Source: Nitrospirota bacterium
Lineage (GTDB): Bacteria > Nitrospirota > Thermodesulfovibrionia > Thermodesulfovibrionales > Dissulfurispiraceae
Direction: 5' to 3'
Length of the DNA stretch: 64,000 bases
Assembly: GCA_009773415.1 (NCBI GenBank)
Contig: WSNO01000003.1
Coordinates: 1 to 64,000, forward strand
Below the pieces are notes generated by a model that was not told the origin of the DNA, ran no database searches, and worked only from the letters and a program-made list of their open reading frames with translations. Positions 1-64,000 of the stretch are shown here, piece after piece. How positions within the stretch are numbered: the stretch's first letter is position 1; the number at the start of each line of letters is the position of its first letter. Made by a program: the position numbers and the translations under genes.

Positions 1-1659
1 ATCAACCACATGAATGCCGCATGCCATGCACGGATCGAACGAATGAATCGTTCTGAGAATCTCAATCGGCTGGTCCGGCTTCGCAATCGGCGTGCCGATC
101 AGTGAAGCTTCAAATGGACTGCGCTGTTTTTTCGCGTCTCTCGGTCCGGCATTCCATGTTGTCGGAACAACAGCCTGATAGTTGGCAATCTTGCCGTCCT
201 TGATGACAATATAATGTGCGAGCGCACCGCGCGGGGCGTCATGGAATCCCACTCCGCGTGCTTCTTTTGGCCACGAGGATGGATCCCACTTGTCGGTATT
301 TGCTATGCGATAATCGCCTTTTTTCATATTGGCTGCAAGCTCCATGATCCAGCCATGCATTTTCCGCGCTGTCAGCAAGGTGTCGATGCCGCGGGCTGCA
401 GTACGGCCAAGCGTTGAGAAAAGTGCAGCAGCAGGCACATCAAGCTTCTTCAGTACCATGTCGACGGCGCCCTTCACATCCTGGTGCCCCGACGCATAGG
501 CGACAAGAATCTTTGCCAGAGGACCTACCTCCATCGGCTGATCCTCATAGCGCGGTGTCTTGCACCAACTGTACTTGCCGTTTGTATTGAGTTCTTTATA
601 TGTTGTTTTTGGACCGGTATAGTTCGGGGTCGTCTCGCCATCCCAAGGATGCAAGCCCTTTTCATTGCCGGCTGCATATGTGTAATACGAATTGTTGATA
701 TATTCAGCAATTTTTTTCTGGTCCACTGGATGCACTTTGGACAGATCCCTGTTTTTAATGATGCCTGGAGGAAAATAGAACTTGCCGTTTGCATCGGCAT
801 GCTCTCCGCATGCAAAGAAATTGTGGAAACCTCCGTAATTCGCCCAGTCTTTATAGAAGCTTGCAACAGCCAGCAGGTCAGGAATGTAGACCTTCTCGAC
901 AAATGCAAGAGCCTTGTCGGCGCACTGAAGCAGCATTGCAATGCTGCCTGCATTCAGAGCGTTCTGACTGTTCGGATCGATCGGAATGGACATGCCCCCG
1001 ACAAGAAACGTCTGCGGATGCGGATTCTTCGATCCCAGCAACGCATGAGCTCGAATAATGTCCCGCTGCCAATCAAGAGCTTCAAGATAGTGAGCGACAG
1101 CCATAAGATTGGCCTCGGCAGGCAGACGGTAATCCTTGTGCCCCCAATAGCCGTTAGCGAAAATTCCGAGCTGTCCGCTTTCCACAAATGCTTTCAATTT
1201 CGCCTGAACAGACTTGAAGTAACTCAGAGATGAATTGTTATGCCAATCAGACAGAGATGATGCCAATGCGACGGTCTTTGCCGGGTCAGCCTTCAGTGCG
1301 GATACAACGTCTACCCAGTCCAGTCCGTGCAGATGGTAAAAATGAATGACATGATCATGAATGGTCTGAAATCCCATGATGAGATCTCTGATAATGCGGG
1401 CATTGTCGGGGATCTGAATGCCGAGCGCATTTTCTACGGCTCGGACGGAGGCGACTGAATGCACCGTGGTGCAGACACCGCAGAACCGGGAAACAAACGT
1501 CCAGGCATCCCGAGGGTCCCGGCCCTTAAGGATGTTTTCAATGCCGCGCCACATGGTTCCTGAAGCCCAAGCATCTACAATCTTGCCGCCTTCAATCTGT
1601 GCTTCCACCCGCAGGTGCCCCTCGATCCGGCTAAGCGGATCCACCACAATCTTTGCCAT
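1..1659 (-). CDS. [NiFe] hydrogenase large subunit (3' end outside window)
   Basis: Catalytic large subunit of a group 1-type [NiFe] hydrogenase, which oxidises H2 at the Ni-Fe centre; normally paired with an Fe-S small subunit at the membrane. I translated 553 codons on the minus strand with no stop. The N-terminal L1 motif RFCGVCTTVH (residues 58-67) and the C-terminal L2 motif DPCMACGIH at the left edge supply the four Ni-ligand cysteines. L2 has Cys, not Sec, so this is not a [NiFeSe] enzyme. The ATG is preceded by AGGAGG at 7-nt spacing. Only the extreme C-terminus, including the peptide removed by the maturation protease, is missing. The small subunit is not visible: upstream is a transposon remnant, so it must lie beyond the left edge or elsewhere. 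Confidence 0.95.
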   Translation of the reverse strand, partial: MAKIVVDPLSRIEGHLRVEAQIEGGKIVDAWASGTMWRGIENILKGRDPRDAWTFVSRFCGVCTTVHSVASVRAVENALGIQIPDNARIIRDLIMGFQTIHDHVIHFYHLHGLDWVDVVSALKADPAKTVALASSLSDWHNNSSLSYFKSVQAKLKAFVESGQLGIFANGYWGHKDYRLPAEANLMAVAHYLEALDWQRDIIRAHALLGSKNPHPQTFLVGGMSIPIDPNSQNALNAGSIAMLLQCADKALAFVEKVYIPDLLAVASFYKDWANYGGFHNFFACGEHADANGKFYFPPGIIKNRDLSKVHPVDQKKIAEYINNSYYTYAAGNEKGLHPWDGETTPNYTGPKTTYKELNTNGKYSWCKTPRYEDQPMEVGPLAKILVAYASGHQDVKGAVDMVLKKLDVPAAALFSTLGRTAARGIDTLLTARKMHGWIMELAANMKKGDYRIANTDKWDPSSWPKEARGVGFHDAPRGALAHYIVIKDGKIANYQAVVPTTWNAGPRDAKKQRSPFEASLIGTPIAKPDQPIEILRTIHSFDPCMACGIHVVD

Positions 1660-1896
1660 AGTGCAACCTCCTGCGCTGCTGTTCTGATGCGGGCAGTCTC
1701 CGCCGCCCAATGCAGACACTTTATAATGTATAAATCGATAAGTCTAATTGTTTTTTTCTATTTAAAATAGGTGAATAAGAGGAAATCATTATAGATAGCA
1801 GGAAAAAAATGAATTAATTCCGACTTGATTGCTTAAGAAATAGAACTGAATCCGCCCGGGGTTACCGGAGGCTCTACAATTTGAGAGGATAGAGCC

Positions 1897-2363
<467 letters not shown>

Positions 2364-2441
2364 TATAGTCAACTGCAGGAGTCGACCGTTGCGGCCTGGC
2401 TCAAACAAAACGCTCTCCGGAATGCCCGGGGGGATTCAGCG

Positions 2442-2969
2442 CTATTTCTTGTCTTTTTTTGTCAGATACCAGAGGGCTGCTGCTCCTGCAGCCGCAGCTC
2501 CCGCTCCGAGACCGATTTCAAGCGCCGTTCTGCGCTTGCGGGAATCGAGAGCGCGCTTATAACGATCTGCAATAGCATTGCATGAACGTTCATCCTTGTG
2601 AGAGAAGTCGAAGATGCTTTTGAAGAGATCCGCGCGCTCCTCAATGATGTCCTGCAGCGCGCTCCAGTATTTAACCTTGTCCATCAGGCGCTTATGCAGA
2701 CGCAGTTTTTTTTCTTTTTCGATACTCCTGATAAAGGCGCTGAGCAATTGCGCATCTGCTCCGTCATAGATAGGCAGGTTCGGATCGTCAATGAGCTGCA
2801 GCACAGCCCACTGATAACGCTCTTCCTGCTTGAAAACTTCGGGTAAGAACGGTTTGCCCAGCCGCAGCAGAATCACGGTCTTCTTTATTGAATGGTAAAA
2901 GTCTTCGAGCGCTGCGCGCTCAAAGTTTGTGTCCTTGAATATTTTAAGAAATGTATTAAGACTGATCAC
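2442..2969 (-). CDS. hypothetical protein with C-terminal membrane anchor
   Basis: 175 residues; I do not recognise the family. The first 145 residues are charged and helical, with repeated basic/acidic stretches (for example FIRSIEKEKKLRLHKRL). The last 30 hold a single Ala/Gly-rich hydrophobic segment (GLGAGAAAAGAAALWYL) followed by TKKDKK. That is a tail-anchor arrangement, with the bulk in the cytoplasm. There is no signal peptide. It lies 147 bp downstream of folP on the same strand, so it may be expressed by read-through. The IS element ends only 4 bp past its stop codon. Confidence 0.6.
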   Translation of the reverse strand: MISLNTFLKIFKDTNFERAALEDFYHSIKKTVILLRLGKPFLPEVFKQEERYQWAVLQLIDDPNLPIYDGADAQLLSAFIRSIEKEKKLRLHKRLMDKVKYWSALQDIIEERADLFKSIFDFSHKDERSCNAIADRYKRALDSRKRRTALEIGLGAGAAAAGAAALWYLTKKDKK

Positions 2970-3116
2970 GGATTTCGCCTCCCGTTGAAATTGTGATTGC
3001 CGGCATGGCTGCGTCTAATAATGAGCTCTGATACGAATGATGAAACATTGTAGCTGATATAGCAGGCAAGGGGCAATAAACGCCGACCGTCTGTCCATCC
3101 GGCCGATTCCGAAGGT

Positions 3117-3962
3117 TCAACAACATGTTCCCCGACGGATTGCATCGACAACGCGAACGATCTTTGCCGCTTCTTTCACATCGTGAACGCGAACAATATT
3201 GGCGCCATTGTAGACAGCAACCGCGACGGACGCAAGAGTCCCTTCCAGTCGCCCGGATGGGGGCGCATCCTCAAGAATCCTGCCGATAAATGATTTTCGG
3301 GAAACACCGACGAGTAGCGGCCTGCTGAGGAGCGTGAATTCCTCAAGTCGGTCAAGTATCTCAAGATTGTGGTTGCATGTCTTGCCAAAGCCGATTCCCG
3401 GGTCAACAATAATATTCTCCACCGGAATGCCTGCATCAAGCGCAAGACCGATGCTCTGGCGCAGGGAGTCCATGATTTCAGGAATAAGCGCTTCATATGC
3501 CGGACTCATCTGCATGTTTTTTGGCGCTCCCCTCATATGCATCACGCAAACCGGAACGCCGGCGGCAGCGATAACTTCAGCCATTGCCGGATCATAGCGA
3601 AGCCCGCTGATATCGTTTACCATTGAGGCTCCGGCATCAATTGCGTGACGAACCGCTTCGGCTTTGCGTGTGTCGATTGAAATGGGGACCGACAGTTTTC
3701 TGGCGAGCGCCGTAATAACAGGGATTGTACGGCTTATTTCTTCATCAAGCGGAACCGTGTCCGAACCCGGGCGAGTAGATTCACCGCCGATGTCGATGAT
3801 GTCGGCGCCGTCGGCAACCATCTGCTGCGCATGATCAAAGGCTCGTGAGGGATCAAGGAAGCTGTCACCGTCGAAAAAAGAATCGGGGGTGACATTGAGC
3901 ACCCCCATAATCAAGGTTTTTTGAGATAGGTCGAAAATTCGTCTGCCGCAGCGAAGAATCAA
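3117..3962 (-). CDS. folP: dihydropteroate synthase
   Basis: Condenses 6-hydroxymethyl-7,8-dihydropterin pyrophosphate with p-aminobenzoate in folate synthesis. 281 residues, the normal length. Signatures are [14 protein letters not shown] (residues about 20-33), [10 protein letters not shown] (about 57-66), [25 protein letters not shown], and GVSRKSFIG near 220. The start is a TTG at 3962-3960 overlapping the ftsH stop TGA, which indicates translational coupling; no in-frame ATG precedes the conserved region. The pAB precursor enzymes are encoded separately as a fusion at 17408-19225. Confidence 0.95.
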
Positions 3963-5767
3963 GCAGCAGGCTGCCGGGCCGTTTCGATGATGGCATCAAT
4001 ATCTGAGCCCTCGATGGTCTCGCGCTCAAGCAGTGCCTGGGCCAGTGCTTCAAGAAGGTCTTGATTCTCAGTCAGCAACCGCTTTGCGCTTTCGTATGCC
4101 TGAGTCACGATAAGCTTTATTTCGTCATCTATTTCCACAGCCATCTTTTCGCTGTAATCCTTGTGCCTTGAAATCTCGCGGCCAAGGAATATCTGTTCGT
4201 CTTTCTTGCCGAAAGAAAGCGGACCGAGGCGATCGCTCATTCCCCAGTCGGTGACCATTTTCCGGGCGAGGTCGGTAGCCCGCTCGATGTCATTGCCTGC
4301 TCCCGTTGTCAGTTGCTTGAGTGCTATTTCTTCAGCACAGCGCCCCCCCATCAGCACCTTCAGACGATCGATGAGGTACACACGAGTGTATGTATAGCGG
4401 TCGTCTATCGGAAGTTGCGTCGTAACCCCTAGCGCACGACCGCGCGGTATGATGCTGACCTTATGCAGTGGGTCCGTGCCCGGCGTCAGTTTGGCAACGA
4501 GCGCATGCCCTGCCTCGTGATATGCGGTGTTCTTTTTTTCCTCGTCGCTCAGCACCATGCTCCGGCGCTCAACGCCCATGATAACCTTATCTTTCGCGAA
4601 CTCGAAGTCGACACGGTCCACCTTGTCCTTGCCCTTGCGCGCAGCGATGAGCGCCGCTTCGTTCACAAGGTTTGCGAGGTCGGCTCCCGAGAAGCCAGGT
4701 GTGCCGCGTGCTATTTTATCAAGGTCCACATCGGGGCTGATAGGAATGGTCCGGGTATGCACATGCAAAATCTGGATGCGCCCCTTGACGTCGGGTGTCG
4801 GAACGACAATCTGGCGATCGAATCTGCCCGGACGGAGCAGCGCGGGGTCGAGAACATCAGGGCGGTTTGTCGCGGCGATGATAATGATGCCGACGTTGCC
4901 TTCGAAGCCGTCCATTTCGACGAGCAACTGATTCAGCGTCTGCTCGCGCTCATCGTGCCCACCGCCGAGACCGGCGCCTCTGTGGCGTCCGACGGCATCG
5001 ATTTCATCAATAAAGATAATGCAGGGCGCGCTTTTCTTGGCCTGCTCAAACAGGTCGCGAACGCGCGAAGCCCCGACGCCGACGAACATCTCGACAAAGT
5101 CGGAGCCAGAGATTGAGAAAAAAGGCACTCCTGCTTCCCCTGCGATGGCCTTGGCCAGCAGGGTCTTGCCCGTTCCAGGGGAGCCGACCAGCAGAACACC
5201 TTTCGGAATTTTGCCGCCGAGCTTCGAGAATTTTTGCGGGTCTTTGAGAAAGTCGATAATTTCTTCGACTTCGGCTTTGGCTTCTTCAATGCCCGCGACA
5301 TCTGCGAAGGTTATCTTGACTGATTTGTCTGAAACCAGCTTGGCCTTCGCCTTGCCGAACGACATCGCCTTGTTGCCGCCCATCTGCATCTGGCGCATGA
5401 AGAATACCCACACGAGAACGAGAAAAATAATGGGTCCCCACGAGAAGAAGAAGTTGACATACCACGGACTCTGATCAATCGGTTTGACGGTTATTTTTAC
5501 ACTCTTTGCTCGCAGGTCATCCACGAGATCCGGATAAGTCGTCGAAAAGCTGCGGAATTTTGTTCCGTCTTTTAGGCGACCGGTAATATTATTTTCCTTG
5601 ATAGTGACTTCGTCAACGTCTCCCGCCTCAACCTTCGCGAGGAACTCAGAGAAGATTATCTCCTTTTCGCTCTTCTGGGGCACGCTGAAGAGATTAAAGA
5701 GAATAATCATCGACAGGCCGATCATCAGCCAGACAAAAAGACTCTTGTACATACCTTTGTTTTGCAT
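3959..5767 (-). CDS. ftsH: ATP-dependent zinc metalloprotease FtsH
   Basis: Membrane-anchored AAA protease that degrades misfolded membrane proteins and short-lived regulators. 602 residues. Two N-terminal membrane helices (about 10-28 and 108-124) flank the periplasmic domain. The AAA module has Walker A GSPGTGKT (195-202), Walker B IIFIDEID, the SRH ending in RPGRFDRQ, and the zinc site HEAGH (417-421). A second Met at codon 6 has a poor upstream site, so I kept the first. It stands between rph (4-bp gap) and folP (overlap) in one operon. Confidence 0.97.
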
Positions 5768-5771
5768 ATTG

Positions 5772-6500
5772 CTATTTTACCATATCAGCGGCCAATGTCT
5801 CAGCCTGAATCTTCGTCAGTTTGAGAATGCCGAGTTCTGCAAGGTCCATCAGATGATTCAGTTCAGCGCGGGAGAACGGCTCTGCCTCAGCAGTGCCTTG
5901 CACTTCAACGATTTTTCCACTTCCGGTCATCACGACATTCATATCAACTTCCGCATCCTTGTCTTCGACATAACAGAGGTCGAGCGTCGGCGTTCCGCCG
6001 ACAATCCCGACGCTGATGGCAGCAATGCTGTCCTTTATCGGATTCTTTGTAATGAGTCCTTTTTGCATTGCGGTTTTGATTGAATCCGTCAGGGCTATAT
6101 ACGCACCGGTAATAGCTGCGGTGCGTGTGCCGCCGTCGGCTTCAATAACATCGCAATCGATCCAGAATGTCCGCTCCCCCAGCGCTTCAAAATCAACAAC
6201 CGCACGAAGAGCTCTTCCAATCAGCCGCTGAATCTCCATTGTTCTGCCGCTGACTTTTCCGGATGTCGATTCCCGCTGCATGCGGGACGATGTCGAACGC
6301 GGCAGCATGCCGTACTCTGCCGTGACCCAGCCTTTTTTCTGGTCACGGAGAAACATCGGTACGCGCTCCTCGATGGATGCCGTGCAGATAACCCGCGTGC
6401 CGCCCATTGTTATGAGGGCCGAACCCTCTGCATTCCTGATGAAGTTCCGGACAATCGTAACCGTTCGAAGTTCATCGTTTTTTCTACCGTCAGACCGCAT
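5772..6500 (-). CDS. rph: ribonuclease PH
   Basis: Phosphorolytic 3'-5' exoribonuclease that trims tRNA 3' ends. 242 residues from the chosen ATG ([12 protein letters not shown], the usual N-terminus). GGAGG lies 5 nt upstream, whereas the in-frame codon 12 nt earlier has no site. Family signatures include [48 protein letters not shown] and [19 protein letters not shown]. It lies between the GerMN gene and ftsH on the same strand. Confidence 0.95.
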
Positions 6501-6568
6501 AGAATCCTCCAAAAAATAATCAGTAATCAGCCTTAGTGAACAGCAGTCAGGAGATGCTGAATCCGGGA

Positions 6569-7174
6569 CTACTTTATCCGGCCTGCTTCGGTAGACGTAT
6601 CTTGGACAAGAGACCGAAGCGAACCGGCAATCGAGATATGACCAGCCAGCGTACTGCTTTCCTTTCCGTCGATGAGCAGCCGCACATCTTTCACTGCGGA
6701 AATGTTCGCAGTGAGCGAGAGTGCGAGCGATTTCAGAATGTCATGTTCTCTCCGAGCATCTCCGGCTGCAGCAGTGCGGAGCGCATTCGAAATGTCGACA
6801 TACAGGATATTATTCCTGTCCCGGTACACACCGAGCAGTTTTGGCGTATCGGTGCCGGCTGTCAGTTGCTTCAGAAACTCAGTCATGATGGACTCAGCGA
6901 GTCTGACAGCAAGCTGTTCTCTCTGCACTCCTATTTCCATGAATACAACACCCTGCGCAGAAGGCTGAAACAGCTTGATGACGTGCAGGTTTTCGGAGTG
7001 CGGTGTAGATGACTGCGCATCAGTCTTTGGCGGAGAAAGCGGTGCGGGCTGTGAAACCGATGCAGGTGCAGTATCAGAAGATTCCGTATAGACATAAGCG
7101 AACCATCCGGCTCCTGCAAACAACGCCGCCGCTGCGATGACGCTGCCGGCAATCAACAAACGGTTAGATTTCAT
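6569..7174 (-). CDS. GerMN-domain membrane-anchored protein
   Basis: 201 residues. An N-terminal signal anchor ([24 protein letters not shown]) is followed by a Pro/Ser-rich linker, then a GerMN-like domain from about residue 65. Visible pieces are a [13 protein letters not shown] helix, [21 protein letters not shown], and a late [20 protein letters not shown] strand. GerMN domains occur in spore-germination GerM and in many non-sporulating diderms, where the function is unknown. The ATG at 7174 overlaps the end of the amidase gene by 11 nt, suggesting coupled expression and a shared role in the cell wall. Confidence 0.8.
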
Positions 7175-8252
7175 CGCCAACTCTTTTTTTCACCGGTTGT
7201 TGCAGTTGCTGCTGTGGCGCGGGACGCTGCTGTTTCACCGCCGTTTCCGACTTTGCAGGTACGGCAAGAACGTTTAAAATCGCTTTCAGAACGCGCTCGC
7301 GCATTTTTTTATCGTAGTGAACAAGCAGCGGCGAAGGCAGTTCAACGAGCGCCGCCGGTCCGGCAAATCCCGAAATATAAAGACCGGGCAACCGATCAAA
7401 GCGGCCAGAAATGTCCAGTTCCTTCGCCAGGCTGGCCGAAAGTGCTCGGGCAACAGTTTCAGAGCGCTCTGCATAGGCATTACCTGGCGCCGTATAAACG
7501 ACAGCTTCCTTGCCGGCACCGGTATGAATACTTATATAAAGCGCATTCTTCTGGCTGCCGGCGATGTTCATGCGGTCATCCAGCGACACTGCCTGGTCGC
7601 CTTTACGTGTGAGGGTGACCTTTTTTCCCCTCTTTCCAAGCGCAGCAGCCACGTCGCGAACAACGCTCAGAGCAATCTCGCTTTCAGACGCCGATGGGCT
7701 GAAAATGCCTTTATCGTCGCCTCCATGTCCTGCATCTATAACGAGGGCATCCGACAATACTGAAGTGTTATCAATTGCCGAAGCGGTGTCTTCTTTTTTG
7801 GACATGCCGTTCTTTGCAAAGGAAACATCGATAACAAGACGGGCCGGATTTGAGAGCCTCAAGGTTTTTGTTTCAGTCACGCTCTCGATTGAGATGCTGC
7901 AACTCTGCGGTCGTGCCGTCACCAGCACCCCTTTCATGTACTCCATCGGTTTTTTTTCAGCGGGGTCGATGCGAATCTGGTTCCCTTCACTATCTTTCCG
8001 GTTCAGTTCAAGCGACACGGTTTTGCCAAAGTCCACTCTCACCTCACCGTTTTTTTTTGGAGCAAGCAATGCTTTTTCGATGGTTGCCTCATCGGCGGTG
8101 AAAACAATGCGATAGTAATCTGCATGTTTTGCTATGCGAAGCTGCACTTTTCCCGAATCATACCGGACTTCGGCGGCAAGAGGGCTGTGGACAAGCAGGA
8201 TGACAGTTAATAACCATGTTGCTGGAAAACAGAGAAAAACATTCTTGCGCAT
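7164..8252 (-). CDS. N-acetylmuramoyl-L-alanine amidase (Amidase_3)
   Basis: Exported zinc amidase that cleaves the lactyl-peptide bond of peptidoglycan. 362 residues. A signal peptide (about 1-27) precedes a beta-rich AMIN-like region, and the catalytic domain begins near 173. Zinc and catalytic residues are recognisable: DAGHGG, the Glu of SESEIALSV, SIHTG and the late Glu in AALVELPSP. The Gln/Pro-rich C-terminus has the run QQRPAPQQQLQQP. A second, distinct amidase is encoded at 42840-44168. It is the first gene of the gerMN-rph-ftsH-folP unit and is divergent from feoB. Confidence 0.9.
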   Translation of the reverse strand: MRKNVFLCFPATWLLTVILLVHSPLAAEVRYDSGKVQLRIAKHADYYRIVFTADEATIEKALLAPKKNGEVRVDFGKTVSLELNRKDSEGNQIRIDPAEKKPMEYMKGVLVTARPQSCSISIESVTETKTLRLSNPARLVIDVSFAKNGMSKKEDTASAIDNTSVLSDALVIDAGHGGDDKGIFSPSASESEIALSVVRDVAAALGKRGKKVTLTRKGDQAVSLDDRMNIAGSQKNALYISIHTGAGKEAVVYTAPGNAYAERSETVARALSASLAKELDISGRFDRLPGLYISGFAGPAALVELPSPLLVHYDKKMRERVLKAILNVLAVPAKSETAVKQQRPAPQQQLQQPVKKRVGDEI

Positions 8253-8327
8253 GACGTTAAAGAATACCGCATAGCTCCGTTGTGATGCAAGCCTTGCGAA
8301 TAGGCTTATAAATACGATAAGCTGAAA

Positions 8328-8344
8328 TTGAGATTGAATCTCAA
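8328..8344. promoter_or_regulatory. Fur-box-like palindrome before feoB
   Basis: The 17-bp sequence TTGAGATTGAATCTCAA is a perfect inverted repeat around a single central base. This gives the 7-1-7 arrangement of Fur boxes (TGAGATT-G-AATCTCA). It ends 12 bp before the feoB start codon and directly precedes the GGAGG ribosome site, where bound repressor would block transcription. The downstream neighbour of feoB is a fur homologue, which fits an iron-repressed self-regulated unit. Confidence 0.65.
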
Positions 8345-8356
8345 AACGGAGGATAT

Positions 8357-10345
8357 ATGGGGCTCTCCCCTCACTGCAAGCAGCCGGTTCAGGCTAAAAA
8401 CATTCCTGCTTTGGAAAAAATTGCGCTCGTCGGCAATCCCAACGTCGGGAAAAGTGTCATATTCGGACTCCTTACCGGCAAATATGTTACTGTTTCCAAC
8501 TATCCGGGAACCAGCGTTGAGGTGATGAGCGGCAACTTTACACTGGGCGGCAAAAAATTGCTGCTGCTCGATACACCTGGGGTGAACAGTCTTATTCCGA
8601 TGAGCGAAGACGAAAAAGTCACCAGGGACATTCTGCTGCATGAGGCTCCCAGTGCTGTTATCCAGGTCGCTGACGCAAAAAATCTTCGTCGTTCCCTGCT
8701 CATAACTTTGCAGCTGTCAGAGATGGGGCTGCCGGTGGTCCTCGCTTTGAACATGACTGACGAGGCGATGGACAAGGGCATTACCATTAATGTTCAGAAG
8801 CTGAAGACGCTGCTCGGCATTGAGGTGGTGAGCACTGTCGCGCCGCAGAGAAAGGGAATAAAGGAGTTGCGGGAGTCGGTGCGTGCCCCGCGTTGTGCAA
8901 ATGCCGTGCTTCCCTACCATCCGACCATCGAGGAATATGTCGCCAGAATTGCGTCCTTTGTTCCGCCTTCAGGTCTTTCGCAGCGCTCCCTTGCTGTCAT
9001 GATCCTTTCCGGGGATGCAAGCCTCCGCGAATGGCTCAAAGCGAACATGAATGATGTGCACCTGCGAGAGGTAGAGCGCCTGCGTGATGAATGCCAGGCG
9101 AAGCTGCGCGAGGCTGTATCTCTTATGGTAAACCGTTCTCGTATTGAGGCCTCCGAGCAGATAGCCTCGGCAGTCATACGCAAATCGGGCGGCGAGGGCG
9201 GCAGAGCGCTTGACTGGTTCGGTCGTATGAGCATGCATCCGGTATACGGCGTTTTCGTGCTCCTTGCCGTATTGTATCTTCTTTATCAGTTTGTCGGCAG
9301 GTTCGGAGCGGGAATGCTGGTCGATTTTGTCCAGAACCAAATTTTTGGATATTACCTGAATCCTGCCGCAACGAAGCTCGTAACTTCGCTGGTGCCTGTT
9401 CCTCTTTTGCAGGAGTTGCTCGTTGGTGAATATGGATTGATTACAGTCGCAATAACCTATGCAATCGCGATAATTCTGCCTCTGACCGTAACGTTTTTTG
9501 TCGCCTTCGCCCTGCTGGAAGATAGCGGCTATCTGCCGCGCCTTGCCATCATGAGCAACCGGCTCTTCAACCTGATAGGTCTGAACGGCAAAGCGGTACT
9601 GCCGATGGTGCTCGGTTTGGGGTGCGGAACCATGGCGGTCATGACCTCCAGAATTCTTGAGACGAAACGGGACCGCATCATCACCACGTTTCTGCTTGCG
9701 TTGGCTATTCCCTGTTCTGCGCAGCTCGGCGTTATTCTCGGCATGCTCGGCGCTCTCTCGGTGACAGCCACGATTGTGTGGATTGGGAGCATTCTGGCGG
9801 TGCTGTTTGTATCAGGATTTCTCGCCTCAAAAATCGTCGGAGGAGAACGAACCGAGTTCTTTCTGGAGATTCCTCCCATTCGTGTCCCGAATGCAATGAA
9901 TGTGCTGGTAAAGACGCTTGGCCGGGTCGAGTGGTACCTGAAGGAAGCCGTTCCGTTATTTCTGCTTGGAACATTCATTCTCTTTGTTTTACATAAATTG
10001 GACCTTATTGAAGCGCTTGAAAGGATAACCTCCCCGGTCGTGGTGAGCCTTCTCGGGCTTCCTGCAAAAGCAGCAGAATCTTTCATTCTCGGTTTTCTGC
10101 GGCGGGACTACGGTGCCGCCGGTCTCTTTACGATGCAGCAGGCCGGAGAACTCGATCCCATTCAGTCTGTGGTGAGTCTTGTCACCGTCACGTTGTTTAT
10201 CCCCTGCCTGGCGAATTTCTTCATGATTATCAAGGAGCGGGGCATAGTAACGACCGCATGGATTATCGGCATTGTTTTCCCGGCGGCGTTTCTCTTTGGC
10301 GGCCTGCTGAACTGGCTGCTCCGGACTTTCAACGTCGCTTTGTGA
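8357..10345 (+). CDS. feoB: ferrous iron transporter FeoB
   Basis: GTP-dependent Fe(II) permease of the inner membrane. 662 residues. The N-terminal G domain has G1 GNPNVGKS (26-33), G2 in NYPGTS, G3 DTPG and G4 NMTD. From about residue 290 there are multiple membrane segments with the two Gate domains and conserved GCGTMAVMTSR and CSAQLG cysteines. GGAGG lies 5-6 nt before the ATG. No feoA or feoC is adjacent; fur follows after 24 bp. Confidence 0.96.
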   Translation: MGLSPHCKQPVQAKNIPALEKIALVGNPNVGKSVIFGLLTGKYVTVSNYPGTSVEVMSGNFTLGGKKLLLLDTPGVNSLIPMSEDEKVTRDILLHEAPSAVIQVADAKNLRRSLLITLQLSEMGLPVVLALNMTDEAMDKGITINVQKLKTLLGIEVVSTVAPQRKGIKELRESVRAPRCANAVLPYHPTIEEYVARIASFVPPSGLSQRSLAVMILSGDASLREWLKANMNDVHLREVERLRDECQAKLREAVSLMVNRSRIEASEQIASAVIRKSGGEGGRALDWFGRMSMHPVYGVFVLLAVLYLLYQFVGRFGAGMLVDFVQNQIFGYYLNPAATKLVTSLVPVPLLQELLVGEYGLITVAITYAIAIILPLTVTFFVAFALLEDSGYLPRLAIMSNRLFNLIGLNGKAVLPMVLGLGCGTMAVMTSRILETKRDRIITTFLLALAIPCSAQLGVILGMLGALSVTATIVWIGSILAVLFVSGFLASKIVGGERTEFFLEIPPIRVPNAMNVLVKTLGRVEWYLKEAVPLFLLGTFILFVLHKLDLIEALERITSPVVVSLLGLPAKAAESFILGFLRRDYGAAGLFTMQQAGELDPIQSVVSLVTVTLFIPCLANFFMIIKERGIVTTAWIIGIVFPAAFLFGGLLNWLLRTFNVAL

Positions 10346-10369
10346 ATGAAGTAAAACTATGGGATATCT

Positions 10370-10804
10370 ATGGACAATCGTTTTCGGGACTTTATAGCCG
10401 GTAAAGGGCTCAAGGCGACCAAAGAACGTGCTGAAATCCTGCAGGAGATAATCGGCACGGTCGGACATTTTGACCCGGACGAACTATATTTTCGCCTCCG
10501 GGCAAAAGGATCAAAGGTATCCCGCGCTTCGATCTATCGCACGATTCCGCTGCTGATTGAAGGCCGCTTTATTGATGAAGTAGAGAGGGTCGGCAAGCAC
10601 GCGCACTACGAGTGTGTTGTTGGTGGACAGCATCATGACCATATGATCTGTATCAAATGCGGAGCGGTTCTGGAGTTTTACTCGCCGACGCTGGAGGATC
10701 TTCAGGACGATCTCTGCCGTCAGCACCGGTTCAGCAAGGTGCGTCATCATCTCGAAATTCTCGGCGTCTGTTCAGCATGCGATGCCGGTGAAACACAGGA
10801 GTGA
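10370..10804 (+). CDS. fur: Fur-family metal-dependent repressor
   Basis: 144 residues. The N-terminal winged helix has LKATKERAEILQEI and SRASIYRTIPLLIE. The metal-binding region has HHDHMICIKCGAVLEF, with the structural-zinc Cys pair CIKC, and a second pair CSAC near the C-terminus. With feoB just upstream, iron sensing (Fur) is more likely than peroxide (PerR) or zinc (Zur) sensing, but the sequence alone does not settle this. It is probably co-transcribed with feoB and represses it through the palindrome at 8328-8344. Confidence 0.88.
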   Translation: MDNRFRDFIAGKGLKATKERAEILQEIIGTVGHFDPDELYFRLRAKGSKVSRASIYRTIPLLIEGRFIDEVERVGKHAHYECVVGGQHHDHMICIKCGAVLEFYSPTLEDLQDDLCRQHRFSKVRHHLEILGVCSACDAGETQE

Positions 10805-10862
10805 AATCGAAATTTACGTTCTTGCGTTTGCTGCCACGGGCTGTAATGCCATATAATGGCGT

Positions 10863-11096
10863 ATGACCGTTTTAGCGCTTATCCTTGTTGTCGCACTTCT
10901 TTTGAACATTCCCTGCGGTTACCTGCGGAGTCGTCAGCCGAAATACAGCTGGAAGTGGTTTCTCTGGGTTCACGTCCCCGTTCCGATGATAGTTGCACTG
11001 CGCCTTTTCACCTATACTGAACTGAAATACATTCCGCTGATTGTTCTGGCGGCAGCCCTGGGCCAGTTTCTCGGCGGACGGATGGGGGTGAATTAA
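10863..11096 (+). CDS. small membrane protein, unknown
   Basis: 77 residues with two hydrophobic segments (about 3-19 and 58-71), and a probable third between them (WFLWVHVPVPMIVALRLF). Family unknown. A TATAAT hexamer sits 5 bp upstream of the ATG with TTGCTG 18 bp before it, so transcription may begin almost at the start codon. Its TAA stop overlaps the ATG of the dehydrogenase gene by one base, suggesting coupled translation. Confidence 0.6.
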   Translation: MTVLALILVVALLLNIPCGYLRSRQPKYSWKWFLWVHVPVPMIVALRLFTYTELKYIPLIVLAAALGQFLGGRMGVN

Positions 11097-12109
11097 TGCT
11101 TGCTGCGTACCTTGTTGGGCGCGGAATGATAGAAATGCGGACCATGCCGGTTCCTGAGCCGGGAGAATGTGAGGTTCTTCTGAAGATTGAAGCAGCGCTC
11201 ACCTGTGGTACCGACCTGAAGGCTTTTCAGCGCGGCCACTCTTTGATACCGATGCCCGGTCCGTTTGGTCATGAATTCAGCGGTACGATTGCAAAAACAG
11301 GGAAGGGCGTAAAAGGTTTCCGGGAGGGCGACGCAGTGATGTCCACGCATTCCGCTCCTTGTCTGTCGTGTCGTTATTGCAGGAAAAAGCTATTCAATCT
11401 TTGCGAAAAGATAATGCAGACCAAAGTTCTCGGGGCGTTTGCTGAGTATATTCTTCTCCCTGAGCATATTGTCCGTCAGAACATGTTTTTGAAGTCTGAA
11501 CGCCTGAGCTTTGCCGAAGCTGCCATGCTTGAGCCTCTTTCGTGCGTCGTTCATGGGCACAGCGGAGTCAGGATCAAGAAGAGCGATACAGTCCTTATTA
11601 TCGGAACCGGTCCGATAGGGCTTTTGCATATGATGCTTGCAAAACGGCGCGGTGCGCGCGTTATCGTAACGGGCCTTGAGCACAAGCGACTCGCGCTTGC
11701 GCACTCTCTTGGTGCAGACGTTATCTGCGAAGCATCAGCGCTGCTGATGGCTGTCGAGGAACATACAGACGGACTCGGAGCTGATGTGGTCATCGAGTGC
11801 ACCGGCCAGCTTGATGTCTGGGAAACTGCCGTAAACTATGTCCGCCGTGGCGGTATGGTGATGCTCTTCGGCGGATGCAAAGCGGGATCGATTGTGACGT
11901 ATGACACACATCGCCTGCATTATGACGAACTGCAGCTGAAGGGTATCTTTCATTTCACGCCGAAAGATGTGAAAGCAGCTCGCACACTGCTTGCTGAAGG
12001 GTTTGACGTCAAGCCGCTCATTACCGGCAGCTATCCTCTGGCATCACTGTCCACGGCTTTTTCCCGTCTTGCGCTTGGCGACGGCATCAAGTACGCAATA
12101 ATTCCCTGA
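11096..12109 (+). CDS. zinc-type medium-chain alcohol/polyol dehydrogenase
   Basis: NAD(P)-dependent MDR-family dehydrogenase of the threonine/sorbitol dehydrogenase type; the substrate cannot be told. 337 residues. Catalytic zinc residues are the Cys of TCGTD and the His-Glu of GHEFSG. A structural zinc lobe (CLSCRYCRKKLFNLC) and the Rossmann motif GTGPIGLLHMMLAKRRGARV follow. Toward the C-terminus ADVVIECTGQ and GGMVMLFGG are normal for the fold. Coupled to the small membrane protein by a one-base overlap. Confidence 0.88.
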   Translation: MLAAYLVGRGMIEMRTMPVPEPGECEVLLKIEAALTCGTDLKAFQRGHSLIPMPGPFGHEFSGTIAKTGKGVKGFREGDAVMSTHSAPCLSCRYCRKKLFNLCEKIMQTKVLGAFAEYILLPEHIVRQNMFLKSERLSFAEAAMLEPLSCVVHGHSGVRIKKSDTVLIIGTGPIGLLHMMLAKRRGARVIVTGLEHKRLALAHSLGADVICEASALLMAVEEHTDGLGADVVIECTGQLDVWETAVNYVRRGGMVMLFGGCKAGSIVTYDTHRLHYDELQLKGIFHFTPKDVKAARTLLAEGFDVKPLITGSYPLASLSTAFSRLALGDGIKYAIIP

Positions 12110-12209
12110 ATAATTCCCTTGACTGTTTTCCGGTTCGTGCTATCCTTGAGTTATAGACCGTGTCTGATAATCCTGAATGCCTGCGTGCTCTTGTTCTTTT
12201 TTCTGTTTG

Positions 12210-12224
12210 ATAGGCTTAGCCTAT
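12210..12224. promoter_or_regulatory. palindromic operator candidate before the hexaheme cytochrome
   Basis: ATAGGCT-T-AGCCTAT is a perfect 7-1-7 inverted repeat 35 bp upstream of the cytochrome ATG. It overlaps a possible -35 box TTGATA (12207-12212), followed after 17 bp by a weak -10 GATATT. This position suits a repressor or redox regulator. The regulator cannot be named: the half-site is not the Fnr/Crp TTGAT or TGTGA type, and it differs from the Fur-like site at 8328. Confidence 0.4.
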
Positions 12225-12259
12225 ATTTTGATATTAACAACAGAAAGGAGCTATGATGT

Positions 12260-13450
12260 ATGAGGAAGACGGTATTTGTATTGACCATGCTTCTTGGACG
12301 GGCGTTCATCTCATCGGTTGCTTTTGCATCAGAAGCCGGCAAGGTGAATGCAACGCTTAAGAACCCCGAATATATAGGCTCTCAAACCTGCATAAAATGT
12401 CACAAGACGGAACATGAGAGCTGGAAGCTCACATATCACAGCAAGTTGATAGGCATCAAGGACGAGCGGATGTTGAAGGATGCTGTGGAAAAGGGGGAAA
12501 CCGACGGCTTTAATCCCGGACCTGCGAAAGGCAACGCAACAGGCAAGAAGTTCGCCCGGCAGGATGTGCAGTACACCATCGGATCAAAGTGGAAACAGCG
12601 CTATCTGGTGAAAAACGAAGATACCGGAGGGTATCAGTTCCTCGACAAACAGTTCAACCGCATGAGCGGAAAATGGGAAGGCTACGGCCAGAAGCACGAC
12701 TGGAATACTCAGTGTGCCACCTGCCATACCACCGGCTACCGAATTCTTGAGTACGATGCAAAGAACCCGAAGGCCCAGAAAACGACTTTCAGCGAGACGA
12801 GCATTGGCTGTGAAGCATGCCATGGTCCGGGTGCGGCGCATGTGAAAGGCCCCAAGAAGGGAAGTATCTTTACTTTTGCCGGCAAGACACCGCAAGAGCA
12901 GTCCAGAGTGTGCGGTTACTGCCACATCCGGCTTGACAATGAGCAGTACAAGACGGCTCAGGGCGGTACGCGCGAAGACTTTCCGGCACCGAAAGTGGGC
13001 GACAGCTTCAAGCCGTCAGATGACTGGACCACGTGGTATCCTGAGCATGTGATCATACCCGGCGTTCAGGCCAACAATCCTTTTGATAAGCAGTACGTAG
13101 GCGACCTGAAGGGTCTGTTTATTGTTGATGATGTATCAAAGAAAAACGGCGTCTATGAAGAGGCGAAGCACCACCAGGAGTATCAGGGTTTTATTCAGTC
13201 CGCTCATTACAAGGCGGCCGGAATGAGCTGCCTGTCCTGCCATACAGTGCATGCCTCCAAGAAGAAACCGATGATGGAGGCTGCAAAGAGCTGCGCCGGT
13301 TGTCACGACGCATCGTATACAATTGACAAGTACATGCCGGGTACGGGCAGGACTGCCGACAACCTGTTTGTGCGTTCGCATACCTTCATCAAGAATCAGG
13401 AAAGGAAAGGACTGCCGACAGCAACCGGGGTCCCGGTCTTTTACAAATAG
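12260..13450 (+). CDS. exported hexaheme c-type cytochrome
   Basis: Periplasmic electron-transfer protein of the cytochrome c554-like type. 396 residues with a signal peptide (cleavage likely after AFAS, near 24). Six CxxCH heme sites are at residues about 44 (CIKCH), 152 (CATCH), 184 (CEACH), 218 (CGYCH), 324 (CLSCH) and 345 (CAGCH). Spacing is wide between the first two and between the fourth and fifth. GGAG precedes the chosen ATG by about 10 nt; an earlier ATG at 12253 is in another frame. The partner is unknown, but the DsrE/F/H-like genes follow 95 bp later on the same strand. Confidence 0.9.
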   Translation: MRKTVFVLTMLLGRAFISSVAFASEAGKVNATLKNPEYIGSQTCIKCHKTEHESWKLTYHSKLIGIKDERMLKDAVEKGETDGFNPGPAKGNATGKKFARQDVQYTIGSKWKQRYLVKNEDTGGYQFLDKQFNRMSGKWEGYGQKHDWNTQCATCHTTGYRILEYDAKNPKAQKTTFSETSIGCEACHGPGAAHVKGPKKGSIFTFAGKTPQEQSRVCGYCHIRLDNEQYKTAQGGTREDFPAPKVGDSFKPSDDWTTWYPEHVIIPGVQANNPFDKQYVGDLKGLFIVDDVSKKNGVYEEAKHHQEYQGFIQSAHYKAAGMSCLSCHTVHASKKKPMMEAAKSCAGCHDASYTIDKYMPGTGRTADNLFVRSHTFIKNQERKGLPTATGVPVFYK

Positions 13451-13471
13451 TTGATAATTGCGCTCTCCGGG

Positions 13472-13489
13472 GCGGGTCTCAGGACCCGC
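13472..13489 (+). terminator. hairpin between cytochrome and DsrE-like cluster
   Basis: GCGGGTC-TCAG-GACCCGC forms a perfect 7-bp, GC-rich stem with a 4-nt loop, 21 bp after the cytochrome stop. No T-run follows, so it could equally be an mRNA-stabilising hairpin that sets different levels of the cytochrome and the downstream genes. Confidence 0.35.
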
Positions 13490-13545
13490 TCTTCTGCTGA
13501 GCAGGGTGCTTATGCTCCATGTCCTCATGCGAAAAGGAGTAATCG

Positions 13546-13890
13546 ATGCAGAGGGAACTCATATTTTTTCTTACCACCACGCCATACAGCTTTGAAAACA
13601 CCCACACCATCATCAAACTCGCCGATGCCGCTCTGACGAAGGGTTGTCCTGTGCGCATGATTGCGTCGGGCGACGGGGTCTTTTCTATTGTCAAGGGGCA
13701 GGTGCCGCAATCGCTGGCGGCCCTTGAAGGCTTGGTCGAACGAGGCCTCAAGGTAGACATATGAACCGGCTGCATGCAAAGCCGCGGTCTGGCGGCTGAG
13801 GATGCTGTCGGAGGAGGGGAACTCAGCTCCCTCAGTGGGCTTTTCAATGTCATGAAATCCGATCCGATTTTTCTGAATATCGGCATATAG
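13546..13890 (+). CDS. DsrE-like selenoprotein (UGA at codon 73 read as selenocysteine)
   Basis: The frame opens at an ATG with AAGGAG 7 nt upstream. It runs 72 codons to TGA at 13762-13764, then continues in frame for 41 sense codons to a TAG at 13888-13890. Read through, the product has 114 residues, typical for a DsrE/TusD-like subunit. N-terminal: ELIFFLTTTPYSFENTHTIIKLADAA. C-terminal: KVDI-U-TGCMQSRGL, ending FLNIGI. The U falls where DsrE-family proteins have their active cysteine, and it makes a U-x-x-C redox motif with Cys76. A SECIS-like hairpin follows (13780-13797). The next gene starts 10 bp after the TAG with its own AGGAGG, so the intact frame, not the truncated one, matches the gene spacing. 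DsrE-like selenoproteins are an established family; this assignment is by inspection. Confidence 0.82.
13780..13797 (+). promoter_or_regulatory. bacterial SECIS-like hairpin
   Basis: Stem AGCCGC pairs perfectly with GCGGCT around the loop GGTCTG. It starts 15 nt after the UGA codon inside the coding frame. In E. coli fdhF the SelB-binding apical loop is GGUCU, so the critical loop bases are the same here, and the distance from UGA to loop (21 nt versus about 18 in fdhF) is within the known range. Expected role: SelB recruitment for selenocysteine insertion. Confidence 0.72.
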
Positions 13891-13899
13891 GAGGCTGGA

Positions 13900-14253
13900 A
13901 TGAATTCATTATGTGTCGTTCTGAGAAAGCCTCCGTATGGTTCAGTTGATGCTGCGGAGGCGGTTCGCCATGCTCTCGGCGGCCTCACGGAAGATGTTGA
14001 GGTAAAACTGCTTCTGGTTGACGGCGGCGTCAATGTGGCACGAAAGGGGCAGGATACAGCCGGCACCGCGTATGCCAGCGTGGAAGAGGGCATCAGGGAT
14101 TGTATCGGCATGGGGGCGGAAGTTTTCGCTGATGCGCTGTCACTGAAGGTGCAAGTGCTTTCACCAGACGATGTCATGGACGGGGTGAAGATTGTTGACT
14201 CGCTCACAATCTCTGCAATCATCAGGAAATCCTCTCAGGTCATGATCTTTTAG
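13900..14253 (+). CDS. DsrF/TusC-like sulfur-relay protein
   Basis: 117 residues, DsrE-superfamily fold. It starts with a short strand and VVLRKPPYGSVDAAEAVRHALG, followed by VEVKLLLVDGGVNVARKGQ, a pattern seen in the DsrF/TusC subunit. AGGAGG lies before the ATG. It is the middle gene of a three-gene set in DsrE-F-H order. In TusBCD and DsrEFH such subunits form a heterohexamer that relays persulfide sulfur; the active cysteine normally lies in the E/D subunit, here replaced by Sec. No dsrAB is visible in the window. Confidence 0.75.
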   Translation: MNSLCVVLRKPPYGSVDAAEAVRHALGGLTEDVEVKLLLVDGGVNVARKGQDTAGTAYASVEEGIRDCIGMGAEVFADALSLKVQVLSPDDVMDGVKIVDSLTISAIIRKSSQVMIF

Positions 14254-14264
14254 GAGGGATGCAG

Positions 14265-14543
14265 ATGACGGTAGTTGTGAAAAGCTCACCGGACACGCCG
14301 GAAGGCAAACGAGGGGTGCAGATGGCAATAGACATGGGTGCAGATATTGTACTCCTTCAAAATGGCGTCTATTCCGTTCTTTTGGAATCAGCCTCCATTC
14401 GTGATATCCAGATTTATGCCATCGAAGAAGATTGCCTGATGCGCGGTATCGTTGCACATCCTGAAAGCCGGGTCAGGATGATCGACTATGAAGATCTTGT
14501 CGATATTCTGCAGCAGAGCGATCATGTCATCGGCATGATGTAA
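14265..14543 (+). CDS. DsrH/TusB-like sulfur-relay protein
   Basis: 92 residues from the ATG at 14265, chosen because GGAGGG ends 6 nt before it; an in-frame ATG at 14259 abuts the site. Pattern: MGADIVLLQNGVYSVLLES, then YAIEEDCLMRGI, matching the DsrH/TusB core where a conserved acidic and Cys/Leu stretch precedes RG. It ends YEDLVDILQQSDHVIGMM, with the C-terminal helix usual for this family. It lies 20 bp upstream of the desulfurase start. Confidence 0.72.
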   Translation: MTVVVKSSPDTPEGKRGVQMAIDMGADIVLLQNGVYSVLLESASIRDIQIYAIEEDCLMRGIVAHPESRVRMIDYEDLVDILQQSDHVIGMM

Positions 14544-14563
14544 TGAGTTGATTGGAGCTGGCC

Positions 14564-15751
14564 ATGAAGACCGAGAATCAGACCAACCGGATCGAACAGC
14601 CGATTTATCTAGACTACAACGCCACCACCCCGCATGCTCCGGAAGTCATTGCCGCCATGCGTTCATTTCTTGAGGAACATTTCGGCAATCCGTCAAGTGC
14701 CTATTCGTATGGATTTCGGGCGCGCTCGGCTGTGCAGAGCGCCCGTGAACAAGTGGCAGTAGCACTCAACTGCCAAGCGGATGAAATTCATTTTACCGGT
14801 TGCGCGACGGAATCGAACAACTGGGCTCTGAAGGGTATCGCATATGCCCGAAAGAACCGCGGGAATCATATCATCACCTCACAGGTGGAGCATCCGGCGG
14901 TGATCGAGGTCTGCAGGTATCTGGAGCGGAACGGTTTTGCGGTAACCTATGTACCAGTAGACGAATATGGCATGGTAGCTGCTGCCGACATTGCAGCTGC
15001 GATAACTCCGCAGACGATATTGATTTCTGTCATGCACGCCAACAATGAGGTAGGTACGATTCAGCCGGTGGAGGAGATTGCTGTTATTGCGAGGGGCCGC
15101 GGGATTGTTTTTCACAGCGACGGCGCACAGGCGGTCGGCAAGATTCCGTCAGACATGCAGAAGCTTGGAGTCGACCTTTACACGATTGCCGGGCATAAAC
15201 TCTATGCGCCAAAAGGAGTCGGAGCCCTGTATGTCCGAAAGGGAATCACCTTTGAAAGGCTCCTGCATGGTGCGGGGCAGGAGATGGGAAAGCGTGCCGG
15301 AACCGAGAATGTTCTCCATATCGTCGGCATCGGTACCGCCTGCGACATTTCTGCCCGCGACCTTGAAGTGAGCATGGCACACCTGAAGGCTACGTCCGAT
15401 AGACTTTTTGCCGGACTCTCCGGTTTGCTGGACGGAGTGCTCCTGAACGGTCATCCCGATCGGAAACTGCCGAATACGGTCAGTGTGAGCTTTTCCGGAA
15501 TTGATGCCAATGCACTCCTGTCCGAATTGCGTGATGAAGTCGCGGCTTCAGCCGGAGCCGCATGCCACTCCGGCGGCCGCGCCGTATCTTCAGTCCTGAA
15601 GGCGATGAAAATACCTGAAAATCGCGCCTTTAGCACCGTCCGCTTCTCAACGGGAAGCCCAACCACATTGGATGTCGTCGACCGCGCCGTTGCCCTGATC
15701 ACATCTGCTGTAAAACGCCAGCGAGGGAGTTCACCGATGTCCTGCCGGTGA
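14564..15751 (+). CDS. cysteine desulfurase / selenocysteine-lyase-like enzyme
   Basis: PLP enzyme of the NifS class that mobilises sulfur (or selenium) as a persulfide or selenide. 395 residues. N-terminal IYLDYNATTPHAPEV, PLP lysine K212 in AGHKLYAPKG, and catalytic Cys334 in SAGAACHSGGRAVSSVL. The GAACHS context is closer to selenocysteine lyases than to IscS (CTSAS) or SufS. ATG at 14564 has GGAG 6 nt upstream; a TTG 12 nt earlier is less likely. It directly follows the DsrE(Sec)-F-H set, so a role in feeding S or Se to that relay is plausible but inferred. Confidence 0.9.
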   Translation: MKTENQTNRIEQPIYLDYNATTPHAPEVIAAMRSFLEEHFGNPSSAYSYGFRARSAVQSAREQVAVALNCQADEIHFTGCATESNNWALKGIAYARKNRGNHIITSQVEHPAVIEVCRYLERNGFAVTYVPVDEYGMVAAADIAAAITPQTILISVMHANNEVGTIQPVEEIAVIARGRGIVFHSDGAQAVGKIPSDMQKLGVDLYTIAGHKLYAPKGVGALYVRKGITFERLLHGAGQEMGKRAGTENVLHIVGIGTACDISARDLEVSMAHLKATSDRLFAGLSGLLDGVLLNGHPDRKLPNTVSVSFSGIDANALLSELRDEVAASAGAACHSGGRAVSSVLKAMKIPENRAFSTVRFSTGSPTTLDVVDRAVALITSAVKRQRGSSPMSCR

Positions 15752-15832
15752 TTTTTTGCTTTGTCGGGACGCTGGTTGAATCCCTTTCAGTTTCAGACAG
15801 ATATCTTTAAATCTGTGGTAATATATTCCTCA

Positions 15833-16006
15833 ATGTATCTGTGTGATGTGTGTGGACAGCCTCAGGAAGGCTGCATCTGCTGCGAAGGCTGCGGACATAT
15901 TTGTCTTCGGGATGCGGGAGAGCTTTACTGCCCGGTCTGTCTGCCTGCACCAACGGAAATCAGGAAGAGTCCATTGAATATCGAGGAGGAGAAGCATGGC
16001 AGTTGA
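15833..16006 (+). CDS. small cysteine-rich zinc-ribbon-like protein
   Basis: 57 residues with nine Cys in [21 protein letters not shown] and LYCPVCLP, giving several CxxC knuckles that could bind zinc or Fe-S. No family recognised. The start is the ATG at 15833; the frame is open upstream to 15761, but that part looks non-coding. Its end overlaps the first 11 bases of yajQ, so the two are probably co-translated. Confidence 0.6.
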
Positions 16007-16496
16007 TGAGCATTTTTTTGATGTTGTCTGCGAGGTCGACATGCAGGAGGTTTTGAATGCGGTCAACCAGTCAACGAAGGAAATCGGGCAGCGCTTTGAC
16101 TTCAAGGGCAGCAAAAGCAGTATTGAACTGGATAAAGGAAAGCATACCATTACGCTCGCTTCAGACGACGATATAAAACTGAAGAGTGTCATTGATATTC
16201 TCGAAGGCAAGATGGTCAAGCGGGGCATTTCGCTCAAGGCACTCAGCTATGGAAAAATCGAGCAGGCATCCGGCAATACGGTCCGGCAGGTCGTGACGAT
16301 TCAGCAGGGCATTCCTCAGGACAAGTGCAAGGAGATCGTCAAGCTGATTAAAGAGACGAAGATCAAGGTCAATGCCGAGATTCAGAAAGATCAGGTTCGC
16401 GTAAAAAGCAAGAAGATCGATGACCTTCAGGCGATTATCCAGATGCTCAAGGGCAAGGACCTTGGGATTGCGTTGCAATTTTCCAACTACCGATAA
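15996..16496 (+). CDS. yajQ: YajQ-family nucleotide-binding protein
   Basis: 166 residues, close to the usual length. Two tandem ferredoxin-like folds: [32 protein letters not shown], and the second half [19 protein letters not shown], ending [10 protein letters not shown]. YajQ homologues bind c-di-GMP in some bacteria and nucleic acid or tRNA in others; the role here is unassigned. GGAGG precedes the ATG. Confidence 0.93.
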
Positions 16497-16526
16497 AATC
16501 ATGAAGAGAGCTGATCGGGGGGAATA

Positions 16527-16742
16527 GTGGTAACGAAAACACATGTTAAATCTTTTTACAGCGGCATGCTGGTAACCTGCTATGAACACAACGGGATCAA
16601 GTTTGTTGCCAACCAGCATGGCAATTATGACGTCTATGAAGGCGAATATGAGCGCGGCGGGAAGAAGCGTGTTGCACATGCGAGTTCCGACGAAGTGAAA
16701 AATCTTATCGCGCTTTACAAAAAAGAAAATCCCAAAGGATAA
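16527..16742 (+). CDS. conserved-looking small protein, unknown
   Basis: 71 residues starting at GTG (GGGG 6-7 nt upstream). No domain recognised. The sequence is a compact mixed strand/helix (MLVTCYEHNGIKFVANQHGNYD, then RVAHASSDEVKNLIALYKKE). It lies 15 bp before the carbonic anhydrase gene, in the same direction, and is probably in the same operon. Confidence 0.55.
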   Translation: MVTKTHVKSFYSGMLVTCYEHNGIKFVANQHGNYDVYEGEYERGGKKRVAHASSDEVKNLIALYKKENPKG

Positions 16743-16757
16743 GGAGACAGCGGACCC

Positions 16758-17381
16758 ATGGAGAAACTTTACAAAGGTATTCATCATTTCCGGGAAGGAT
16801 TCTTCAGCGATGAGAAGGAGTTCTTTCAGCGTATTTCTGAGAGCCAAAGCCCTGAAGTTCTTTTCATCACCTGCTCCGATTCCCGTGTTGATCCGAACCT
16901 TGTCACGCAGAGCAGGCCGGGCGAGCTGTTCATCGTGCGCAATGTCGGCAATATTATACCGCCGCATGACGCAATCCGCGACAAGAACAGCGTGGCGGCC
17001 GCTCTGGAATTTGCCGTTCTTGTGCTGAAGGTGAAAGATATCGTTGTCTGCGGACATTCAAACTGCGGCGCAGTGCGGGCGATATTTGCCGACCCAAAAC
17101 AGCTGGAGCGCTGCACGCATTTGCTCAACTGGTTGTCGCTTGCTGAGCCACTCCGCGAGATTATGCGCAAGTATTACGACACGAAATCCCATGAGGCTTT
17201 TGTCGGCATCGCGGAAAAAGAGAATGTGCTTTTGCAGATTGAGAATCTTGGAACCTATCCCTTTATCAGTGACGCGCTCAGTGCCGGAACCCTCCGACTG
17301 CATGGCTGGTATTACGACATCGGGAGCGGACAGATCCGTTCCTACAATCCCGGCACTGAATCATTTGATACTATTCACTGA
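16758..17381 (+). CDS. beta-carbonic anhydrase
   Basis: Zinc enzyme that interconverts CO2 and bicarbonate. 207 residues, normal for the family. Zinc and catalytic residues: Cys39-Ser-Asp41-Ser-Arg43 (CSDSRVDP) and GHSNCGA near residue 98, giving the His and second Cys ligand. The ends fit the SulP-free bacterial type: EKEFFQRISESQSPEVLFI at the start and LHGWYYDIGSGQI near the end. GGAG lies about 11 nt before the ATG. Confidence 0.95.
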   Translation: MEKLYKGIHHFREGFFSDEKEFFQRISESQSPEVLFITCSDSRVDPNLVTQSRPGELFIVRNVGNIIPPHDAIRDKNSVAAALEFAVLVLKVKDIVVCGHSNCGAVRAIFADPKQLERCTHLLNWLSLAEPLREIMRKYYDTKSHEAFVGIAEKENVLLQIENLGTYPFISDALSAGTLRLHGWYYDIGSGQIRSYNPGTESFDTIH

Positions 17382-17407
17382 ATTCTTGTTTCTCACGATC
17401 TCGTATT

Positions 17408-19225
17408 GTGAGCTTTCCTGAAGCCGCACAATACGCATTTCCTGCAGATGCCGTGCTCATGCAGGCGCTTAACAGCAGCCCACGTTACGGGAAAACTCTG
17501 CTCTTTACGAATCCGGTCGTAATAGTCCGCGCCGATGCCGTTGATGCTGTCCTCAAAGCGCTGAGCGAGGCCGAGTTGTGGCTCTCCCGGGGTTTTTACA
17601 TTGCCGGGTATGTTGCCTATGAGGCTGGTTATGCCTTTGAAGAACGTTTCGCCGGATACCGGACTTGTCTTGAAAACGGACCGCTTGTCTGGTTTGGCGT
17701 TTACAGAGGCGCAGAGCCGGCTGATGCCATTTTTCAGAATGCGGCTGAGTGCCAACGGACTGCGTTGGCTGTGCATCAGGATATCCTCGAGTACTCGCGT
17801 GCTGTTCAGCACATTCGCGACTACATTGCGGACGGCGATGCCTATCAGGTCAACTATACCTATCGTGCGTCGCTTGATGCCGTTCATGATCCTTTCGTCT
17901 TGTATAAAGCACTTTGCCGATTGCAGCGTTGCGAATATGCCGCGTATGTTCGCCATGATGAGCGGAGCATACTCAGCCTTTCGCCTGAATTGTTTTTTCA
18001 TGTTGACGGAGACGCAATCACTACCCGTCCCATGAAAGGAACCACGCGTCGAGGCAGGTCTTCATGCGAAGACAGAGCGCTGGCAGCCGCGCTGAGTTCC
18101 TGTCCGAAAAACCGGGCCGAAAATACGATGATTGTTGATCTGCTCAGAAACGACCTCGGCAGAATCTGCAAAACCGGAAGCGTCAGCGTTCGGTCAATGT
18201 TCGACATAGAGCGCTACGAAACCCTGCATCAGATGACTTCGACCGTTACAGGTGTATTGAGGAAGGACGTATCGTTTTCCGGCATTTTCCTGAATCTTTT
18301 TCCGAGCGGCTCCGTAACTGGTGCCCCAAAAATCAGGGCGATGGAGATAATTCATGAACTTGAAGAGACTCCGCGCGGGGTCTACACCGGCTCTATCGGC
18401 TACGCATCGCCAACCGGAGAGATGCTGTTCAATGTTGCAATCCGGACGCTTGTCATTGATAAAGGCAAGAGTGTGCTCGGTATCGGCAGCGGTGTCGTGT
18501 GGGATTCCGATGCCGGGGACGAGTACAGAGAGTGTCTGCTCAAATCTGAATTTCTTCGGAATGCCGGAGCCGAATCTCAGGAATTCAAGCTGGTTGAAAC
18601 ACTCCGGTACGAAGACGGATTCCCGCTTTTGTCTCTTCATCTTGACCGTCTTGCCGCTTCAGCTCACTATTTCGGATTCATCTTTTCCCGTGAACGAGTC
18701 ATCGCTGAGATTGACACATTCGCAGGGCATCTGGGTAAGGACACTCGCCTGAGAGTGAGACTGATGCTTTCACATGACGGCTCCATTGTCATGGAATCCG
18801 CGGAACTGAAAGAGTTGCCGCAGCTGCCAGTCGGTATCGGATTTTCGGGGAAATCAGTGCATTCCGACAACGCTTTCCTCTATCACAAAACCACGCGGCG
18901 AGAACTCTACGAAACGGAGCTCAAGTCGGCACAGGAGCAAGGCTTGTTTGATGTTCTTTTCCTGAATGAGCGCGGAGAAGTAACCGAGGGCTGTATCACC
19001 AATGTCTTTATCGAAAAGCACGGCAAGCTCCTTACTCCCCCGATTGCCTCCGGTCTGCTTGGCGGTGTCTATCGCAGGCATGTGCTGGAAACAAATTCCT
19101 GTGCGAATGAGTCAGTACTGAATCCGGACGATTTGCTCACCTGCGACCGCATTTTTGTATGCAACGCTGTCCGCGGCATGATACCGGCCGTTCTGACCGG
19201 TGCTGGAGATTTGGAGCGTCATTAA
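17408..19225 (+). CDS. pabB: PabB-PabC fusion: aminodeoxychorismate synthase component I and aminodeoxychorismate lyase
   Basis: Bifunctional enzyme that makes p-aminobenzoate from chorismate for folate. 605 residues, GTG start. Residues 1 to about 380 are PabB-like, with the chorismate-binding motifs PMKGTTRRG, NRAENTMIVDLLRNDLGR, FPSGSVTGAPKIRAMEII and GIGSGVVWDSD. After a short join (about 385) comes a PLP-fold class IV aminotransferase domain, the PabC type: ETLRYEDGFPLLSLHLDRL and the lysine in LYHKTTRRE, then NERGEVTEGCITNVFIE. The glutaminase subunit PabA is not adjacent. Its TAA overlaps the convergent ABC ATPase stop by 4 bp. Confidence 0.92.
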   Translation: MSFPEAAQYAFPADAVLMQALNSSPRYGKTLLFTNPVVIVRADAVDAVLKALSEAELWLSRGFYIAGYVAYEAGYAFEERFAGYRTCLENGPLVWFGVYRGAEPADAIFQNAAECQRTALAVHQDILEYSRAVQHIRDYIADGDAYQVNYTYRASLDAVHDPFVLYKALCRLQRCEYAAYVRHDERSILSLSPELFFHVDGDAITTRPMKGTTRRGRSSCEDRALAAALSSCPKNRAENTMIVDLLRNDLGRICKTGSVSVRSMFDIERYETLHQMTSTVTGVLRKDVSFSGIFLNLFPSGSVTGAPKIRAMEIIHELEETPRGVYTGSIGYASPTGEMLFNVAIRTLVIDKGKSVLGIGSGVVWDSDAGDEYRECLLKSEFLRNAGAESQEFKLVETLRYEDGFPLLSLHLDRLAASAHYFGFIFSRERVIAEIDTFAGHLGKDTRLRVRLMLSHDGSIVMESAELKELPQLPVGIGFSGKSVHSDNAFLYHKTTRRELYETELKSAQEQGLFDVLFLNERGEVTEGCITNVFIEKHGKLLTPPIASGLLGGVYRRHVLETNSCANESVLNPDDLLTCDRIFVCNAVRGMIPAVLTGAGDLERH

Positions 19226-19896
19226 TCGGCTTTGACAATAACACCGTCACGGATGCGGATAATGCGCCTCGCATATGATGCAATATGTTCATCATGAGTT
19301 ATTACAAGCACAGTCGTTCCCTGTTCATGCATCTGCGCCATGAGGTTCATTATTTCAGAAGCTGTCTGAGAGTCGAGCGCGCCGGTCGGCTCGTCAGCGA
19401 GAAGGAGTTCCGGCTTGTTCATGAGCGCTCGTGCAATTGCGACGCGCTGCTGCTGACCGCCTGAAAGCTGGTTTGGTCTGAAATTGGCGCGATCAGCCAG
19501 ACCCACCAGTGTGAGCAGTTCCAAAGCGCGCTGACGAGTTCCCTTTGCCGGTTCATCCATGTAAAGAGAAGGCAGGAGCACGTTTTCGAGAACTGTTGCA
19601 TACGGAAGCAGATAAAAGCTCTGAAAGACAAACCCGATATGTTCGTTGCGAACCAGAGACAACTCGTCATCAGTCATGTTCGACACTTCGCGGTCGGCAA
19701 GCATATAGCGGCCTGATGTCGGCGTGTCAAGACATCCGATAAGGTTCATCAGTGTAGTTTTGCCGGACCCTGAAGTGCCCATGATAGCCGCAAACTCACG
19801 GCGGTCTATGGAAAGATTGATCCCCTTGAGAACATCAACATCTTTGTCGCCGATGCGATAGGTCTTGCGGATATTTTCGAGCAGACAGAGCGGCAT
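19222..19896 (-). CDS. MacB/LolD-type ABC transporter ATPase
   Basis: 224 residues from the ATG at 19896, just after the stop of the MacA-like gene. An upstream in-frame ATG (19959) lies inside the previous gene and lacks the family's conserved N-terminus. Walker A GTSGSGKTT, signature LSGGQQQRVAIARALMN, Walker B LLLADEPTGALD and H-loop VLVITHDEHIA are intact. ATPases of this type drive FtsX-like permeases. No permease gene is next to it: downstream is the convergent pabBC gene. Confidence 0.92.
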   Translation of the reverse strand: MPLCLLENIRKTYRIGDKDVDVLKGINLSIDRREFAAIMGTSGSGKTTLMNLIGCLDTPTSGRYMLADREVSNMTDDELSLVRNEHIGFVFQSFYLLPYATVLENVLLPSLYMDEPAKGTRQRALELLTLVGLADRANFRPNQLSGGQQQRVAIARALMNKPELLLADEPTGALDSQTASEIMNLMAQMHEQGTTVLVITHDEHIASYARRIIRIRDGVIVKAD

Positions 19897-19897
19897 T

Positions 19898-21025
19898 TTA
19901 TTTCCGCTGGGAGCCTTGCTGTTGCTGCGGCTGTACCTGCTGCTCCGTTGCTTTTGCAAAGGGAAGAATAAGTTTCGTAGCTATTTCAGCGCCTTCACTG
20001 AGACCGGACAGAATTTCGGTCCTCTCCTCTCCCCGAACTCCGGTCTTGATTTCAACTTTTTCGACCTTACGGTCACCGGCGATTCGATATGCGACCTGCC
20101 TGCCCTTCTCAAATTTTATCGCAGCATTCGGAACAGTCAGGACATCTGTTTTTTCCGAGAAGACAATCTTGACCGTAGTCGTCATTTCGGGCTTCAGCAG
20201 CGCCGCATCTTCCTTGCTGATTTTGACGATGGCAAGATAATAGACGATATTTTCCTTCACCACCGGCTGCGGATAAACCTGCGAGATGTTTCCTTGAAAA
20301 ATCCTGTCGGGGAAGGTGTCAACACGGTACTCGGTTTTTTGGCCGGGCGTTACCCGGGAAATATCCGTTTCATCAACATAAATCCACATCTCAAGGCTCG
20401 TCGGATCAAGCACGGTTACCAGGTTTGCGACCTGAAGTCCGGCCACCACGGTTTCGCCTTCCTGCGCCGTGACGTCAGAGACAATACCGCTGATAGGGGT
20501 ATGAATTCGGGTATAGGAAAGCTTTGTTTCCTGCTGTTTCATGAGTGCTGTGATGTCGGCAATCCGCGCAGCAGTAGCTTCATACTGACTTTTCGCCCGA
20601 TCTACGGCGTCTTTCGTGGTGTACTCTTCTTTCAGGAGCTCACGCTCGCGCTCATAGGTCAGCTTAGCATAGTGATGGTTCGCTTTTGCCTCAGCCAGAG
20701 CTGCTCTCTGCTGTTCAACGGCTTTGGAGAGTTCCCTGTCGTCAATGAGCGCGACAAGCTGATCTTTCATGACGCGATCTCCAACTTTGACCATCATCTT
20801 CATGATGGTGCCGGTTGCGCGAGCTCCGATCTTGACTACTGCCCCTACCTGTGGCTTGATGATACCCGTTTCAACGATTATTCCCCTGAGGTTTCCTTTC
20901 GCGGCAGTTGCTGTCTCAAGTATCTGAATCTCTTCCTTTTTAAAGAATATGGAATAGACAAGAGCCCCGGCAATAAACAGGAGAACAACCCCGATTGCAA
21001 GAAGGAATAGTTTTTTTCTGCTCAT
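19898..21025 (-). CDS. MacA-like periplasmic adaptor (membrane fusion protein)
   Basis: 375 residues. One N-terminal membrane anchor (LFLLAIGVVLLFIAGALVYSIFF), then a barrel-sandwich lipoyl-like domain (ARATGTIMKMMVKVGDRVMKDQLVALID). The helical hairpin extends to about 190 and returns through YTRIHTPISGIVSDVTAQEGETV. A beta-barrel and a membrane-proximal region complete the fold. The C-terminus is a glutamine-rich tail (QQVQPQQQQGSQRK). It overlaps the tolC-like gene by 4 bp upstream and nearly touches the ATPase downstream, so the three act together as a tripartite efflux or secretion system. Confidence 0.9.
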   Translation of the reverse strand: MSRKKLFLLAIGVVLLFIAGALVYSIFFKKEEIQILETATAAKGNLRGIIVETGIIKPQVGAVVKIGARATGTIMKMMVKVGDRVMKDQLVALIDDRELSKAVEQQRAALAEAKANHHYAKLTYERERELLKEEYTTKDAVDRAKSQYEATAARIADITALMKQQETKLSYTRIHTPISGIVSDVTAQEGETVVAGLQVANLVTVLDPTSLEMWIYVDETDISRVTPGQKTEYRVDTFPDRIFQGNISQVYPQPVVKENIVYYLAIVKISKEDAALLKPEMTTTVKIVFSEKTDVLTVPNAAIKFEKGRQVAYRIAGDRKVEKVEIKTGVRGEERTEILSGLSEGAEIATKLILPFAKATEQQVQPQQQQGSQRK

Positions 21026-22323
21026 TTGAGTACCTGAGGAATGGTTGATGACGGGTCTGATGGCAAGGCCTCGAGGCGGGGGACTGCGGCGGCACGTTCA
21101 AGGACAGCTTTTGAGGTCTGAATATCAAGTCGTGTCAGAATGAGCTGATCGCGGGCATCAGCCAGAAGACTTTCTGCCTGTACGAGTGAGAGAATGTCAG
21201 CCTTGCCGACTTTGTATTCGCCGAATGACTGTTTGTAATTATATTCAGCTTGCTTCAGCTGCTCACGGGCAACATTCAGCTTGCTGTGGGCGGTGATGAG
21301 ATCTTCAAACGATTTCTGTACGGACAACACCAGTTCGCGCCTGATATCCAGAAGCTTCTCCGCGGCAACATCAGTCTCGATTGAAGCCGACTTTGTCTTA
21401 AAAAACCTTCCGAGTTCAAAGATGCTCCACTTTGCCGAGAGCCCGACGATTCGGTCGTCGGCATGAGGCAATGAAGAAAAGCCGCTTTTGTTCCACGAAT
21501 ACGATGCGTCCGCGCTCAGTACAGGCCAGAAGGCGCTCATTTCGATCTTCCTGGTATTTCGTGCAATCGAAACGGTATTCTCGGCCTGTCGTATTTCAGG
21601 CCTCTCCAATACAGCCGCATGCAATGCTGAGAGAGACGGAATGTCAGGCGGCGCATCGAGCGCTCCTTCAAGGGTTGGTTTATCGCCGAGGCGGCCGCCA
21701 ATGAGCGAGTTCAGATCCGCTTCTGATTTGCGCAGAGCGCCTTCGGCGTTAATGACATTGAACTTTGCCTGCTGTAAGCGGACCGAAGCCTGCAGGGTAT
21801 CTGAAATCTTTGCAATGCCATGTTTATAGCGACCTTGAGCAACTTCAAGATCCTTCTCCGCATCTTTCAGTTGAAGCATTTTCTGTTCGAGCGAATCGCG
21901 TCTGGCCAATGCAGTGTAGAAGGCTATCTTCACATTGAATTCAAGGTAAATAAGCTGTTTTCTCGCCTCTTCGGTAACGGTTTCAAAATTGAGGCGGGCG
22001 CTATTCCGGTTCGCATATCTCTTCCCTCCGTCAAACAACAGATAGGAGAGAGTCAGATTATAGCCGCGCTCGGTATAGTCGCGTCCGGCAAGAGAACTGT
22101 CATAGTGACGGTCATAAAACGCGGCAGCGTCAAGCGCTGGGAAAAAGGGTCCGAGAGTCGCATCGTACAAGGCCTCGCTTGACCTGATCTTCAGCAGTGC
22201 CGCCTTGTAGCCAGGCAACGTATCACGCGCTCTGGCAAGGGATTCCTCGAGTGTCAGTGCGTCAACAGTCGAAACAATCAGCAGTGCGGCAAGTGTGCAG
22301 ATAGCGGTGAGTTTCCGAATCAT
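21022..22323 (-). CDS. TolC-like outer-membrane efflux protein
   Basis: 433 residues with a signal peptide (IRKLTAICTLAALLIVSTVDA). The chosen ATG is at 22323; the in-frame ATG 21 nt upstream would put a charged stretch in front of the signal. Two homologous helical halves typical of OEP channels are seen, with TLEESLARARDTLP in the first and LLDIRRELVLSVQKSFEDLITAHSKLN and YKVGKADILSLVQAESLLADARDQ in the second. First gene of the efflux operon. Confidence 0.88.
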   Translation of the reverse strand: MIRKLTAICTLAALLIVSTVDALTLEESLARARDTLPGYKAALLKIRSSEALYDATLGPFFPALDAAAFYDRHYDSSLAGRDYTERGYNLTLSYLLFDGGKRYANRNSARLNFETVTEEARKQLIYLEFNVKIAFYTALARRDSLEQKMLQLKDAEKDLEVAQGRYKHGIAKISDTLQASVRLQQAKFNVINAEGALRKSEADLNSLIGGRLGDKPTLEGALDAPPDIPSLSALHAAVLERPEIRQAENTVSIARNTRKIEMSAFWPVLSADASYSWNKSGFSSLPHADDRIVGLSAKWSIFELGRFFKTKSASIETDVAAEKLLDIRRELVLSVQKSFEDLITAHSKLNVAREQLKQAEYNYKQSFGEYKVGKADILSLVQAESLLADARDQLILTRLDIQTSKAVLERAAAVPRLEALPSDPSSTIPQVLK

Positions 22324-22442
22324 GAGAATCCCGTCCTGAAGCACTTTGATTTTTAAAGTAAATCTAATGTATACCTTAGCATAGACGAAAAAATGATGAC
22401 AATAACCACAGCGCAGAGAGCGGAAGGATATTTGTGATGATA

Positions 22443-23645
22443 TCAGAGTTTTTTTTTGGCAGCCGGACTATTCGGAAAAGCCCGCAGTGCATCTGCTGCG
22501 AGCTGTTTTATCGGAATGCCTGTCTTTCCTGACAATGCTTTGAGGTCGGCATACTCGAAGGACGTGTTCATGACATCATCGCCAAGTCGTCCGACTTTGG
22601 CGCGGATCGTGCCAAAAGGAAGCCTGATGCTGGCAATCGTGCGGTCCAGAACAATCCTGTCCACGGGATAGATACGCACTCCAAGTGTGGTAGAGTTCCT
22701 GAAGAGAATCTCAGCGAGTTTTGCAATCATCCCGTGGCGGGCAAGGATGCAGATTTTGGTTGCAGGTCTGCTTTTTTTCATGATCACCTGCTCCAGCCAG
22801 ACATCAAGAGCCCCTGCCTCAAGGAGTTTGTCCATCACATCATCGAATATCTGCGGGTTCATGTCGTCAATGTTCGTTTCCATGACCATCGTCTCAGCGG
22901 TTTCATGAGGCTGCAATGCTGAACCAAGCGTGTGTGCAAGTGTCAGCCGAAGGACATTCGGCTGGGTCTGAAGATCCACGCTGCCTGCCCCGTAAGCGGT
23001 ACGGAGCGGGATGCTGACAGGCATAGGGCCGCTTATGGCGGAGAGTCCGTTCAGAAGGGCGGCGCCGGTAGGAGTTGTAAGTTCGTAGGGAACATCTGAC
23101 CCGTATGCGGCAAAGCTCTTCAGCAATTCGGCTGTTGCCGGTGCAGGAACCGGCAGGATGCCGTGGGCTGTCTTAACGGTTCCGCTTCCCATATTAATCG
23201 GGGATACACTTAATCGCTCAACCCCAAGCATATGAAGACCTATTACTGCCCCGAAAATATCGACGATACAGTCTACGGCTGACAGTTCATGAAGATGCGT
23301 ATCCTCAAACGGCACTCCATGAACTTTTGCTTCGGCCCGGAAAAGCAGTTCAAAGACATGAAGTCCCTTCTGTTGTAAATCCGGCGAAATCTCCGAGTTC
23401 TTTATGATCCGACAGATATCCTTCCACGTCCGCGCGGGGCGCACATTTTTTGTAAGAATGACATCCAGCTTTGTGGCGGCAATCCCATGGCGAATAACCT
23501 TCTTCGCAGAAAGTCGATAGCCGTTAATCGGAATCTTTTTCAGTTCTTGTTTTAACGATACAAGAGAAACACCCGCATCAACGAGCACCCCGAGCAGCAT
23601 GTCGCCGCTCAATCCGGAAAAGGCATCGAGATGTGCAATTTTCAT
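22443..23645 (-). CDS. larC: LarC-like nickel insertase (pyridinium bisthiocarboxylate nickel insertion)
   Basis: 400 residues of the LarC (DUF111) family, which inserts nickel into the pincer cofactor of lactate racemase and related enzymes. Signatures: HLDAFSGLSGDMLLGVLVDAG at the start, HLHELSAVDCIVDIFG, PVPAPATAELLK and ELTTPTGAALL. The C-terminal half has METNIDDMNPQIF and DVWLEQVIMKKSRPATKI. The gene is a single frame, unlike L. plantarum, where larC needs a programmed frameshift. larB and larE are not adjacent. The nickel theme fits the hydrogenase at the left edge, but no direct link is shown. Confidence 0.9.
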   Translation of the reverse strand: MKIAHLDAFSGLSGDMLLGVLVDAGVSLVSLKQELKKIPINGYRLSAKKVIRHGIAATKLDVILTKNVRPARTWKDICRIIKNSEISPDLQQKGLHVFELLFRAEAKVHGVPFEDTHLHELSAVDCIVDIFGAVIGLHMLGVERLSVSPINMGSGTVKTAHGILPVPAPATAELLKSFAAYGSDVPYELTTPTGAALLNGLSAISGPMPVSIPLRTAYGAGSVDLQTQPNVLRLTLAHTLGSALQPHETAETMVMETNIDDMNPQIFDDVMDKLLEAGALDVWLEQVIMKKSRPATKICILARHGMIAKLAEILFRNSTTLGVRIYPVDRIVLDRTIASIRLPFGTIRAKVGRLGDDVMNTSFEYADLKALSGKTGIPIKQLAADALRAFPNSPAAKKKL

Positions 23646-23728
23646 TGAAATAGTTTACAGTATCCGCAGAAATTTGGTTATGGGCATGCTTATTCGATCT
23701 CAGCAGCACTGTACCGGAGGTGACAGCC

Positions 23729-24268
23729 GTGAAGATTGTATCAGAGAAAAATATTGCCGGCAAAACACTGCAGCTTGTGAGTGGCGACATTACCGAGCGC
23801 GATACGGACGCCATCGTAAATGCTGCAAATAAACATCTGCAGCACGGCGGCGGCGTTGCTGGCGCGATTGTGAGGAAGGGCGGGTCGATTATTCAGGAGG
23901 AAAGCAACCGAATCGGCTTTGTCCCGACCGGCAATGCAGTGATGACGTCTGCCGGGAGCCTCAAGGCGAAGCATGTCATTCATGCCGTCGGTCCACGCAT
24001 AGGTGAAGGGGATGAGGAAATGAAACTGACTCGTGCCGTGCAGCAGACTCTTCTGCTGGCATCTGAACGCGAACTGAAGAGTATTTCGATGCCTGCAATC
24101 AGTTCCGGAATCTTCGGATTCCCGAAAGACCGCTGCGCAAAGATATTGGTGCATGAGTCGAGGTCATTTCTCATCAATAATCCGGAATCGTCGCTCGATC
24201 TGATTGAATTCTGCATTTTCGACGATGAAACCCTTGGATTTTTTCAGCAGGAATTTGCTAAACTTTAA
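23729..24268 (+). CDS. macro-domain ADP-ribose-processing protein
   Basis: 179 residues from GTG at 23729, which has GGAGG 8 nt upstream; the in-frame GTG at 23720 overlaps that site. Macro domain, ADP-ribose or O-acetyl-ADP-ribose deacetylase type: GDITERDTDAIVNAANKHLQ, GGGVAGAIVRKGG, HAVGPR and AISSGIFGFPKDRCA. The gene is directly followed by tRNA-Thr, 34 bp downstream. Confidence 0.93.
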   Translation: MKIVSEKNIAGKTLQLVSGDITERDTDAIVNAANKHLQHGGGVAGAIVRKGGSIIQEESNRIGFVPTGNAVMTSAGSLKAKHVIHAVGPRIGEGDEEMKLTRAVQQTLLLASERELKSISMPAISSGIFGFPKDRCAKILVHESRSFLINNPESSLDLIEFCIFDDETLGFFQQEFAKL

Positions 24269-24302
24269 AGCTTTGGGTGATGCTGTCGGTGCACCAGAAG
24301 CT

Positions 24303-24377
24303 GCCGGGATAGCACAGTGGTAGTGCAGCTGATTCGTAATCAGCAGGTCGTCGGTTCAAATCCGATTCCCGGCTCCA
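24303..24377 (+). tRNA. tRNA-Thr(CGU)
   Basis: Cloverleaf drawn by hand. Acceptor GCCGGGA pairs with TCCCGGC, D-stem GCAC/GTGC, anticodon stem GCTGA/TCAGC with loop TTCGTAA (anticodon CGT, reads ACG), T-stem GTCGG/CCGAT with loop TTCAAAT. CCA is encoded at 24375-24377. Confidence 0.93.
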
Positions 24378-24380
24378 TTT

Positions 24381-24432
24381 CAAAACGAAGGGATTTCAAG
24401 GCCTTATGGGTTTTTGAAATCCCTTCGTTTTG
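24381..24432 (+). terminator. 19-bp perfect inverted repeat after tRNA-Thr
   Basis: CAAAACGAAGGGATTTCAA at 24381-24399 is exactly repeated in inverse at 24414-24432, with a 14-nt spacer. It starts 3 bp after the CCA end, so it is the likely transcription end or processing hairpin of the tRNA. The right arm ends in GTTTTG rather than a long T-run. It could also be a terminus left by insertion, since IS remnants follow. Confidence 0.6.
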
Positions 24433-24589
24433 TCCGAAAACAGAAATTCAGGCAATTTGTGCAGGTTGTGTGCGAGTTGCATCGAATTATCATGATTTTC
24501 TTTTTGCATTCATGATCGTGTTTGATATATCTCTTGGTCATTGAAAGTGGAGGTTTGACCCCTGCTGTCAATAGTAGACCCCAAAGCAC

Positions 24590-24853
24590 TCAGGCAACGA
24601 GCAGTTCTTTATTGAACTTTCTCTCAAAGGCAGCCGGCGACAGATAGCCAAGCTGAGCCTGTATGCGCTACCGATTGTAAAACACCCCGATATACTCTGT
24701 AATCTCCCGTCTCGCCTCCTCTTTAGTTCTGTACTTCCGGTGATGCGCCAGCTCCGTCTTCAACAAATCCCAGAAACTCGCCATCGGGGAATTGTCATAG
24801 CAGTTGCCTTTTCTGCTCATCGACGAGATCATACCGAACTGGTCAAGCAGCTT
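24590..24853 (-). pseudogene. IS3-family transposase OrfB, C-terminal fragment
   Basis: Reading minus from 24853 gives KLLDQFGMISSMSRKGNCYD, then NSPMASFWDLLKTELAHH, and a C-terminal LGYLSPAAFERKFNKELLVA before a TGA. This is the end of an IS3-type integrase domain, including the catalytic-Glu region. There is an in-frame TAG at 24668-24670, in place of the usual Gln/Arg codon, and a TAG immediately upstream at 24854-24856, so it is dead. It is not the element at 1847-2438. The rest of the interval 24433-24948 shows no other gene. Confidence 0.8.
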
Positions 24854-24948
24854 CTATAGGAAGGGGCGCAGTACTGGCTGTATAGGCGTCTACGTGAGAG
24901 GGGCGCTTGCGGTTGCATTCCCTTACTTCATTCCGCTATATTTCCGGC

Positions 24949-25713
24949 ATGAGTGAAAACGAAGACCAAGATCGTATCCGTAGAGAACGGCTTGAGGAAA
25001 TCGATAGTCGTGTTCAGCGAGGGAAGTTATTGTCCTTCCTGGGAAACAGCTTATGTTTGATGCTGATCGGTGCATTTATCTATTTCATCTTTGTAGGTGA
25101 TTCAAATATCGTATCAAGGATTTTGTCGGGCGCTTCGAAGAAAGCTCCTGAGCATGCCGTCCCCGCTCAGGCATCAAGGGCTGTCGAAACATCACAGCCG
25201 CGCATTGATAAGGTTGAAACGCCTGCAAAAGGTCTTTATGTAGTCCCTTTTGCTTCTCGCGATAACAATATCAAATATCTTCAGATATCAATTAATGGGC
25301 TCCCCTTTGAAGCTATGCTGGATACTGGCGCTTCTAGTATTGCAGTGACAAGGGAGACCGTTGAAAGATTAGGTGTCACACGCTTCGATGGGAGAGTGAT
25401 GAGTCATACCGCCAATGGCAAGGCCTATGGCTACCTCTTTAAATGTGCTTCAGTTCGATTGGGTCAGGTTGAAGTGAAGGATGTTGAATGCAAATATATG
25501 CCAAACCTGAACATGAACCTATTGGGTAGGGCTTTTCTGAAGAATTTCAATCTTTCGATTAATGAACTTGAGAAGACTCTGACTCTTGTGCCAATCAGTG
25601 AGAAAGTGATAGCCACAAAGGACGGTTTCAAGATTGTAAGCGGCGATGGCTGGGCCGAAGTGGATGGCCATAAATACGTTCTTCAGAATGGAAAGCTGGT
25701 AAGAACCAAATAA
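24949..25713 (+). CDS. retropepsin-like (clan AA) membrane-anchored aspartic protease
   Basis: 254 residues from the ATG at 24949; the upstream TTG frame lies in remnant sequence. A cytoplasmic charged N-terminus is followed by one membrane segment (LGNSLCLMLIGAFIYFIFVG), a linker, and an aspartic protease core with the single motif MLDTGASSIAVTRETVERLG (Asp-Thr-Gly). The strand pattern VEVKDVECKYMPNLNMNLLGRAFL is typical of retropepsin-like monomers that dimerise. The C-terminal extension beyond about 215 is unassigned. Substrate unknown. It lies between two decayed stretches. Confidence 0.82.
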   Translation: MSENEDQDRIRRERLEEIDSRVQRGKLLSFLGNSLCLMLIGAFIYFIFVGDSNIVSRILSGASKKAPEHAVPAQASRAVETSQPRIDKVETPAKGLYVVPFASRDNNIKYLQISINGLPFEAMLDTGASSIAVTRETVERLGVTRFDGRVMSHTANGKAYGYLFKCASVRLGQVEVKDVECKYMPNLNMNLLGRAFLKNFNLSINELEKTLTLVPISEKVIATKDGFKIVSGDGWAEVDGHKYVLQNGKLVRTK

Positions 25714-25741
25714 CAGTACTGCCGACGAAAGGAGTAATCAT

Positions 25742-25894
25742 ATGTCACCTATCATAAAGCATGTCGGATATTTTTGTCACAGAAAGTATCATGGATGTGA
25801 GTATGCGTCAGTTGCCGTCAGGATGACCCGCTCAGGCCGCGTCCGGCGGCAATTCATGAAAGGGATGTTCTCAGCCATGGACTCCGGCATCTGA
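25742..25894 (+). CDS. possible small ORF in a decayed interval
   Basis: 50 codons with a good AAGGAG 7 nt before the ATG. No family recognised; composition is basic (HRKYHGCEYASVAVRMTRSG). The interval 25714-26079 also contains overlapping, frame-broken stretches on both strands: DVRYADMLGEDACRTFSIFQ in another plus frame after 25870, and NKLSCGLRLKDAESP on the minus strand. None is a full gene. I think most of this interval is a degraded gene, and this ORF may be its first part. Confidence 0.3.
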   Translation: MSPIIKHVGYFCHRKYHGCEYASVAVRMTRSGRVRRQFMKGMFSAMDSGI

Positions 25895-26079
25895 GCGTCC
25901 TCGTTTGTGAAGATGGTGATGTACGATACGCGGATATGCTCGGCGAGGACGCGTGCAGGACTTTCAGCATCTTTCAGCCGCAGACCGCAGGACAGCTTAT
26001 TTAGCTGCTCCCTCAATGTGCAGATATGCTGAGAATTTTCTCCTTTGCTTCGAGAGTCGTTTTCTCCATATAATTAATC

Positions 26080-26913
26080 ATGATGAGCCGCAGAGATTTT
26101 TTCAGGAAATTCATGTTGCCGGGCGCTGCCTGTCTGGTTGGAGGCTATTCATTTGCCATTGAGCGGACGGATGTGGAAGTCAACCGTTACCGAATCGCAT
26201 TGCCTCGCCTGCCGGCCGAGTTCGAGGGATTTACGATTGTCCATCTTACGGATTTGCATTATGGCCCCTTTGCGGGACAGGCCTTTTTTGAGAAGATCGT
26301 GGAGCGCGTCAACAGATTGAGCAAAGACATTGTTGTCTGCACGGGCGATTATGTTCTCAACAGGAACACGACGAAGGAGGTCGATGCCGTATGGCCGATT
26401 CTTGTGCAATTGCAAGCGCCTTCAGGAGTCTATTCAGTCCTTGGCAATCATGATCACTGGGCTGATGCTGGCCGCTCGCTTTTCTGGCTCGAAAAAAGCG
26501 GACAGTCACTCCGCCACACGGTGCTTCCCGTGGAGCGCAACGGGAAACGCATATGGCTTGCAGGGGCTGGAGATTTGTGGGAAGACCATCATGCGCTTGA
26601 CCCGCTGCTCAGAAAAATTCCGATTGAAGACTGCAGAATTGTTCTGGCTCATAATCCGGACAGCGCCGACAGGCTTAAAGTCGAAACGTTTGATCTGATG
26701 TTGGCCGGACATACCCATGGTGGGCAGGTACGATTTCCTCTTCTGGGTGCTCCGTTCATGCCGGTAAGGAATAAGGACTATACCATGGGGTTGGTGCGGT
26801 CGCAAAAGGGAGCGCCGGTTTTTATCTCCCGGGGAGTCGGATCAACCATCCCGCTTCGCTTCAATTGCGCACCCGAGATAGCCATCATAGAACTCGCAAG
26901 AACTATAGATTAA
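26080..26913 (+). CDS. YkuE-like metallophosphoesterase with Tat-type leader
   Basis: 277 residues. The N-terminus SRRDFFRKFMLPGAACLVGG has the twin-arginine pattern, so export is likely. The calcineurin-type metal motifs are all present in order: DLHYG, GDYV, GNHDHW, HNPD and GHTHGGQ. Similar proteins act on periplasmic or membrane phosphodiesters such as UDP-sugar lipids; no substrate can be assigned. Two ATG codons stand in tandem at the start; either is possible. Confidence 0.9.
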   Translation: MMSRRDFFRKFMLPGAACLVGGYSFAIERTDVEVNRYRIALPRLPAEFEGFTIVHLTDLHYGPFAGQAFFEKIVERVNRLSKDIVVCTGDYVLNRNTTKEVDAVWPILVQLQAPSGVYSVLGNHDHWADAGRSLFWLEKSGQSLRHTVLPVERNGKRIWLAGAGDLWEDHHALDPLLRKIPIEDCRIVLAHNPDSADRLKVETFDLMLAGHTHGGQVRFPLLGAPFMPVRNKDYTMGLVRSQKGAPVFISRGVGSTIPLRFNCAPEIAIIELARTID

Positions 26914-26931
26914 AGAGTTAAAGCTGGGCAG

Positions 26932-27126
26932 CTACCTTCCGAACCACCAGAAGCGTTTTGCGCGCCATTCCGGGTCATCGTCATCGGGGCCCTTCGTATC
27001 ATTATCCGTGTTTCCAGGGACATCGTTCTTCCGGGAGCGATTGTTTGTCAACAGCAGATACAGCAGACCGGCGAGTATGGTAAAACCAAGAAAAAGAACC
27101 AGTTGTAGCCACATTGAATCCGACAT
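26932..27126 (-). CDS. small single-span membrane protein
   Basis: 64 residues: one hydrophobic segment (LQLVLFLGFTILAGLLYLLL), then a polar, acidic tail (NDTKGPDDDDPEWRAKRFWWFGR). The start is the ATG at 27126 with GGAG 8 nt upstream; the earlier ATG at 27132 is too close to the site. Convergent with the metallophosphoesterase. Function unknown. Confidence 0.55.
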   Translation of the reverse strand: MSDSMWLQLVLFLGFTILAGLLYLLLTNNRSRKNDVPGNTDNDTKGPDDDDPEWRAKRFWWFGR

Positions 27127-27269
27127 GCTCATATCTCCTCGCTTTGCACCGCAGGGGGTCTTTGATTAAATGCTAGCAGAAAAACCGAAAAGAACAAAAT
27201 TCAGCAGGAGATTCGAACGACCGGTTAAGTAAATGTAGCAGACCGATTGACGGCATCCTGAAGAAGTAG

Positions 27270-27917
27270 TTATTGTTCGAGTACTGCAACCCCTTCCGGA
27301 GCTTTGAATATGAACAAGGCGTTCCTGATGTTGGTGTTTGTTTTGACGCTGTTCAGGGCAATATCGATGCGATTACCAAGTTTGTCGGTGACGCTCAGCG
27401 ACTTTATCGGGAAACCCTCATCATTTGTGGCAAGCTCAACCTGCGTCACATTGCCCATTGGCGTCTTCGGGGTAAGGATCAGTTTTTCATCCTTCATAGC
27501 AACAAAAAACTCCTGGTCGATGTTGCCGAGGCCGCTCAACAGAGCAATCGGCGCCTGACCATAGGTCGCATGGTTAAATGGCGCCTTGAATGCCTGTTTC
27601 TGCAGTGGCTGATAAATGATGATTTCCCTGCCGGTGATGTACACAATCTGCGGCTTTTCCCCTTTGTATTCCCAGCGCATCTTCTTTGCCTTGATGAAGA
27701 ATTGCCCCTTATAGATTTCGGTCTTCTTCAGATCTTTTATGGTGCTTTTCTGGACAAAGGAGCCGTTGATGTCCTGAATTCCTTTATAGGCCTTGTGGAT
27801 GGCAGCAACTTTTTTGTCTGCCTCGTTGTCCGCATTAGCCGCCTGACAACAGCGGGGGAGAAATGCTCCTCCCAGTATGACTATGCTGCACACAATCACG
27901 CTCAATAGCATTTTCAT
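27270..27917 (-). CDS. lolA: outer-membrane lipoprotein carrier LolA
   Basis: Periplasmic chaperone that moves lipoproteins from LolCDE to the outer membrane. 215 residues from the ATG at 27917, which has GGAG 8 nt upstream; longer readings run into the intergenic space. Signal peptide MLLSVIVCSIVILGGAFLPRC, then IHKAYKGIQDINGSFVQKS, KAKKMRWEYKGEKPQIVYITG and FVAMKDEKLILTPKTPMGNVTQVEL, the LolA sheet pattern. It follows ftsK by 55 bp on the same strand, a common arrangement. Confidence 0.9.
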   Translation of the reverse strand: MKMLLSVIVCSIVILGGAFLPRCCQAANADNEADKKVAAIHKAYKGIQDINGSFVQKSTIKDLKKTEIYKGQFFIKAKKMRWEYKGEKPQIVYITGREIIIYQPLQKQAFKAPFNHATYGQAPIALLSGLGNIDQEFFVAMKDEKLILTPKTPMGNVTQVELATNDEGFPIKSLSVTDKLGNRIDIALNSVKTNTNIRNALFIFKAPEGVAVLEQ

Positions 27918-27972
27918 CTGCATCTCCTTGAATATGCCTCTTTTTATGTGCACCGATGTACGCACCTGCCGG

Positions 27973-30063
27973 TCAGCGCCTGCCGAGAAAATCACGCGGC
28001 TTGCCGGCACCTTTGGGCGGGCCGACGAGGCCGTCTTCCTCAAGTTGCTCCATGAGCAGGGCTGCCCGGTTATATCCTATCTTGAAACGTCGCTGGATGG
28101 AAGAGATCGAAACCTCTCCGGCAGATTCCGCGAACTCCATCACCCGCTGAAACAGGTCATCGCGGTCACCTCCGGCCGCGTCTTCACGCATGCGCTCTTC
28201 AATGACAGCCATCGTTTCAAATGAACTGTAATCAGGCTTGCCCTGATTCTTGATGAAGTCGGTTATCTTCCGGATTTCGCCTTCGCTCACGAATGCTCCG
28301 TGAATGCGGATCAGACGAACGCCGGGCACCATGAAGAGCATGTCGCCCATCCCGAGCAACTGTTCAGCTCCCTGGCTGTCGAGAATGGTCCGAGAGTCGA
28401 TTCTCGTGGTGACCTGAAAAGAAATCCGGGCCGGAAAGTTCGCCTTGATAAGGCCGGTGATAACATCGACCGACGGGCGCTGTGTAGCAAGGATGAGATG
28501 AATGCCGCATGCACGCGCCATCTGTGCCAGGCGGGCTATCGCCGTTTCAACGTCGGCAGGAGCCGTAAACATGAGATCGGCAAGTTCATCAATGAATACA
28601 ACGATATATGGGAGCCTCTCCTCGGGGGATACCTGCCGGTTGAAGGTGTCGATATTTCGCGCGCCTTTTTCGGCAAGAATGCGGTACCTCCGTTCCATCT
28701 CGAAAACCATCTTTTTGAGTGCATCGGATGCTCCTTTTGGGTCTGTGATGACAGGCGAGATAAGATGCGGAATGTCGCCGTACCCCGAAAGTTCGAGAAG
28801 TTTCGGGTCTATCATCAGCATTTTCACCTGCTGGGGCGACGCCTTATAGAGCAAACTTGCAATCATTGTATTGACCGAGACGCTTTTCCCCGAACCGGTT
28901 GCCCCGGCTACGAGCAGATGAGGCATTCTGGCCAGGTCGGTTACAACCGGATTGCCGAAGATATCTTTTCCGAGGGCCAGTGTCAGCAGGGATGGACTCT
29001 TCTGAAATTGTTCTGAAGCAAGTATGTCTCTCAGCGCCACGGTTGCCCGTTCACGATTAGGCACTTCTATTCCAATGGTTGCCTTGCCGGGTATAGGATA
29101 CACACGAATGCTCGGCGCTCGCAGCGAAAGGGCCAGGTCATCCGAAAGAGAGACGATGCGATTAATTTTGACACCCGGCGCCGGTTCAAACTCGAACATG
29201 GTGACAATCGGACCAGGATGCGCCTGACGGATCTTTCCGTTGACGCCAAAGTCGACCAGCTTTTTTTCAAGACTGTTGCCGGAGGCGGTCATTTCTTCCC
29301 GGGACGGCCCTGAAACCGTATCAGCAGGCATCAGAAAATCAAGCCTCGGCAGTTCATAGTCGCCAAGGTCAGCAGCAGGCAGAGGTGGAAGGGTCGGTTG
29401 TTCCGGTGGCTTCCGTTCACGCGACTTGCGCAGTGGGGGAAAGAGAGGCTCCGGACGAAGCTGCTCTTCATCGTCGTGCATGTCAAAGGGCAGTCCTCCT
29501 TCATAAGCCGTTTTTGCAGGCGTGGATGGAGGCTTCAGTTCACGCCTTCTGAATAGTCGCTCAAACGGTGAAATCGGGCTTGCAAGGACAATCCCTATCA
29601 GCATGACGGCAAACGTAAGAAGATATGCTCCCACCGGGGAAATAAGACGTTCTAACGGCCTGATAATAAGCGTACCGGCAGCTCCTCCGGCATGCGCGAT
29701 CGGAAGTGCAATGCGCTCTCCGATAAGTTCAAGAAGGAAGGCAAGGGCAAGAAGAAAAACGAGCGCACCCGCGATGTGGATGCGATGGCGCTGCTTGCCG
29801 AGAACTCTTCGCACCCCGTAGCCGACCAGCACAATGGGGATTGCAAAACTCGCCGCGCCGATCAGTGAGTATAAAATATCGGCGATGTAAGCTCCGGCAA
29901 GACCTCCATAGTTTGATGGCGCAGTCTTCGTATACGTAAAAAGAGACGGGTCCCACTGGTTATACGAGAGCAGGCAGACAGACAGATATATGCCCAACAG
30001 GATTGCAAGAATCCCGAGCACTTCCATGGTGCGGCTGCGGGTCTGTGGTGTCTGGCTATCCAT
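27973..30063 (-). CDS. ftsK: DNA translocase FtsK/SpoIIIE
   Basis: Septal DNA pump that segregates chromosome termini. 696 residues: four N-terminal membrane helices (to about 165), a short linker, a RecA-like motor with Walker A GATGSGKSVSVN and Walker B IVVFIDELADL, LATQRPSVDVITG, and a C-terminal winged-helix gamma domain (SSIQRRFKIGYNRAALLMEQLEEDGLVG). The linker is short compared with E. coli FtsK and like SpoIIIE. It is 3 bp from uppP. Confidence 0.96.
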   Translation of the reverse strand: MDSQTPQTRSRTMEVLGILAILLGIYLSVCLLSYNQWDPSLFTYTKTAPSNYGGLAGAYIADILYSLIGAASFAIPIVLVGYGVRRVLGKQRHRIHIAGALVFLLALAFLLELIGERIALPIAHAGGAAGTLIIRPLERLISPVGAYLLTFAVMLIGIVLASPISPFERLFRRRELKPPSTPAKTAYEGGLPFDMHDDEEQLRPEPLFPPLRKSRERKPPEQPTLPPLPAADLGDYELPRLDFLMPADTVSGPSREEMTASGNSLEKKLVDFGVNGKIRQAHPGPIVTMFEFEPAPGVKINRIVSLSDDLALSLRAPSIRVYPIPGKATIGIEVPNRERATVALRDILASEQFQKSPSLLTLALGKDIFGNPVVTDLARMPHLLVAGATGSGKSVSVNTMIASLLYKASPQQVKMLMIDPKLLELSGYGDIPHLISPVITDPKGASDALKKMVFEMERRYRILAEKGARNIDTFNRQVSPEERLPYIVVFIDELADLMFTAPADVETAIARLAQMARACGIHLILATQRPSVDVITGLIKANFPARISFQVTTRIDSRTILDSQGAEQLLGMGDMLFMVPGVRLIRIHGAFVSEGEIRKITDFIKNQGKPDYSSFETMAVIEERMREDAAGGDRDDLFQRVMEFAESAGEVSISSIQRRFKIGYNRAALLMEQLEEDGLVGPPKGAGKPRDFLGRR

Positions 30064-30066
30064 AAC

Positions 30067-30843
30067 CTATATGCGGATGAAATACAGCATTAGTATACCG
30101 CCGGCCAGGACAAAACGGTAGTAGGCAAAAGCGTTCAATGGATATTTTTTCAGGTACGCCATCAAAAACTTTATGGCGAAGATGCCAGAAATGAAGGCAG
30201 CAATAAACCCCGCGGCAAAGAGGTCAAGCTGATAGTCCCCAGGCGTTTTATAGATTTTTTTGCATTCCAGAAGCGTAGCTCCGGCGATTATGGGAGTTGA
30301 GAGCAGAAATGAAAAGCGCGCAGCGGTTTCACGCTTCAGGTTGCTGAAGAGTCCCGCGGTAATGGTAATGCCTGAGCGGGACGTGCCCGGAATGAGAGCA
30401 ATAGCCTGGGCGCAGCCGATAATCATTGCGTTCAGAAAAGTGACGTTCCGCTTCGCCTGTTTCCCCGTTCGCTCTGCAACAAGCATCAGCGCTCCAAAGA
30501 TGACAAGTGAGGCGGCAATAATAAGCGGATGCCTGAGCGTATGCTCGATAACGTCATGAAACAGGATTCCCGCAACACCGGCGGGTATGATTGCCGCAAA
30601 AATGGTGAACAGCATTTTGCGATCATGCGACAGCATGTCCATCCAGTCTCGGTAAAAACAGACGAGCAATGCAAGAAGCGTTCCTCCATGCACGGCAACA
30701 TTGAACGTAAGTGTATCGACCTGCCCGGACCAGCCGAACAGCCACGGCATCAGGATGAGATGAGCAGTGCTGCTGATCGGGAAAAACTCGGTTATTCCCT
30801 GAAGCAGGCCAAGAATTATGGCCTGGACCAATTCGTTTGACAT
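30067..30843 (-). CDS. uppP: undecaprenyl-diphosphatase (BacA/UppP)
   Basis: Recycles undecaprenyl pyrophosphate to the monophosphate lipid carrier for cell-wall synthesis. 258 residues, multi-span. Signatures: GLLQGITEFFPISSTAHLIL (about 13-32) and ALIPGTSRSGITITAGL (about 155). AAGGAG 7 nt before the ATG. Stands between ftsK and rnj on the same strand. Confidence 0.96.
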   Translation of the reverse strand: MSNELVQAIILGLLQGITEFFPISSTAHLILMPWLFGWSGQVDTLTFNVAVHGGTLLALLVCFYRDWMDMLSHDRKMLFTIFAAIIPAGVAGILFHDVIEHTLRHPLIIAASLVIFGALMLVAERTGKQAKRNVTFLNAMIIGCAQAIALIPGTSRSGITITAGLFSNLKRETAARFSFLLSTPIIAGATLLECKKIYKTPGDYQLDLFAAGFIAAFISGIFAIKFLMAYLKKYPLNAFAYYRFVLAGGILMLYFIRI

Positions 30844-30942
30844 GAAAATCTCCTTTTACGCTTGGTAGGAAGAGAGAAAGATCGGAAGACCGGAAGGCGA
30901 CTGCCGCAGCTTTACTCTTCCGCTCTTAGGCCCTTCCGCACG

Positions 30943-32640
30943 TTACACCTCAAGAATTATCGGCATAATCATCGGATAGCGGTCCATCGTATCGCGCAGA
31001 TACTTCTTTAGCCGGGAGCGGAGTTTTGCCTGCAACAGGCTGACATCGGCAATGACATCTTCCTCCACAGTCATGATGGTCTGCGTCATGAGGTCACGTA
31101 CTTCGTTGATAATATCCTGGGAGACATCTTCGAAGACAAAGCCGCGCGATATTATTTCAGGGCCAATGATCACCTGCCGCGTCTTCTTTTCGATCCCGAC
31201 CAGCACGATTACAATGCCGTCGTGTCCCAACCGGCGGCGATCGCGCAGTACGATGTCTTCAACGCTCGGCGCGCCTTTGCCATCGATGAATATCCGCCCG
31301 GCGTGCACCTTGCCCGCCATGGTGGGACCGCTTTCAGACAGTTCAAGCACGGAACCATTGCCAAGGATGAAAATGTTTTCTTTCAGGATGGCCGATTTCT
31401 CGGCAAGACGCGCGTGAAAGCTGAGGTGTCGGTACTCGCCGTGAATCGGCACAAAGTACCGCGGACGGACAATGTTCATCATCAGCTTCAGTTCCTCTTT
31501 GGAAGCATGACCGGAGACATGGATTTCAGAGGTCTTTTCGTATTTGACGTCGGCCCCTCGCATCATCAGGTGGTTAATAATCCGCCCGATTGAGCGCTCA
31601 TTGCCCGGAATCATCTTCGCGGAGAGGATAACGGTGTCGCCTTCCCGGATGGTGATGTGTTTGTGCTCGTCGGTCGCAATACGCGAGAGCACGCTCATCG
31701 GTTCTCCCTGACTGCCTGTTGTGAGAATAACCACTTCATTGTCAGGCATGTCCTTCAGCCGATCGATAGTCAGCCAGGTTTTTTCCGGAATTTTCAGGTA
31801 GCCGAGTTCAAGCGCAATCTGTGCGTTTGAAAGCATGCTTCGGCCGCACATGAACACCTTGCGGCCGAACTGCACGGCAACATCAATTGCCTGCTGGATG
31901 CGATGGATGTTCGATGCAAAGGTTGCGATAATAATGCGGCCATGTTTTTTGGCTAAAATATCCTCAAATGCCCGGCGGACTTCCTTTTCAGAAAAAGTAA
32001 AACCGCCTTTTCCCGCATTGGTGCTGTCCGACAGCATGAGCAGGGTGCCTTCTTCTCCATAGCGGGAGAAGGTATGAAAATCCATGAGTTCACCATCAAC
32101 CGGTGTGGGATCGAGCTTGAAATCTCCGGTGTGGATAATGCTGCCGAGCGGGGTTTTGATGCCGAGAGCAACCCCGTCGACAATGCTGTGCGTAACGCGG
32201 ATAAACTCGACGGTGATCGCACCGATCGTTATAACATCCCGCGGCTGAACGGGGATGAGGACGGCTTCCTCGTCAAACTCATACTCGCGGAGTTTCTGCT
32301 GCACCAGAGCAAGAGTCAGGGGAGTGCCGTATACCGGAACGGGCAGTGCCCTCAGAACGAACGGCAGTGCGCCGGTGTGGTCTTCATGCCCGTGGGTAAG
32401 AATAATGGCGCGAAGCCTGTCCCTGTTTTCCAGAAGATACGTTATGTCAGGAATGACAAAGTCGACGCCGAGCATGTCTTCCTCAGGAAACATCAGACCT
32501 GCATCCACGACGATCATGTCCTGTCCGTACTCAAAGACCGTCATATTCAGACCGATCTCTTCTACTCCTCCGAGAGGAATCACGGAGAGGCGAGCCGGGC
32601 TTTCCGGATAAGCGGAACGGATGGCTTCTGCCTGATTCAT
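30943..32640 (-). CDS. rnj: ribonuclease J (metallo-beta-lactamase/beta-CASP nuclease)
   Basis: 565 residues. The dinuclear zinc site HGHEDH is at residues 83-88 with LTHGHEDHTGALPFVL around it. Other motifs: GDFKLDPTPVD, LSDSTNAGKGG, the beta-CASP NIHRIQQAIDVAVQFGRKV, and the late VSGHASKEELKLMMN and PIHGEYRHL. Acts as 5'-3' exonuclease and endonuclease in mRNA and rRNA turnover. RNase J in a diderm with LolA and TolC is seen in several deep anaerobic lineages. Confidence 0.96.
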   Translation of the reverse strand: MNQAEAIRSAYPESPARLSVIPLGGVEEIGLNMTVFEYGQDMIVVDAGLMFPEEDMLGVDFVIPDITYLLENRDRLRAIILTHGHEDHTGALPFVLRALPVPVYGTPLTLALVQQKLREYEFDEEAVLIPVQPRDVITIGAITVEFIRVTHSIVDGVALGIKTPLGSIIHTGDFKLDPTPVDGELMDFHTFSRYGEEGTLLMLSDSTNAGKGGFTFSEKEVRRAFEDILAKKHGRIIIATFASNIHRIQQAIDVAVQFGRKVFMCGRSMLSNAQIALELGYLKIPEKTWLTIDRLKDMPDNEVVILTTGSQGEPMSVLSRIATDEHKHITIREGDTVILSAKMIPGNERSIGRIINHLMMRGADVKYEKTSEIHVSGHASKEELKLMMNIVRPRYFVPIHGEYRHLSFHARLAEKSAILKENIFILGNGSVLELSESGPTMAGKVHAGRIFIDGKGAPSVEDIVLRDRRRLGHDGIVIVLVGIEKKTRQVIIGPEIISRGFVFEDVSQDIINEVRDLMTQTIMTVEEDVIADVSLLQAKLRSRLKKYLRDTMDRYPMIMPIILEV

Positions 32641-32708
32641 GAAACTCGTTCAGTGTGGTTCATTGTGTTTGTCAATCAGCCCCGCTCCGGACGCTCTTTC
32701 ACGCTGCT

Positions 32709-35189
32709 TTAATCTCCTTCGTACAATGTTTTCTTTTTCAGTCTGAGTGAGTTGGTGACTACCGAAACTGAGCTGAATGACATGGCAGCCGAGGCTATCA
32801 TCGGATTCAGCAGAGGCCCTCCCCATATATACAATAGACCTGCAGCCAGCGGTATTCCCACTACATTATAAAAGAAAGCCCAGAAAAGATTCTGCCTTAT
32901 GGTGCGCATGGTCAGGCGGCTGAGGCGAATGGTGTCGGCGACAACCAGCAGACTGCCGTGCATGAGTGTGATGTCGGCAGCTTCGATTGCAATGTCGGTG
33001 CCGGTTCCGATAGCCATCCCGATGTCTGCCTCAGCCAGGGAGGGCGCATCATTAATTCCATCGCCGACCATAGCGACTATTTTTCCTTCTGACTTCAGTT
33101 GCCGGACGATAGCGACTTTCATGGCGGGGAGCACTTCAGAAAAGACGCGCTGAATGCCCACTGCAGCGGCAATCTCACCGGCGGCGCGGGCAGTGTCGCC
33201 GGTCACCATGATAACCTCGACACCGAGCTTTTGCAGACGGCTGACGGCAGCGGAAGAGTCGGGTTTTAACGCATCCGCGCAGAAAAATATACCGGCTGCC
33301 TGATTGTTGATTGCCATGCATACAGGACTGCCGGATGCCGGACCTGTTGCTATAATGCGCTCAAGGTCGGCAATGCCGCCGACGCCACGCTCCCGCAACA
33401 TCCGTATGGTGCCGAGCAGTACCGACAACACGTGCCGGTCATCTTCCGGTATAGACGGTACCGTCGCGATGACTCCGCCGCCCGCCACCGCCTCAAAGGT
33501 CAGGGCGTCAGCGATGGTGATCTGCTCAGACGCCGCCTTGCGCACAATCGCCTTGCCGAGCGGATGTTCCGAAAGCTTTTCCGCTGTCGCAGCGATGGAA
33601 AGAATCTGACTGAGGGTAAATCCGTTATTGCCTGAGACAGGCGACACGATCTCCATTGAAATGACCTCAGGCGTTCCCTGTGTTATGGTGCCGGTTTTGT
33701 CAAGCAATACGGTTGTAATACGGTGGCTCTGTTCCAGCGCTTCAGCATCCCGGATTAGAATGCCTTTTTCAGCGCCTCTTCCGGTCGCAACCATAATGGC
33801 AGTCGGTGTGGCGAGTCCGAGAGCGCAAGGGCAGGCAATAATCAGCACGGCAATGAAATTCATGAACGCAAGGGGCAATGCATTTTCTTTTGCAAAGATA
33901 AGCCACGCGACCAGTGTGCACAAGGCTATTATGAGTACGACAGGGACGAATATTCCGGCAATGGTATCGGCAAGTCGTTGTATCGGCGCTTTGCTGCCTT
34001 GTGCCTGCCGAACGAGGCTGATTATCTGAGAGAGAATGGTCTCCGCGCCGACTTTTGTCGTCCTGAAACGAAAGCCGCCCGAGGTATTTATGGTGCCGCC
34101 ATAGACTGCGTCGCCGGGTGATTTTTCGACAGGAATGCTCTCGCCGGTGAGCATTGATTCGTCAACCGTCGAGAAGCCGTCGACAATAAGCCCGTCAACC
34201 GGGATACGCTCTCCGGGGCGGACGACTACGACATCTCCTCTGACAACCTCGTCAAGATCAACGTCGCGTTCGACATCGCCGCGAATTACTCGCGCTGTTT
34301 TTGGCTGGAGGCCAATCAGTTTTTTTATCGCCTCTGACGTTTTTCCTTTTGCCCGATCCTCAAGCATTCTGCCGAGCAGGATGAGAGTGATAATCGTTGC
34401 GGACGTCTCGAAATAGACGTGCGGTTGAAGCCCCCGCGCCATGAAGAAGTGAGGCGCAATGGTCGCAAACACACTGTAAAAATAGGCGGCATTGGTGCCG
34501 ATGCTGATGAGCGTGTTCATGTTCGTCGAGCCATGACGAAGAGCAGCGAAGGCGGCGGTATGGAACCGCATGCCGGTCCAGAACTGTACCGGCGTTGCGA
34601 GCAGCAGCATGATGACGGAATACATCCTGCTTTCCGGCATTGCCATGCTCAGTATCATGAGCGGCGCCGTCAGCAGGGCGCTGACAATAAAGTGTTTTTT
34701 GATGGTGGCATATTCCTGCGCTTTGCGATCCGCCTCTTCATCGGTAAAGCCACGGCTGATTCGAAGCGCCGTGTATCCGGCATCTGCGACCGTCTTGCGG
34801 AAATCGCCGAATCCGGCAAGCGTCGGAATATACTCCACTGTTGCCTGTTCTGTCGCAAGGTTGACCTGAACGTTCAGAACGCCATGAATTTTTTTGAGAC
34901 TCTCATCGACAGCACCCACACAGGCAGCGCAGGTCATGCCCTGCACGGCAAAGGTCAACCGCGATGTCGCAACGCCGTATCCTTCGCCTTTGATAACATC
35001 TACCAGTTTTGTAAGCGGCAGCGCATCTTCAGCGCTGCCGAATTCGATAGAGGCCATCTCGGCAGGCAGATTGACCGAAGCATGCAGGACGCCGCCTGTT
35101 TTTTTCAGCGCACGTTCCAGAGCCGCCGAACATGCAGCACAGGTCATTCCGGTTATGGGAAGGTCGATTTTTTTTGGGACTTCTTTCAT
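32709..35189 (-). CDS. copA: copper-translocating P-type ATPase
   Basis: 826 residues from the ATG at 35189, preceded by GGAG; a longer in-frame reading begins at 35234. Two heavy-metal domains carry [15 protein letters not shown] and [16 protein letters not shown]1B-1 motifs are complete: [40 protein letters not shown] and [16 protein letters not shown]. The CPC signature with MxxSS near the C-terminus fits Cu(I) export. No copper regulator or chaperone is adjacent. Confidence 0.95.
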
Positions 35190-35291
35190 GCTGCTCCGCT
35201 TGCTGACAGTAATCCGCATTCCGGATGGACTCACGCATACAGCGCGTATGCGATAAGGAGACCCGTTCCGGCGTATTTTATGAGCTGAATC

Positions 35292-35870
35292 TTACTTAAA
35301 GTCTACTTTCGGCGCTTCCCGCTCCTGTTTCGGCACTTCATAGTAAGCGGCTTCCGGGATATTTGCTATCGAGGCAATCAGACTGCCCGGAAACTGGCGG
35401 CGGTAGGTGTTCAGCTCCTGCGCTGCTTCGTTATAACGTTTGCGCTCAACAGCAATGCGGTTTTCTGTTCCCTCAAGGCTGTCCTGCAGTTTCAGAAATG
35501 ATTCATTTGCTTTCAGTTGCGGATACGCTTCCCGGAGAAGCAATAGCCGGGAAAGCGTTCCTTCCAGTGCATTTGACGCCGCTATCTTGTCTTTCGGCGA
35601 CTGCGCCTGAAAGTATTGAGTTCGTGCCTGCGCGATATTCTCAAAAAGCTGCTTCTCGTGCGCGGCATATCCCTTGACTGTTTCGACCAGATTCGGAATG
35701 AGGTCGTAGCGTCGCTTCAGCTGGTTCTCCACCTGTGCCCACTGGGCCTTGACCTTCTCATCCATGTTAACCAACGAGTTGTACTGACCGACAAACCAGC
35801 CGCCGACCGCAATGACGATGACCACAAGTACGCCGACGACAACTAACGCAATCTTTGCTCCGTAGCTCAT
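35292..35870 (-). CDS. lemA: LemA-family protein
   Basis: 192 residues from the ATG at 35870, with a strong AAGGAGG before it. One N-terminal membrane segment (IALVVVGVLVVIVIAVGGWFV), then long antiparallel helices: YNSLVNMDEKVKAQWAQVENQLKRRYDLIPNLVETVKGYA and NESFLKLQDSLEGTENRIAVERKRYNEAAQELNTYRRQFPGSL. Function unknown. It lies downstream of a TPM-domain gene, its usual partner. Confidence 0.92.
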   Translation of the reverse strand: MSYGAKIALVVVGVLVVIVIAVGGWFVGQYNSLVNMDEKVKAQWAQVENQLKRRYDLIPNLVETVKGYAAHEKQLFENIAQARTQYFQAQSPKDKIAASNALEGTLSRLLLLREAYPQLKANESFLKLQDSLEGTENRIAVERKRYNEAAQELNTYRRQFPGSLIASIANIPEAAYYEVPKQEREAPKVDFK

Positions 35871-36006
35871 AAAACCTCCTTGAAAAAAACGAGAAGTCAA
35901 TATAATGAGCGGAGAGCCGATATGGAGAGAGTATTCTCCCTTCATCACCCTCGCTGTTTACAGGACATTGTAATCTTTCCCTTCCAACTTCGCCAACCCT
36001 GTCGTA

Positions 36007-36807
36007 TCACCAATCGCCGGATGCGCCGCCCCCGCCGAAGCTGCCGCCGCCCCCGCCGAAACTTCCTCCGCCGAAGCTGCCGCCGCCACCGCCGGCTCCC
36101 CCAGTGTACCAGCCGCCATAGTGATGGTCGTGAGAGTGGTGTCCGCGTGCAGAGCGAAACATCCTGCTCAGCACCATGAAGACCAGCACAACGCCGACGC
36201 CGAGCAGCAGGATTGTCGTCAGGTCGAGAGAATATGTTTCTGTATATTTCTTTTCTGGCGGCGGTCTGGTAATGGCAAGAGTCTCTCCCAGTTCGACTTG
36301 TCTGTCAGCCGCAATTCTCTCCGCAATGATAGTTGCAGCATTCAGCAAGCCGGTTGAGTAATCCCCGCTGCGAAAAAACGGTCTGAGCTGCTCACGGCCC
36401 AGAGTTCCGAGGAAACTGTCAGGCAGGATTCCTTCCAGTCCGTATCCGGTTTCAAAACGGTATTTTTTCTCGCTCAGTGCGATGGCCAGGAGCATGCCGT
36501 TGTCTTTTCCCCTTTTGCCCAGCTTCCAGCGCTCGGCTATCCTGATGGTAAACGGCTCTATGTCCTCGCCATCGAGGCTCGCAACGGTGAGGATCACGAA
36601 CTCTGCCCCGGTTTTCTTTTCAAGGGTTCGAAGAAACTCATTTAGTCGTGTCTTTGCTTCAGGATTGATGATCCCGGCAAGGTCGACAACCGGCTGCGAC
36701 GGCATTGAGGGCGGCTCCGGAGTCGCAGCATGAGCTCCTGAGATTTCAAGGCAGAGAGCGATAAGCGCGAACAGGATAAACAGTTTCGGCATCTGATAGG
36801 ATCTCAT
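36007..36807 (-). CDS. TPM-domain (YgcG-type) membrane protein with glycine-rich tail
   Basis: 266 residues from the ATG at 36807, chosen because the signal peptide (LFILFALIALCLEISGAHA) follows; an ATG at 36792 is also possible. The TPM domain begins at VVDLAGIINPEAKTRLNEFL and ends near IAADRQVEL. A single membrane helix (LLLGVGVVLVFMVLSRMF) is followed by a His/Gly-rich end (GGGGGSFGGGSFGG). Glycine-rich tails of this kind are normal in the family. It stands 136 bp upstream of lemA and 19 bp downstream of the 36827-37579 gene. Confidence 0.85.
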   Translation of the reverse strand: MRSYQMPKLFILFALIALCLEISGAHAATPEPPSMPSQPVVDLAGIINPEAKTRLNEFLRTLEKKTGAEFVILTVASLDGEDIEPFTIRIAERWKLGKRGKDNGMLLAIALSEKKYRFETGYGLEGILPDSFLGTLGREQLRPFFRSGDYSTGLLNAATIIAERIAADRQVELGETLAITRPPPEKKYTETYSLDLTTILLLGVGVVLVFMVLSRMFRSARGHHSHDHHYGGWYTGGAGGGGGSFGGGSFGGGGGSFGGGGASGDW

Positions 36808-36826
36808 GAGGCTGGCGCGCTGATCT

Positions 36827-37579
36827 TCAGGAAGCGATCGCAGACAGTTCGATAGCATCGCTGATGATCTCAAGATTGCGATAGTGGCGCTCAAAAGACG
36901 AGCGCACGATGTCTTCTGTCAGGCTGCCGGCCTGATGCCGGAATGAGAGCACAAGTTCCAGCGCGTCACGGTCAAGCGGAATATGGTTTTCAAGAACGGC
37001 AATCACCTCTCGGCGCGAAATTGGCGGTTCTGTTCCCATCAGCAGCAGAATGCCGCGCAGGAGCGGGAACATATTCTTGACCGAGCGAATGAGCAGATCG
37101 GCAACGGCGTCTTTTTGTCCGAGATGGGCAATATAGCCCTGCCAAAGGGCGAGGAGCTTTGTCTTGATTTCGCGCTCGCATTGTATGCGCAGATATTCAG
37201 TATGTACCGACAGCGCTCCGAAGACGTCTTCTCCGAATACGGTCCGGTGCAGCAGCTTCAGGTCGAGAAACTCCACGGGAAACACATCGAGCGATTTCCG
37301 GACATACTCTGCGGTCATCACAAGAGGCGCCGCAATCCTGTTGTCGCGGTATTTCCCGCCGAGCGGCGCAAGAAAGCGGACAAAATCCAGCGACATTGTG
37401 CGCAGAAGAATAACGCTGTTGATGTTGGAGACATGCTTATCAAAATCCGGCGTGACAGCGCTGCCGGTCACCGCGAGGACATGGATATCTTCGGGAAATG
37501 AGGAGAGAATCTCGCGGAAAAAGGGCTCAATCCGCATCGCTATATCGGGACGAAGTGCGTCAAGGATCATCGCGCTCAT
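36827..37579 (-). CDS. hypothetical protein, possible nucleotidyltransferase-like fold
   Basis: 250 residues. Around residues 35-60, LAVTGSAVTPDFDKHVSNINSVILL has a GS-x(n)-D/N pattern reminiscent of pol-beta-type nucleotidyltransferases (GSxxx...SDIDxLV), but the catalytic Asp pair is not clear. The rest is helical and hydrophobic. The start is the ATG at 37579; others are possible at 37570 and 37615. Linked to the TPM-lemA pair on the same strand by 19 bp. I would call it unknown with this weak hint. Confidence 0.5.
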   Translation of the reverse strand: MSAMILDALRPDIAMRIEPFFREILSSFPEDIHVLAVTGSAVTPDFDKHVSNINSVILLRTMSLDFVRFLAPLGGKYRDNRIAAPLVMTAEYVRKSLDVFPVEFLDLKLLHRTVFGEDVFGALSVHTEYLRIQCEREIKTKLLALWQGYIAHLGQKDAVADLLIRSVKNMFPLLRGILLLMGTEPPISRREVIAVLENHIPLDRDALELVLSFRHQAGSLTEDIVRSSFERHYRNLEIISDAIELSAIAS

Positions 37580-37658
37580 TCTATTATAAGTATACCACAC
37601 GCGATACAGCCGCACTTGGCGCTTGCTTTTACGGGCGAAACGTGTTTAGTTTATAAAC

Positions 37659-38459
37659 ATGATCATGAAGCACTCATTCATGGCTCTTCTTCTGTGCGCT
37701 CTAATGCTGTTTCTTTTTCTTGGCTGTGCATCGGGAAGGGAACAGGCTCGAAATGCAGCGGCCTCTCTGGAGAGCATATCAGGAGCGCAGCTCCCTGATT
37801 TTGAGCCTGTTGATCTGTATCGCGTGGACACTCAGCTCAAGGTCGCCCTCATCAATCATGGTTTTGCCTTTGCCGGCGACATAGAATTCCGTGTTGCGGC
37901 TGCGGAATCGATCGTTGCCGGAGAGCGGGATTTCGCTTTGGACCGGCTCGTGAACGTTCCGCTTGTCATTGGAACCGGTGGGGTCGCCATTGTCGATCTC
38001 GGGAGCATTGAGTGGCCCGGGAAAGAGCATCCCGCGCTTGATCATCCTCAGCTGCATGTCGGTGTCCGCGTTGACCCGCAGGGAAAAGTCCCGGAACGAC
38101 TGCGTATCAATAACAGCATTGAACGAACACTACGCGTCCCGTGCGGCGTGACGATCGAAAAAGCTGAACATAACCGTTTTCAGCACGGTATTCCCTCGCT
38201 GCTGGTTTTGCACGGCCGATTCGGCGCAGTGCAGAAAACGAAGGGAGTAGTAGTGCGCAGCGATGGCCGCGAGAGCCATCTTCTTGTTGCAGAGTGGCAG
38301 AGCGATGTGCTTAAGGTAGTGCTACCCAAAAACATTCCGGCAGGCCGGTATGAGGTTCTGGTTCAGTGTACGGAGAAAGCGTGCGGGCAGGGCTATTTTA
38401 CCAGCAACTCCATTGAAATATCAGTAATCGGGGATCAGCACACGGACCCCTGGCGCTGA
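37659..38459 (+). CDS. lipoprotein, unknown function
   Basis: 266 residues with a lipoprotein signal: KHSFMALLLCALMLFLFLGC, where the cysteine is the lipidation site. The mature part has beta-strand patterns (LKVALINHGFAFAGDIEFRV and GGVAIVDLGSIEWPG) but no domain I can name. ATG at 37659 or 37665. Divergent from the operon upstream; a GTTTATAAAC palindrome stands about 8 bp before the start. Confidence 0.65.
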   Translation: MIMKHSFMALLLCALMLFLFLGCASGREQARNAAASLESISGAQLPDFEPVDLYRVDTQLKVALINHGFAFAGDIEFRVAAAESIVAGERDFALDRLVNVPLVIGTGGVAIVDLGSIEWPGKEHPALDHPQLHVGVRVDPQGKVPERLRINNSIERTLRVPCGVTIEKAEHNRFQHGIPSLLVLHGRFGAVQKTKGVVVRSDGRESHLLVAEWQSDVLKVVLPKNIPAGRYEVLVQCTEKACGQGYFTSNSIEISVIGDQHTDPWR

Positions 38460-38570
38460 ATGTCTTGTCTGTTTCTCAACGGACAGCCTGCCCTATGCTT
38501 ATGCTGCCTTCTCCGTCTTTCAGCCTCCTTGCTTATGGATTCTGTATTCCGTATTCTGTATTCTAAATAA

Positions 38571-40298
38571 ATGTCCGGCTATACCTTTCGTTCAATTCAT
38601 GTTGATCTTTCTTCACGAACCATAGAGGCAGTGTCTACGTCTGAGCAACTGCGGGAAGAGTACCTTGGCGGGCGGGGCTTTGGAGTGTCGCTGCTTTCCG
38701 ACTTCATGTCCTTGTCGTACGATAACCCTGAAATGCCCATCGTCTTTGCCACCGGACCTCTCGTGGGTACTGCTTCTCCGACATCGGGCCGCATGTCAGT
38801 CGTCTCCCGTTCGCCGCTCACCGGAACCATATTTGACTGCTCTGTAGGTGGACGGTTCGGGACGATGCTGAAGCGGGCAGGATATGACTACATCAGAATC
38901 ACAGGAATATCCGAACGGCTGGTCGTCCTTGAGATTGACGGCGATGCCGTTACCGTGCGCGATGCAGGGTCTCTTGCCATGAAGCCGGTATCAGCGGTGG
39001 CGCAGGAGTACTCATCGGATTGGTCCACGGCTGTCATCGGGCCGGCCGGCGAGCGGCAAGTCCGCTACGCATCTATCATTGCAGACGGCCATTATGCTGC
39101 CGGTCGCGGCGGGCTTGGCGCTGTCATGGGAGCCAAGAGGCTCAAGGCTATAGCAGTTCGCGGGGACGATCCCGTGCAGGTCGCCGACGCTGGAACCCTA
39201 AAATCAGCGGGGGATGCCGTCATGCGCCTTTTGCGGTCATCGCAGGCAGTATTCGGCGAGTTCGGGCTTTCAGAATTCGGCACTGCTGCGCTTGTGGATG
39301 TCATACATGCACGGCGTATGGAGCCGACCGAAAATTTCCGAAAAACAGTATTTGCCGGCTCCGGCGCCTATTCCGGCTATGCAATGAAGACACGGTATCG
39401 CACACAGAAGACAGGTTGCTCCGGATGCCCGGTTCTCTGCAAGAAAATCGGTGCAGCGAGGGAAGTCATACCCGAGTATGAGACGGTTTCTCACTTCGGC
39501 GCACTCAATTCAAACAGCGACCTTGCATCAATTATCGAAGCCAACCGGCTCTGCAATGATCTGGGAATGGATACTATTACCGCTGCCGCAACGATCGCCT
39601 GTTCTGCTGAGCTTCAGGGCAGAACTATTCCGCCTGACGAAATGCTTCAGCTGCTCAGGGAAATTGCCGACCGCAGATCGGGTCGTGCGAACGAACTTGC
39701 TGAAGGGTCGCTGCGCTACGCCGCCGCTCAGGGGCGCCCTGATCTTAGCATGTCGGTAAAAGGACTGGAACTGCCTGCATACGATCCGCGCGGGGCGTAT
39801 GGAACCGCGCTAGCCTATGCAACATCTAACCGCGGCGGGTGTCATCTTCGCGCCTATCCGATAAGTCACGAGATTTTGCGGAGACCGGTCTCAACGGATC
39901 GTTTTTCCTTTGCGGGCAAGGCCCGCATCATCAAAATTGCAGAAGACCTGAATGCGGTTGTCGATTCACTGACTGCCTGCAAATTTGTTTTCTTCGCTGT
40001 CAGTCTTGAGGAGTACGCCAAAGTGCTGTCCGCAGTGACCGGACGGCACCATGACATGCAGTCGCTTTTCCGCATCGGCGAGCGTATATGGAATGCTGAG
40101 CGCAGGATGAACAGGGCAAACGGTTTTTCTGCTGCTGATGACGATCTGCCGCCGCGTTTCTTTACCGACCGAGGAACATCGGGAGGCTTTGTCGAAATAC
40201 GGCCGATTGACCGCACGGAGTTTCTCCATGCCCGCGCAAACTACTATCGTATCCGAGGATATGCCGCGGAGCTTGCGGAAAGTCACTGCGAGCAATAG
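38571..40298 (+). CDS. tungsten-type aldehyde:ferredoxin oxidoreductase family enzyme
   Basis: 575 residues of the AOR family, which oxidises aldehydes to acids with ferredoxin (or the reverse) on a W-bis-pterin centre. N-terminal LREEYLGGRGFGVSLLSDF and the pterin-binding GPLVGTASPTSGRMSVVSRSP and RAGYDYIRITG. The [4Fe-4S] cluster has three Cys at 283, 286, 290 (GCSGCPVLC) and the fourth at 470 (TACKF). The length is a little short for AOR (about 600-620). It stops 2 bp before the next gene, with which it must be co-translated. Confidence 0.9.
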   Translation: MSGYTFRSIHVDLSSRTIEAVSTSEQLREEYLGGRGFGVSLLSDFMSLSYDNPEMPIVFATGPLVGTASPTSGRMSVVSRSPLTGTIFDCSVGGRFGTMLKRAGYDYIRITGISERLVVLEIDGDAVTVRDAGSLAMKPVSAVAQEYSSDWSTAVIGPAGERQVRYASIIADGHYAAGRGGLGAVMGAKRLKAIAVRGDDPVQVADAGTLKSAGDAVMRLLRSSQAVFGEFGLSEFGTAALVDVIHARRMEPTENFRKTVFAGSGAYSGYAMKTRYRTQKTGCSGCPVLCKKIGAAREVIPEYETVSHFGALNSNSDLASIIEANRLCNDLGMDTITAAATIACSAELQGRTIPPDEMLQLLREIADRRSGRANELAEGSLRYAAAQGRPDLSMSVKGLELPAYDPRGAYGTALAYATSNRGGCHLRAYPISHEILRRPVSTDRFSFAGKARIIKIAEDLNAVVDSLTACKFVFFAVSLEEYAKVLSAVTGRHHDMQSLFRIGERIWNAERRMNRANGFSAADDDLPPRFFTDRGTSGGFVEIRPIDRTEFLHARANYYRIRGYAAELAESHCEQ

Positions 40299-40300
40299 CA

Positions 40301-41497
40301 ATGGAAAAGACAGTGCAAAAATATCTGGGCAAGATTGAAGCGCAGGGGCTGGCGCATCGCGATGATGTGGTTTTATTTGCGCGCGATGCGGATGTCTACT
40401 GTAACCGGACGTTGCGGGAAGATGAGCGGGAGCTTCATGCCGTGCTGGAGACGATGAATGTCAGTTCGCTGCTCTTTGCCCGCCCTGCAGAGCCGTATTG
40501 GACTATCCTTGAGCAGATTGCATTGCGGGATGAAACGGTCCCGGCTGAAGGGCGTATAGTTCCGCGCGATGCTGAGACGCGGACTTTTTTGCATGACATC
40601 CCGGTGCTGGAGCATTTTTGGGCAGCGGATATCGCAGCGGCGCTGTCGCGGCGCAAAACGGCGATTATTCGGGGCCGCGGTATCGTGACCTTTGGATCTA
40701 TGACACCTGAGCAGTCATACATCATGCTGAGTTCCACCTGTTTCACGGCATTTGTGAAATATTTTTCTGATGCGCTTCACCGTTTCCGGGAAGCCGTTGT
40801 CGATGAGGAAGACCTTGCCGCATTCCGGCGGATCTGGCGTGCTTCGAAGCCCTTTTTTCCGGGGGGAGAAATCCTGCAGTTTCATACAGGAACGGCGAAT
40901 GACGACGATATGGTACTCGCCATGATAGCGGAAGTCGGAAGAGCGGTTGTCGACCATCATCTCGTTGATTCTTTTTTTGGAAACATCTCGTATGCTACCG
41001 ATGACTGCATCTACATCAGCCAGACTGGAAGTTCCCTGGATGAACTGCATGGGTGCATAGACAAAGTGCCCTTTGACGGCACGTCATCGGCAGGCATTAC
41101 CGCATCTTCGGAACTCTCGGCTCACAAGAACATTTACCGTGCAACAGGCCTGAACGCTATTCTCCACGGTCATCCGAAATTTGCGGTTATCATGTCGATG
41201 GATTGCGAGCGGAAAAACTGTGACCGGGAACTCTGCTATAAGGCGTGTCCGGAGCAGCGATCCGTCCACGGCATTCCGATTGTTTCAGGCGAGATAGGCA
41301 CCGGCGCGACTGCGCTTATGCATACGGCTCCTGAAGCGCTCCGGAAAGACCGGGGTGTGATTGTGTATGGACACGGTGTTTTTACTGCAGGCAGAAATGA
41401 TTTCCGACAGGCCTTTGCTGAACTGCAGAGAGTGGAAAGAACGTGTGTTGCAGCGTACCGGGAAGAGGTGGAGAAAGCGAGCGGAGGCAGGATTTAG
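40301..41497 (+). CDS. class II aldolase/adducin-family protein with extra N-terminal lobe
   Basis: 398 residues. The C-terminal half (about 195-390) is an aldolase II/adducin domain. Metal ligands are seen in HGHPKFAVI and in YGHGVFTAG near the end, and ASSELSAHKNIYRA corresponds to the catalytic-Glu region. The first half is divergent but has RGRGIVTFGSMTPEQSYIML, which resembles the last part of an aldolase II domain, so the protein may be a degenerate tandem pair. It is coupled to the AOR-like gene, suggesting linked aldehyde metabolism; the substrate is unknown. It also has a cysteine-rich patch (CERKNCDRELCYKAC). Confidence 0.8.
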   Translation: MEKTVQKYLGKIEAQGLAHRDDVVLFARDADVYCNRTLREDERELHAVLETMNVSSLLFARPAEPYWTILEQIALRDETVPAEGRIVPRDAETRTFLHDIPVLEHFWAADIAAALSRRKTAIIRGRGIVTFGSMTPEQSYIMLSSTCFTAFVKYFSDALHRFREAVVDEEDLAAFRRIWRASKPFFPGGEILQFHTGTANDDDMVLAMIAEVGRAVVDHHLVDSFFGNISYATDDCIYISQTGSSLDELHGCIDKVPFDGTSSAGITASSELSAHKNIYRATGLNAILHGHPKFAVIMSMDCERKNCDRELCYKACPEQRSVHGIPIVSGEIGTGATALMHTAPEALRKDRGVIVYGHGVFTAGRNDFRQAFAELQRVERTCVAAYREEVEKASGGRI

Positions 41498-41573
41498 GCA
41501 TCGGGATTCAGGGTGATGTTTTTTTGCTTTTTTGTCTTTCATCCTCTAAATTCTTTCACCGGATTTCTTGCCC

Positions 41574-42488
41574 CTATCGCAGCATTTCCCGAATAGTTAT
41601 CCTTACTGAATCGGACAGGGATGGAAAATGATATCCGCCTTCGAGCACAAAAACAACAGGCGCATACGTGCTGTGAAGAATGCTCGCGACCATTGCCCGT
41701 ATGCCCTCATTGCTGACGCGCACAGCTGCCAGCGGGTCGGCGGCATGTATGTCGTAGCCGGCTGAAACCAGCACAAGATCAGGAAAGAACCGCTTCATCA
41801 ACGGCGGCAGGATGCTTTCGTAAATCTCGAGATAGTCGCGGTCGCCTGAGCCGGGCTGCATGAGTACGTTATACGTGAAGCCGGTGCCGGCGTCTTTGCC
41901 CCGCTCATGCTCATACCCCGACGCAGGATAGAGATTTGCCTGATGCGAGCTGAAGAAAAAGACCGTATTATCGTCTTCAAAAATCTGCTGGGTGCCGTTG
42001 CCGTGATGCACATCGAAATCGATTATGAAAACCTTGCGATAGCCGATTGTCTGCGCGTAGCGTGCAGCAATTGCGACGTTGTTGAAAATGCAGAAGCCCA
42101 TGCCCCGACTTGTTTCAGCATGATGTCCGGGCGGGCGGACCGCACAGAAGGCACGGCGAAATTCACCATTTTTTGCGCAATCAATTGCTTCCAGAAGAGA
42201 CCCGGCGGCAAAGCATGCTGCTTCAAGAGAGTGTTCTGAAAGAAAGGTCTCTTCTTCAAGCGCACCGGTTCCCAGTGTCTTTACACGTTCAATATAGGAG
42301 CTGTCATGAACACGGGCGATGTCTTCCCATGTTGCCCGTCTCGAAGACAGGTGTTTCAGTTTGTCCCACAGACCGGCCCGTTTCAGTTCATCGATTGCGG
42401 CAATCAGACGTTCCGGGCGGTCAGGATGCCATGGCGGTGTTTCGTGGCGGAGAAAAATATCACTGAAAGCAAATCCAACAGGTTTCAT
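41574..42488 (-). CDS. histone-deacetylase-family (AcuC/HdaH-like) hydrolase
   Basis: 304 residues from the ATG at 42488; a second ATG at 42506 is also in frame. Zinc amidohydrolase of the arginase/deacetylase fold. Motifs: HPDRPERLIAAIDEL, VRPPGHHAETSRGMGFCIFN, DFDVHHGNGTQQ, VSAGYDIHAADPLAAVRVS and VLEGGYHF. The bacterial members remove acyl groups from proteins or polyamines. Convergent with the aldolase-like gene, with T-rich sequence between. Confidence 0.93.
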   Translation of the reverse strand: MKPVGFAFSDIFLRHETPPWHPDRPERLIAAIDELKRAGLWDKLKHLSSRRATWEDIARVHDSSYIERVKTLGTGALEEETFLSEHSLEAACFAAGSLLEAIDCAKNGEFRRAFCAVRPPGHHAETSRGMGFCIFNNVAIAARYAQTIGYRKVFIIDFDVHHGNGTQQIFEDDNTVFFFSSHQANLYPASGYEHERGKDAGTGFTYNVLMQPGSGDRDYLEIYESILPPLMKRFFPDLVLVSAGYDIHAADPLAAVRVSNEGIRAMVASILHSTYAPVVFVLEGGYHFPSLSDSVRITIREMLR

Positions 42489-42618
42489 TTTTGTATTATA
42501 GCGCATGTGTGAATACTCTGCAAACTGGCGGTGTTGAGCAGCTAACACCTTGATAATTTGGCATCTATACGCTATTATGTTCAATAGATAACGTATAATG
42601 AGCGTTCCGGAGGCATGC

Positions 42619-42843
42619 ATGATAACGAGAGAAGCTGTTGAAGTGGTACTTGATAAGGTTCGTGTCGGACTAAAGGCCGAGGGCGGCAACGTTGAACTCC
42701 ATGACATCAGGGACGACATTGTATATGTCAAGCTGACGGGAGCCTGCGGTACCTGTCCGATGTCGCAGCTGACACTGAAGAACTGGGTCGAAGCGACCGT
42801 AAGAAAAGAGATACCGCAGGTTAAAGCCGTCCAGTCGGCATGA
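42619..42843 (+). CDS. NifU C-terminal-domain Fe-S scaffold-like protein
   Basis: 74 residues from ATG at 42619, which has GGAGG 5 nt upstream. The only domain is NifU-C, with the cluster cysteines in GACGTCPMSQLTLKNWVE. It could act as a small Fe-S scaffold or carrier (Nfu type). Its stop overlaps the amidase ATG by 4 bp. Confidence 0.9.
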   Translation: MITREAVEVVLDKVRVGLKAEGGNVELHDIRDDIVYVKLTGACGTCPMSQLTLKNWVEATVRKEIPQVKAVQSA

Positions 42844-44168
42844 GTGATTGCGAAGAAAGCAGAGAGCGCTTGGCAAGCCGGATGCTTAAGCATCGGGGTG
42901 CCCTGATCTTTCTTTTTTTCAGCATGGTTTTGCTTTTCTGCGCAGCTTTTGTGTTCGTCCCCTCAGGGGAGGCATTGGCAGCGGATCCTGTTGAAGTCAA
43001 AGGGGTCAGGCAGTGGGTCGGACAAAATTCTATCCGCATCGTGATTGACCTCAGCGACAGGGCGACATATTCCAAAGGGCAACTGCCAAATCCTGAGCGG
43101 TTCTTTCTTGACCTGAAGAATGCAAGGCTGAGCGCCACTTCTCCGAAAACTGTTCCGATTGGCGATCGTATTGTCCGGTCGGTGCGCCTCGGTCAATTCA
43201 GTGTGGATACTGTTCGTATTGTATTTGATCTTGACGTGCAAAAATACGACTGCCGTGTTATATCGCTTGAAGATCCGACCCGGCTTGTCATTGATTTCGG
43301 GCAGAAGGGGCAATTCGAGCAAAAGCCCGAGCCGAAGATTGAATCTGTGCCGGAGGCTAACCCCGCACCGGCAAAGCCTCAGCCGCGCTCTGAGACCGCG
43401 GATGTGCGCCGGAAAATTGTGATTGATGCAGGACACGGGGGGCATGATCCCGGCGCGGTCGGCAAGAGCGGGCTCTATGAAAAGGATGTTGTCCTCGATA
43501 TCGCTCTGCAGGTCAAGTCCGTCCTGCTGAAGCACTATCCGGGCTATGATGTTGTGCTGACCCGTGAAAAAGATGTCTTTATTCCGCTTGATGAACGTGC
43601 CGCCATCGCAAACCGGGTAAAAGCCGACCTGTTTGTTTCGATACACGCCAATGCAAGCACAAACCGTAAGGCGGGCGGCATTGAAACCTATCTTCTGAAC
43701 TGGACCAATGACGAAGAGTCGATCCGGGTTGCAGCCCGTGAGAACGCCATCTCGGTCAAAAAGATGCGTCAGGTGCAGAACGAGGTTACCGCGATGCTTG
43801 CATCGCTTGAGCGGCAGAGCAAGCGTGATGAGTCGGTCAAGCTAGCCGGCTATATCCAGAACTCCATGATCTCAGATGTTACGCAGACCTACCCTCAGGT
43901 GAATAATCTCGGGGTAAAGCAGGCTTTGTTTTATGTTCTGGTAGGTGCTAAAATGCCATCAGCTCTGGTAGAGGTTGCATTCATCAGCAACCCCGAGGAG
44001 GAGATCCTTCTCGCCAAAGATGCCTATCGCCGGCGGATTGCCTCCGCTGTCGCAGCAGGAATTCATTCATACTTTCATACGGGTCCGTCGCAGAAGGTTG
44101 CGGGCGGAGAGAGAGTAAACTATGCTTCTGCGGCCACAAAACCGAGAGCCGCAAAATTGGAAAAGTGA
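42840..44168 (+). CDS. AMIN-domain N-acetylmuramoyl-L-alanine amidase (AmiC-like)
   Basis: 442 residues, exported: signal segment LIFLFFSMVLLFCAAFVFV. The AMIN domain (about 45-155) has the repeated strands VRQWVGQNSIRIVIDLSDRA and RSVRLGQFSVDTVRIVFDL. The zinc amidase from about 196: IDAGHGGHDPGAVG, the Glu in YEKDVVLDIALQ, SIHANAS and LVEVAFISN. Likely divisome-targeted and cleaves septal peptidoglycan. Coupled by overlap to the NifU-C gene, an odd functional pairing. Confidence 0.94.
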   Translation: MSDCEESRERLASRMLKHRGALIFLFFSMVLLFCAAFVFVPSGEALAADPVEVKGVRQWVGQNSIRIVIDLSDRATYSKGQLPNPERFFLDLKNARLSATSPKTVPIGDRIVRSVRLGQFSVDTVRIVFDLDVQKYDCRVISLEDPTRLVIDFGQKGQFEQKPEPKIESVPEANPAPAKPQPRSETADVRRKIVIDAGHGGHDPGAVGKSGLYEKDVVLDIALQVKSVLLKHYPGYDVVLTREKDVFIPLDERAAIANRVKADLFVSIHANASTNRKAGGIETYLLNWTNDEESIRVAARENAISVKKMRQVQNEVTAMLASLERQSKRDESVKLAGYIQNSMISDVTQTYPQVNNLGVKQALFYVLVGAKMPSALVEVAFISNPEEEILLAKDAYRRRIASAVAAGIHSYFHTGPSQKVAGGERVNYASAATKPRAAKLEK

Positions 44169-44240
44169 AAGAAACGCGTGTCTTGTAAACGGCTTGCATC
44201 GTTTTTCGGCAGTCAAAGCGCTTTCTCAGTGGAGTAATTC

Positions 44241-45818
44241 ATGTTTGATCTTCTTCTTGTAAACGGGCAAGTTATTGACGGCAGCGGACTCACCCCCAAA
44301 CAGATGCACGTCGGCATCATGGGTGATGTTATTACGTATGTCGGTCCCCAGGAGTATCCGGCACATCGGGTAATCGATGCAAAGGGACTCGTGGTCGCCC
44401 CCGGTTTTATTGATACCCATGCCCACTCGGAGTTTACTCTCCTTGCCGATGGAAGCGCAGAAGGAAAAATTGCCCAAGGTGTGACGACCGAGGTATGCGG
44501 AAACTGCGGTCTTTCTGCCGCGCCGCTTTATGGTGAATACCTCGAGCGCAGGGAAGTCGATATTGAAGAATACGGCATCACTGAGCGCTGGCAAAATTTC
44601 AGCGCATATTTCGAACTGCTTGAGCGTCGCGGGATTGCCCTGAATTTTACAACGCTCTGCGGCCACGGAAATGTCCGCGGCTCTGTTGTCGGCTATACAG
44701 ATCGGCCTGCTACGGCAGACGAGCTTGCGATTATGCGGGACATGGTTGCCGATGCAGTTCGCTCCGGTGCGCGAGGAATCTCAACCGGCCTTATTTATTC
44801 TCCCGGAATGTACGCTACCGCGGAAGAAGTTGTGGCTCTCACCCGCATGGCTGTGCAAACCATGAAAGGCCGCCCTGCAATTTACGCTACCCATTTGCGG
44901 AGTGAAGGCGACTGGCTCCTTGAGTCGATTGATGAAGCCTTTGACATCGGCAAGATGTCAGGGGCATCCGTTCATATCTCTCATCTTAAAACAGCGGGAG
45001 AAGAGAACTGGCACAAAATAGACGCAGTTCTTGCCCAAATCAAATCAGCATTCCAAACCGGAATGCTGATTACAGCAGATTGTTATCCCTATATTGCGTC
45101 CAGTACTGATCTCGATACAGTTCTGCCGAAATGGGTCTATGACGGCGGAGCCTCCGAGGAAATTGCGCGTCTTCAGAACATCGATACCCGACGCCGGGTT
45201 CTCGGTGAACTGCAACTGCATCCCCCGCAGTTTTGGGATCGCATTCAGGTCTCAAAAGTCATTCACGGACACAATGAATGGATGGAGGGAGAGCGGTTTT
45301 CCGCTATAGCAGCGCGACTCGGCAAATCGCCTGCGGAAGCGCTTCTCGATGTTCTCATTGACGAGGAGACCAGAACCGGGGCGATCTTTTTTTCTATGTG
45401 CGAAGAGAATCTTCAGCGATTCTTGCAGCTGCCGTATCTTATGTTTGGGTCGGACAGCGCGGTCCGTTCTTTTTCCGGCGTGACGGCGAAAGGCAAGCCG
45501 CACCCGCGAGGGTTTGGAAGCTTCCCGAGGCTTCTCGCCCGCTATGTCCGGGAGCAAAACCTCATGCCGCTCCAGAATGCGATACGCCGCATGACATCGG
45601 TTCCTGCGTATACGTTCAGTATCGAAAAGCGCGGGACTATTCGGCCCGGCTATTTTGCAGATATTGTGGTGTTTGATGCATATAGAATTGAAGACATGGC
45701 AGATTTCCGGAATCCTTTTCAGCGGCCGAAGGGCATTGTTCATGTGATTGTGAACGGACAGCCGGCAATGCTTGATGGTGAACTTACGGGCACGCGTGCC
45801 GGAAGGGTATTGCGATGA
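44241..45818 (+). CDS. N-acyl-D-amino-acid deacylase (D-aminoacylase) family
   Basis: 525 residues of the amidohydrolase superfamily: LLLVNGQVIDGSGL, PGFIDTHAHSEFTLL, QGVTTEVCGNCGLSAAP (the D-aminoacylase Cys region), THLRSEGDWL, HISHLKTAG and the late FGSDSAVRSF. The end, IRPGYFADIVVFD, matches the family. Substrate not certain; members also hydrolyse D-Glu or dipeptides. The last codon overlaps the amidotransferase start by 4 bp, so peptide or D-amino acid recycling is a reasonable shared job. Confidence 0.92.
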   Translation: MFDLLLVNGQVIDGSGLTPKQMHVGIMGDVITYVGPQEYPAHRVIDAKGLVVAPGFIDTHAHSEFTLLADGSAEGKIAQGVTTEVCGNCGLSAAPLYGEYLERREVDIEEYGITERWQNFSAYFELLERRGIALNFTTLCGHGNVRGSVVGYTDRPATADELAIMRDMVADAVRSGARGISTGLIYSPGMYATAEEVVALTRMAVQTMKGRPAIYATHLRSEGDWLLESIDEAFDIGKMSGASVHISHLKTAGEENWHKIDAVLAQIKSAFQTGMLITADCYPYIASSTDLDTVLPKWVYDGGASEEIARLQNIDTRRRVLGELQLHPPQFWDRIQVSKVIHGHNEWMEGERFSAIAARLGKSPAEALLDVLIDEETRTGAIFFSMCEENLQRFLQLPYLMFGSDSAVRSFSGVTAKGKPHPRGFGSFPRLLARYVREQNLMPLQNAIRRMTSVPAYTFSIEKRGTIRPGYFADIVVFDAYRIEDMADFRNPFQRPKGIVHVIVNGQPAMLDGELTGTRAGRVLR

Positions 45819-46525
45819 AACCGGTCATTGGAATTACACCGGGCATAGAAGATGGCCGGTTTCGTCTGCATCAGGCTTACGCCGCCGCCGTTGAAAAGGC
45901 GGGAGGAACTCCGTTCATACTGCCGCCAGGACCGGCGGTGCAGGAGCATGGAGGCATTATCGACGGGCTGTTGCTGTCCGGCGGCGGCGACATCCTGCCG
46001 GAGTTGTATGGCGAAGCACTTGCGGTTTTGCCTTCCCTGTTAAGACTTGTGGTTCGACAGCGCACAGAATACGAACTTTCGCTTCTGCGCATGATGATGG
46101 ACTGGCAGAAGCCGGTTCTCGGTATTTGCTATGGCATGCAGGTGCTGAATGTTTTTTTCGGCGGATCTCTTTATCAGGACATTCCAACGCAATATGCACC
46201 TGATCGCCTGGCCGGAATTTACCACCATGAAGGTATGCATTCCATTGAGCTGTCTGCTCTGTTCTGCGACGATTCATCCTATGAAGGCTTGCAGGCTCGA
46301 GTGAACTCTTCGCATCATCAGGCAATTCAAAGGCTGGGTGACGGGCTTTCAGTGTTTGCGACATCGCCTGACGGCATTATCGAAGGCATTATGCTGCCGA
46401 CTCATCCATTTTGTGTCGGGGTGCAGTGGCATCCGGAACGCATGCTTCATGATAAACTGGCTGAAGAGCTGTTCCGCGCATTTGTATCAGCATCGCGGCG
46501 AGTTGCTTTTTGCCGGGGAGGGTGA
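45815..46525 (+). CDS. class I glutamine amidotransferase-like (PuuD/gamma-glutamyl hydrolase) protein
   Basis: 236 residues. Catalytic residues: Cys in GICYGMQVLN, His and Glu in VQWHPER, with SSHHQAI and GGGDILPELYGE typical of the gamma-Glu-GABA hydrolase group (peptidase C26). May hydrolyse gamma-glutamyl compounds freed during peptidoglycan turnover, in keeping with its D-aminoacylase neighbour; substrate not shown. ATGA overlap with the upstream gene. Confidence 0.9.
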   Translation: MKPVIGITPGIEDGRFRLHQAYAAAVEKAGGTPFILPPGPAVQEHGGIIDGLLLSGGGDILPELYGEALAVLPSLLRLVVRQRTEYELSLLRMMMDWQKPVLGICYGMQVLNVFFGGSLYQDIPTQYAPDRLAGIYHHEGMHSIELSALFCDDSSYEGLQARVNSSHHQAIQRLGDGLSVFATSPDGIIEGIMLPTHPFCVGVQWHPERMLHDKLAEELFRAFVSASRRVAFCRGG

Positions 46526-46548
46526 GAAAAGTAAGAAATCTGAAATCT

Positions 46549-46581
46549 CAGGATTAATACAAAGGAGTTGTATTAATCCTG
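46549..46581 (+). promoter_or_regulatory. 14-bp hairpin with AGGAG loop
   Basis: CAGGATTAATACAA at 46549-46562 pairs perfectly with TTGTATTAATCCTG at 46568-46581, leaving a 5-nt loop AGGAG. It lies 24 bp after the amidotransferase stop and 34 bp before the permease ATG. There is no T-run after it. The loop is a Shine-Dalgarno sequence, but no start codon follows at the normal distance. It could be a processing or attenuation element. Confidence 0.5.
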
Positions 46582-46615
46582 AATTTAGTGAGTTCTGTGC
46601 TTTCACGAGAGAACC

Positions 46616-47656
46616 ATGGGGTCCCATAAGTTTTATCTCTTTGTAATGATTGCATTGGTACTGCTCCTGGGATTCATGACATTTCAGGTGCTGAAGCCCT
46701 TTCTGCTGCCGATTGGCTGGGCAATTGTCCTGACGATTCTCTTTTATCCAATCTTCGCATACATTCTCCGGTTCGTCAAGTATAAGTCGGTCGCATCTCT
46801 TATTACCGTCGTCATAATCTGTGCGATGCTGCTCGGCCCCTTTTCCTACATAAGCTTTGCGTTTATGGATGAAATGCGGGGGCTTTCGTCATCATTCCAG
46901 CTGAACGAACGCCTTGCGCATCATCCTTCTGTGCAGTGGATTTACACGAAGATCATCAAGATTTTCGGCATTCCCCAGGCGCAGTTTGACAAGGCTCTGG
47001 TTGAAAACCTCACGCATGTGCGCGACGTCGTGCTCGAAAAGGCGACGAGCGGCTTCGGCGATATCGTCTTGTTCGCTGTCAACTTTCTGCTCATGGTCTT
47101 TGCCATTTTTTTCATGCTGATTGACGGTCCGCGCTTTCTCCAAAAGGGCAAAGACTATATGCCGTTCAATGAAGAGGATAAGCATCGGCTTGCCAACCAG
47201 ATTCATGATATCGTCGTGTCGACGATTTATGGCGGAGTCATCGTCGGAATTATTCAGGGACTCATTGCAGGCATTGCTTTTGCAATTGTCGATTTCAAGT
47301 CGCCCGTCCTTTGGGGATTTGCTACCGGCATCGCGTCATTTATCCCGATATTCGGTGCGGCGGCAGTCTGGGCGCCTGCGGTTCTCTATCTTTTTGCCAC
47401 CGGGGCAACCTCTAAAGCGGTAGCACTCCTGATTATCGGCGCCTTCGGCATCAGCCTGATTGATAACATTCTGAAGCCGCTGATTATCGGCAACCGCGTA
47501 AAGATGCCGATGCTGATTATTCTCTTCAGCGTTCTCGGAGGCATCAAGCTGTTCGGACTGATAGGCCTGGTTCTCGGGCCGCTCGTCATCGCGCTTTTTG
47601 TGTCGGTAATCGAGATTTTCCGGAATTTCGAATACAACAGAGCTCCAGAACAATAA
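46616..47656 (+). CDS. AI-2E/PerM-family membrane permease
   Basis: 346 residues with about eight membrane segments. N-terminal pair LLLGFMTFQVLKPFLLPIGW, then AIVLTILFYPIFAYILRF; a long soluble loop near 100-140; and the C-terminal core YGGVIVGIIQGLIAGIAFAI and IIGAFGISLIDNILKPLIIG, typical of the family. Its members export small molecules or act as Na+/H+ antiporters; substrate unknown. Its TAA overlaps the next gene's ATG by one base. Confidence 0.9.
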   Translation: MGSHKFYLFVMIALVLLLGFMTFQVLKPFLLPIGWAIVLTILFYPIFAYILRFVKYKSVASLITVVIICAMLLGPFSYISFAFMDEMRGLSSSFQLNERLAHHPSVQWIYTKIIKIFGIPQAQFDKALVENLTHVRDVVLEKATSGFGDIVLFAVNFLLMVFAIFFMLIDGPRFLQKGKDYMPFNEEDKHRLANQIHDIVVSTIYGGVIVGIIQGLIAGIAFAIVDFKSPVLWGFATGIASFIPIFGAAAVWAPAVLYLFATGATSKAVALLIIGAFGISLIDNILKPLIIGNRVKMPMLIILFSVLGGIKLFGLIGLVLGPLVIALFVSVIEIFRNFEYNRAPEQ

Positions 47657-49206
47657 TGTTGCTTATACTCGTGTTCTGTATTGTTGCGATGTTCGGTTGC
47701 AGCCCTGTTCAGCGCGCCGACGGCTTTATTTATTACCGACTCATTGCCAATCCTTCTACCCTTGACCCTGCCCTGATTACCGATGTTTCTGCATCAACCG
47801 TCGCTGCAAAGCTTTATAACGGACTGGTTCGGCTGAACGGCGACCTGGAGGTTATACCTGATATTGCCGGGCGATGGACACTCTCAAAAGATGGCCTGCG
47901 GTACCGTTTTGTGCTGCGATCGGATGTTTCCTTCCCCGATGGCAGGGCAGTGCAGTCCGGTGATGTGCTATATTCCTTCCAGCGCGTTTTGCACCCTCAA
48001 ACACGTTCACCAAATGCATGGATTTTTCAGCATGTGCTCGGTGCAGATGATTACCGGAACGGGAAGGCAATAACAGTATCAGGTCTTAGGGTTATTGACG
48101 AACATACCTTTGAAATAATGCTGAAGCAGCCTTTTTCTCCGTTCATCCGCATGCTGACCATGACTCCGGCATTCATTGTGCAGCGGGAGGTTGTTGAAAA
48201 GCTCGGGGCCGCTTTTGCTTATGAGCCGTCAGGGACCGGGCCGTTCCAATTGAAACTCTGGAAGACCGACCGTGAGGTTGTTCTTGTCAGAAAGGAACAC
48301 TATTTCGGCGGGGCTGCAAAAATTCAGGGCATCGCCTATCGCATTATCCCGGAAGACCTGACGGCCCTGACGGAGTTTGAACTCGGCAATCTGGACATCG
48401 TGGCATTGCCGGCTTCCGCACACAAGAAATTTACGAGTACCCTCCGGTGGAGAGAACATATTCATACACTGCAGGGAATGAATACCTATTATCTTGGTAT
48501 GAACTGCTCACGGTTGCCGATGTCTGACGTGCGTTTGCGTCATGCAGTATCTCTGGCGATTGATCGCAAAAAAATCCTTGAGACGTTCTACGAGCAGCGC
48601 GGGAGGCTCGCTTCCGGCCCGGTTGTCGATATGCTTCGGCAGTGGCAGCTGCACGGGCAGGCGCAGCGGTATGATGCTGAAGCGGCTCGTTCATTGGTGC
48701 GATCCATTGGGGCAGAAGGCACCATGATAAAGCTTTTAGTCACCGCAGATCAGGAAATAGCAGATCTTGCGGAGATTGTTCAGTCATACCTGAAAGCTGC
48801 AGGTCTGCAGGTGCAGATCAAGCAGCTCGAATGGAGCGCCTACAAAGCGGCTCTCAACCAGGGGGAAGCCGACATCTTCTGGCTCAGCTGGTGGGCCGAC
48901 TACCCGGATGCCGAGAATTTTCTCTTTCCCCTCTTTCATTCGGCCAATCATGGTCCTTCCGGTAACCGCACCCGATATGTGAACCATACGGTGGACAGGC
49001 TTATAGAACAGGGACAGGCCGCTTTCGCAGAATATGAGCGCAATGAGGCGTACCGCAAGGCTGAAGAGCTCATTGTTCAGGATGCTCCGTGGGTCTTTAT
49101 GTGGCATAAAAACGAATATGTGGTACAACAGCCATGGATTCAGGGATTTCGCGTCTATCCGGTGTATACGATAGACAAAGGGCTGGAGATTGCGATCAGA
49201 AAATAG
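47656..49206 (+). CDS. extracellular solute-binding lipoprotein (SBP family 5, OppA/DppA)
   Basis: 516 residues, normal for the family. Lipoprotein signal LLILVFCIVAMFGC; mature N-terminus YYRLIANPSTLDPALITDVS. Family signature KLYNGLVRLNGDLEVIPDIAGRWTLSKDGLRYRFVLRSDVSFPDG. Binds peptides or other oligomers and delivers them to the two permeases that follow. Coupled with the AI-2E gene upstream by overlap. Confidence 0.94.
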   Translation: MLLILVFCIVAMFGCSPVQRADGFIYYRLIANPSTLDPALITDVSASTVAAKLYNGLVRLNGDLEVIPDIAGRWTLSKDGLRYRFVLRSDVSFPDGRAVQSGDVLYSFQRVLHPQTRSPNAWIFQHVLGADDYRNGKAITVSGLRVIDEHTFEIMLKQPFSPFIRMLTMTPAFIVQREVVEKLGAAFAYEPSGTGPFQLKLWKTDREVVLVRKEHYFGGAAKIQGIAYRIIPEDLTALTEFELGNLDIVALPASAHKKFTSTLRWREHIHTLQGMNTYYLGMNCSRLPMSDVRLRHAVSLAIDRKKILETFYEQRGRLASGPVVDMLRQWQLHGQAQRYDAEAARSLVRSIGAEGTMIKLLVTADQEIADLAEIVQSYLKAAGLQVQIKQLEWSAYKAALNQGEADIFWLSWWADYPDAENFLFPLFHSANHGPSGNRTRYVNHTVDRLIEQGQAAFAEYERNEAYRKAEELIVQDAPWVFMWHKNEYVVQQPWIQGFRVYPVYTIDKGLEIAIRK

Positions 49207-49279
49207 AAATCAGTCCCCGATTCTTCGAAACTTCCTGTCTGGATTCTCTCTTATGACTCCTGTATGCTAAATCCATACC

Positions 49280-50212
49280 ATGAAAACGTATATTCTTAAA
49301 CGACTTTTTCTGCTTGTTCCTTTGCTGCTCGGCATTACTATGGTGAGTTTTCTTATGCTGAAATCGCTGCCTGGAGATCCGGTGCTGAATCTTGTCGGCG
49401 AGCGGGCAAGTCAGGAGATTATCGAAAGCATCAGCAAGGAGCTCGGCGCGGATCAGGGGTTTATACGGCAGTACACCGGATATCTTTCACTGCTGATAAA
49501 AGGCGATTTCGGGAGGTCGTATTATACGAACCGGCAGGTGCTCGATGAGATTCTGGCAAAGTTTCCGAACACTGTTTGCCTTGCATTGGCAACGATGTTC
49601 ATAGCCATTCCGGTCGGTATTCTGCTGGGAATAGCGGCTGCTCTCAATCGGGGTGGTTTTATAGACCGCGCAATGCAGGCCGTTACTATTGCAGGAGTGA
49701 GCATGCCGGTTTTCTGGTTCGGCATTATGGTGATGCTGCTCTTTAGCCTCCAGTTAAAGCTATTTCCTCCTTCAGGAACAGGTGGTCTTCAATTTCTGGC
49801 GCTTCCGGCCTGTGTACTCGCCGTGCCGGCAATATCAACGCTGGCGCGGGTGACACGTACGAGCATGATTGACGCTCTGGCGATGCCGCATGTGCAGACT
49901 GCGAGAGCCAAAGGGCTCCTTCGCCGGAAGACGCTTGCCATGCATGTCTTGAGAAATGCTCTGATCCCGATTATCACCATTATCGGACTCGATTTCGGTA
50001 GTTACCTGAACGGGGCGGTGGTTACAGAGACAATTTTCGGATGGGACGGCATCGGGCGCTTCACGATGGACGGCATTGTTAAACGCGATTATCCGGTCAT
50101 CATGGGCTGCATCATTATCGGCACAGCGGTTTTTGTTTTTGTGAATCTGGTGACGGATCTCGTTTATCTCTATCTTGACCCAAGGATTCGGCTGGATGAA
50201 AAAAACAGGTAA
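49280..50212 (+). CDS. ABC permease (DppB/OppB type)
   Basis: 310 residues with six membrane segments. Typical N-terminus YILKRLFLLVPLLLGITMVSFLM, the periplasmic loop with LPGDPVLNLVGERASQEII, and the EAA region ARVTRTSMIDALAMPHVQTARAKGL, ending LVTDLVYLYLDPRIRL. No clear SD before the ATG. Overlaps the next gene by 17 bp. Confidence 0.94.
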   Translation: MKTYILKRLFLLVPLLLGITMVSFLMLKSLPGDPVLNLVGERASQEIIESISKELGADQGFIRQYTGYLSLLIKGDFGRSYYTNRQVLDEILAKFPNTVCLALATMFIAIPVGILLGIAAALNRGGFIDRAMQAVTIAGVSMPVFWFGIMVMLLFSLQLKLFPPSGTGGLQFLALPACVLAVPAISTLARVTRTSMIDALAMPHVQTARAKGLLRRKTLAMHVLRNALIPIITIIGLDFGSYLNGAVVTETIFGWDGIGRFTMDGIVKRDYPVIMGCIIIGTAVFVFVNLVTDLVYLYLDPRIRLDEKNR

Positions 50213-51005
50213 GATAGCTTCCGGTGTTTTAATAGTGATGGTGGTGTTTTCAGTGATGGCTCCGCTGCTGCCCATAGCGGATCCGGAGCGCATTGATCTT
50301 GATGCCCTTCGTGAAGCGCCGTCGGCTGCTCATCTGTTCGGCACAGACAGCAAGGGGCGGGACATTTTTTCCCGTGTCGTATTCGGCGGGCGGGTTTCAA
50401 TCAGCGTTGCCGCTGTCGCAGCGTTCACCTCTGCGTTTATCGGCTTTGTTGTCGGACTGGCTGCAGGGTATTGCGGCGGGAAGACGGACACGATATTGAT
50501 GGCTCTCGTGGACTTTATTCTCTCGTTTCCTTCATTGCTGCTCGCAATTGCCGTCTCTGTTGTTCTGCCGCCCGGCATCTATACCGTCATGATAGCGATA
50601 GCTTTCGTCGGATGGACCTCGTTTGCACGGATTGTCCGCGGACAGGTGTTGACGTACAAGGAAATGCCGTTTGTGGAAGCGGCGCGTTCGATGGGGTGCG
50701 GTCATGCGCGCATCGCCATTCTGCATATAGCGCCGCTTTGTCTCCCTATAAGCCTCATAATGATGGGGATAAAGCTGGGCGGTTTTGTGCTAACTGAGGC
50801 GACGCTGGGTTTTCTTGGGCTTGGCGTTCAGCCGCCGACGCCCACATGGGGGTCGATGGTCAGCGCAAATCGGGCGTATATCCTTTCGGCGCCATGGACG
50901 GTTTTCTTTCCAGGACTTGCTATTTTTGTGACGGCGTTTTGCTGTAATCTGCTGGGCGAATATTTAAAAGAACGGAGCGACCTGAGACGATCGCTCCGCT
51001 ATTGA
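50196..51005 (+). CDS. ABC permease (DppC/OppC type)
   Basis: 269 residues from ATG at 50196, with AAGGA 9-10 nt upstream; an earlier GTG-like start would only add seven residues. DppC features: HLFGTDSKGRDIFSRVVFGGRVSISV, and EAA loop EMPFVEAARSMGCGHARIAILHIAP, then EATLGFLGLGVQPPTPTWGSMV. The two ATP-binding subunits (D and F) are not found downstream: the next gene is convergent. Confidence 0.93.
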   Translation: MKKTGKIASGVLIVMVVFSVMAPLLPIADPERIDLDALREAPSAAHLFGTDSKGRDIFSRVVFGGRVSISVAAVAAFTSAFIGFVVGLAAGYCGGKTDTILMALVDFILSFPSLLLAIAVSVVLPPGIYTVMIAIAFVGWTSFARIVRGQVLTYKEMPFVEAARSMGCGHARIAILHIAPLCLPISLIMMGIKLGGFVLTEATLGFLGLGVQPPTPTWGSMVSANRAYILSAPWTVFFPGLAIFVTAFCCNLLGEYLKERSDLRRSLRY

Positions 51006-51398
51006 TCAGCGTTCGCGGAGTTTCTCTTCTTCTTCCTGCTCGGTCTTGCAGTCAATGCACATGGTGGTGACCGGTCTTGCATCGAGTCGTTTAATGGTAA
51101 TCTCGCAGCCGCATCCTTCGCAGATGCCATATTCGCCGTTGTCGATCATCTCGATGGTTTCTTCTATTTTTTTCAGAAGCTTGCGTTCACGGTCCCGAAG
51201 ACGGAGCGTAAAGTTCCGGTCAATTTCAGCAGAGGCCTGATCCCCCAGTTCGGTTGATGTTTCGCTCGGAAGGGTCGTCATTGTAATGCCGGCTCCCGCA
51301 AGAAGTTCTTCACGCTGCTGAACAAGTTTCTTGCGTATCCCCTGAATTTTCTTTTGTCTCAGTTCTTTTTCGGATGCCTGCTTCACTGGTTTCTTCAT
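51006..51398 (-). CDS. TraR/DksA-family zinc-finger protein
   Basis: 130 residues. A coiled-coil basic N-terminus (RQKKIQGIRKKLVQQREELLAG) precedes the C4 finger CEGCGCEITIKRLDARPVTTMCIDC, the dksA/traR signature. Such proteins act on RNA polymerase through the secondary channel during the stringent response. The DXXDXA loop of E. coli DksA is not clear here. Convergent with the Dpp permease gene. Confidence 0.9.
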   Translation of the reverse strand: MKKPVKQASEKELRQKKIQGIRKKLVQQREELLAGAGITMTTLPSETSTELGDQASAEIDRNFTLRLRDRERKLLKKIEETIEMIDNGEYGICEGCGCEITIKRLDARPVTTMCIDCKTEQEEEEKLRER

Positions 51399-51506
51399 GC
51401 TCTCCAGTCCTTAGTAATGAGATAGTTTTGAGCAAAAATGTATCATACACGTTACCAGAAAGAGGTTCAGGGAGTCAAACAAACTGATGGATTTTCAAAG
51501 AAAAAC

Positions 51507-51535
51507 TTGACAATACAGCAATGGGGTGCGATAAA
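51507..51535 (+). promoter_or_regulatory. sigma-70-type promoter of ihfA
   Basis: TTGACA (51507-51512), a 17-bp spacer and GATAAA (51530-51535) match the vegetative consensus well. Transcription would start near 51542, about 72 bp before the ihfA ATG. It is the clearest promoter in the window. Confidence 0.7.
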
Positions 51536-51613
51536 ATGGTGCTCGGTATCGGGAATCGGTGCCATGTTATTGAGAATATGCTCATTTTGTGAACTTAGCG
51601 GGGGAGACGCATC

Positions 51614-51892
51614 ATGACAAAGGCTGATATCGTCAATCTTGTTTTTGAAAAAGTAGGTCTGCCGAAGAACGATTGCCAGGATATTGTCGAGTCGGTGTTC
51701 GATACTATCAAGCATACGCTCATCGAAGGCGAATCCATCAAGGTCTCCGGGTTCGGTACTTTCAATGTGCGCAAAAAGGGCTCGCGGGTCGGACGCAATC
51801 CAAAGACAAAGCAGGAGGTAGAAATTACGCCTCGCAGGGTCGTCACCTTCAAGGCCAGTGATCATCTGAAAGCAGCAATTGAAAAGATGTAG
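51614..51892 (+). CDS. ihfA: integration host factor alpha subunit / HU-family protein
   Basis: 92 residues of the bacterial DNA-bending HU/IHF family. [20 protein letters not shown] at the start, then the signature [20 protein letters not shown] with the DNA-inserting proline arm. The alpha assignment rests on the general resemblance and on the following MerR-like gene, the order found in many proteobacteria (pheT-ihfA-merR); the alternative is HU. GGGGAGA lies 7 nt before the ATG. Confidence 0.9.
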
Positions 51893-51912
51893 TTATTCCA
51901 GGTAGTTTGCTG

Positions 51913-52326
51913 ATGCAGAGGGCACGCTCATCATCAGAGACTCTTCGGTTGTTCCCCGAAAAACTCTTTTATAAAATAGGGGAAGTGAGTGCGCTCGTCG
52001 GGGTAGAATCCTATGTTTTGCGTTACTGGGAGAGCGAATTCCCCTCGCTGCGGCCGAGGAAAAGCAGATCCGGCCAACGGATCTACACAAAGAAAGACAT
52101 TGACCTTATTCTGTTGATCCGGCGTCTTCTTTATGAAGAACGCTATACCATCGACGGTGTCAGGAGAAAACTCGGCGGCATGCTGCATGACGAAGCGCTG
52201 GTTCCAGTCATTCCGTCTGAATTGCCGCCTGCGGAGCCGAAAACAGTCGGCTGCGTGCAGGATGCTGAGAGTATTGTCCGGACGATTCGCGAACGGCTCA
52301 GAAGGATTCTCGAGAGTTTTTCGTAA
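51913..52326 (+). CDS. MerR-family transcriptional regulator
   Basis: 137 residues. Winged helix-turn-helix [47 protein letters not shown], followed by a short dimerisation helix ([22 protein letters not shown]). The C-terminal third is variable, with no metal- or drug-binding domain. ATG at 51913, 20 bp after ihfA; a TTG at 51907 is also in frame. Same operon as ihfA. Confidence 0.9.
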
Positions 52327-52347
52327 AGTAATTGCTCATTTTTAATT

Positions 52348-52425
52348 CGGGGCGTAGCGCAGCTTGGTTAGCGCACTCGCTTGGGGTGCGAGAGGTCGGC
52401 CGTTCGAATCGGCTCGCCCCGACCA
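52348..52425 (+). tRNA. tRNA-Pro(GGG)
   Basis: Acceptor CGGGGCG pairs with CGCCCCG, D-arm GCGC/GCGC, anticodon stem CTCGC/GCGAG with loop TTGGGGT (anticodon GGG, reads CCC), T-stem GGCCG/CGGCT with loop TTCGAAT, encoded CCA at 52423-52425. Follows the MerR-like gene by 21 bp. Confidence 0.93.
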
Positions 52426-52541
52426 TTTTCCCTAATAAATCAGTTAGTTGTAAGGGCAGTTTTGGACTTGCTCCAACGCCACTTCACCGTCTGTTTTTAG
52501 AAACACCTCCCCAAGGGTTTTTTAAAGCACAGCGGTAGGTG

Positions 52542-52603
52542 CTTGCACGCACAAAAAAGCCTCTTGCCGGAACCAAGGCAAGAGGCTTTTTTGTGCGTGC
52601 AAG
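52542..52603. terminator. large bidirectional terminator-like inverted repeat
   Basis: A perfect 27-bp stem: 52542-52568 against 52577-52603, loop GGAACCAA. The core has A6 before GCCTCTTGCC and GGCAAGAGGC followed by T6, the pattern of a bidirectional Rho-independent terminator. It is extended outwards by the perfect GTGCGTGCAAG pairing. It sits 117 bp after tRNA-Pro. The rest of 52426-52747 shows no gene. Confidence 0.75.
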
Positions 52604-52747
52604 AATGCTTGACAGCAGCCCCGTTTTCTGATGGAATCAGGCAGTGTGCAACTTGGCCGACTTTTGACGCGTTTGCCTTTGAGACGATACTTCCGGCGTG
52701 GCGTTCGGAGGCCATTGTATACTAACGTATGAAAGGAGATGCTGCAG

Positions 52748-53512
52748 ATGAGTACGACGAGATTGATTGGTTCAGCATGTATCTGCATTCTCGTTTTGTT
52801 CCCGCTATTGGCTTCCGCATTGCCTGCTCAGGGAGAGGATCCCCTTCTCTCTGTTATTCAGGATTACGGCAGGCCTCTCAGTTTTGTCGATCCGAAGACC
52901 GGCGCCATTACGGGTTTTCAGGTCGAGATGCTGGATGCGCTTGCAGTACGGATCGGCCTGAAGCTGAAGCATGTTTTCGTAAAGACCTATGCCGAACTGG
53001 TCAGGAAGTTCGAGCGAGAAAATGCCGCCTTGACGCCCAGTGTTGCCATCAGTAATGACCGAAAAATGATATTCGACTTTACGGAGCCGTATGAATCAAT
53101 ACCGTTGTTGATATTTGTCAGATCAGAAGATACGCAGATTCAGACTATTCAAGCCGGTCTGATTATCGGAGCGGTCCGGGCAAGTGCAGCGGTCGGCTAT
53201 CTTAGAGCAATTGAAGGCATTAAGATAGATCTCTATCCTGGCTATCAGGAAGTGATCGCTGCGCTAATGGAAAGGCGGATTGACGCTTTTACCGCGTCTG
53301 CCGGGCGTGTGCGTGGAATGCTGATAGATGCCGGTCTCGATGGCAAAGTCATACCGGTTGGCCCCCCGGTGGGTGTTGTGCACAGAGCGGTTGCCGTCCG
53401 CAAAGGGAATACAGCGCTTCTGGAGCGTCTTAATGAGGAGGTTGCGGTGTTTGTCGGTTCTTCGGAGTATCAGAAAATACAGGAGAAGTGGTTCGGAGCA
53501 GAGGAAAAATAG
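52748..53512 (+). CDS. periplasmic solute-binding protein (SBP family 3)
   Basis: 254 residues with a signal peptide (LIGSACICILVLFPLLASALPAQG). Family 3 (polar amino acid) features: RPLSFVDPKTGAITGFQVEMLDALAVRIGLKLKHVFV, then ISNDRKMIFDFTEPYESIPLLIFV. ATG at 52748, chosen for its 9-nt distance from AAAGGAG. No transporter genes follow, so it may instead be a sensor or orphan binding protein. The following 53513-53720 contains no gene. Confidence 0.88.
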   Translation: MSTTRLIGSACICILVLFPLLASALPAQGEDPLLSVIQDYGRPLSFVDPKTGAITGFQVEMLDALAVRIGLKLKHVFVKTYAELVRKFERENAALTPSVAISNDRKMIFDFTEPYESIPLLIFVRSEDTQIQTIQAGLIIGAVRASAAVGYLRAIEGIKIDLYPGYQEVIAALMERRIDAFTASAGRVRGMLIDAGLDGKVIPVGPPVGVVHRAVAVRKGNTALLERLNEEVAVFVGSSEYQKIQEKWFGAEEK

Positions 53513-53720
53513 CAAACACCGGACAGGACGGCTTTTTGTGACAGGCCAATTGCATTACCTGCTAATCCGTCAGGCTCGAAAAATTGATTATCGGTCCATA
53601 GTAAATAATCATCATTCATGACCACTTTAGTATCTTATTCCGGCCTTGGTCGTTTATAATTTCAGACGGGACATGCTGATGGAGTCCCATGAATACGTTA
53701 GCTGAAAAGAAAGAGAATGC

Positions 53721-55100
53721 ATGAAATTCGATGAACTCGTTATCCCCGAGCCAGTCCGCGAAGGAATCAGAGCTGCAGGATTTACTGAATGCACACCGGT
53801 GCAGGCCCTGACGCTGCCGGAAGCGCTTCAGGGGAAAGATATTGCAGCACAGGCCCAGACCGGCACCGGCAAGACTGCGGCGTTCCTGATAGCGATCTTT
53901 TCTCGCATGCTGACCATGCCGCATTCCGGCAGCGGCCAGTCGCCTCGCGTTCTTGTGGTAGCCCCGACCCGTGAGCTTGTTATTCAGATTTATGAGGAAG
54001 CAAAGGTTCTGAGCGGCTCTTCTGGATTCAGAATTGTTCCGGTCTACGGAGGCATCGACTATAACAAGCAGCGCAATGATCTTTCGCAGGGTGTTGATAT
54101 GCTTGTCGGCACGCCCGGCCGTCTTATCGATTATCTCAAGCAGAAAGTGTACAGCCTCAGAAAGACGGAATTCCTTGTTATCGATGAGGCTGATCGCATG
54201 TTCGACATGGGGTTTATAAGCGACCTCAGATTTCTTTTAAAGCGCATGGCTCCCTATAGTCAGCGCCAGTCGATGCTCTTCTCCGCCACGCTCTCGCATC
54301 GGGTCATGGAGCTTGCGCACGAATACATGAACATGCCTGAGCGTTATGAGGTCAGCCCCGAACGAGTGACGGTAGAATGTGTAGAGCAGCTCATCTATCA
54401 CGTCGGCAAGGAGGAAAAATTCGGTCTGCTGCTTGGTCTGATTCGACGGGAGCCGAACGGCCGCTATCTTGTTTTCTGCAATATGAAGATTACGGCAGAG
54501 CGCCTGCATCGCAAACTTGAGGTGAACGGCATCAGGGCTGAGGCGATTACGGGCGATGTCCCTCAGAAAAAGCGGCTGCAGGTTCTCGCGGAGTTCAAGG
54601 AGGGGACATTTCCGGTTCTTATCGCCTCCGACGTCGCGAGCCGGGGAATACATATCGATGATGTCACGCATGTCATCAATTACGATCTCCCGCAGGACCC
54701 TCAGGATTATGTGCATCGAATCGGCAGAACCGGACGTGCAGGCGCAGGCGGCGCAGCCATAACGCTTGCCTGTGAAGACTATATTTTGGCGCTGCCCGAG
54801 ATAGAATCGTTTATCAAACAGAAAATTCCGGTGGCACCCATTACCGATGAAATAATTGTGACCGATTATAAAAGAGCGCCGCGCGGACCGCGCTCTAAAC
54901 TTTCGCATTCCCCAAAACGCATCCCTGAGCGAAAAGAGCGTTCGGGGCGGCGACCGTATCAGGCGAAAACATCTTTCCCGACTCCGGCTGCACCATCTGC
55001 TTCCGGGGAGGCGGACACGGCGAAGAAAAAAAGAAGGCCCAGGCGGAAGAAGCCGGGCACCGGGACGCCTGAACCGCAAAGCCAGCCGAATGAAGAGTAA
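53721..55100 (+). CDS. DEAD-box RNA helicase (RhlE/CshA-like)
   Basis: 459 residues. Conserved motifs in order: Q motif GFTECTPVQALTLP, AQTGTGKT, PTRELVIQ, GTPGRL, DEADRMFDMGF, SATL, ASDVASRGIHID and HRIGRTGRAG. The C-terminal 70 residues are basic and proline-rich (KKKRRPRRKKPGTG), likely for RNA binding. The last 11 bases overlap the RNA methyltransferase gene. Confidence 0.95.
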   Translation: MKFDELVIPEPVREGIRAAGFTECTPVQALTLPEALQGKDIAAQAQTGTGKTAAFLIAIFSRMLTMPHSGSGQSPRVLVVAPTRELVIQIYEEAKVLSGSSGFRIVPVYGGIDYNKQRNDLSQGVDMLVGTPGRLIDYLKQKVYSLRKTEFLVIDEADRMFDMGFISDLRFLLKRMAPYSQRQSMLFSATLSHRVMELAHEYMNMPERYEVSPERVTVECVEQLIYHVGKEEKFGLLLGLIRREPNGRYLVFCNMKITAERLHRKLEVNGIRAEAITGDVPQKKRLQVLAEFKEGTFPVLIASDVASRGIHIDDVTHVINYDLPQDPQDYVHRIGRTGRAGAGGAAITLACEDYILALPEIESFIKQKIPVAPITDEIIVTDYKRAPRGPRSKLSHSPKRIPERKERSGRRPYQAKTSFPTPAAPSASGEADTAKKKRRPRRKKPGTGTPEPQSQPNEE

Positions 55101-56268
55101 CCGTATCCTTGTCACCTGTCCAAAGGGGATCCCTCCGTATCTGAAACAGGAACTCGCCTCCCTTGGGTATCCGGTTGTTGCCGAGTCGATTGCCGGCGTT
55201 GAAACGAAAGGTTCTCTTGCAGATACCATGGCGCTCAACCTTTTGCTCCGGACGGCGCACCGGGTTCTCTGTCATCTCTCAACCTTTCCTGCTCACGATG
55301 CGAATGAACTCTATGCCGAGGTGTCGGCGATTGAATGGGAGCAGTACCTTGACGAGCATGAGTACCTTTCTGTTCATTCATCGGTAGATAACCCGTCGAT
55401 AGATAATCCTTTATTTGCCAATGTGAAGTGCAAGGACGCGATTGTTGACCGGATGCGGAAAGTGACCGGCGAACGACCGAATTCCGGAGCTGAGATGAGC
55501 GGCGCGGTTGTTTTTCTTTACTGGAAGGGAAACGAATGCAGTGTGTATCTCGATACGTCCGGCGAACCGCTTGCAAAGCGCGAATACCGGCGGATTCCCA
55601 TGAAGGCACCGATGCAGGAAACGCTTGCCGCTGCAGTGATTATGGAGTCCGGCTGGTCGGGTGACGGCAATTTTGTAAATCCGATGTGCGGCAGCGGAAC
55701 TCTTGCTATTGAAGCAGCGCTTATGGCGCTGAACCGCGCGCCGGGCATCCTGCGCAGCAACTTCGGCTTCATGCATCTGAAAGGCTTTGTCAAAGATGAT
55801 TGGGAAACAGTGCGCAGTAAAGCACGGGCCGGGACAAGGAAAAACCTGAGCGGCAAAATCATCGCCGCGGACAACAATCCCGCAGCAGTTCAGGCAGCCA
55901 GGAAAAATGCAGCGACGGCGGGGGTTGATAATCTTATCGAGTTCGTCGTCTGTGACTTTCGGGAAACGCCTGTCCCGGAGGGCGGCGGCATTGTCATGAT
56001 GAATCCGGAGTATGGTGAGCGTCTGGGCAGGATGCATGAACTGGAATTCACGTACAAGGCAATGGGCGACTTTCTGAAGCAGAAGTGCAGGGGATATGCC
56101 GGATATATTTTTACCGGGAATCTTGATCTCGCAAAGAAGGTCGGCCTGAAGGCATCGCGCCGCACACCTTTTTACAACAGTAAGATTGAGTGCCGCCTGC
56201 TGAAATATGACCTCTACGAAGGCAGCAGAAAGAAGGATGCCCTGAAAAGTCCTGACGCAGAGCGCTGA
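55090..56268 (+). CDS. THUMP-domain RNA methyltransferase (RlmL/TrmN type)
   Basis: 392 residues. N-terminal THUMP-like region (to about 165), then a SAM-dependent Rossmann methyltransferase with NPMCGSGTLAIEAALMA, AADNNPAAVQAARKNAATAGVD and the catalytic MMNPEYGERLG. That last motif is usually NPPYGxR; here the second Pro is Glu. The target base could be m2G in 23S rRNA or in tRNA. Coupled to the helicase, an rRNA or ribosome-assembly pairing. Confidence 0.9.
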   Translation: MKSNRILVTCPKGIPPYLKQELASLGYPVVAESIAGVETKGSLADTMALNLLLRTAHRVLCHLSTFPAHDANELYAEVSAIEWEQYLDEHEYLSVHSSVDNPSIDNPLFANVKCKDAIVDRMRKVTGERPNSGAEMSGAVVFLYWKGNECSVYLDTSGEPLAKREYRRIPMKAPMQETLAAAVIMESGWSGDGNFVNPMCGSGTLAIEAALMALNRAPGILRSNFGFMHLKGFVKDDWETVRSKARAGTRKNLSGKIIAADNNPAAVQAARKNAATAGVDNLIEFVVCDFRETPVPEGGGIVMMNPEYGERLGRMHELEFTYKAMGDFLKQKCRGYAGYIFTGNLDLAKKVGLKASRRTPFYNSKIECRLLKYDLYEGSRKKDALKSPDAER

Positions 56269-56359
56269 TTCTCCCTATAACAGAGCCTTTTTTTCCGGCC
56301 TCCTCGACCTTCAAACCACACTTTTTGCATTTTTGATTTTCTTTCAGGGAGATTGATTG

Positions 56360-58378
56360 ATGGATATCGCAAGGCATATTAACCGGCTCAATCCTCGCCA
56401 GCGCGAAGCGGTTTTACATACGGACGGCCCACTCCTTGTTCTGGCCGGGGCCGGGTCCGGAAAAACGAGAGTCATTACTACACGCGTTGCCTATCTTCTC
56501 TCGCAAGGCATTCCGTCGGAAGCAGTGTTGGCGGTTACCTTTACCAATAAGGCGGCAAAGGAAATGCGGCAGCGCGTGATGGGGATGCTGAAGGCGAATG
56601 GGACAAAGCCGCCTCTTATCTCCACGTTTCATTCACTCTGCATGAACATCCTCCGGCGCGAGATAGACAAACTCGGATTCCGGAGGGATTTCACTATTTA
56701 TGATACATCTGATCAGCATTCGCTTATAAGGAATCTTCTTTCGGAAATACGGTATGAGGACAAGAGTTTCAAGCCGGAGAGCATTCTTGAGCGCATCAGC
56801 ATGGCCAAAAATGATATGCCGCTTCCACGTTCAGCAAAGAAGGACGAACCGGACGACATAGAGGTTATCTCCGATGCCGTCTATCCGAAATACCGCGAGG
56901 CGATGAAGACGCTGAACGCTGTGGATTTCGACGATCTTCTTCTGCATACGGTGAAACTGTTCAATGAACATCCTGCCGTGCTTCAGAGATATCAGGACAA
57001 ATTCCGGTATATTCTGGTAGATGAATACCAGGACACCAACCGCGTTCAGTACCGCCTTGTGAGCCTGTTGGCCGGAAAGCACAGAAACCTCTGCGTCGTC
57101 GGCGACGATGATCAATCAATCTATGGCTGGCGCGGCGCAGATCTTGGAAATATCCTCGACTTTGAGCGTGATTTTCCCGGCACGGTTGTTGTCCGTCTTG
57201 AGCAGAACTACCGCTCGTTCGGCAACATTCTCCAGGCCGCAAACGGTGTTATCAGGAATAACAGGCAGCGTATGGAAAAGACGCTCCGGACCGAGCAGGG
57301 CAGCGGTCCGAAAGTGAGTGTTTTCCGGGCTGATGAGACCGACGACGAAGCAAAATGGGTCGCCGATCGTATCGAACTGCTGAAATTTGAACAACAAATC
57401 GCCTACGACGACGTGGCGATTCTCTATCGGGCAAATCTTTTCTCACGGCCGTTTGAAGAAGCGCTGCGCAGAAAGCGCATTCCCTACACGGTTGTAGGCG
57501 GTACCAGCTATTTCGAACAGCGCGAAATTAAGGATATCGCGTCCTATCTGAAAATCTGTGCAAATAAGCGTGACGATTTGAGTCTGCTGCGTGTTGCAAA
57601 TATCCCGAAGAGAGGACTCGGTCCAGGCGCTCTGGGCAAGCTGTTTGCTTTTGCAAAGGAGCACTCGCTGCCGCTTCTGGATGCGTGCAGACGTGCCGAT
57701 GAAGTGCTGGATTTGGGCAAACGTCTGAGGAATAGTGCTCAAGGTCTTGCAGAGTTGATTGAGCGCTATTCAGCCCGCTTTGCACAGAGCAAGGACATGA
57801 GCAATGCACTCAGGGATCTTATTGACGAGATCCATTACCGGGAACATCTTCATGATCTTTATAAGAACCAGCAGTCGGTCATCAAGCGAATAGAGGGATA
57901 TGAGAATTTCATTTCGTCTCTGGCCGTCTATGAAAAGGAAGAAAAATTGCCGGACCTGCATGGTTTTCTTGAGGCACTGGCGCTGACTGACATGCTTGAG
58001 CAGAAAGATGAAACAAAAACGTTTGGGGTTACGCTTATCTCATTTCACTCCTCCAAAGGGCTGGAGTTCCCCATTGTTTTCATCGTTGGGGTTGAGGAGG
58101 GCATTTTGCCGCACAAAAAGTCTATACATGATGTCGAGGAAGAACGTCGACTGTTTTATGTCGGCATTACCAGGGCAATGAAGAAACTCTTCATCACGCA
58201 TACCCGGCATCGGGTGAAATACGGCAAGGCTGTTCCCTCAAGCCCGTCGCGTTTTCTGGAGGAGCTGCCTGCGGAAGTTACTCAGAACGTCAGCAGGTTT
58301 GCCGACGATAGCCCGGATACTCCCGAAAAAGCCGCAGAAGATTTCTTTAAGAATATTCAGAGGATGATGCAGAAGTAA
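56360..58378 (+). CDS. UvrD/Rep/PcrA-family 3'-5' DNA helicase
   Basis: 672 residues. ATG at 56360 with GGGAG 8 nt upstream; the TTG just before it is an alternative. Superfamily 1 motifs: LNPRQREAVLHTDGPLLVLAGAGSGKT, VTFTNKAAKEMR, STFHSLC, DEYQDTNRVQYRL, GDDDQSIYGWRGAD, QNYRS, VTLISFHSSKGLEFPIVFI and YVGITRA. It lacks the long C-terminal Tudor extension of PcrA, which makes it closer to Rep. The gap of 88 bp to the upstream gene includes no terminator. Confidence 0.94.
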   Translation: MDIARHINRLNPRQREAVLHTDGPLLVLAGAGSGKTRVITTRVAYLLSQGIPSEAVLAVTFTNKAAKEMRQRVMGMLKANGTKPPLISTFHSLCMNILRREIDKLGFRRDFTIYDTSDQHSLIRNLLSEIRYEDKSFKPESILERISMAKNDMPLPRSAKKDEPDDIEVISDAVYPKYREAMKTLNAVDFDDLLLHTVKLFNEHPAVLQRYQDKFRYILVDEYQDTNRVQYRLVSLLAGKHRNLCVVGDDDQSIYGWRGADLGNILDFERDFPGTVVVRLEQNYRSFGNILQAANGVIRNNRQRMEKTLRTEQGSGPKVSVFRADETDDEAKWVADRIELLKFEQQIAYDDVAILYRANLFSRPFEEALRRKRIPYTVVGGTSYFEQREIKDIASYLKICANKRDDLSLLRVANIPKRGLGPGALGKLFAFAKEHSLPLLDACRRADEVLDLGKRLRNSAQGLAELIERYSARFAQSKDMSNALRDLIDEIHYREHLHDLYKNQQSVIKRIEGYENFISSLAVYEKEEKLPDLHGFLEALALTDMLEQKDETKTFGVTLISFHSSKGLEFPIVFIVGVEEGILPHKKSIHDVEEERRLFYVGITRAMKKLFITHTRHRVKYGKAVPSSPSRFLEELPAEVTQNVSRFADDSPDTPEKAAEDFFKNIQRMMQK

Positions 58379-58383
58379 CAAAA

Positions 58384-58918
58384 GAACTTCTCAGTTTCTT
58401 CAAGGGCAGGCAGCGTCGCGCTGACAGAAACAGGCGGCTGCTCAACTTCATCGTTCAGAACATGTCTCCCTGCCAGCAATGGACAGTCCATTGCGGAACT
58501 ATCTGTGAGCGCTGCGCGAATGCAAAGTTGTTTTTTACCGATACAGAGCGTCAGGTGAACGATGGGTCTATCTTGGCGCTCGGCAGGAGTGCGTATTTTT
58601 TTGCCTGAGATTTCGGCGGACGAAGACGCAGATGCTGACCGCCGTATGACGAAGGATACTCGAATTCAGCGTAACCGTCATCAATGCGAATGTTGCGTGC
58701 ATCAAGTGAGGTCAATGAGGCTCCGGTGTCAATCCGGGCCGGAAGCACAAAACCGGAAGGGATATAAGCATGACACCTTCCCTAGCGCCGACAGCCGTCT
58801 TGGTAGCCTCGCAGATGCCGTCAAATGATGAGACTTGCAGCGACAGAACGATAGCGAGAAGCAGTACAGAGCTTCCCGGTCCGCGCATGGATGTGACGAC
58901 TTTCCGACGGGCGTTCAT
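58384..58918 (-). pseudogene. frameshifted periplasmic ATP-dependent zinc protease-like gene
   Basis: Three frames together read like one RimK-associated retropepsin-fold protein (PF05618 type). A signal peptide from the ATG at 58918 (SSVLLLAIVLSLQVSS) comes first, then, in a second frame, GFVLPARIDTGASLTSLDARNI, continuing to a TGA at 58551-58553. In a third frame LCIGKKQLCIRAALTDSSAM, then DCPLLAGRHVL, follow. At least two frameshifts are needed: near 58745 and near 58553. Either the gene is inactive or the sequence has small errors. The interval 58919-59184 holds nothing I can support. Confidence 0.6.
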
Positions 58919-59184
58919 AATGGCAAAATTTACCTTTTTCGCGATCAGAGTCGCCGGACATAAACGCCTGAGCGACTACTCATGCCTGAGAACATCAATC
59001 GGATTAACCGGTGCTGAATTTAGCTTGGAGAAAGTAGTGCTTGAGAGTTTCATGGGGTTTTCATTTTCCGCACTTTTTTCCTGTCAGCTCTCGCTGAGTG
59101 AGCATTTCCTCGCATTTGAGCTTTCGTGACTGATTTGCGTATCATATATCTTTGATCAAATTTCCGGGAGCAGGACCAGAGTAT

Positions 59185-60111
59185 ATGTCGCTTGCGTCGC
59201 TTGATGCCGAGAAGAAGAGGGTGTTAATGTTCGGGGGCAAAGGCGGTGTCGGAAAGTCGACATCATCTTCAGCTACGGCACTGCATTACGCACTTTCCGG
59301 GGAACGGACACTTCTCATTTCGAGCGATTTTACCCCGTCGCTTTCCGATATTTTTGAAACACCCGTCGGGGCGACTGAAACATCCATTTCCGGGGTGCCG
59401 AACCTCTGGGCGATTGAGATCGGCCTTGATGAGGTTATGCGACGATGGAAAGAGAAGTTCGGACCGCAGATATATCAGGTTGCGTCTGCGGTGGTTGATA
59501 TGCCGTATGATGATCTCATTGATTATGTCGGCATGGCGCCAGGGATTCAGGAAGAGTTCATGCTCGACTTTATTCTTGAGTATGTGCGGAGCGGACGATA
59601 CGAAATGGTTGTCTGGGATACTGCGCCTGCCGGTGATACGCTCCGGCTTCTCAACCTGCCGAGTCGTTTTCTCAGGCATTTGCGTACTGCACCGCGGTTC
59701 TATTTTAAGGCACAAGATATGCTTGGCGTTTCAAAGTTGCCGTTTCTCGACTTAATCAATCAGTGGAGCGATCTTTCCGAAGAAATCATGCGTTTTTTTA
59801 CCGATCCGGCGCAGGTCGAGTTTGTTGTTGTTACTATTCCTGAGGCCCTTGGCGTTTATCAGAGCAGACGCGTTATTCAGGAACTTGCGCAGCACGGGCT
59901 GAAGGTGCGCCGTATTGTCGTTAACGGTGTGATTGAAACGAGCGATTCGGAGTTTCTGAACTGCCGAAAAAACATGCAGCACCCCTATATTCAGATGCTC
60001 CAAAATGAATTCGGTCCCGCAGCTCTTACAAAAATGCCGCTTCTTTCCGGCGAAGTGAAGGGATTGAAAATGTTGAGGGAGGTCGAGGCTGTGCTGTTCC
60101 GGCCTTGCTGA
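59185..60111 (+). CDS. ArsA/Get3-like ATPase
   Basis: 308 residues from the ATG at 59185; a TTG at 59152 is the alternative. Single ArsA-type domain: deviant Walker A GGKGGVGKSTSS, SSDFTPSLSDIF, and DTAPAGDTLRLLNLP, which in eukaryotic Get3 and ArsA is DTAPTGHT. There is no ars operon. The Get3-type CxxC zinc pair is not seen. It is closely followed by an uncharacterised gene with an overlap of 7 bp, and could work with it. Confidence 0.88.
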   Translation: MSLASLDAEKKRVLMFGGKGGVGKSTSSSATALHYALSGERTLLISSDFTPSLSDIFETPVGATETSISGVPNLWAIEIGLDEVMRRWKEKFGPQIYQVASAVVDMPYDDLIDYVGMAPGIQEEFMLDFILEYVRSGRYEMVVWDTAPAGDTLRLLNLPSRFLRHLRTAPRFYFKAQDMLGVSKLPFLDLINQWSDLSEEIMRFFTDPAQVEFVVVTIPEALGVYQSRRVIQELAQHGLKVRRIVVNGVIETSDSEFLNCRKNMQHPYIQMLQNEFGPAALTKMPLLSGEVKGLKMLREVEAVLFRPC

Positions 60112-60662
60112 ATGAGTTGGGAGTCTTCGATTTTCTGAAAAAGAAGAAAGAACCGCTTTTGGCGGTATTTTCAACAGCGGTGCCTGAAGCGGACGCTATC
60201 GCTGCTCTGCCTGACTTTGCCCGGAAATTTCTCCATACTGTCCAGAACTACTCCATTCAGTTTTATCGCGATATCCACAGCCATGACTCAGGAGGATTTC
60301 CCGCAGTGAAGGAAGAGTTTTTCTATCTGCTGTACTTTGTTTTTGAACATCGGATTCAGTGCGACCGGGCGCCGAATGCTGCTGAGAGCTTGCTGAAGCA
60401 AATGCATGTGCTGCTGACGGACGCCATGTCCGGAACTGACAGAGCCTTTCGCGCTGAAGTCTTTTGGAGCGTCTATCGCGAGAGGGCAGCTGCATATGTA
60501 TCAGAACATGGAGCCCCTCTCTCTCGCGAAAAGCTGCTATCCGTATTTACTGCCCACTTGCTTGCACGACTGCATGACTGGCCAAAGCTTATCGCGTATC
60601 ATAGTGCCGCAGTAGCCGGCGAAGCCTTGGCGGAGCTTGAGGGAGGATTTGCCGGCGGGTAA
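60105..60662 (+). CDS. hypothetical protein coupled to the ArsA-like ATPase
   Basis: 185 residues, TTG start overlapping the ATPase gene by 7 bp. No domain recognised. Helical, with the repeated DFARKFLHTVQNYSIQFYRDI and EEFFYLLYFVFEHRIQ stretches. No signal peptide or membrane segment. The overlap suggests co-translation and a functional link. Confidence 0.6.
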   Translation: MLNELGVFDFLKKKKEPLLAVFSTAVPEADAIAALPDFARKFLHTVQNYSIQFYRDIHSHDSGGFPAVKEEFFYLLYFVFEHRIQCDRAPNAAESLLKQMHVLLTDAMSGTDRAFRAEVFWSVYRERAAAYVSEHGAPLSREKLLSVFTAHLLARLHDWPKLIAYHSAAVAGEALAELEGGFAGG

Positions 60663-60716
60663 GAGTGCCGGCGAATATGCCTGCGGACAATCGGGTGCAG
60701 GATAAGGAGAATGAAT

Positions 60717-61145
60717 ATGAAAAATGCTGTAAGCGGAAACACGGTAAAGGTTCACTACACCGGCACTCTTGATGACGGTGCAGTATTTGATTCATCCAGA
60801 GATCGGGAACCGCTGATGTTTGTGCTCGGGTCCGGGCAGCTCATCAGAGATTTTGAGGACGCTGTAATCGGAATGGCTGTCGGAGAATCAACGACAGTTC
60901 ACATCCCCGCCGAACGTGCATACGGAGTTTACAATAAAGACCTTCTGATTGAAATTCCACGGGGTAATTTTTCTCCGGACATGGAACTGCGTGAAGGACT
61001 CGCCCTCTGCTTGCAGCGAAACGACGGCCAGTCATTTGATGCAGTAGTGACGAACATAGCCGATGATGCGGTGACTGTGGATGCGAATCATCCGCTTGCA
61101 GGGATGGCACTGACATTTAGCATCGAGGTGGTCGATATCTCGTGA
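60717..61145 (+). CDS. FKBP-type peptidyl-prolyl isomerase (SlyD-like)
   Basis: 142 residues from the ATG at 60717 (AAGGAG 7 nt before). FKBP core: VKVHYTGTLDDGAVFDSSRD, PLMFVLGSGQLIRDFEDAVIGM and VGESTTVHIPAERAYGVYN, followed by the insert-in-flap (IF) segment LLIEIPRGNFSPDMELREGLAL, as in SlyD. No histidine-rich tail. Cytoplasmic foldase and chaperone. Confidence 0.94.
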   Translation: MKNAVSGNTVKVHYTGTLDDGAVFDSSRDREPLMFVLGSGQLIRDFEDAVIGMAVGESTTVHIPAERAYGVYNKDLLIEIPRGNFSPDMELREGLALCLQRNDGQSFDAVVTNIADDAVTVDANHPLAGMALTFSIEVVDIS

Positions 61146-61214
61146 GCGGAGAATACATGCCATTCACCACAGCATTGTCACGCTCCCGGAATATACCGTC
61201 CTGGAAGTGCTGCG

Positions 61215-61532
61215 ATGCATGACATCCGTTATATTCTTTTACCGGCGGTTATTTTTGTCCCCTTGACAGCTCTCGCGTATTGGCAGGGTCAGGACTTCGG
61301 ACAAATCGGGTTGCATCTCATTTCTCTGACGGTAATGCTGTTTCTGATTCTGATATGGTTCATGCGGGCGAGAGCCGAATGCAGGCGGGGGCTGAAGCTC
61401 AGGGCGGCATTCAGCGCGGCAGTAGTGTTATTTCTGCTGGCACTCTTGTATCAACTGGTTCGGATTCCCCTTGGAGCATTGTTCGCATCGGACAGTACAA
61501 CCCCCTCTATCTCGGAAACAATCAGAAAATAA
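61215..61532 (+). CDS. small membrane protein, unknown
   Basis: 105 residues. Three hydrophobic segments: YILLPAVIFVPLTALAYW, IGLHLISLTVMLFLILIWF and AAFSAAVVLFLLALLYQLV. No recognised domain. 69 bp after the FKBP gene, same strand. Confidence 0.55.
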   Translation: MHDIRYILLPAVIFVPLTALAYWQGQDFGQIGLHLISLTVMLFLILIWFMRARAECRRGLKLRAAFSAAVVLFLLALLYQLVRIPLGALFASDSTTPSISETIRK

Positions 61533-61552
61533 CTCGTACGGGGCTATACGGT

Positions 61553-61912
61553 TTATTCTTCTTTAACTCTTCCACGAAGCTGTTTCTTCAGTGCGGTCCT
61601 GATTTTTGAGGTGCGTACCTGAGTCTTAACCCGTGCGGGCTCTTTAGTCGTTATGCGTTTTGGCGGTCGATAGTTCAACCTGGCCAGTTTCCGGCGGAGC
61701 CGCTCGACGCAGAGCATTTTGTTTCGGTATTGGCTGCGCTCATCCTGACAGGTGACAACAACGCCTGACGGACGATGCGTGAGCCGGACGGCGCTGCATG
61801 TCTTGTTTACATGCTGTCCGCCTTTGCCGCTTGCACGATAGGTGTCGATATCGCACTCTGCCAGCAGTTCATCGTCTGCTTCCGGAATTGGTACTATAGC
61901 CATTTTGTTCAT
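61553..61912 (-). CDS. GGQ-motif peptide-chain release-factor-like protein
   Basis: 119 residues: only the RF-1 catalytic domain, with the peptidyl-tRNA hydrolysis motif [12 protein letters not shown] (around 27-38) and [23 protein letters not shown] basic tail ([27 protein letters not shown]) is like ArfB/YaeJ, which rescues stalled ribosomes. The codon-recognition domain of RF1/2 is absent. It opens towards citrate synthase. Confidence 0.9.
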
Positions 61913-62153
61913 CTTTAACAGAATCTATCCTACCACAAAGGTTCCTTACTATGGCTTCATGGGGACACTTCTGAACGCATTTTTCCGTGCAGGTTGCAAT
62001 ATGAACCGGACCAGCAGAGCGGCCTTCCCGTTCATGCTAATGATCAGAAATGATGCGATAAGGGTGTGGTATGATAAATGACTATATTGTTTAGCAGGGA
62101 TATCAGGGATATTTTGTAAGTATTCTAATATTACTCGAACGGGGGAAGGCATT

Positions 62154-63500
62154 ATGGATGCGGTACTCAGGAAAGTGCAGGAACTCGCGCTGCTGCATGA
62201 CAAGCTTGATCCAAAGATTATCAAGGAAAAGCAGATCAAATTGGGGCTGAGAAATGAAGATGGCACGGGTGTATTTGTTGGCATTACCAGCAAGGGCCAG
62301 GTTATCGGCTATGAAAAGATAACGCATGGTGATGGCATAACTCATGTAAATCCGGTTCCGGGCAGGCTCATGTATTGCGGCTATGACGTGGCCGATATTG
62401 TCCGCCAGAAGAAGCTTGAAAATCGCCTCGGATTCGAGGAGACGACCTTTCTTCTGCTGACCGGCGCGCTTCCAAACAGGCGAGACCTCAAAGCATTCTC
62501 ACAGCTTCTCGCCAGGCAGCGTCCTTTGCCGCAGGAAGTGAAGGATTATATTCTTGCTCGTCCGAAACATGACGATATGATGGGATCGCTCCACACTATT
62601 GTTTCGTCGATGTATCTGTTCGATAAAAATTCGAATTCAACGAATCTCGCCGATGTGACTCGCCAGTGCATTGACCTGATCGGAAAGTTTCCTGTGATTA
62701 TTGCATATAACTATCTTTCGACGGTTATAGAGAAAAGGGATCTGAAAAAACTGAAAGACCCGGATCCCGACTGGAGCACGGCTGAAGCATTTCTGACGCT
62801 GCTTCTTGGTAGAGAGCCGGATCCTGAAATGATTGATCTTTTCGATACGATGCTTATCTTTCACGCTGAGCATGGCGGTGGAAACAATTCTACTTTTTCT
62901 ACGCGATGTGTATCTTCCTCCGGGGCCAATACCTATATGGCTATCTGTGCCGGCATAGGGTCGCTTTCCGGGCATCTGCACGGCGGCGCCAACGAGGCGG
63001 TTATGCGCATGATGTCTGATATCAAGAAGAAAGTAAAAAACTGGGAAAGCAACGAGGAACTTACTGCCTATCTTGAAGCGGTTCTTGACAAGAAAATCGG
63101 CGACAAGTCAGGCAAGATTTATGGTATCGGCCATGCGGTCTATACGGTTTCTGACCCGAGAGCTGTATTCCTCGAAGAGACGGCCGGCGCGCTTGCGGCT
63201 AAGACCGGGAAAGAAGCTGAATTCGAGCTTTTTAAGCGAGTTGCGAGGATCTCACCGAAACTGGTGAAAGAGAAGAAGGGCAAGACAGTCTGTGTGAATG
63301 TCGACTTCTATTCCGGTTTTGTGTACCAGTGTATGGGTATTCCGACAGAACTGTTTACCCCGATTTTTGCGATGGCGCGCGTTGCCGGCTGGTCTGCACA
63401 CAGAATCGAAGAGCTTGTGCAGGGTCGCATCATCAGGCCTTCATTCTATACATCGCTGAAGGGCAAGAGGTCTTACATTCCGCTGTTCAATCGCGGGTAG
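62154..63500 (+). CDS. gltA: citrate synthase
   Basis: Condenses oxaloacetate and acetyl-CoA. 448 residues. Catalytic residues are present: His240 in HAEHGGG, His274/276 in SGHLHGGANEAV, His327 in GIGHAVYTVSDPR and Asp384 in NVDFYSGFVY. The sequence has an N-terminal extension (KVQELALLHDKLDPKIIKEKQIKLG) compared with E. coli GltA, similar to citrate synthases of anaerobes that may run the cycle in either direction. GGGGAAGG precedes the ATG. Confidence 0.92.
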   Translation: MDAVLRKVQELALLHDKLDPKIIKEKQIKLGLRNEDGTGVFVGITSKGQVIGYEKITHGDGITHVNPVPGRLMYCGYDVADIVRQKKLENRLGFEETTFLLLTGALPNRRDLKAFSQLLARQRPLPQEVKDYILARPKHDDMMGSLHTIVSSMYLFDKNSNSTNLADVTRQCIDLIGKFPVIIAYNYLSTVIEKRDLKKLKDPDPDWSTAEAFLTLLLGREPDPEMIDLFDTMLIFHAEHGGGNNSTFSTRCVSSSGANTYMAICAGIGSLSGHLHGGANEAVMRMMSDIKKKVKNWESNEELTAYLEAVLDKKIGDKSGKIYGIGHAVYTVSDPRAVFLEETAGALAAKTGKEAEFELFKRVARISPKLVKEKKGKTVCVNVDFYSGFVYQCMGIPTELFTPIFAMARVAGWSAHRIEELVQGRIIRPSFYTSLKGKRSYIPLFNRG

Positions 63501-63522
63501 TCAGTCCGTTTTTGAATTTTCG

Positions 63523-63551
63523 GGGGATGACAGAAGCCATCCCCTTTTTTT
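63523..63551 (+). terminator. Rho-independent terminator of citrate synthase
   Basis: GGGGATG pairs with CATCCCC around an 8-nt loop, and seven T follow directly. It begins 22 bp after the citrate synthase stop, before the convergent gene. Confidence 0.88.
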
Positions 63552-63632
63552 GTCTCAATTGCCGCAACACTTCCCAGGGAGCGCAGCTTATTGAGCTGCT
63601 GCGAAACATGAGCATATTGACAAATCTAGCAC

Positions 63633-64000
63633 TCAGCTCATTACAAAGAAAGGAGCATGATTTGAGGTGAAATAGGGCGGTTGTTTTTTCAGTATCGCTG
63701 AGACTGCCTGATTTCGCCTGAATTCACCGTCAAGAAAGAGCCTGACCTGCTTTCTCCCCCAGCCTGCCGGGTGCGCGAAGTCTGTGTACAAAGAAAGATC
63801 AGCTTCATAGAATGCTGTTGCTCCGCATTCCCCGGCAGCAGCAGAGCTCACCGGCATATTGAAGATAGCAAGATTCAGAAAGCTGATTGCATCGGCATTC
63901 CGCACTGTAAACTCCAGTGTCTTGCGAGCCTCAGGAAGCGCCTCAGCAGGCGTCCCGAAAAGGAGATATACATACGTTGCAATCCCTGCATTTCTGAGAC
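63633..64000 (-). CDS. radical-SAM-like protein, C-terminal part (5' end outside window)
   Basis: About 122 codons, open to the right edge. It begins LRNAGIATYVYLLFGTPAEALPEARKTL, which is the final beta-strand pattern of radical SAM enzymes (xxxGIxxxxxxxxGxP). It then runs as a C-terminal extension (SFLNLAIFNMPVSSAAAGEC). The cluster-binding CxxxCxxC and any B12 domain would lie outside. Product and substrate unknown. The C-terminus ends in TGA at 63633. Confidence 0.65.
   Translation of the reverse strand, partial: LRNAGIATYVYLLFGTPAEALPEARKTLEFTVRNADAISFLNLAIFNMPVSSAAAGECGATAFYEADLSLYTDFAHPAGWGRKQVRLFLDGEFRRNQAVSAILKKQPPYFTSNHAPFFVMS

Follow-up and report, generated by a model that had tools for sequence, protein, structure and literature searches.

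Does the dsrE-like reading frame at positions 13546-13890, cut by an in-frame UGA, encode a selenoprotein and, if so, in what kind of system would its selenocysteine (Sec) work? The window analysed here is a stretch of 64,000 nucleotides of contig WSNO01000003.1, part of a Nitrospirota genome of 2.46 Mb (hereafter the own genome). A reading of the bare sequence had proposed that the frame remains open on both sides of UGA 13762-13764 and yields a DsrE-like protein of normal length. The features on which the argument rests are the following.

13546..13890, + strand: dsrE-like gene, UGA read through; predicted 114-aa selenoprotein, PF02635
13762..13764, + strand: in-frame UGA, codon 73 (Sec73); TGA in 99/103 strong homologues, TGC/TGT in the other 4
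13766..13811, + strand: possible longer stem around the hairpin, from the minimum free energy (MFE) structure of the UGA plus 51 nt of this sequence alone
13771..13773, + strand: Cys76, second residue of UxxC, invariant in the 22-row alignment A1
13780..13797, + strand: SECIS-like hairpin; 6-bp stem AGCCGC/GCGGCU, loop GGUCUG (13786-13791), 15 nt after the UGA
13889..13894, + strand: AGGAGG, ribosome site of the gene that starts at ATG 13900; overlaps the true TAG

The frame contains a single in-frame TGA, within the motif U-T-G-C, and its true stop is TAG 13888-13890, where the ribosome site of the next gene lies as the sequence-only reading had described. Read through, the 114 residues match the DsrE family (PF02635) with 43 bits (cut-off 22.7) over residues 6-104, so that the domain spans the TGA; homologues likewise match on both sides of it. 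Standard rules produce the expected truncated product, an ORF of 72 aa that ends just before the active residue.

A scan of named genomes returned 66 relatives, titled Nitrospirota, subgroups of Nitrospirota or uncultured bacteria, the close relatives of the own genome being labelled Thermodesulfovibrionales or Nitrospirae. TGA occupies the Sec73 codon in all 66 loci fetched. A second search, with a profile against 396 Nitrospirota genomes, was concordant: an in-frame TGA occurs once in 99 of 103 strong matches (counted from the result table) and is missing from the other 4. These four orthologues, all from one family, read C-G-T-C at the motif, with TGC or TGT standing precisely where the others have the Sec codon. 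The UGA gene is present in about a quarter of the sampled Nitrospirota genomes; a search of a plasmid collection found no relative. The homologues do not stop at residue 72, their frame continuing past it, and the TGA recurs in so many independent assemblies that a sequence error is excluded. Nonsynonymous differences are few in codons 88-113 (pN 0.14, with a synonymous pS of 0.75), which indicates that the region behind the UGA is translated and under selection. Seven genomes hold two Sec-DsrE copies each (G004, G020, G052, G105, G142, G276 and G278), those of G004 falling in the two different clades (A and B) of the family. At locus L165, which lies at a contig end (G013:C12), the contig breaks right after the UGA and the visible residues are 74-114.

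The predicted hairpin had been likened to that of fdhF, and the loop region of E. coli fdhF does have the same GGUCUG core. The region of 51 nt from the UGA has a folding energy of -29.1 kcal/mol (z -4.85; none of 200 shuffles was as stable). Across the window, however, 9 of 110 open-frame TGAs precede a hairpin of 5-6 bp whose first two loop positions contain G; a hairpin after such a TGA is therefore common and alone weak evidence, and homologues were examined. The codons of the hairpin are among those with the lowest synonymous entropy in a ranking over four- and six-fold codons in both clades. R80 is CGC in 67/67 sequences, A83 is GCG in 65/67, and G81 is GGU in 21/21 members of clade A, whereas glycine codons elsewhere in the gene are variable. 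The value of pS, which is 0.79 upstream of the UGA and 0.75 over codons 88-113, falls to 0.38 in codons 74-87. Within the stem 90% of cells are paired, with 46 double changes, values that 500 shuffles and all slid registers failed to match. Since the double changes largely reflect the split between clade A (rich in C-G) and clade B (rich in U-A), they represent few independent events, and we gave more weight to the freezing of codons and to the Cys orthologues. All four of the latter have AAA or AAG in place of GCG at codon 83, which prevents the hairpin stem from forming. Judged from these sequences, this is a natural control: predicted Sec occurs with the hairpin and Cys without it. An Rfam scan of the region at an open threshold gave no meaningful family; the arguments for a SECIS element are thus the covariation, the frozen codons and the loss of the hairpin in the Cys orthologues.

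The four genes of selenocysteine synthesis and insertion that were searched for are all present in the own genome: selA (614 bits), selB (345 bits), a tRNA-Sec (selC) with anticodon UCA, and selD (333 bits), which is also interrupted by an in-frame TGA. This selD is found at 2478-3404 of L132 (own genome C59:96000-104000), and the gene adjoining it, at about 3.5-4.5 kb in L132, has an N-terminal sequence similar to that of LysR-type regulators, a family of which has been described as selenium-linked (PMC5322559). With selA in 37 of 40 relatives, its co-occurrence with the UGA gene is not discriminating; in the three relatives without selA the UGA gene is missing as well. Two genomes with the UGA gene but no selA, G070 and G115, are merely 77% and 74% complete. 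Three of the four genomes with a Cys orthologue have selA, so the Cys form is not simply tied to the absence of selA. Many genomes with selA have no member of the Sec-DsrE family.

Together, the homologues, the frozen hairpin codons and the stem covariation leave the selenoprotein reading well supported overall. That UGA 73 would be decoded as Sec by SelB and tRNA-Sec, directed by the downstream hairpin, is very strongly supported by these comparisons, and the orthologues show that Cys can take the place of Sec at residue 73.

The claim that the UGA stands at the active-cysteine position of the family, in U-x-x-C, also agrees with more distant relatives. In a small alignment, Cys78 of E. coli TusD (NICVAAALRRG; 23% identity) aligns with Sec73; TusD has no CxxC at this site. 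The sole sequence match in a family-profile search of the PDB, E. coli YchN (1JX7, E 2.5e-6), aligns its LCKTC with U-x-x-C, Sec73 facing the first Cys of the YchN CxxC. YchN is a Cys protein, and its PDB entry contains a single type of chain. In the AlphaFold model (mean pLDDT 77.7) residue 73 ends the strand 69-73, and all the best fold matches belong to the DsrE family, among them Allochromatium vinosum DsrE (2hy5_A; TM 0.82, rmsd 2.0) and E. coli TusD (2d1p_A). By alignment and model, then, Sec73 occupies the place of the sulfur-binding cysteine of TusD and DsrE, at the end of the central strand. In a tree of 115 columns, TusD and the Cys-type DsrE of the own genome both sit on long branches and their placement is unsupported.

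The gene is followed by three others on the same strand.

13900..14253, + strand: DsrF/TusC-like subunit, 117 aa; PF02635, 40.6 bits
14259..14543, + strand: DsrH/TusB-like subunit, 94 aa; PF04077, 40 bits (cut-off 24.4)
14564..15751, + strand: NifS/IscS-like cysteine desulfurase; TIGR03402, 461.6 bits (below the cut-off of 530.75)

The sequence-only reading had seen here a complete DsrE-F-H set with a desulfurase, and the first part of that claim has held. Downstream of Sec-DsrE, a DsrF-like gene is found in 66/66 loci and a DsrH-like gene in 65/66, L112 being the sole locus without a DsrH match in the locus search. The desulfurase fared differently: a NifS-like gene beside the triad occurs here and at one other locus of the 66 (L064, 58% identity), and is a local neighbour, not a conserved partner. 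On the gene order across loci, the conserved unit is a putatively Sec-containing DsrEFH-like triad. Both small subunits fall under the curated cut-offs (TIGR03010, 28.8 bits against 94.15 for TusC; TIGR03011, 46.5 bits against 49.2 for TusB), so the set is not of the canonical TusBCD/DsrEFH type I. Cys68 of the DsrF-like subunit is kept in 59/67 sequences, and the 66 DsrH-like sequences show no conserved Cys near the place of Cys20, a residue with a described role in A. vinosum DsrH (PMC13047784).

The usual partners of the triad suggest sulfur oxidation or trafficking. In 51 loci an SQR-like flavoprotein (Pyr_redox_2) lies near it on the same strand, its best NCBIfam match being NF049943 with 99.5 bits, below the cut-off; in 43 loci there is an MMPL transporter, also on the same strand, with a LolA-like protein. 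ArsR-type regulators and DsrE2-like proteins are further same-strand neighbours, and YedE-type (Sulf_transp) sulfur transporters occur near the triad in some relatives, with rhodanese also among the neighbours. In the window neither tusA nor yeeE/yedE stands beside the triad. A multihaem c-type cytochrome gene (12260-13450) lies directly upstream of it in the window; the neighbourhoods of the triad in the 66 other loci contained no such gene. The window further contains, at 2151-2267, an ALIL pseudoknot (RF01497, 86.7 bits), a typical element of programmed frameshifting in the IS3 family.

The own genome also holds dsrA, a second Dsr match adjoining it where dsrB would be expected, a DsrC protein near dsrA, and four TusA domains. 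A small ORF after dsrB was considered as dsrD and rejected, being identified by neither Pfam nor NCBIfam. On the dsrA contig, about 19 kb from dsrA, lies a separate Cys-type set DsrH-DsrE-DsrF-TusA (L130:3045-4411, own genome C26), which makes the Sec set a second relay. A full-length YedF (L131:6397-6993; TIGR03527, 178.7 bits) is encoded on contig C60, that of the window, about 93 kb from the triad. YedF is a selenium-linked fusion of TusA and DsrE.

Taking sequence, fold and linkage into account, we consider it probable that the gene encodes a Sec-containing DsrE/TusD-like subunit of a DsrEFH-type three-subunit sulfur carrier of Nitrospirota. Sec73 would take up sulfane sulfur as a selenopersulfide, the donor being for example TusA, a desulfurase or the product of SQR; Cys76 or an incoming thiol would release the sulfur to the next, DsrC-like carrier, and the F and H subunits would serve as scaffold and docking surface. 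Uptake and hand-on of sulfur by Sec73 are inferred from work on TusD, DsrE and Cys67 of the type II proteins. Selenium being both the better nucleophile and the better leaving group, Sec could make the transfer faster than Cys would, and more readily reversible. We advance only tentatively the stronger proposal that the triad is a dedicated selenium-dependent relay, in which Sec73 would be an obligate selenopersulfide carrier of sulfur, or the triad a carrier of selenium towards SelD, a selenoprotein then contributing to its own supply of selenium.

The alternative that survives best, though we think it unlikely, is that the protein is a thiol/selenol redox protein of DsrE fold, in which a selenenylsulfide cycle of UxxC would reduce persulfides, polysulfides or disulfides outside any DsrEFH relay. 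UxxC is a classic redox motif and, TusD having no CxxC at this site, could mean dithiol redox chemistry; Cys76 is invariant, the Cys orthologues keep CGTC, and CGxC is carried by YedF-type DsrE domains (PMC5322559). The known DsrE-like UxxC selenoproteins, moreover, have been classed as thiol oxidoreductase homologues (PMC1088965, PMC1794560). The strict linkage to DsrF- and DsrH-like genes nevertheless points to a multi-subunit carrier, and Sec sits at the known sulfur-binding position of TusD.

Considerably less probable is a self-supporting selenium supply, in which selane selenium, supplied by a desulfurase or selenocysteine lyase, would be passed by the triad towards SelD. In its favour is a Sec-containing selD (in-frame TGA, CAGU motif) within about 5 kb of the triad in 6/66 loci (L099, L106, L107, L050, L058 and L111), to which may be added the NifS-like gene adjoining the triad in the window and the YedE-type transporters near several loci, YedE, YedF and Sec lyase being known selenium-linked genes (PMC5322559). 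Three of the six loci, however, are close relatives, selD is absent near the triad in the other 60, the genes most often found nearby are of the SQR-like, ArsR and MMPL kinds, and the family is missing from the many selA genomes mentioned above. Finally, that the UGA is a real stop, leaving the 72-aa DsrE fragment of standard gene calling and a remainder that decays or forms a separate frame, is refuted by the comparative data, namely the purifying selection after the UGA and the TGA or Cys kept by every strong homologue, and we give it almost no credence.

The reading as a sulfur-carrier subunit sets the gene beside several known systems. DsrE-like UxxC selenoproteins were reported in 2005, 2006 and 2008 (Zhang and others; PMC1088965, PMC1794560, PMC2398784) and are listed without function in reviews of 2022 and 2026 (PMC9312934, PMC13188914). 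They share with the present protein PF02635, UxxC and a bacterial SECIS element downstream, but were described as isolated genes, from marine metagenomes and Desulfovibrio vulgaris, whereas here the gene heads a triad of Nitrospirota; the D. vulgaris member (WP_014524487.1) was compared with it by description alone. With DsrEFH type I of A. vinosum (2HY5) and TusBCD of E. coli (2D1P) the triad has in common the E-F-H order, the fold and the place of the active residue. It differs from them in having Sec for Cys, in its UxxC motif and low identity to TusD, and in F and H subunits that score below the curated cut-offs, the latter lacking an equivalent of Cys20.

A further likeness may be sought in DsrEFH type II and its YTD cluster (PMC13293266, PMC13047784): both are divergent DsrEFH sets of organisms with dsrAB, with sulfur transporters and sulfurtransferases nearby and a DsrH without Cys20. 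Type II is reported to sit beside tusA and yeeE (PMC13293266, PMC13047784), its published HMM criterion is a match of more than 80 bits, and Cys67 of its DsrE is the essential sulfur-transfer residue in vitro (PMC13293266), the role that would fall here to Sec73. The Cys-type DsrH-DsrE-DsrF-TusA set of the own genome may be the DsrEFH type II of that 2026 survey.

A full-text search for selenoprotein together with DsrEFH found no paper among open papers, most subscription journals lying outside its scope, and Sec in a whole DsrEFH set appears to be unreported in the open papers searched. What is new here is the Sec-containing DsrEFH triad, its spread in Nitrospirota, and a Sec/Cys pair with matching presence and loss of the hairpin.

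DsrEFH serves as a marker for sulfur oxidation, and the 2026 survey infers from it the sulfur-oxidising capacity of sulfate reducers (PMC13293266). Because standard gene calling cuts the Sec version before the active residue, surveys of predicted proteins should miss Sec-DsrE; none of the NCBIfam models caught it. In the same survey 99.3% of the sets have the active Cys, and neither selenocysteine nor selenium is mentioned (PMC13293266), which suggests that UGA-cut genes were mostly left out. If the Sec reading is true, the UGA-cut gene is likely to be an overlooked but recognisable part of Nitrospirota sulfur metabolism. DsrE-like selenoproteins, known since 2005 but without an assigned function, would then be placed in a genomic context and be given an activity open to testing; what selenium adds to sulfur transfer is the question posed by the naturally occurring Sec and Cys forms.
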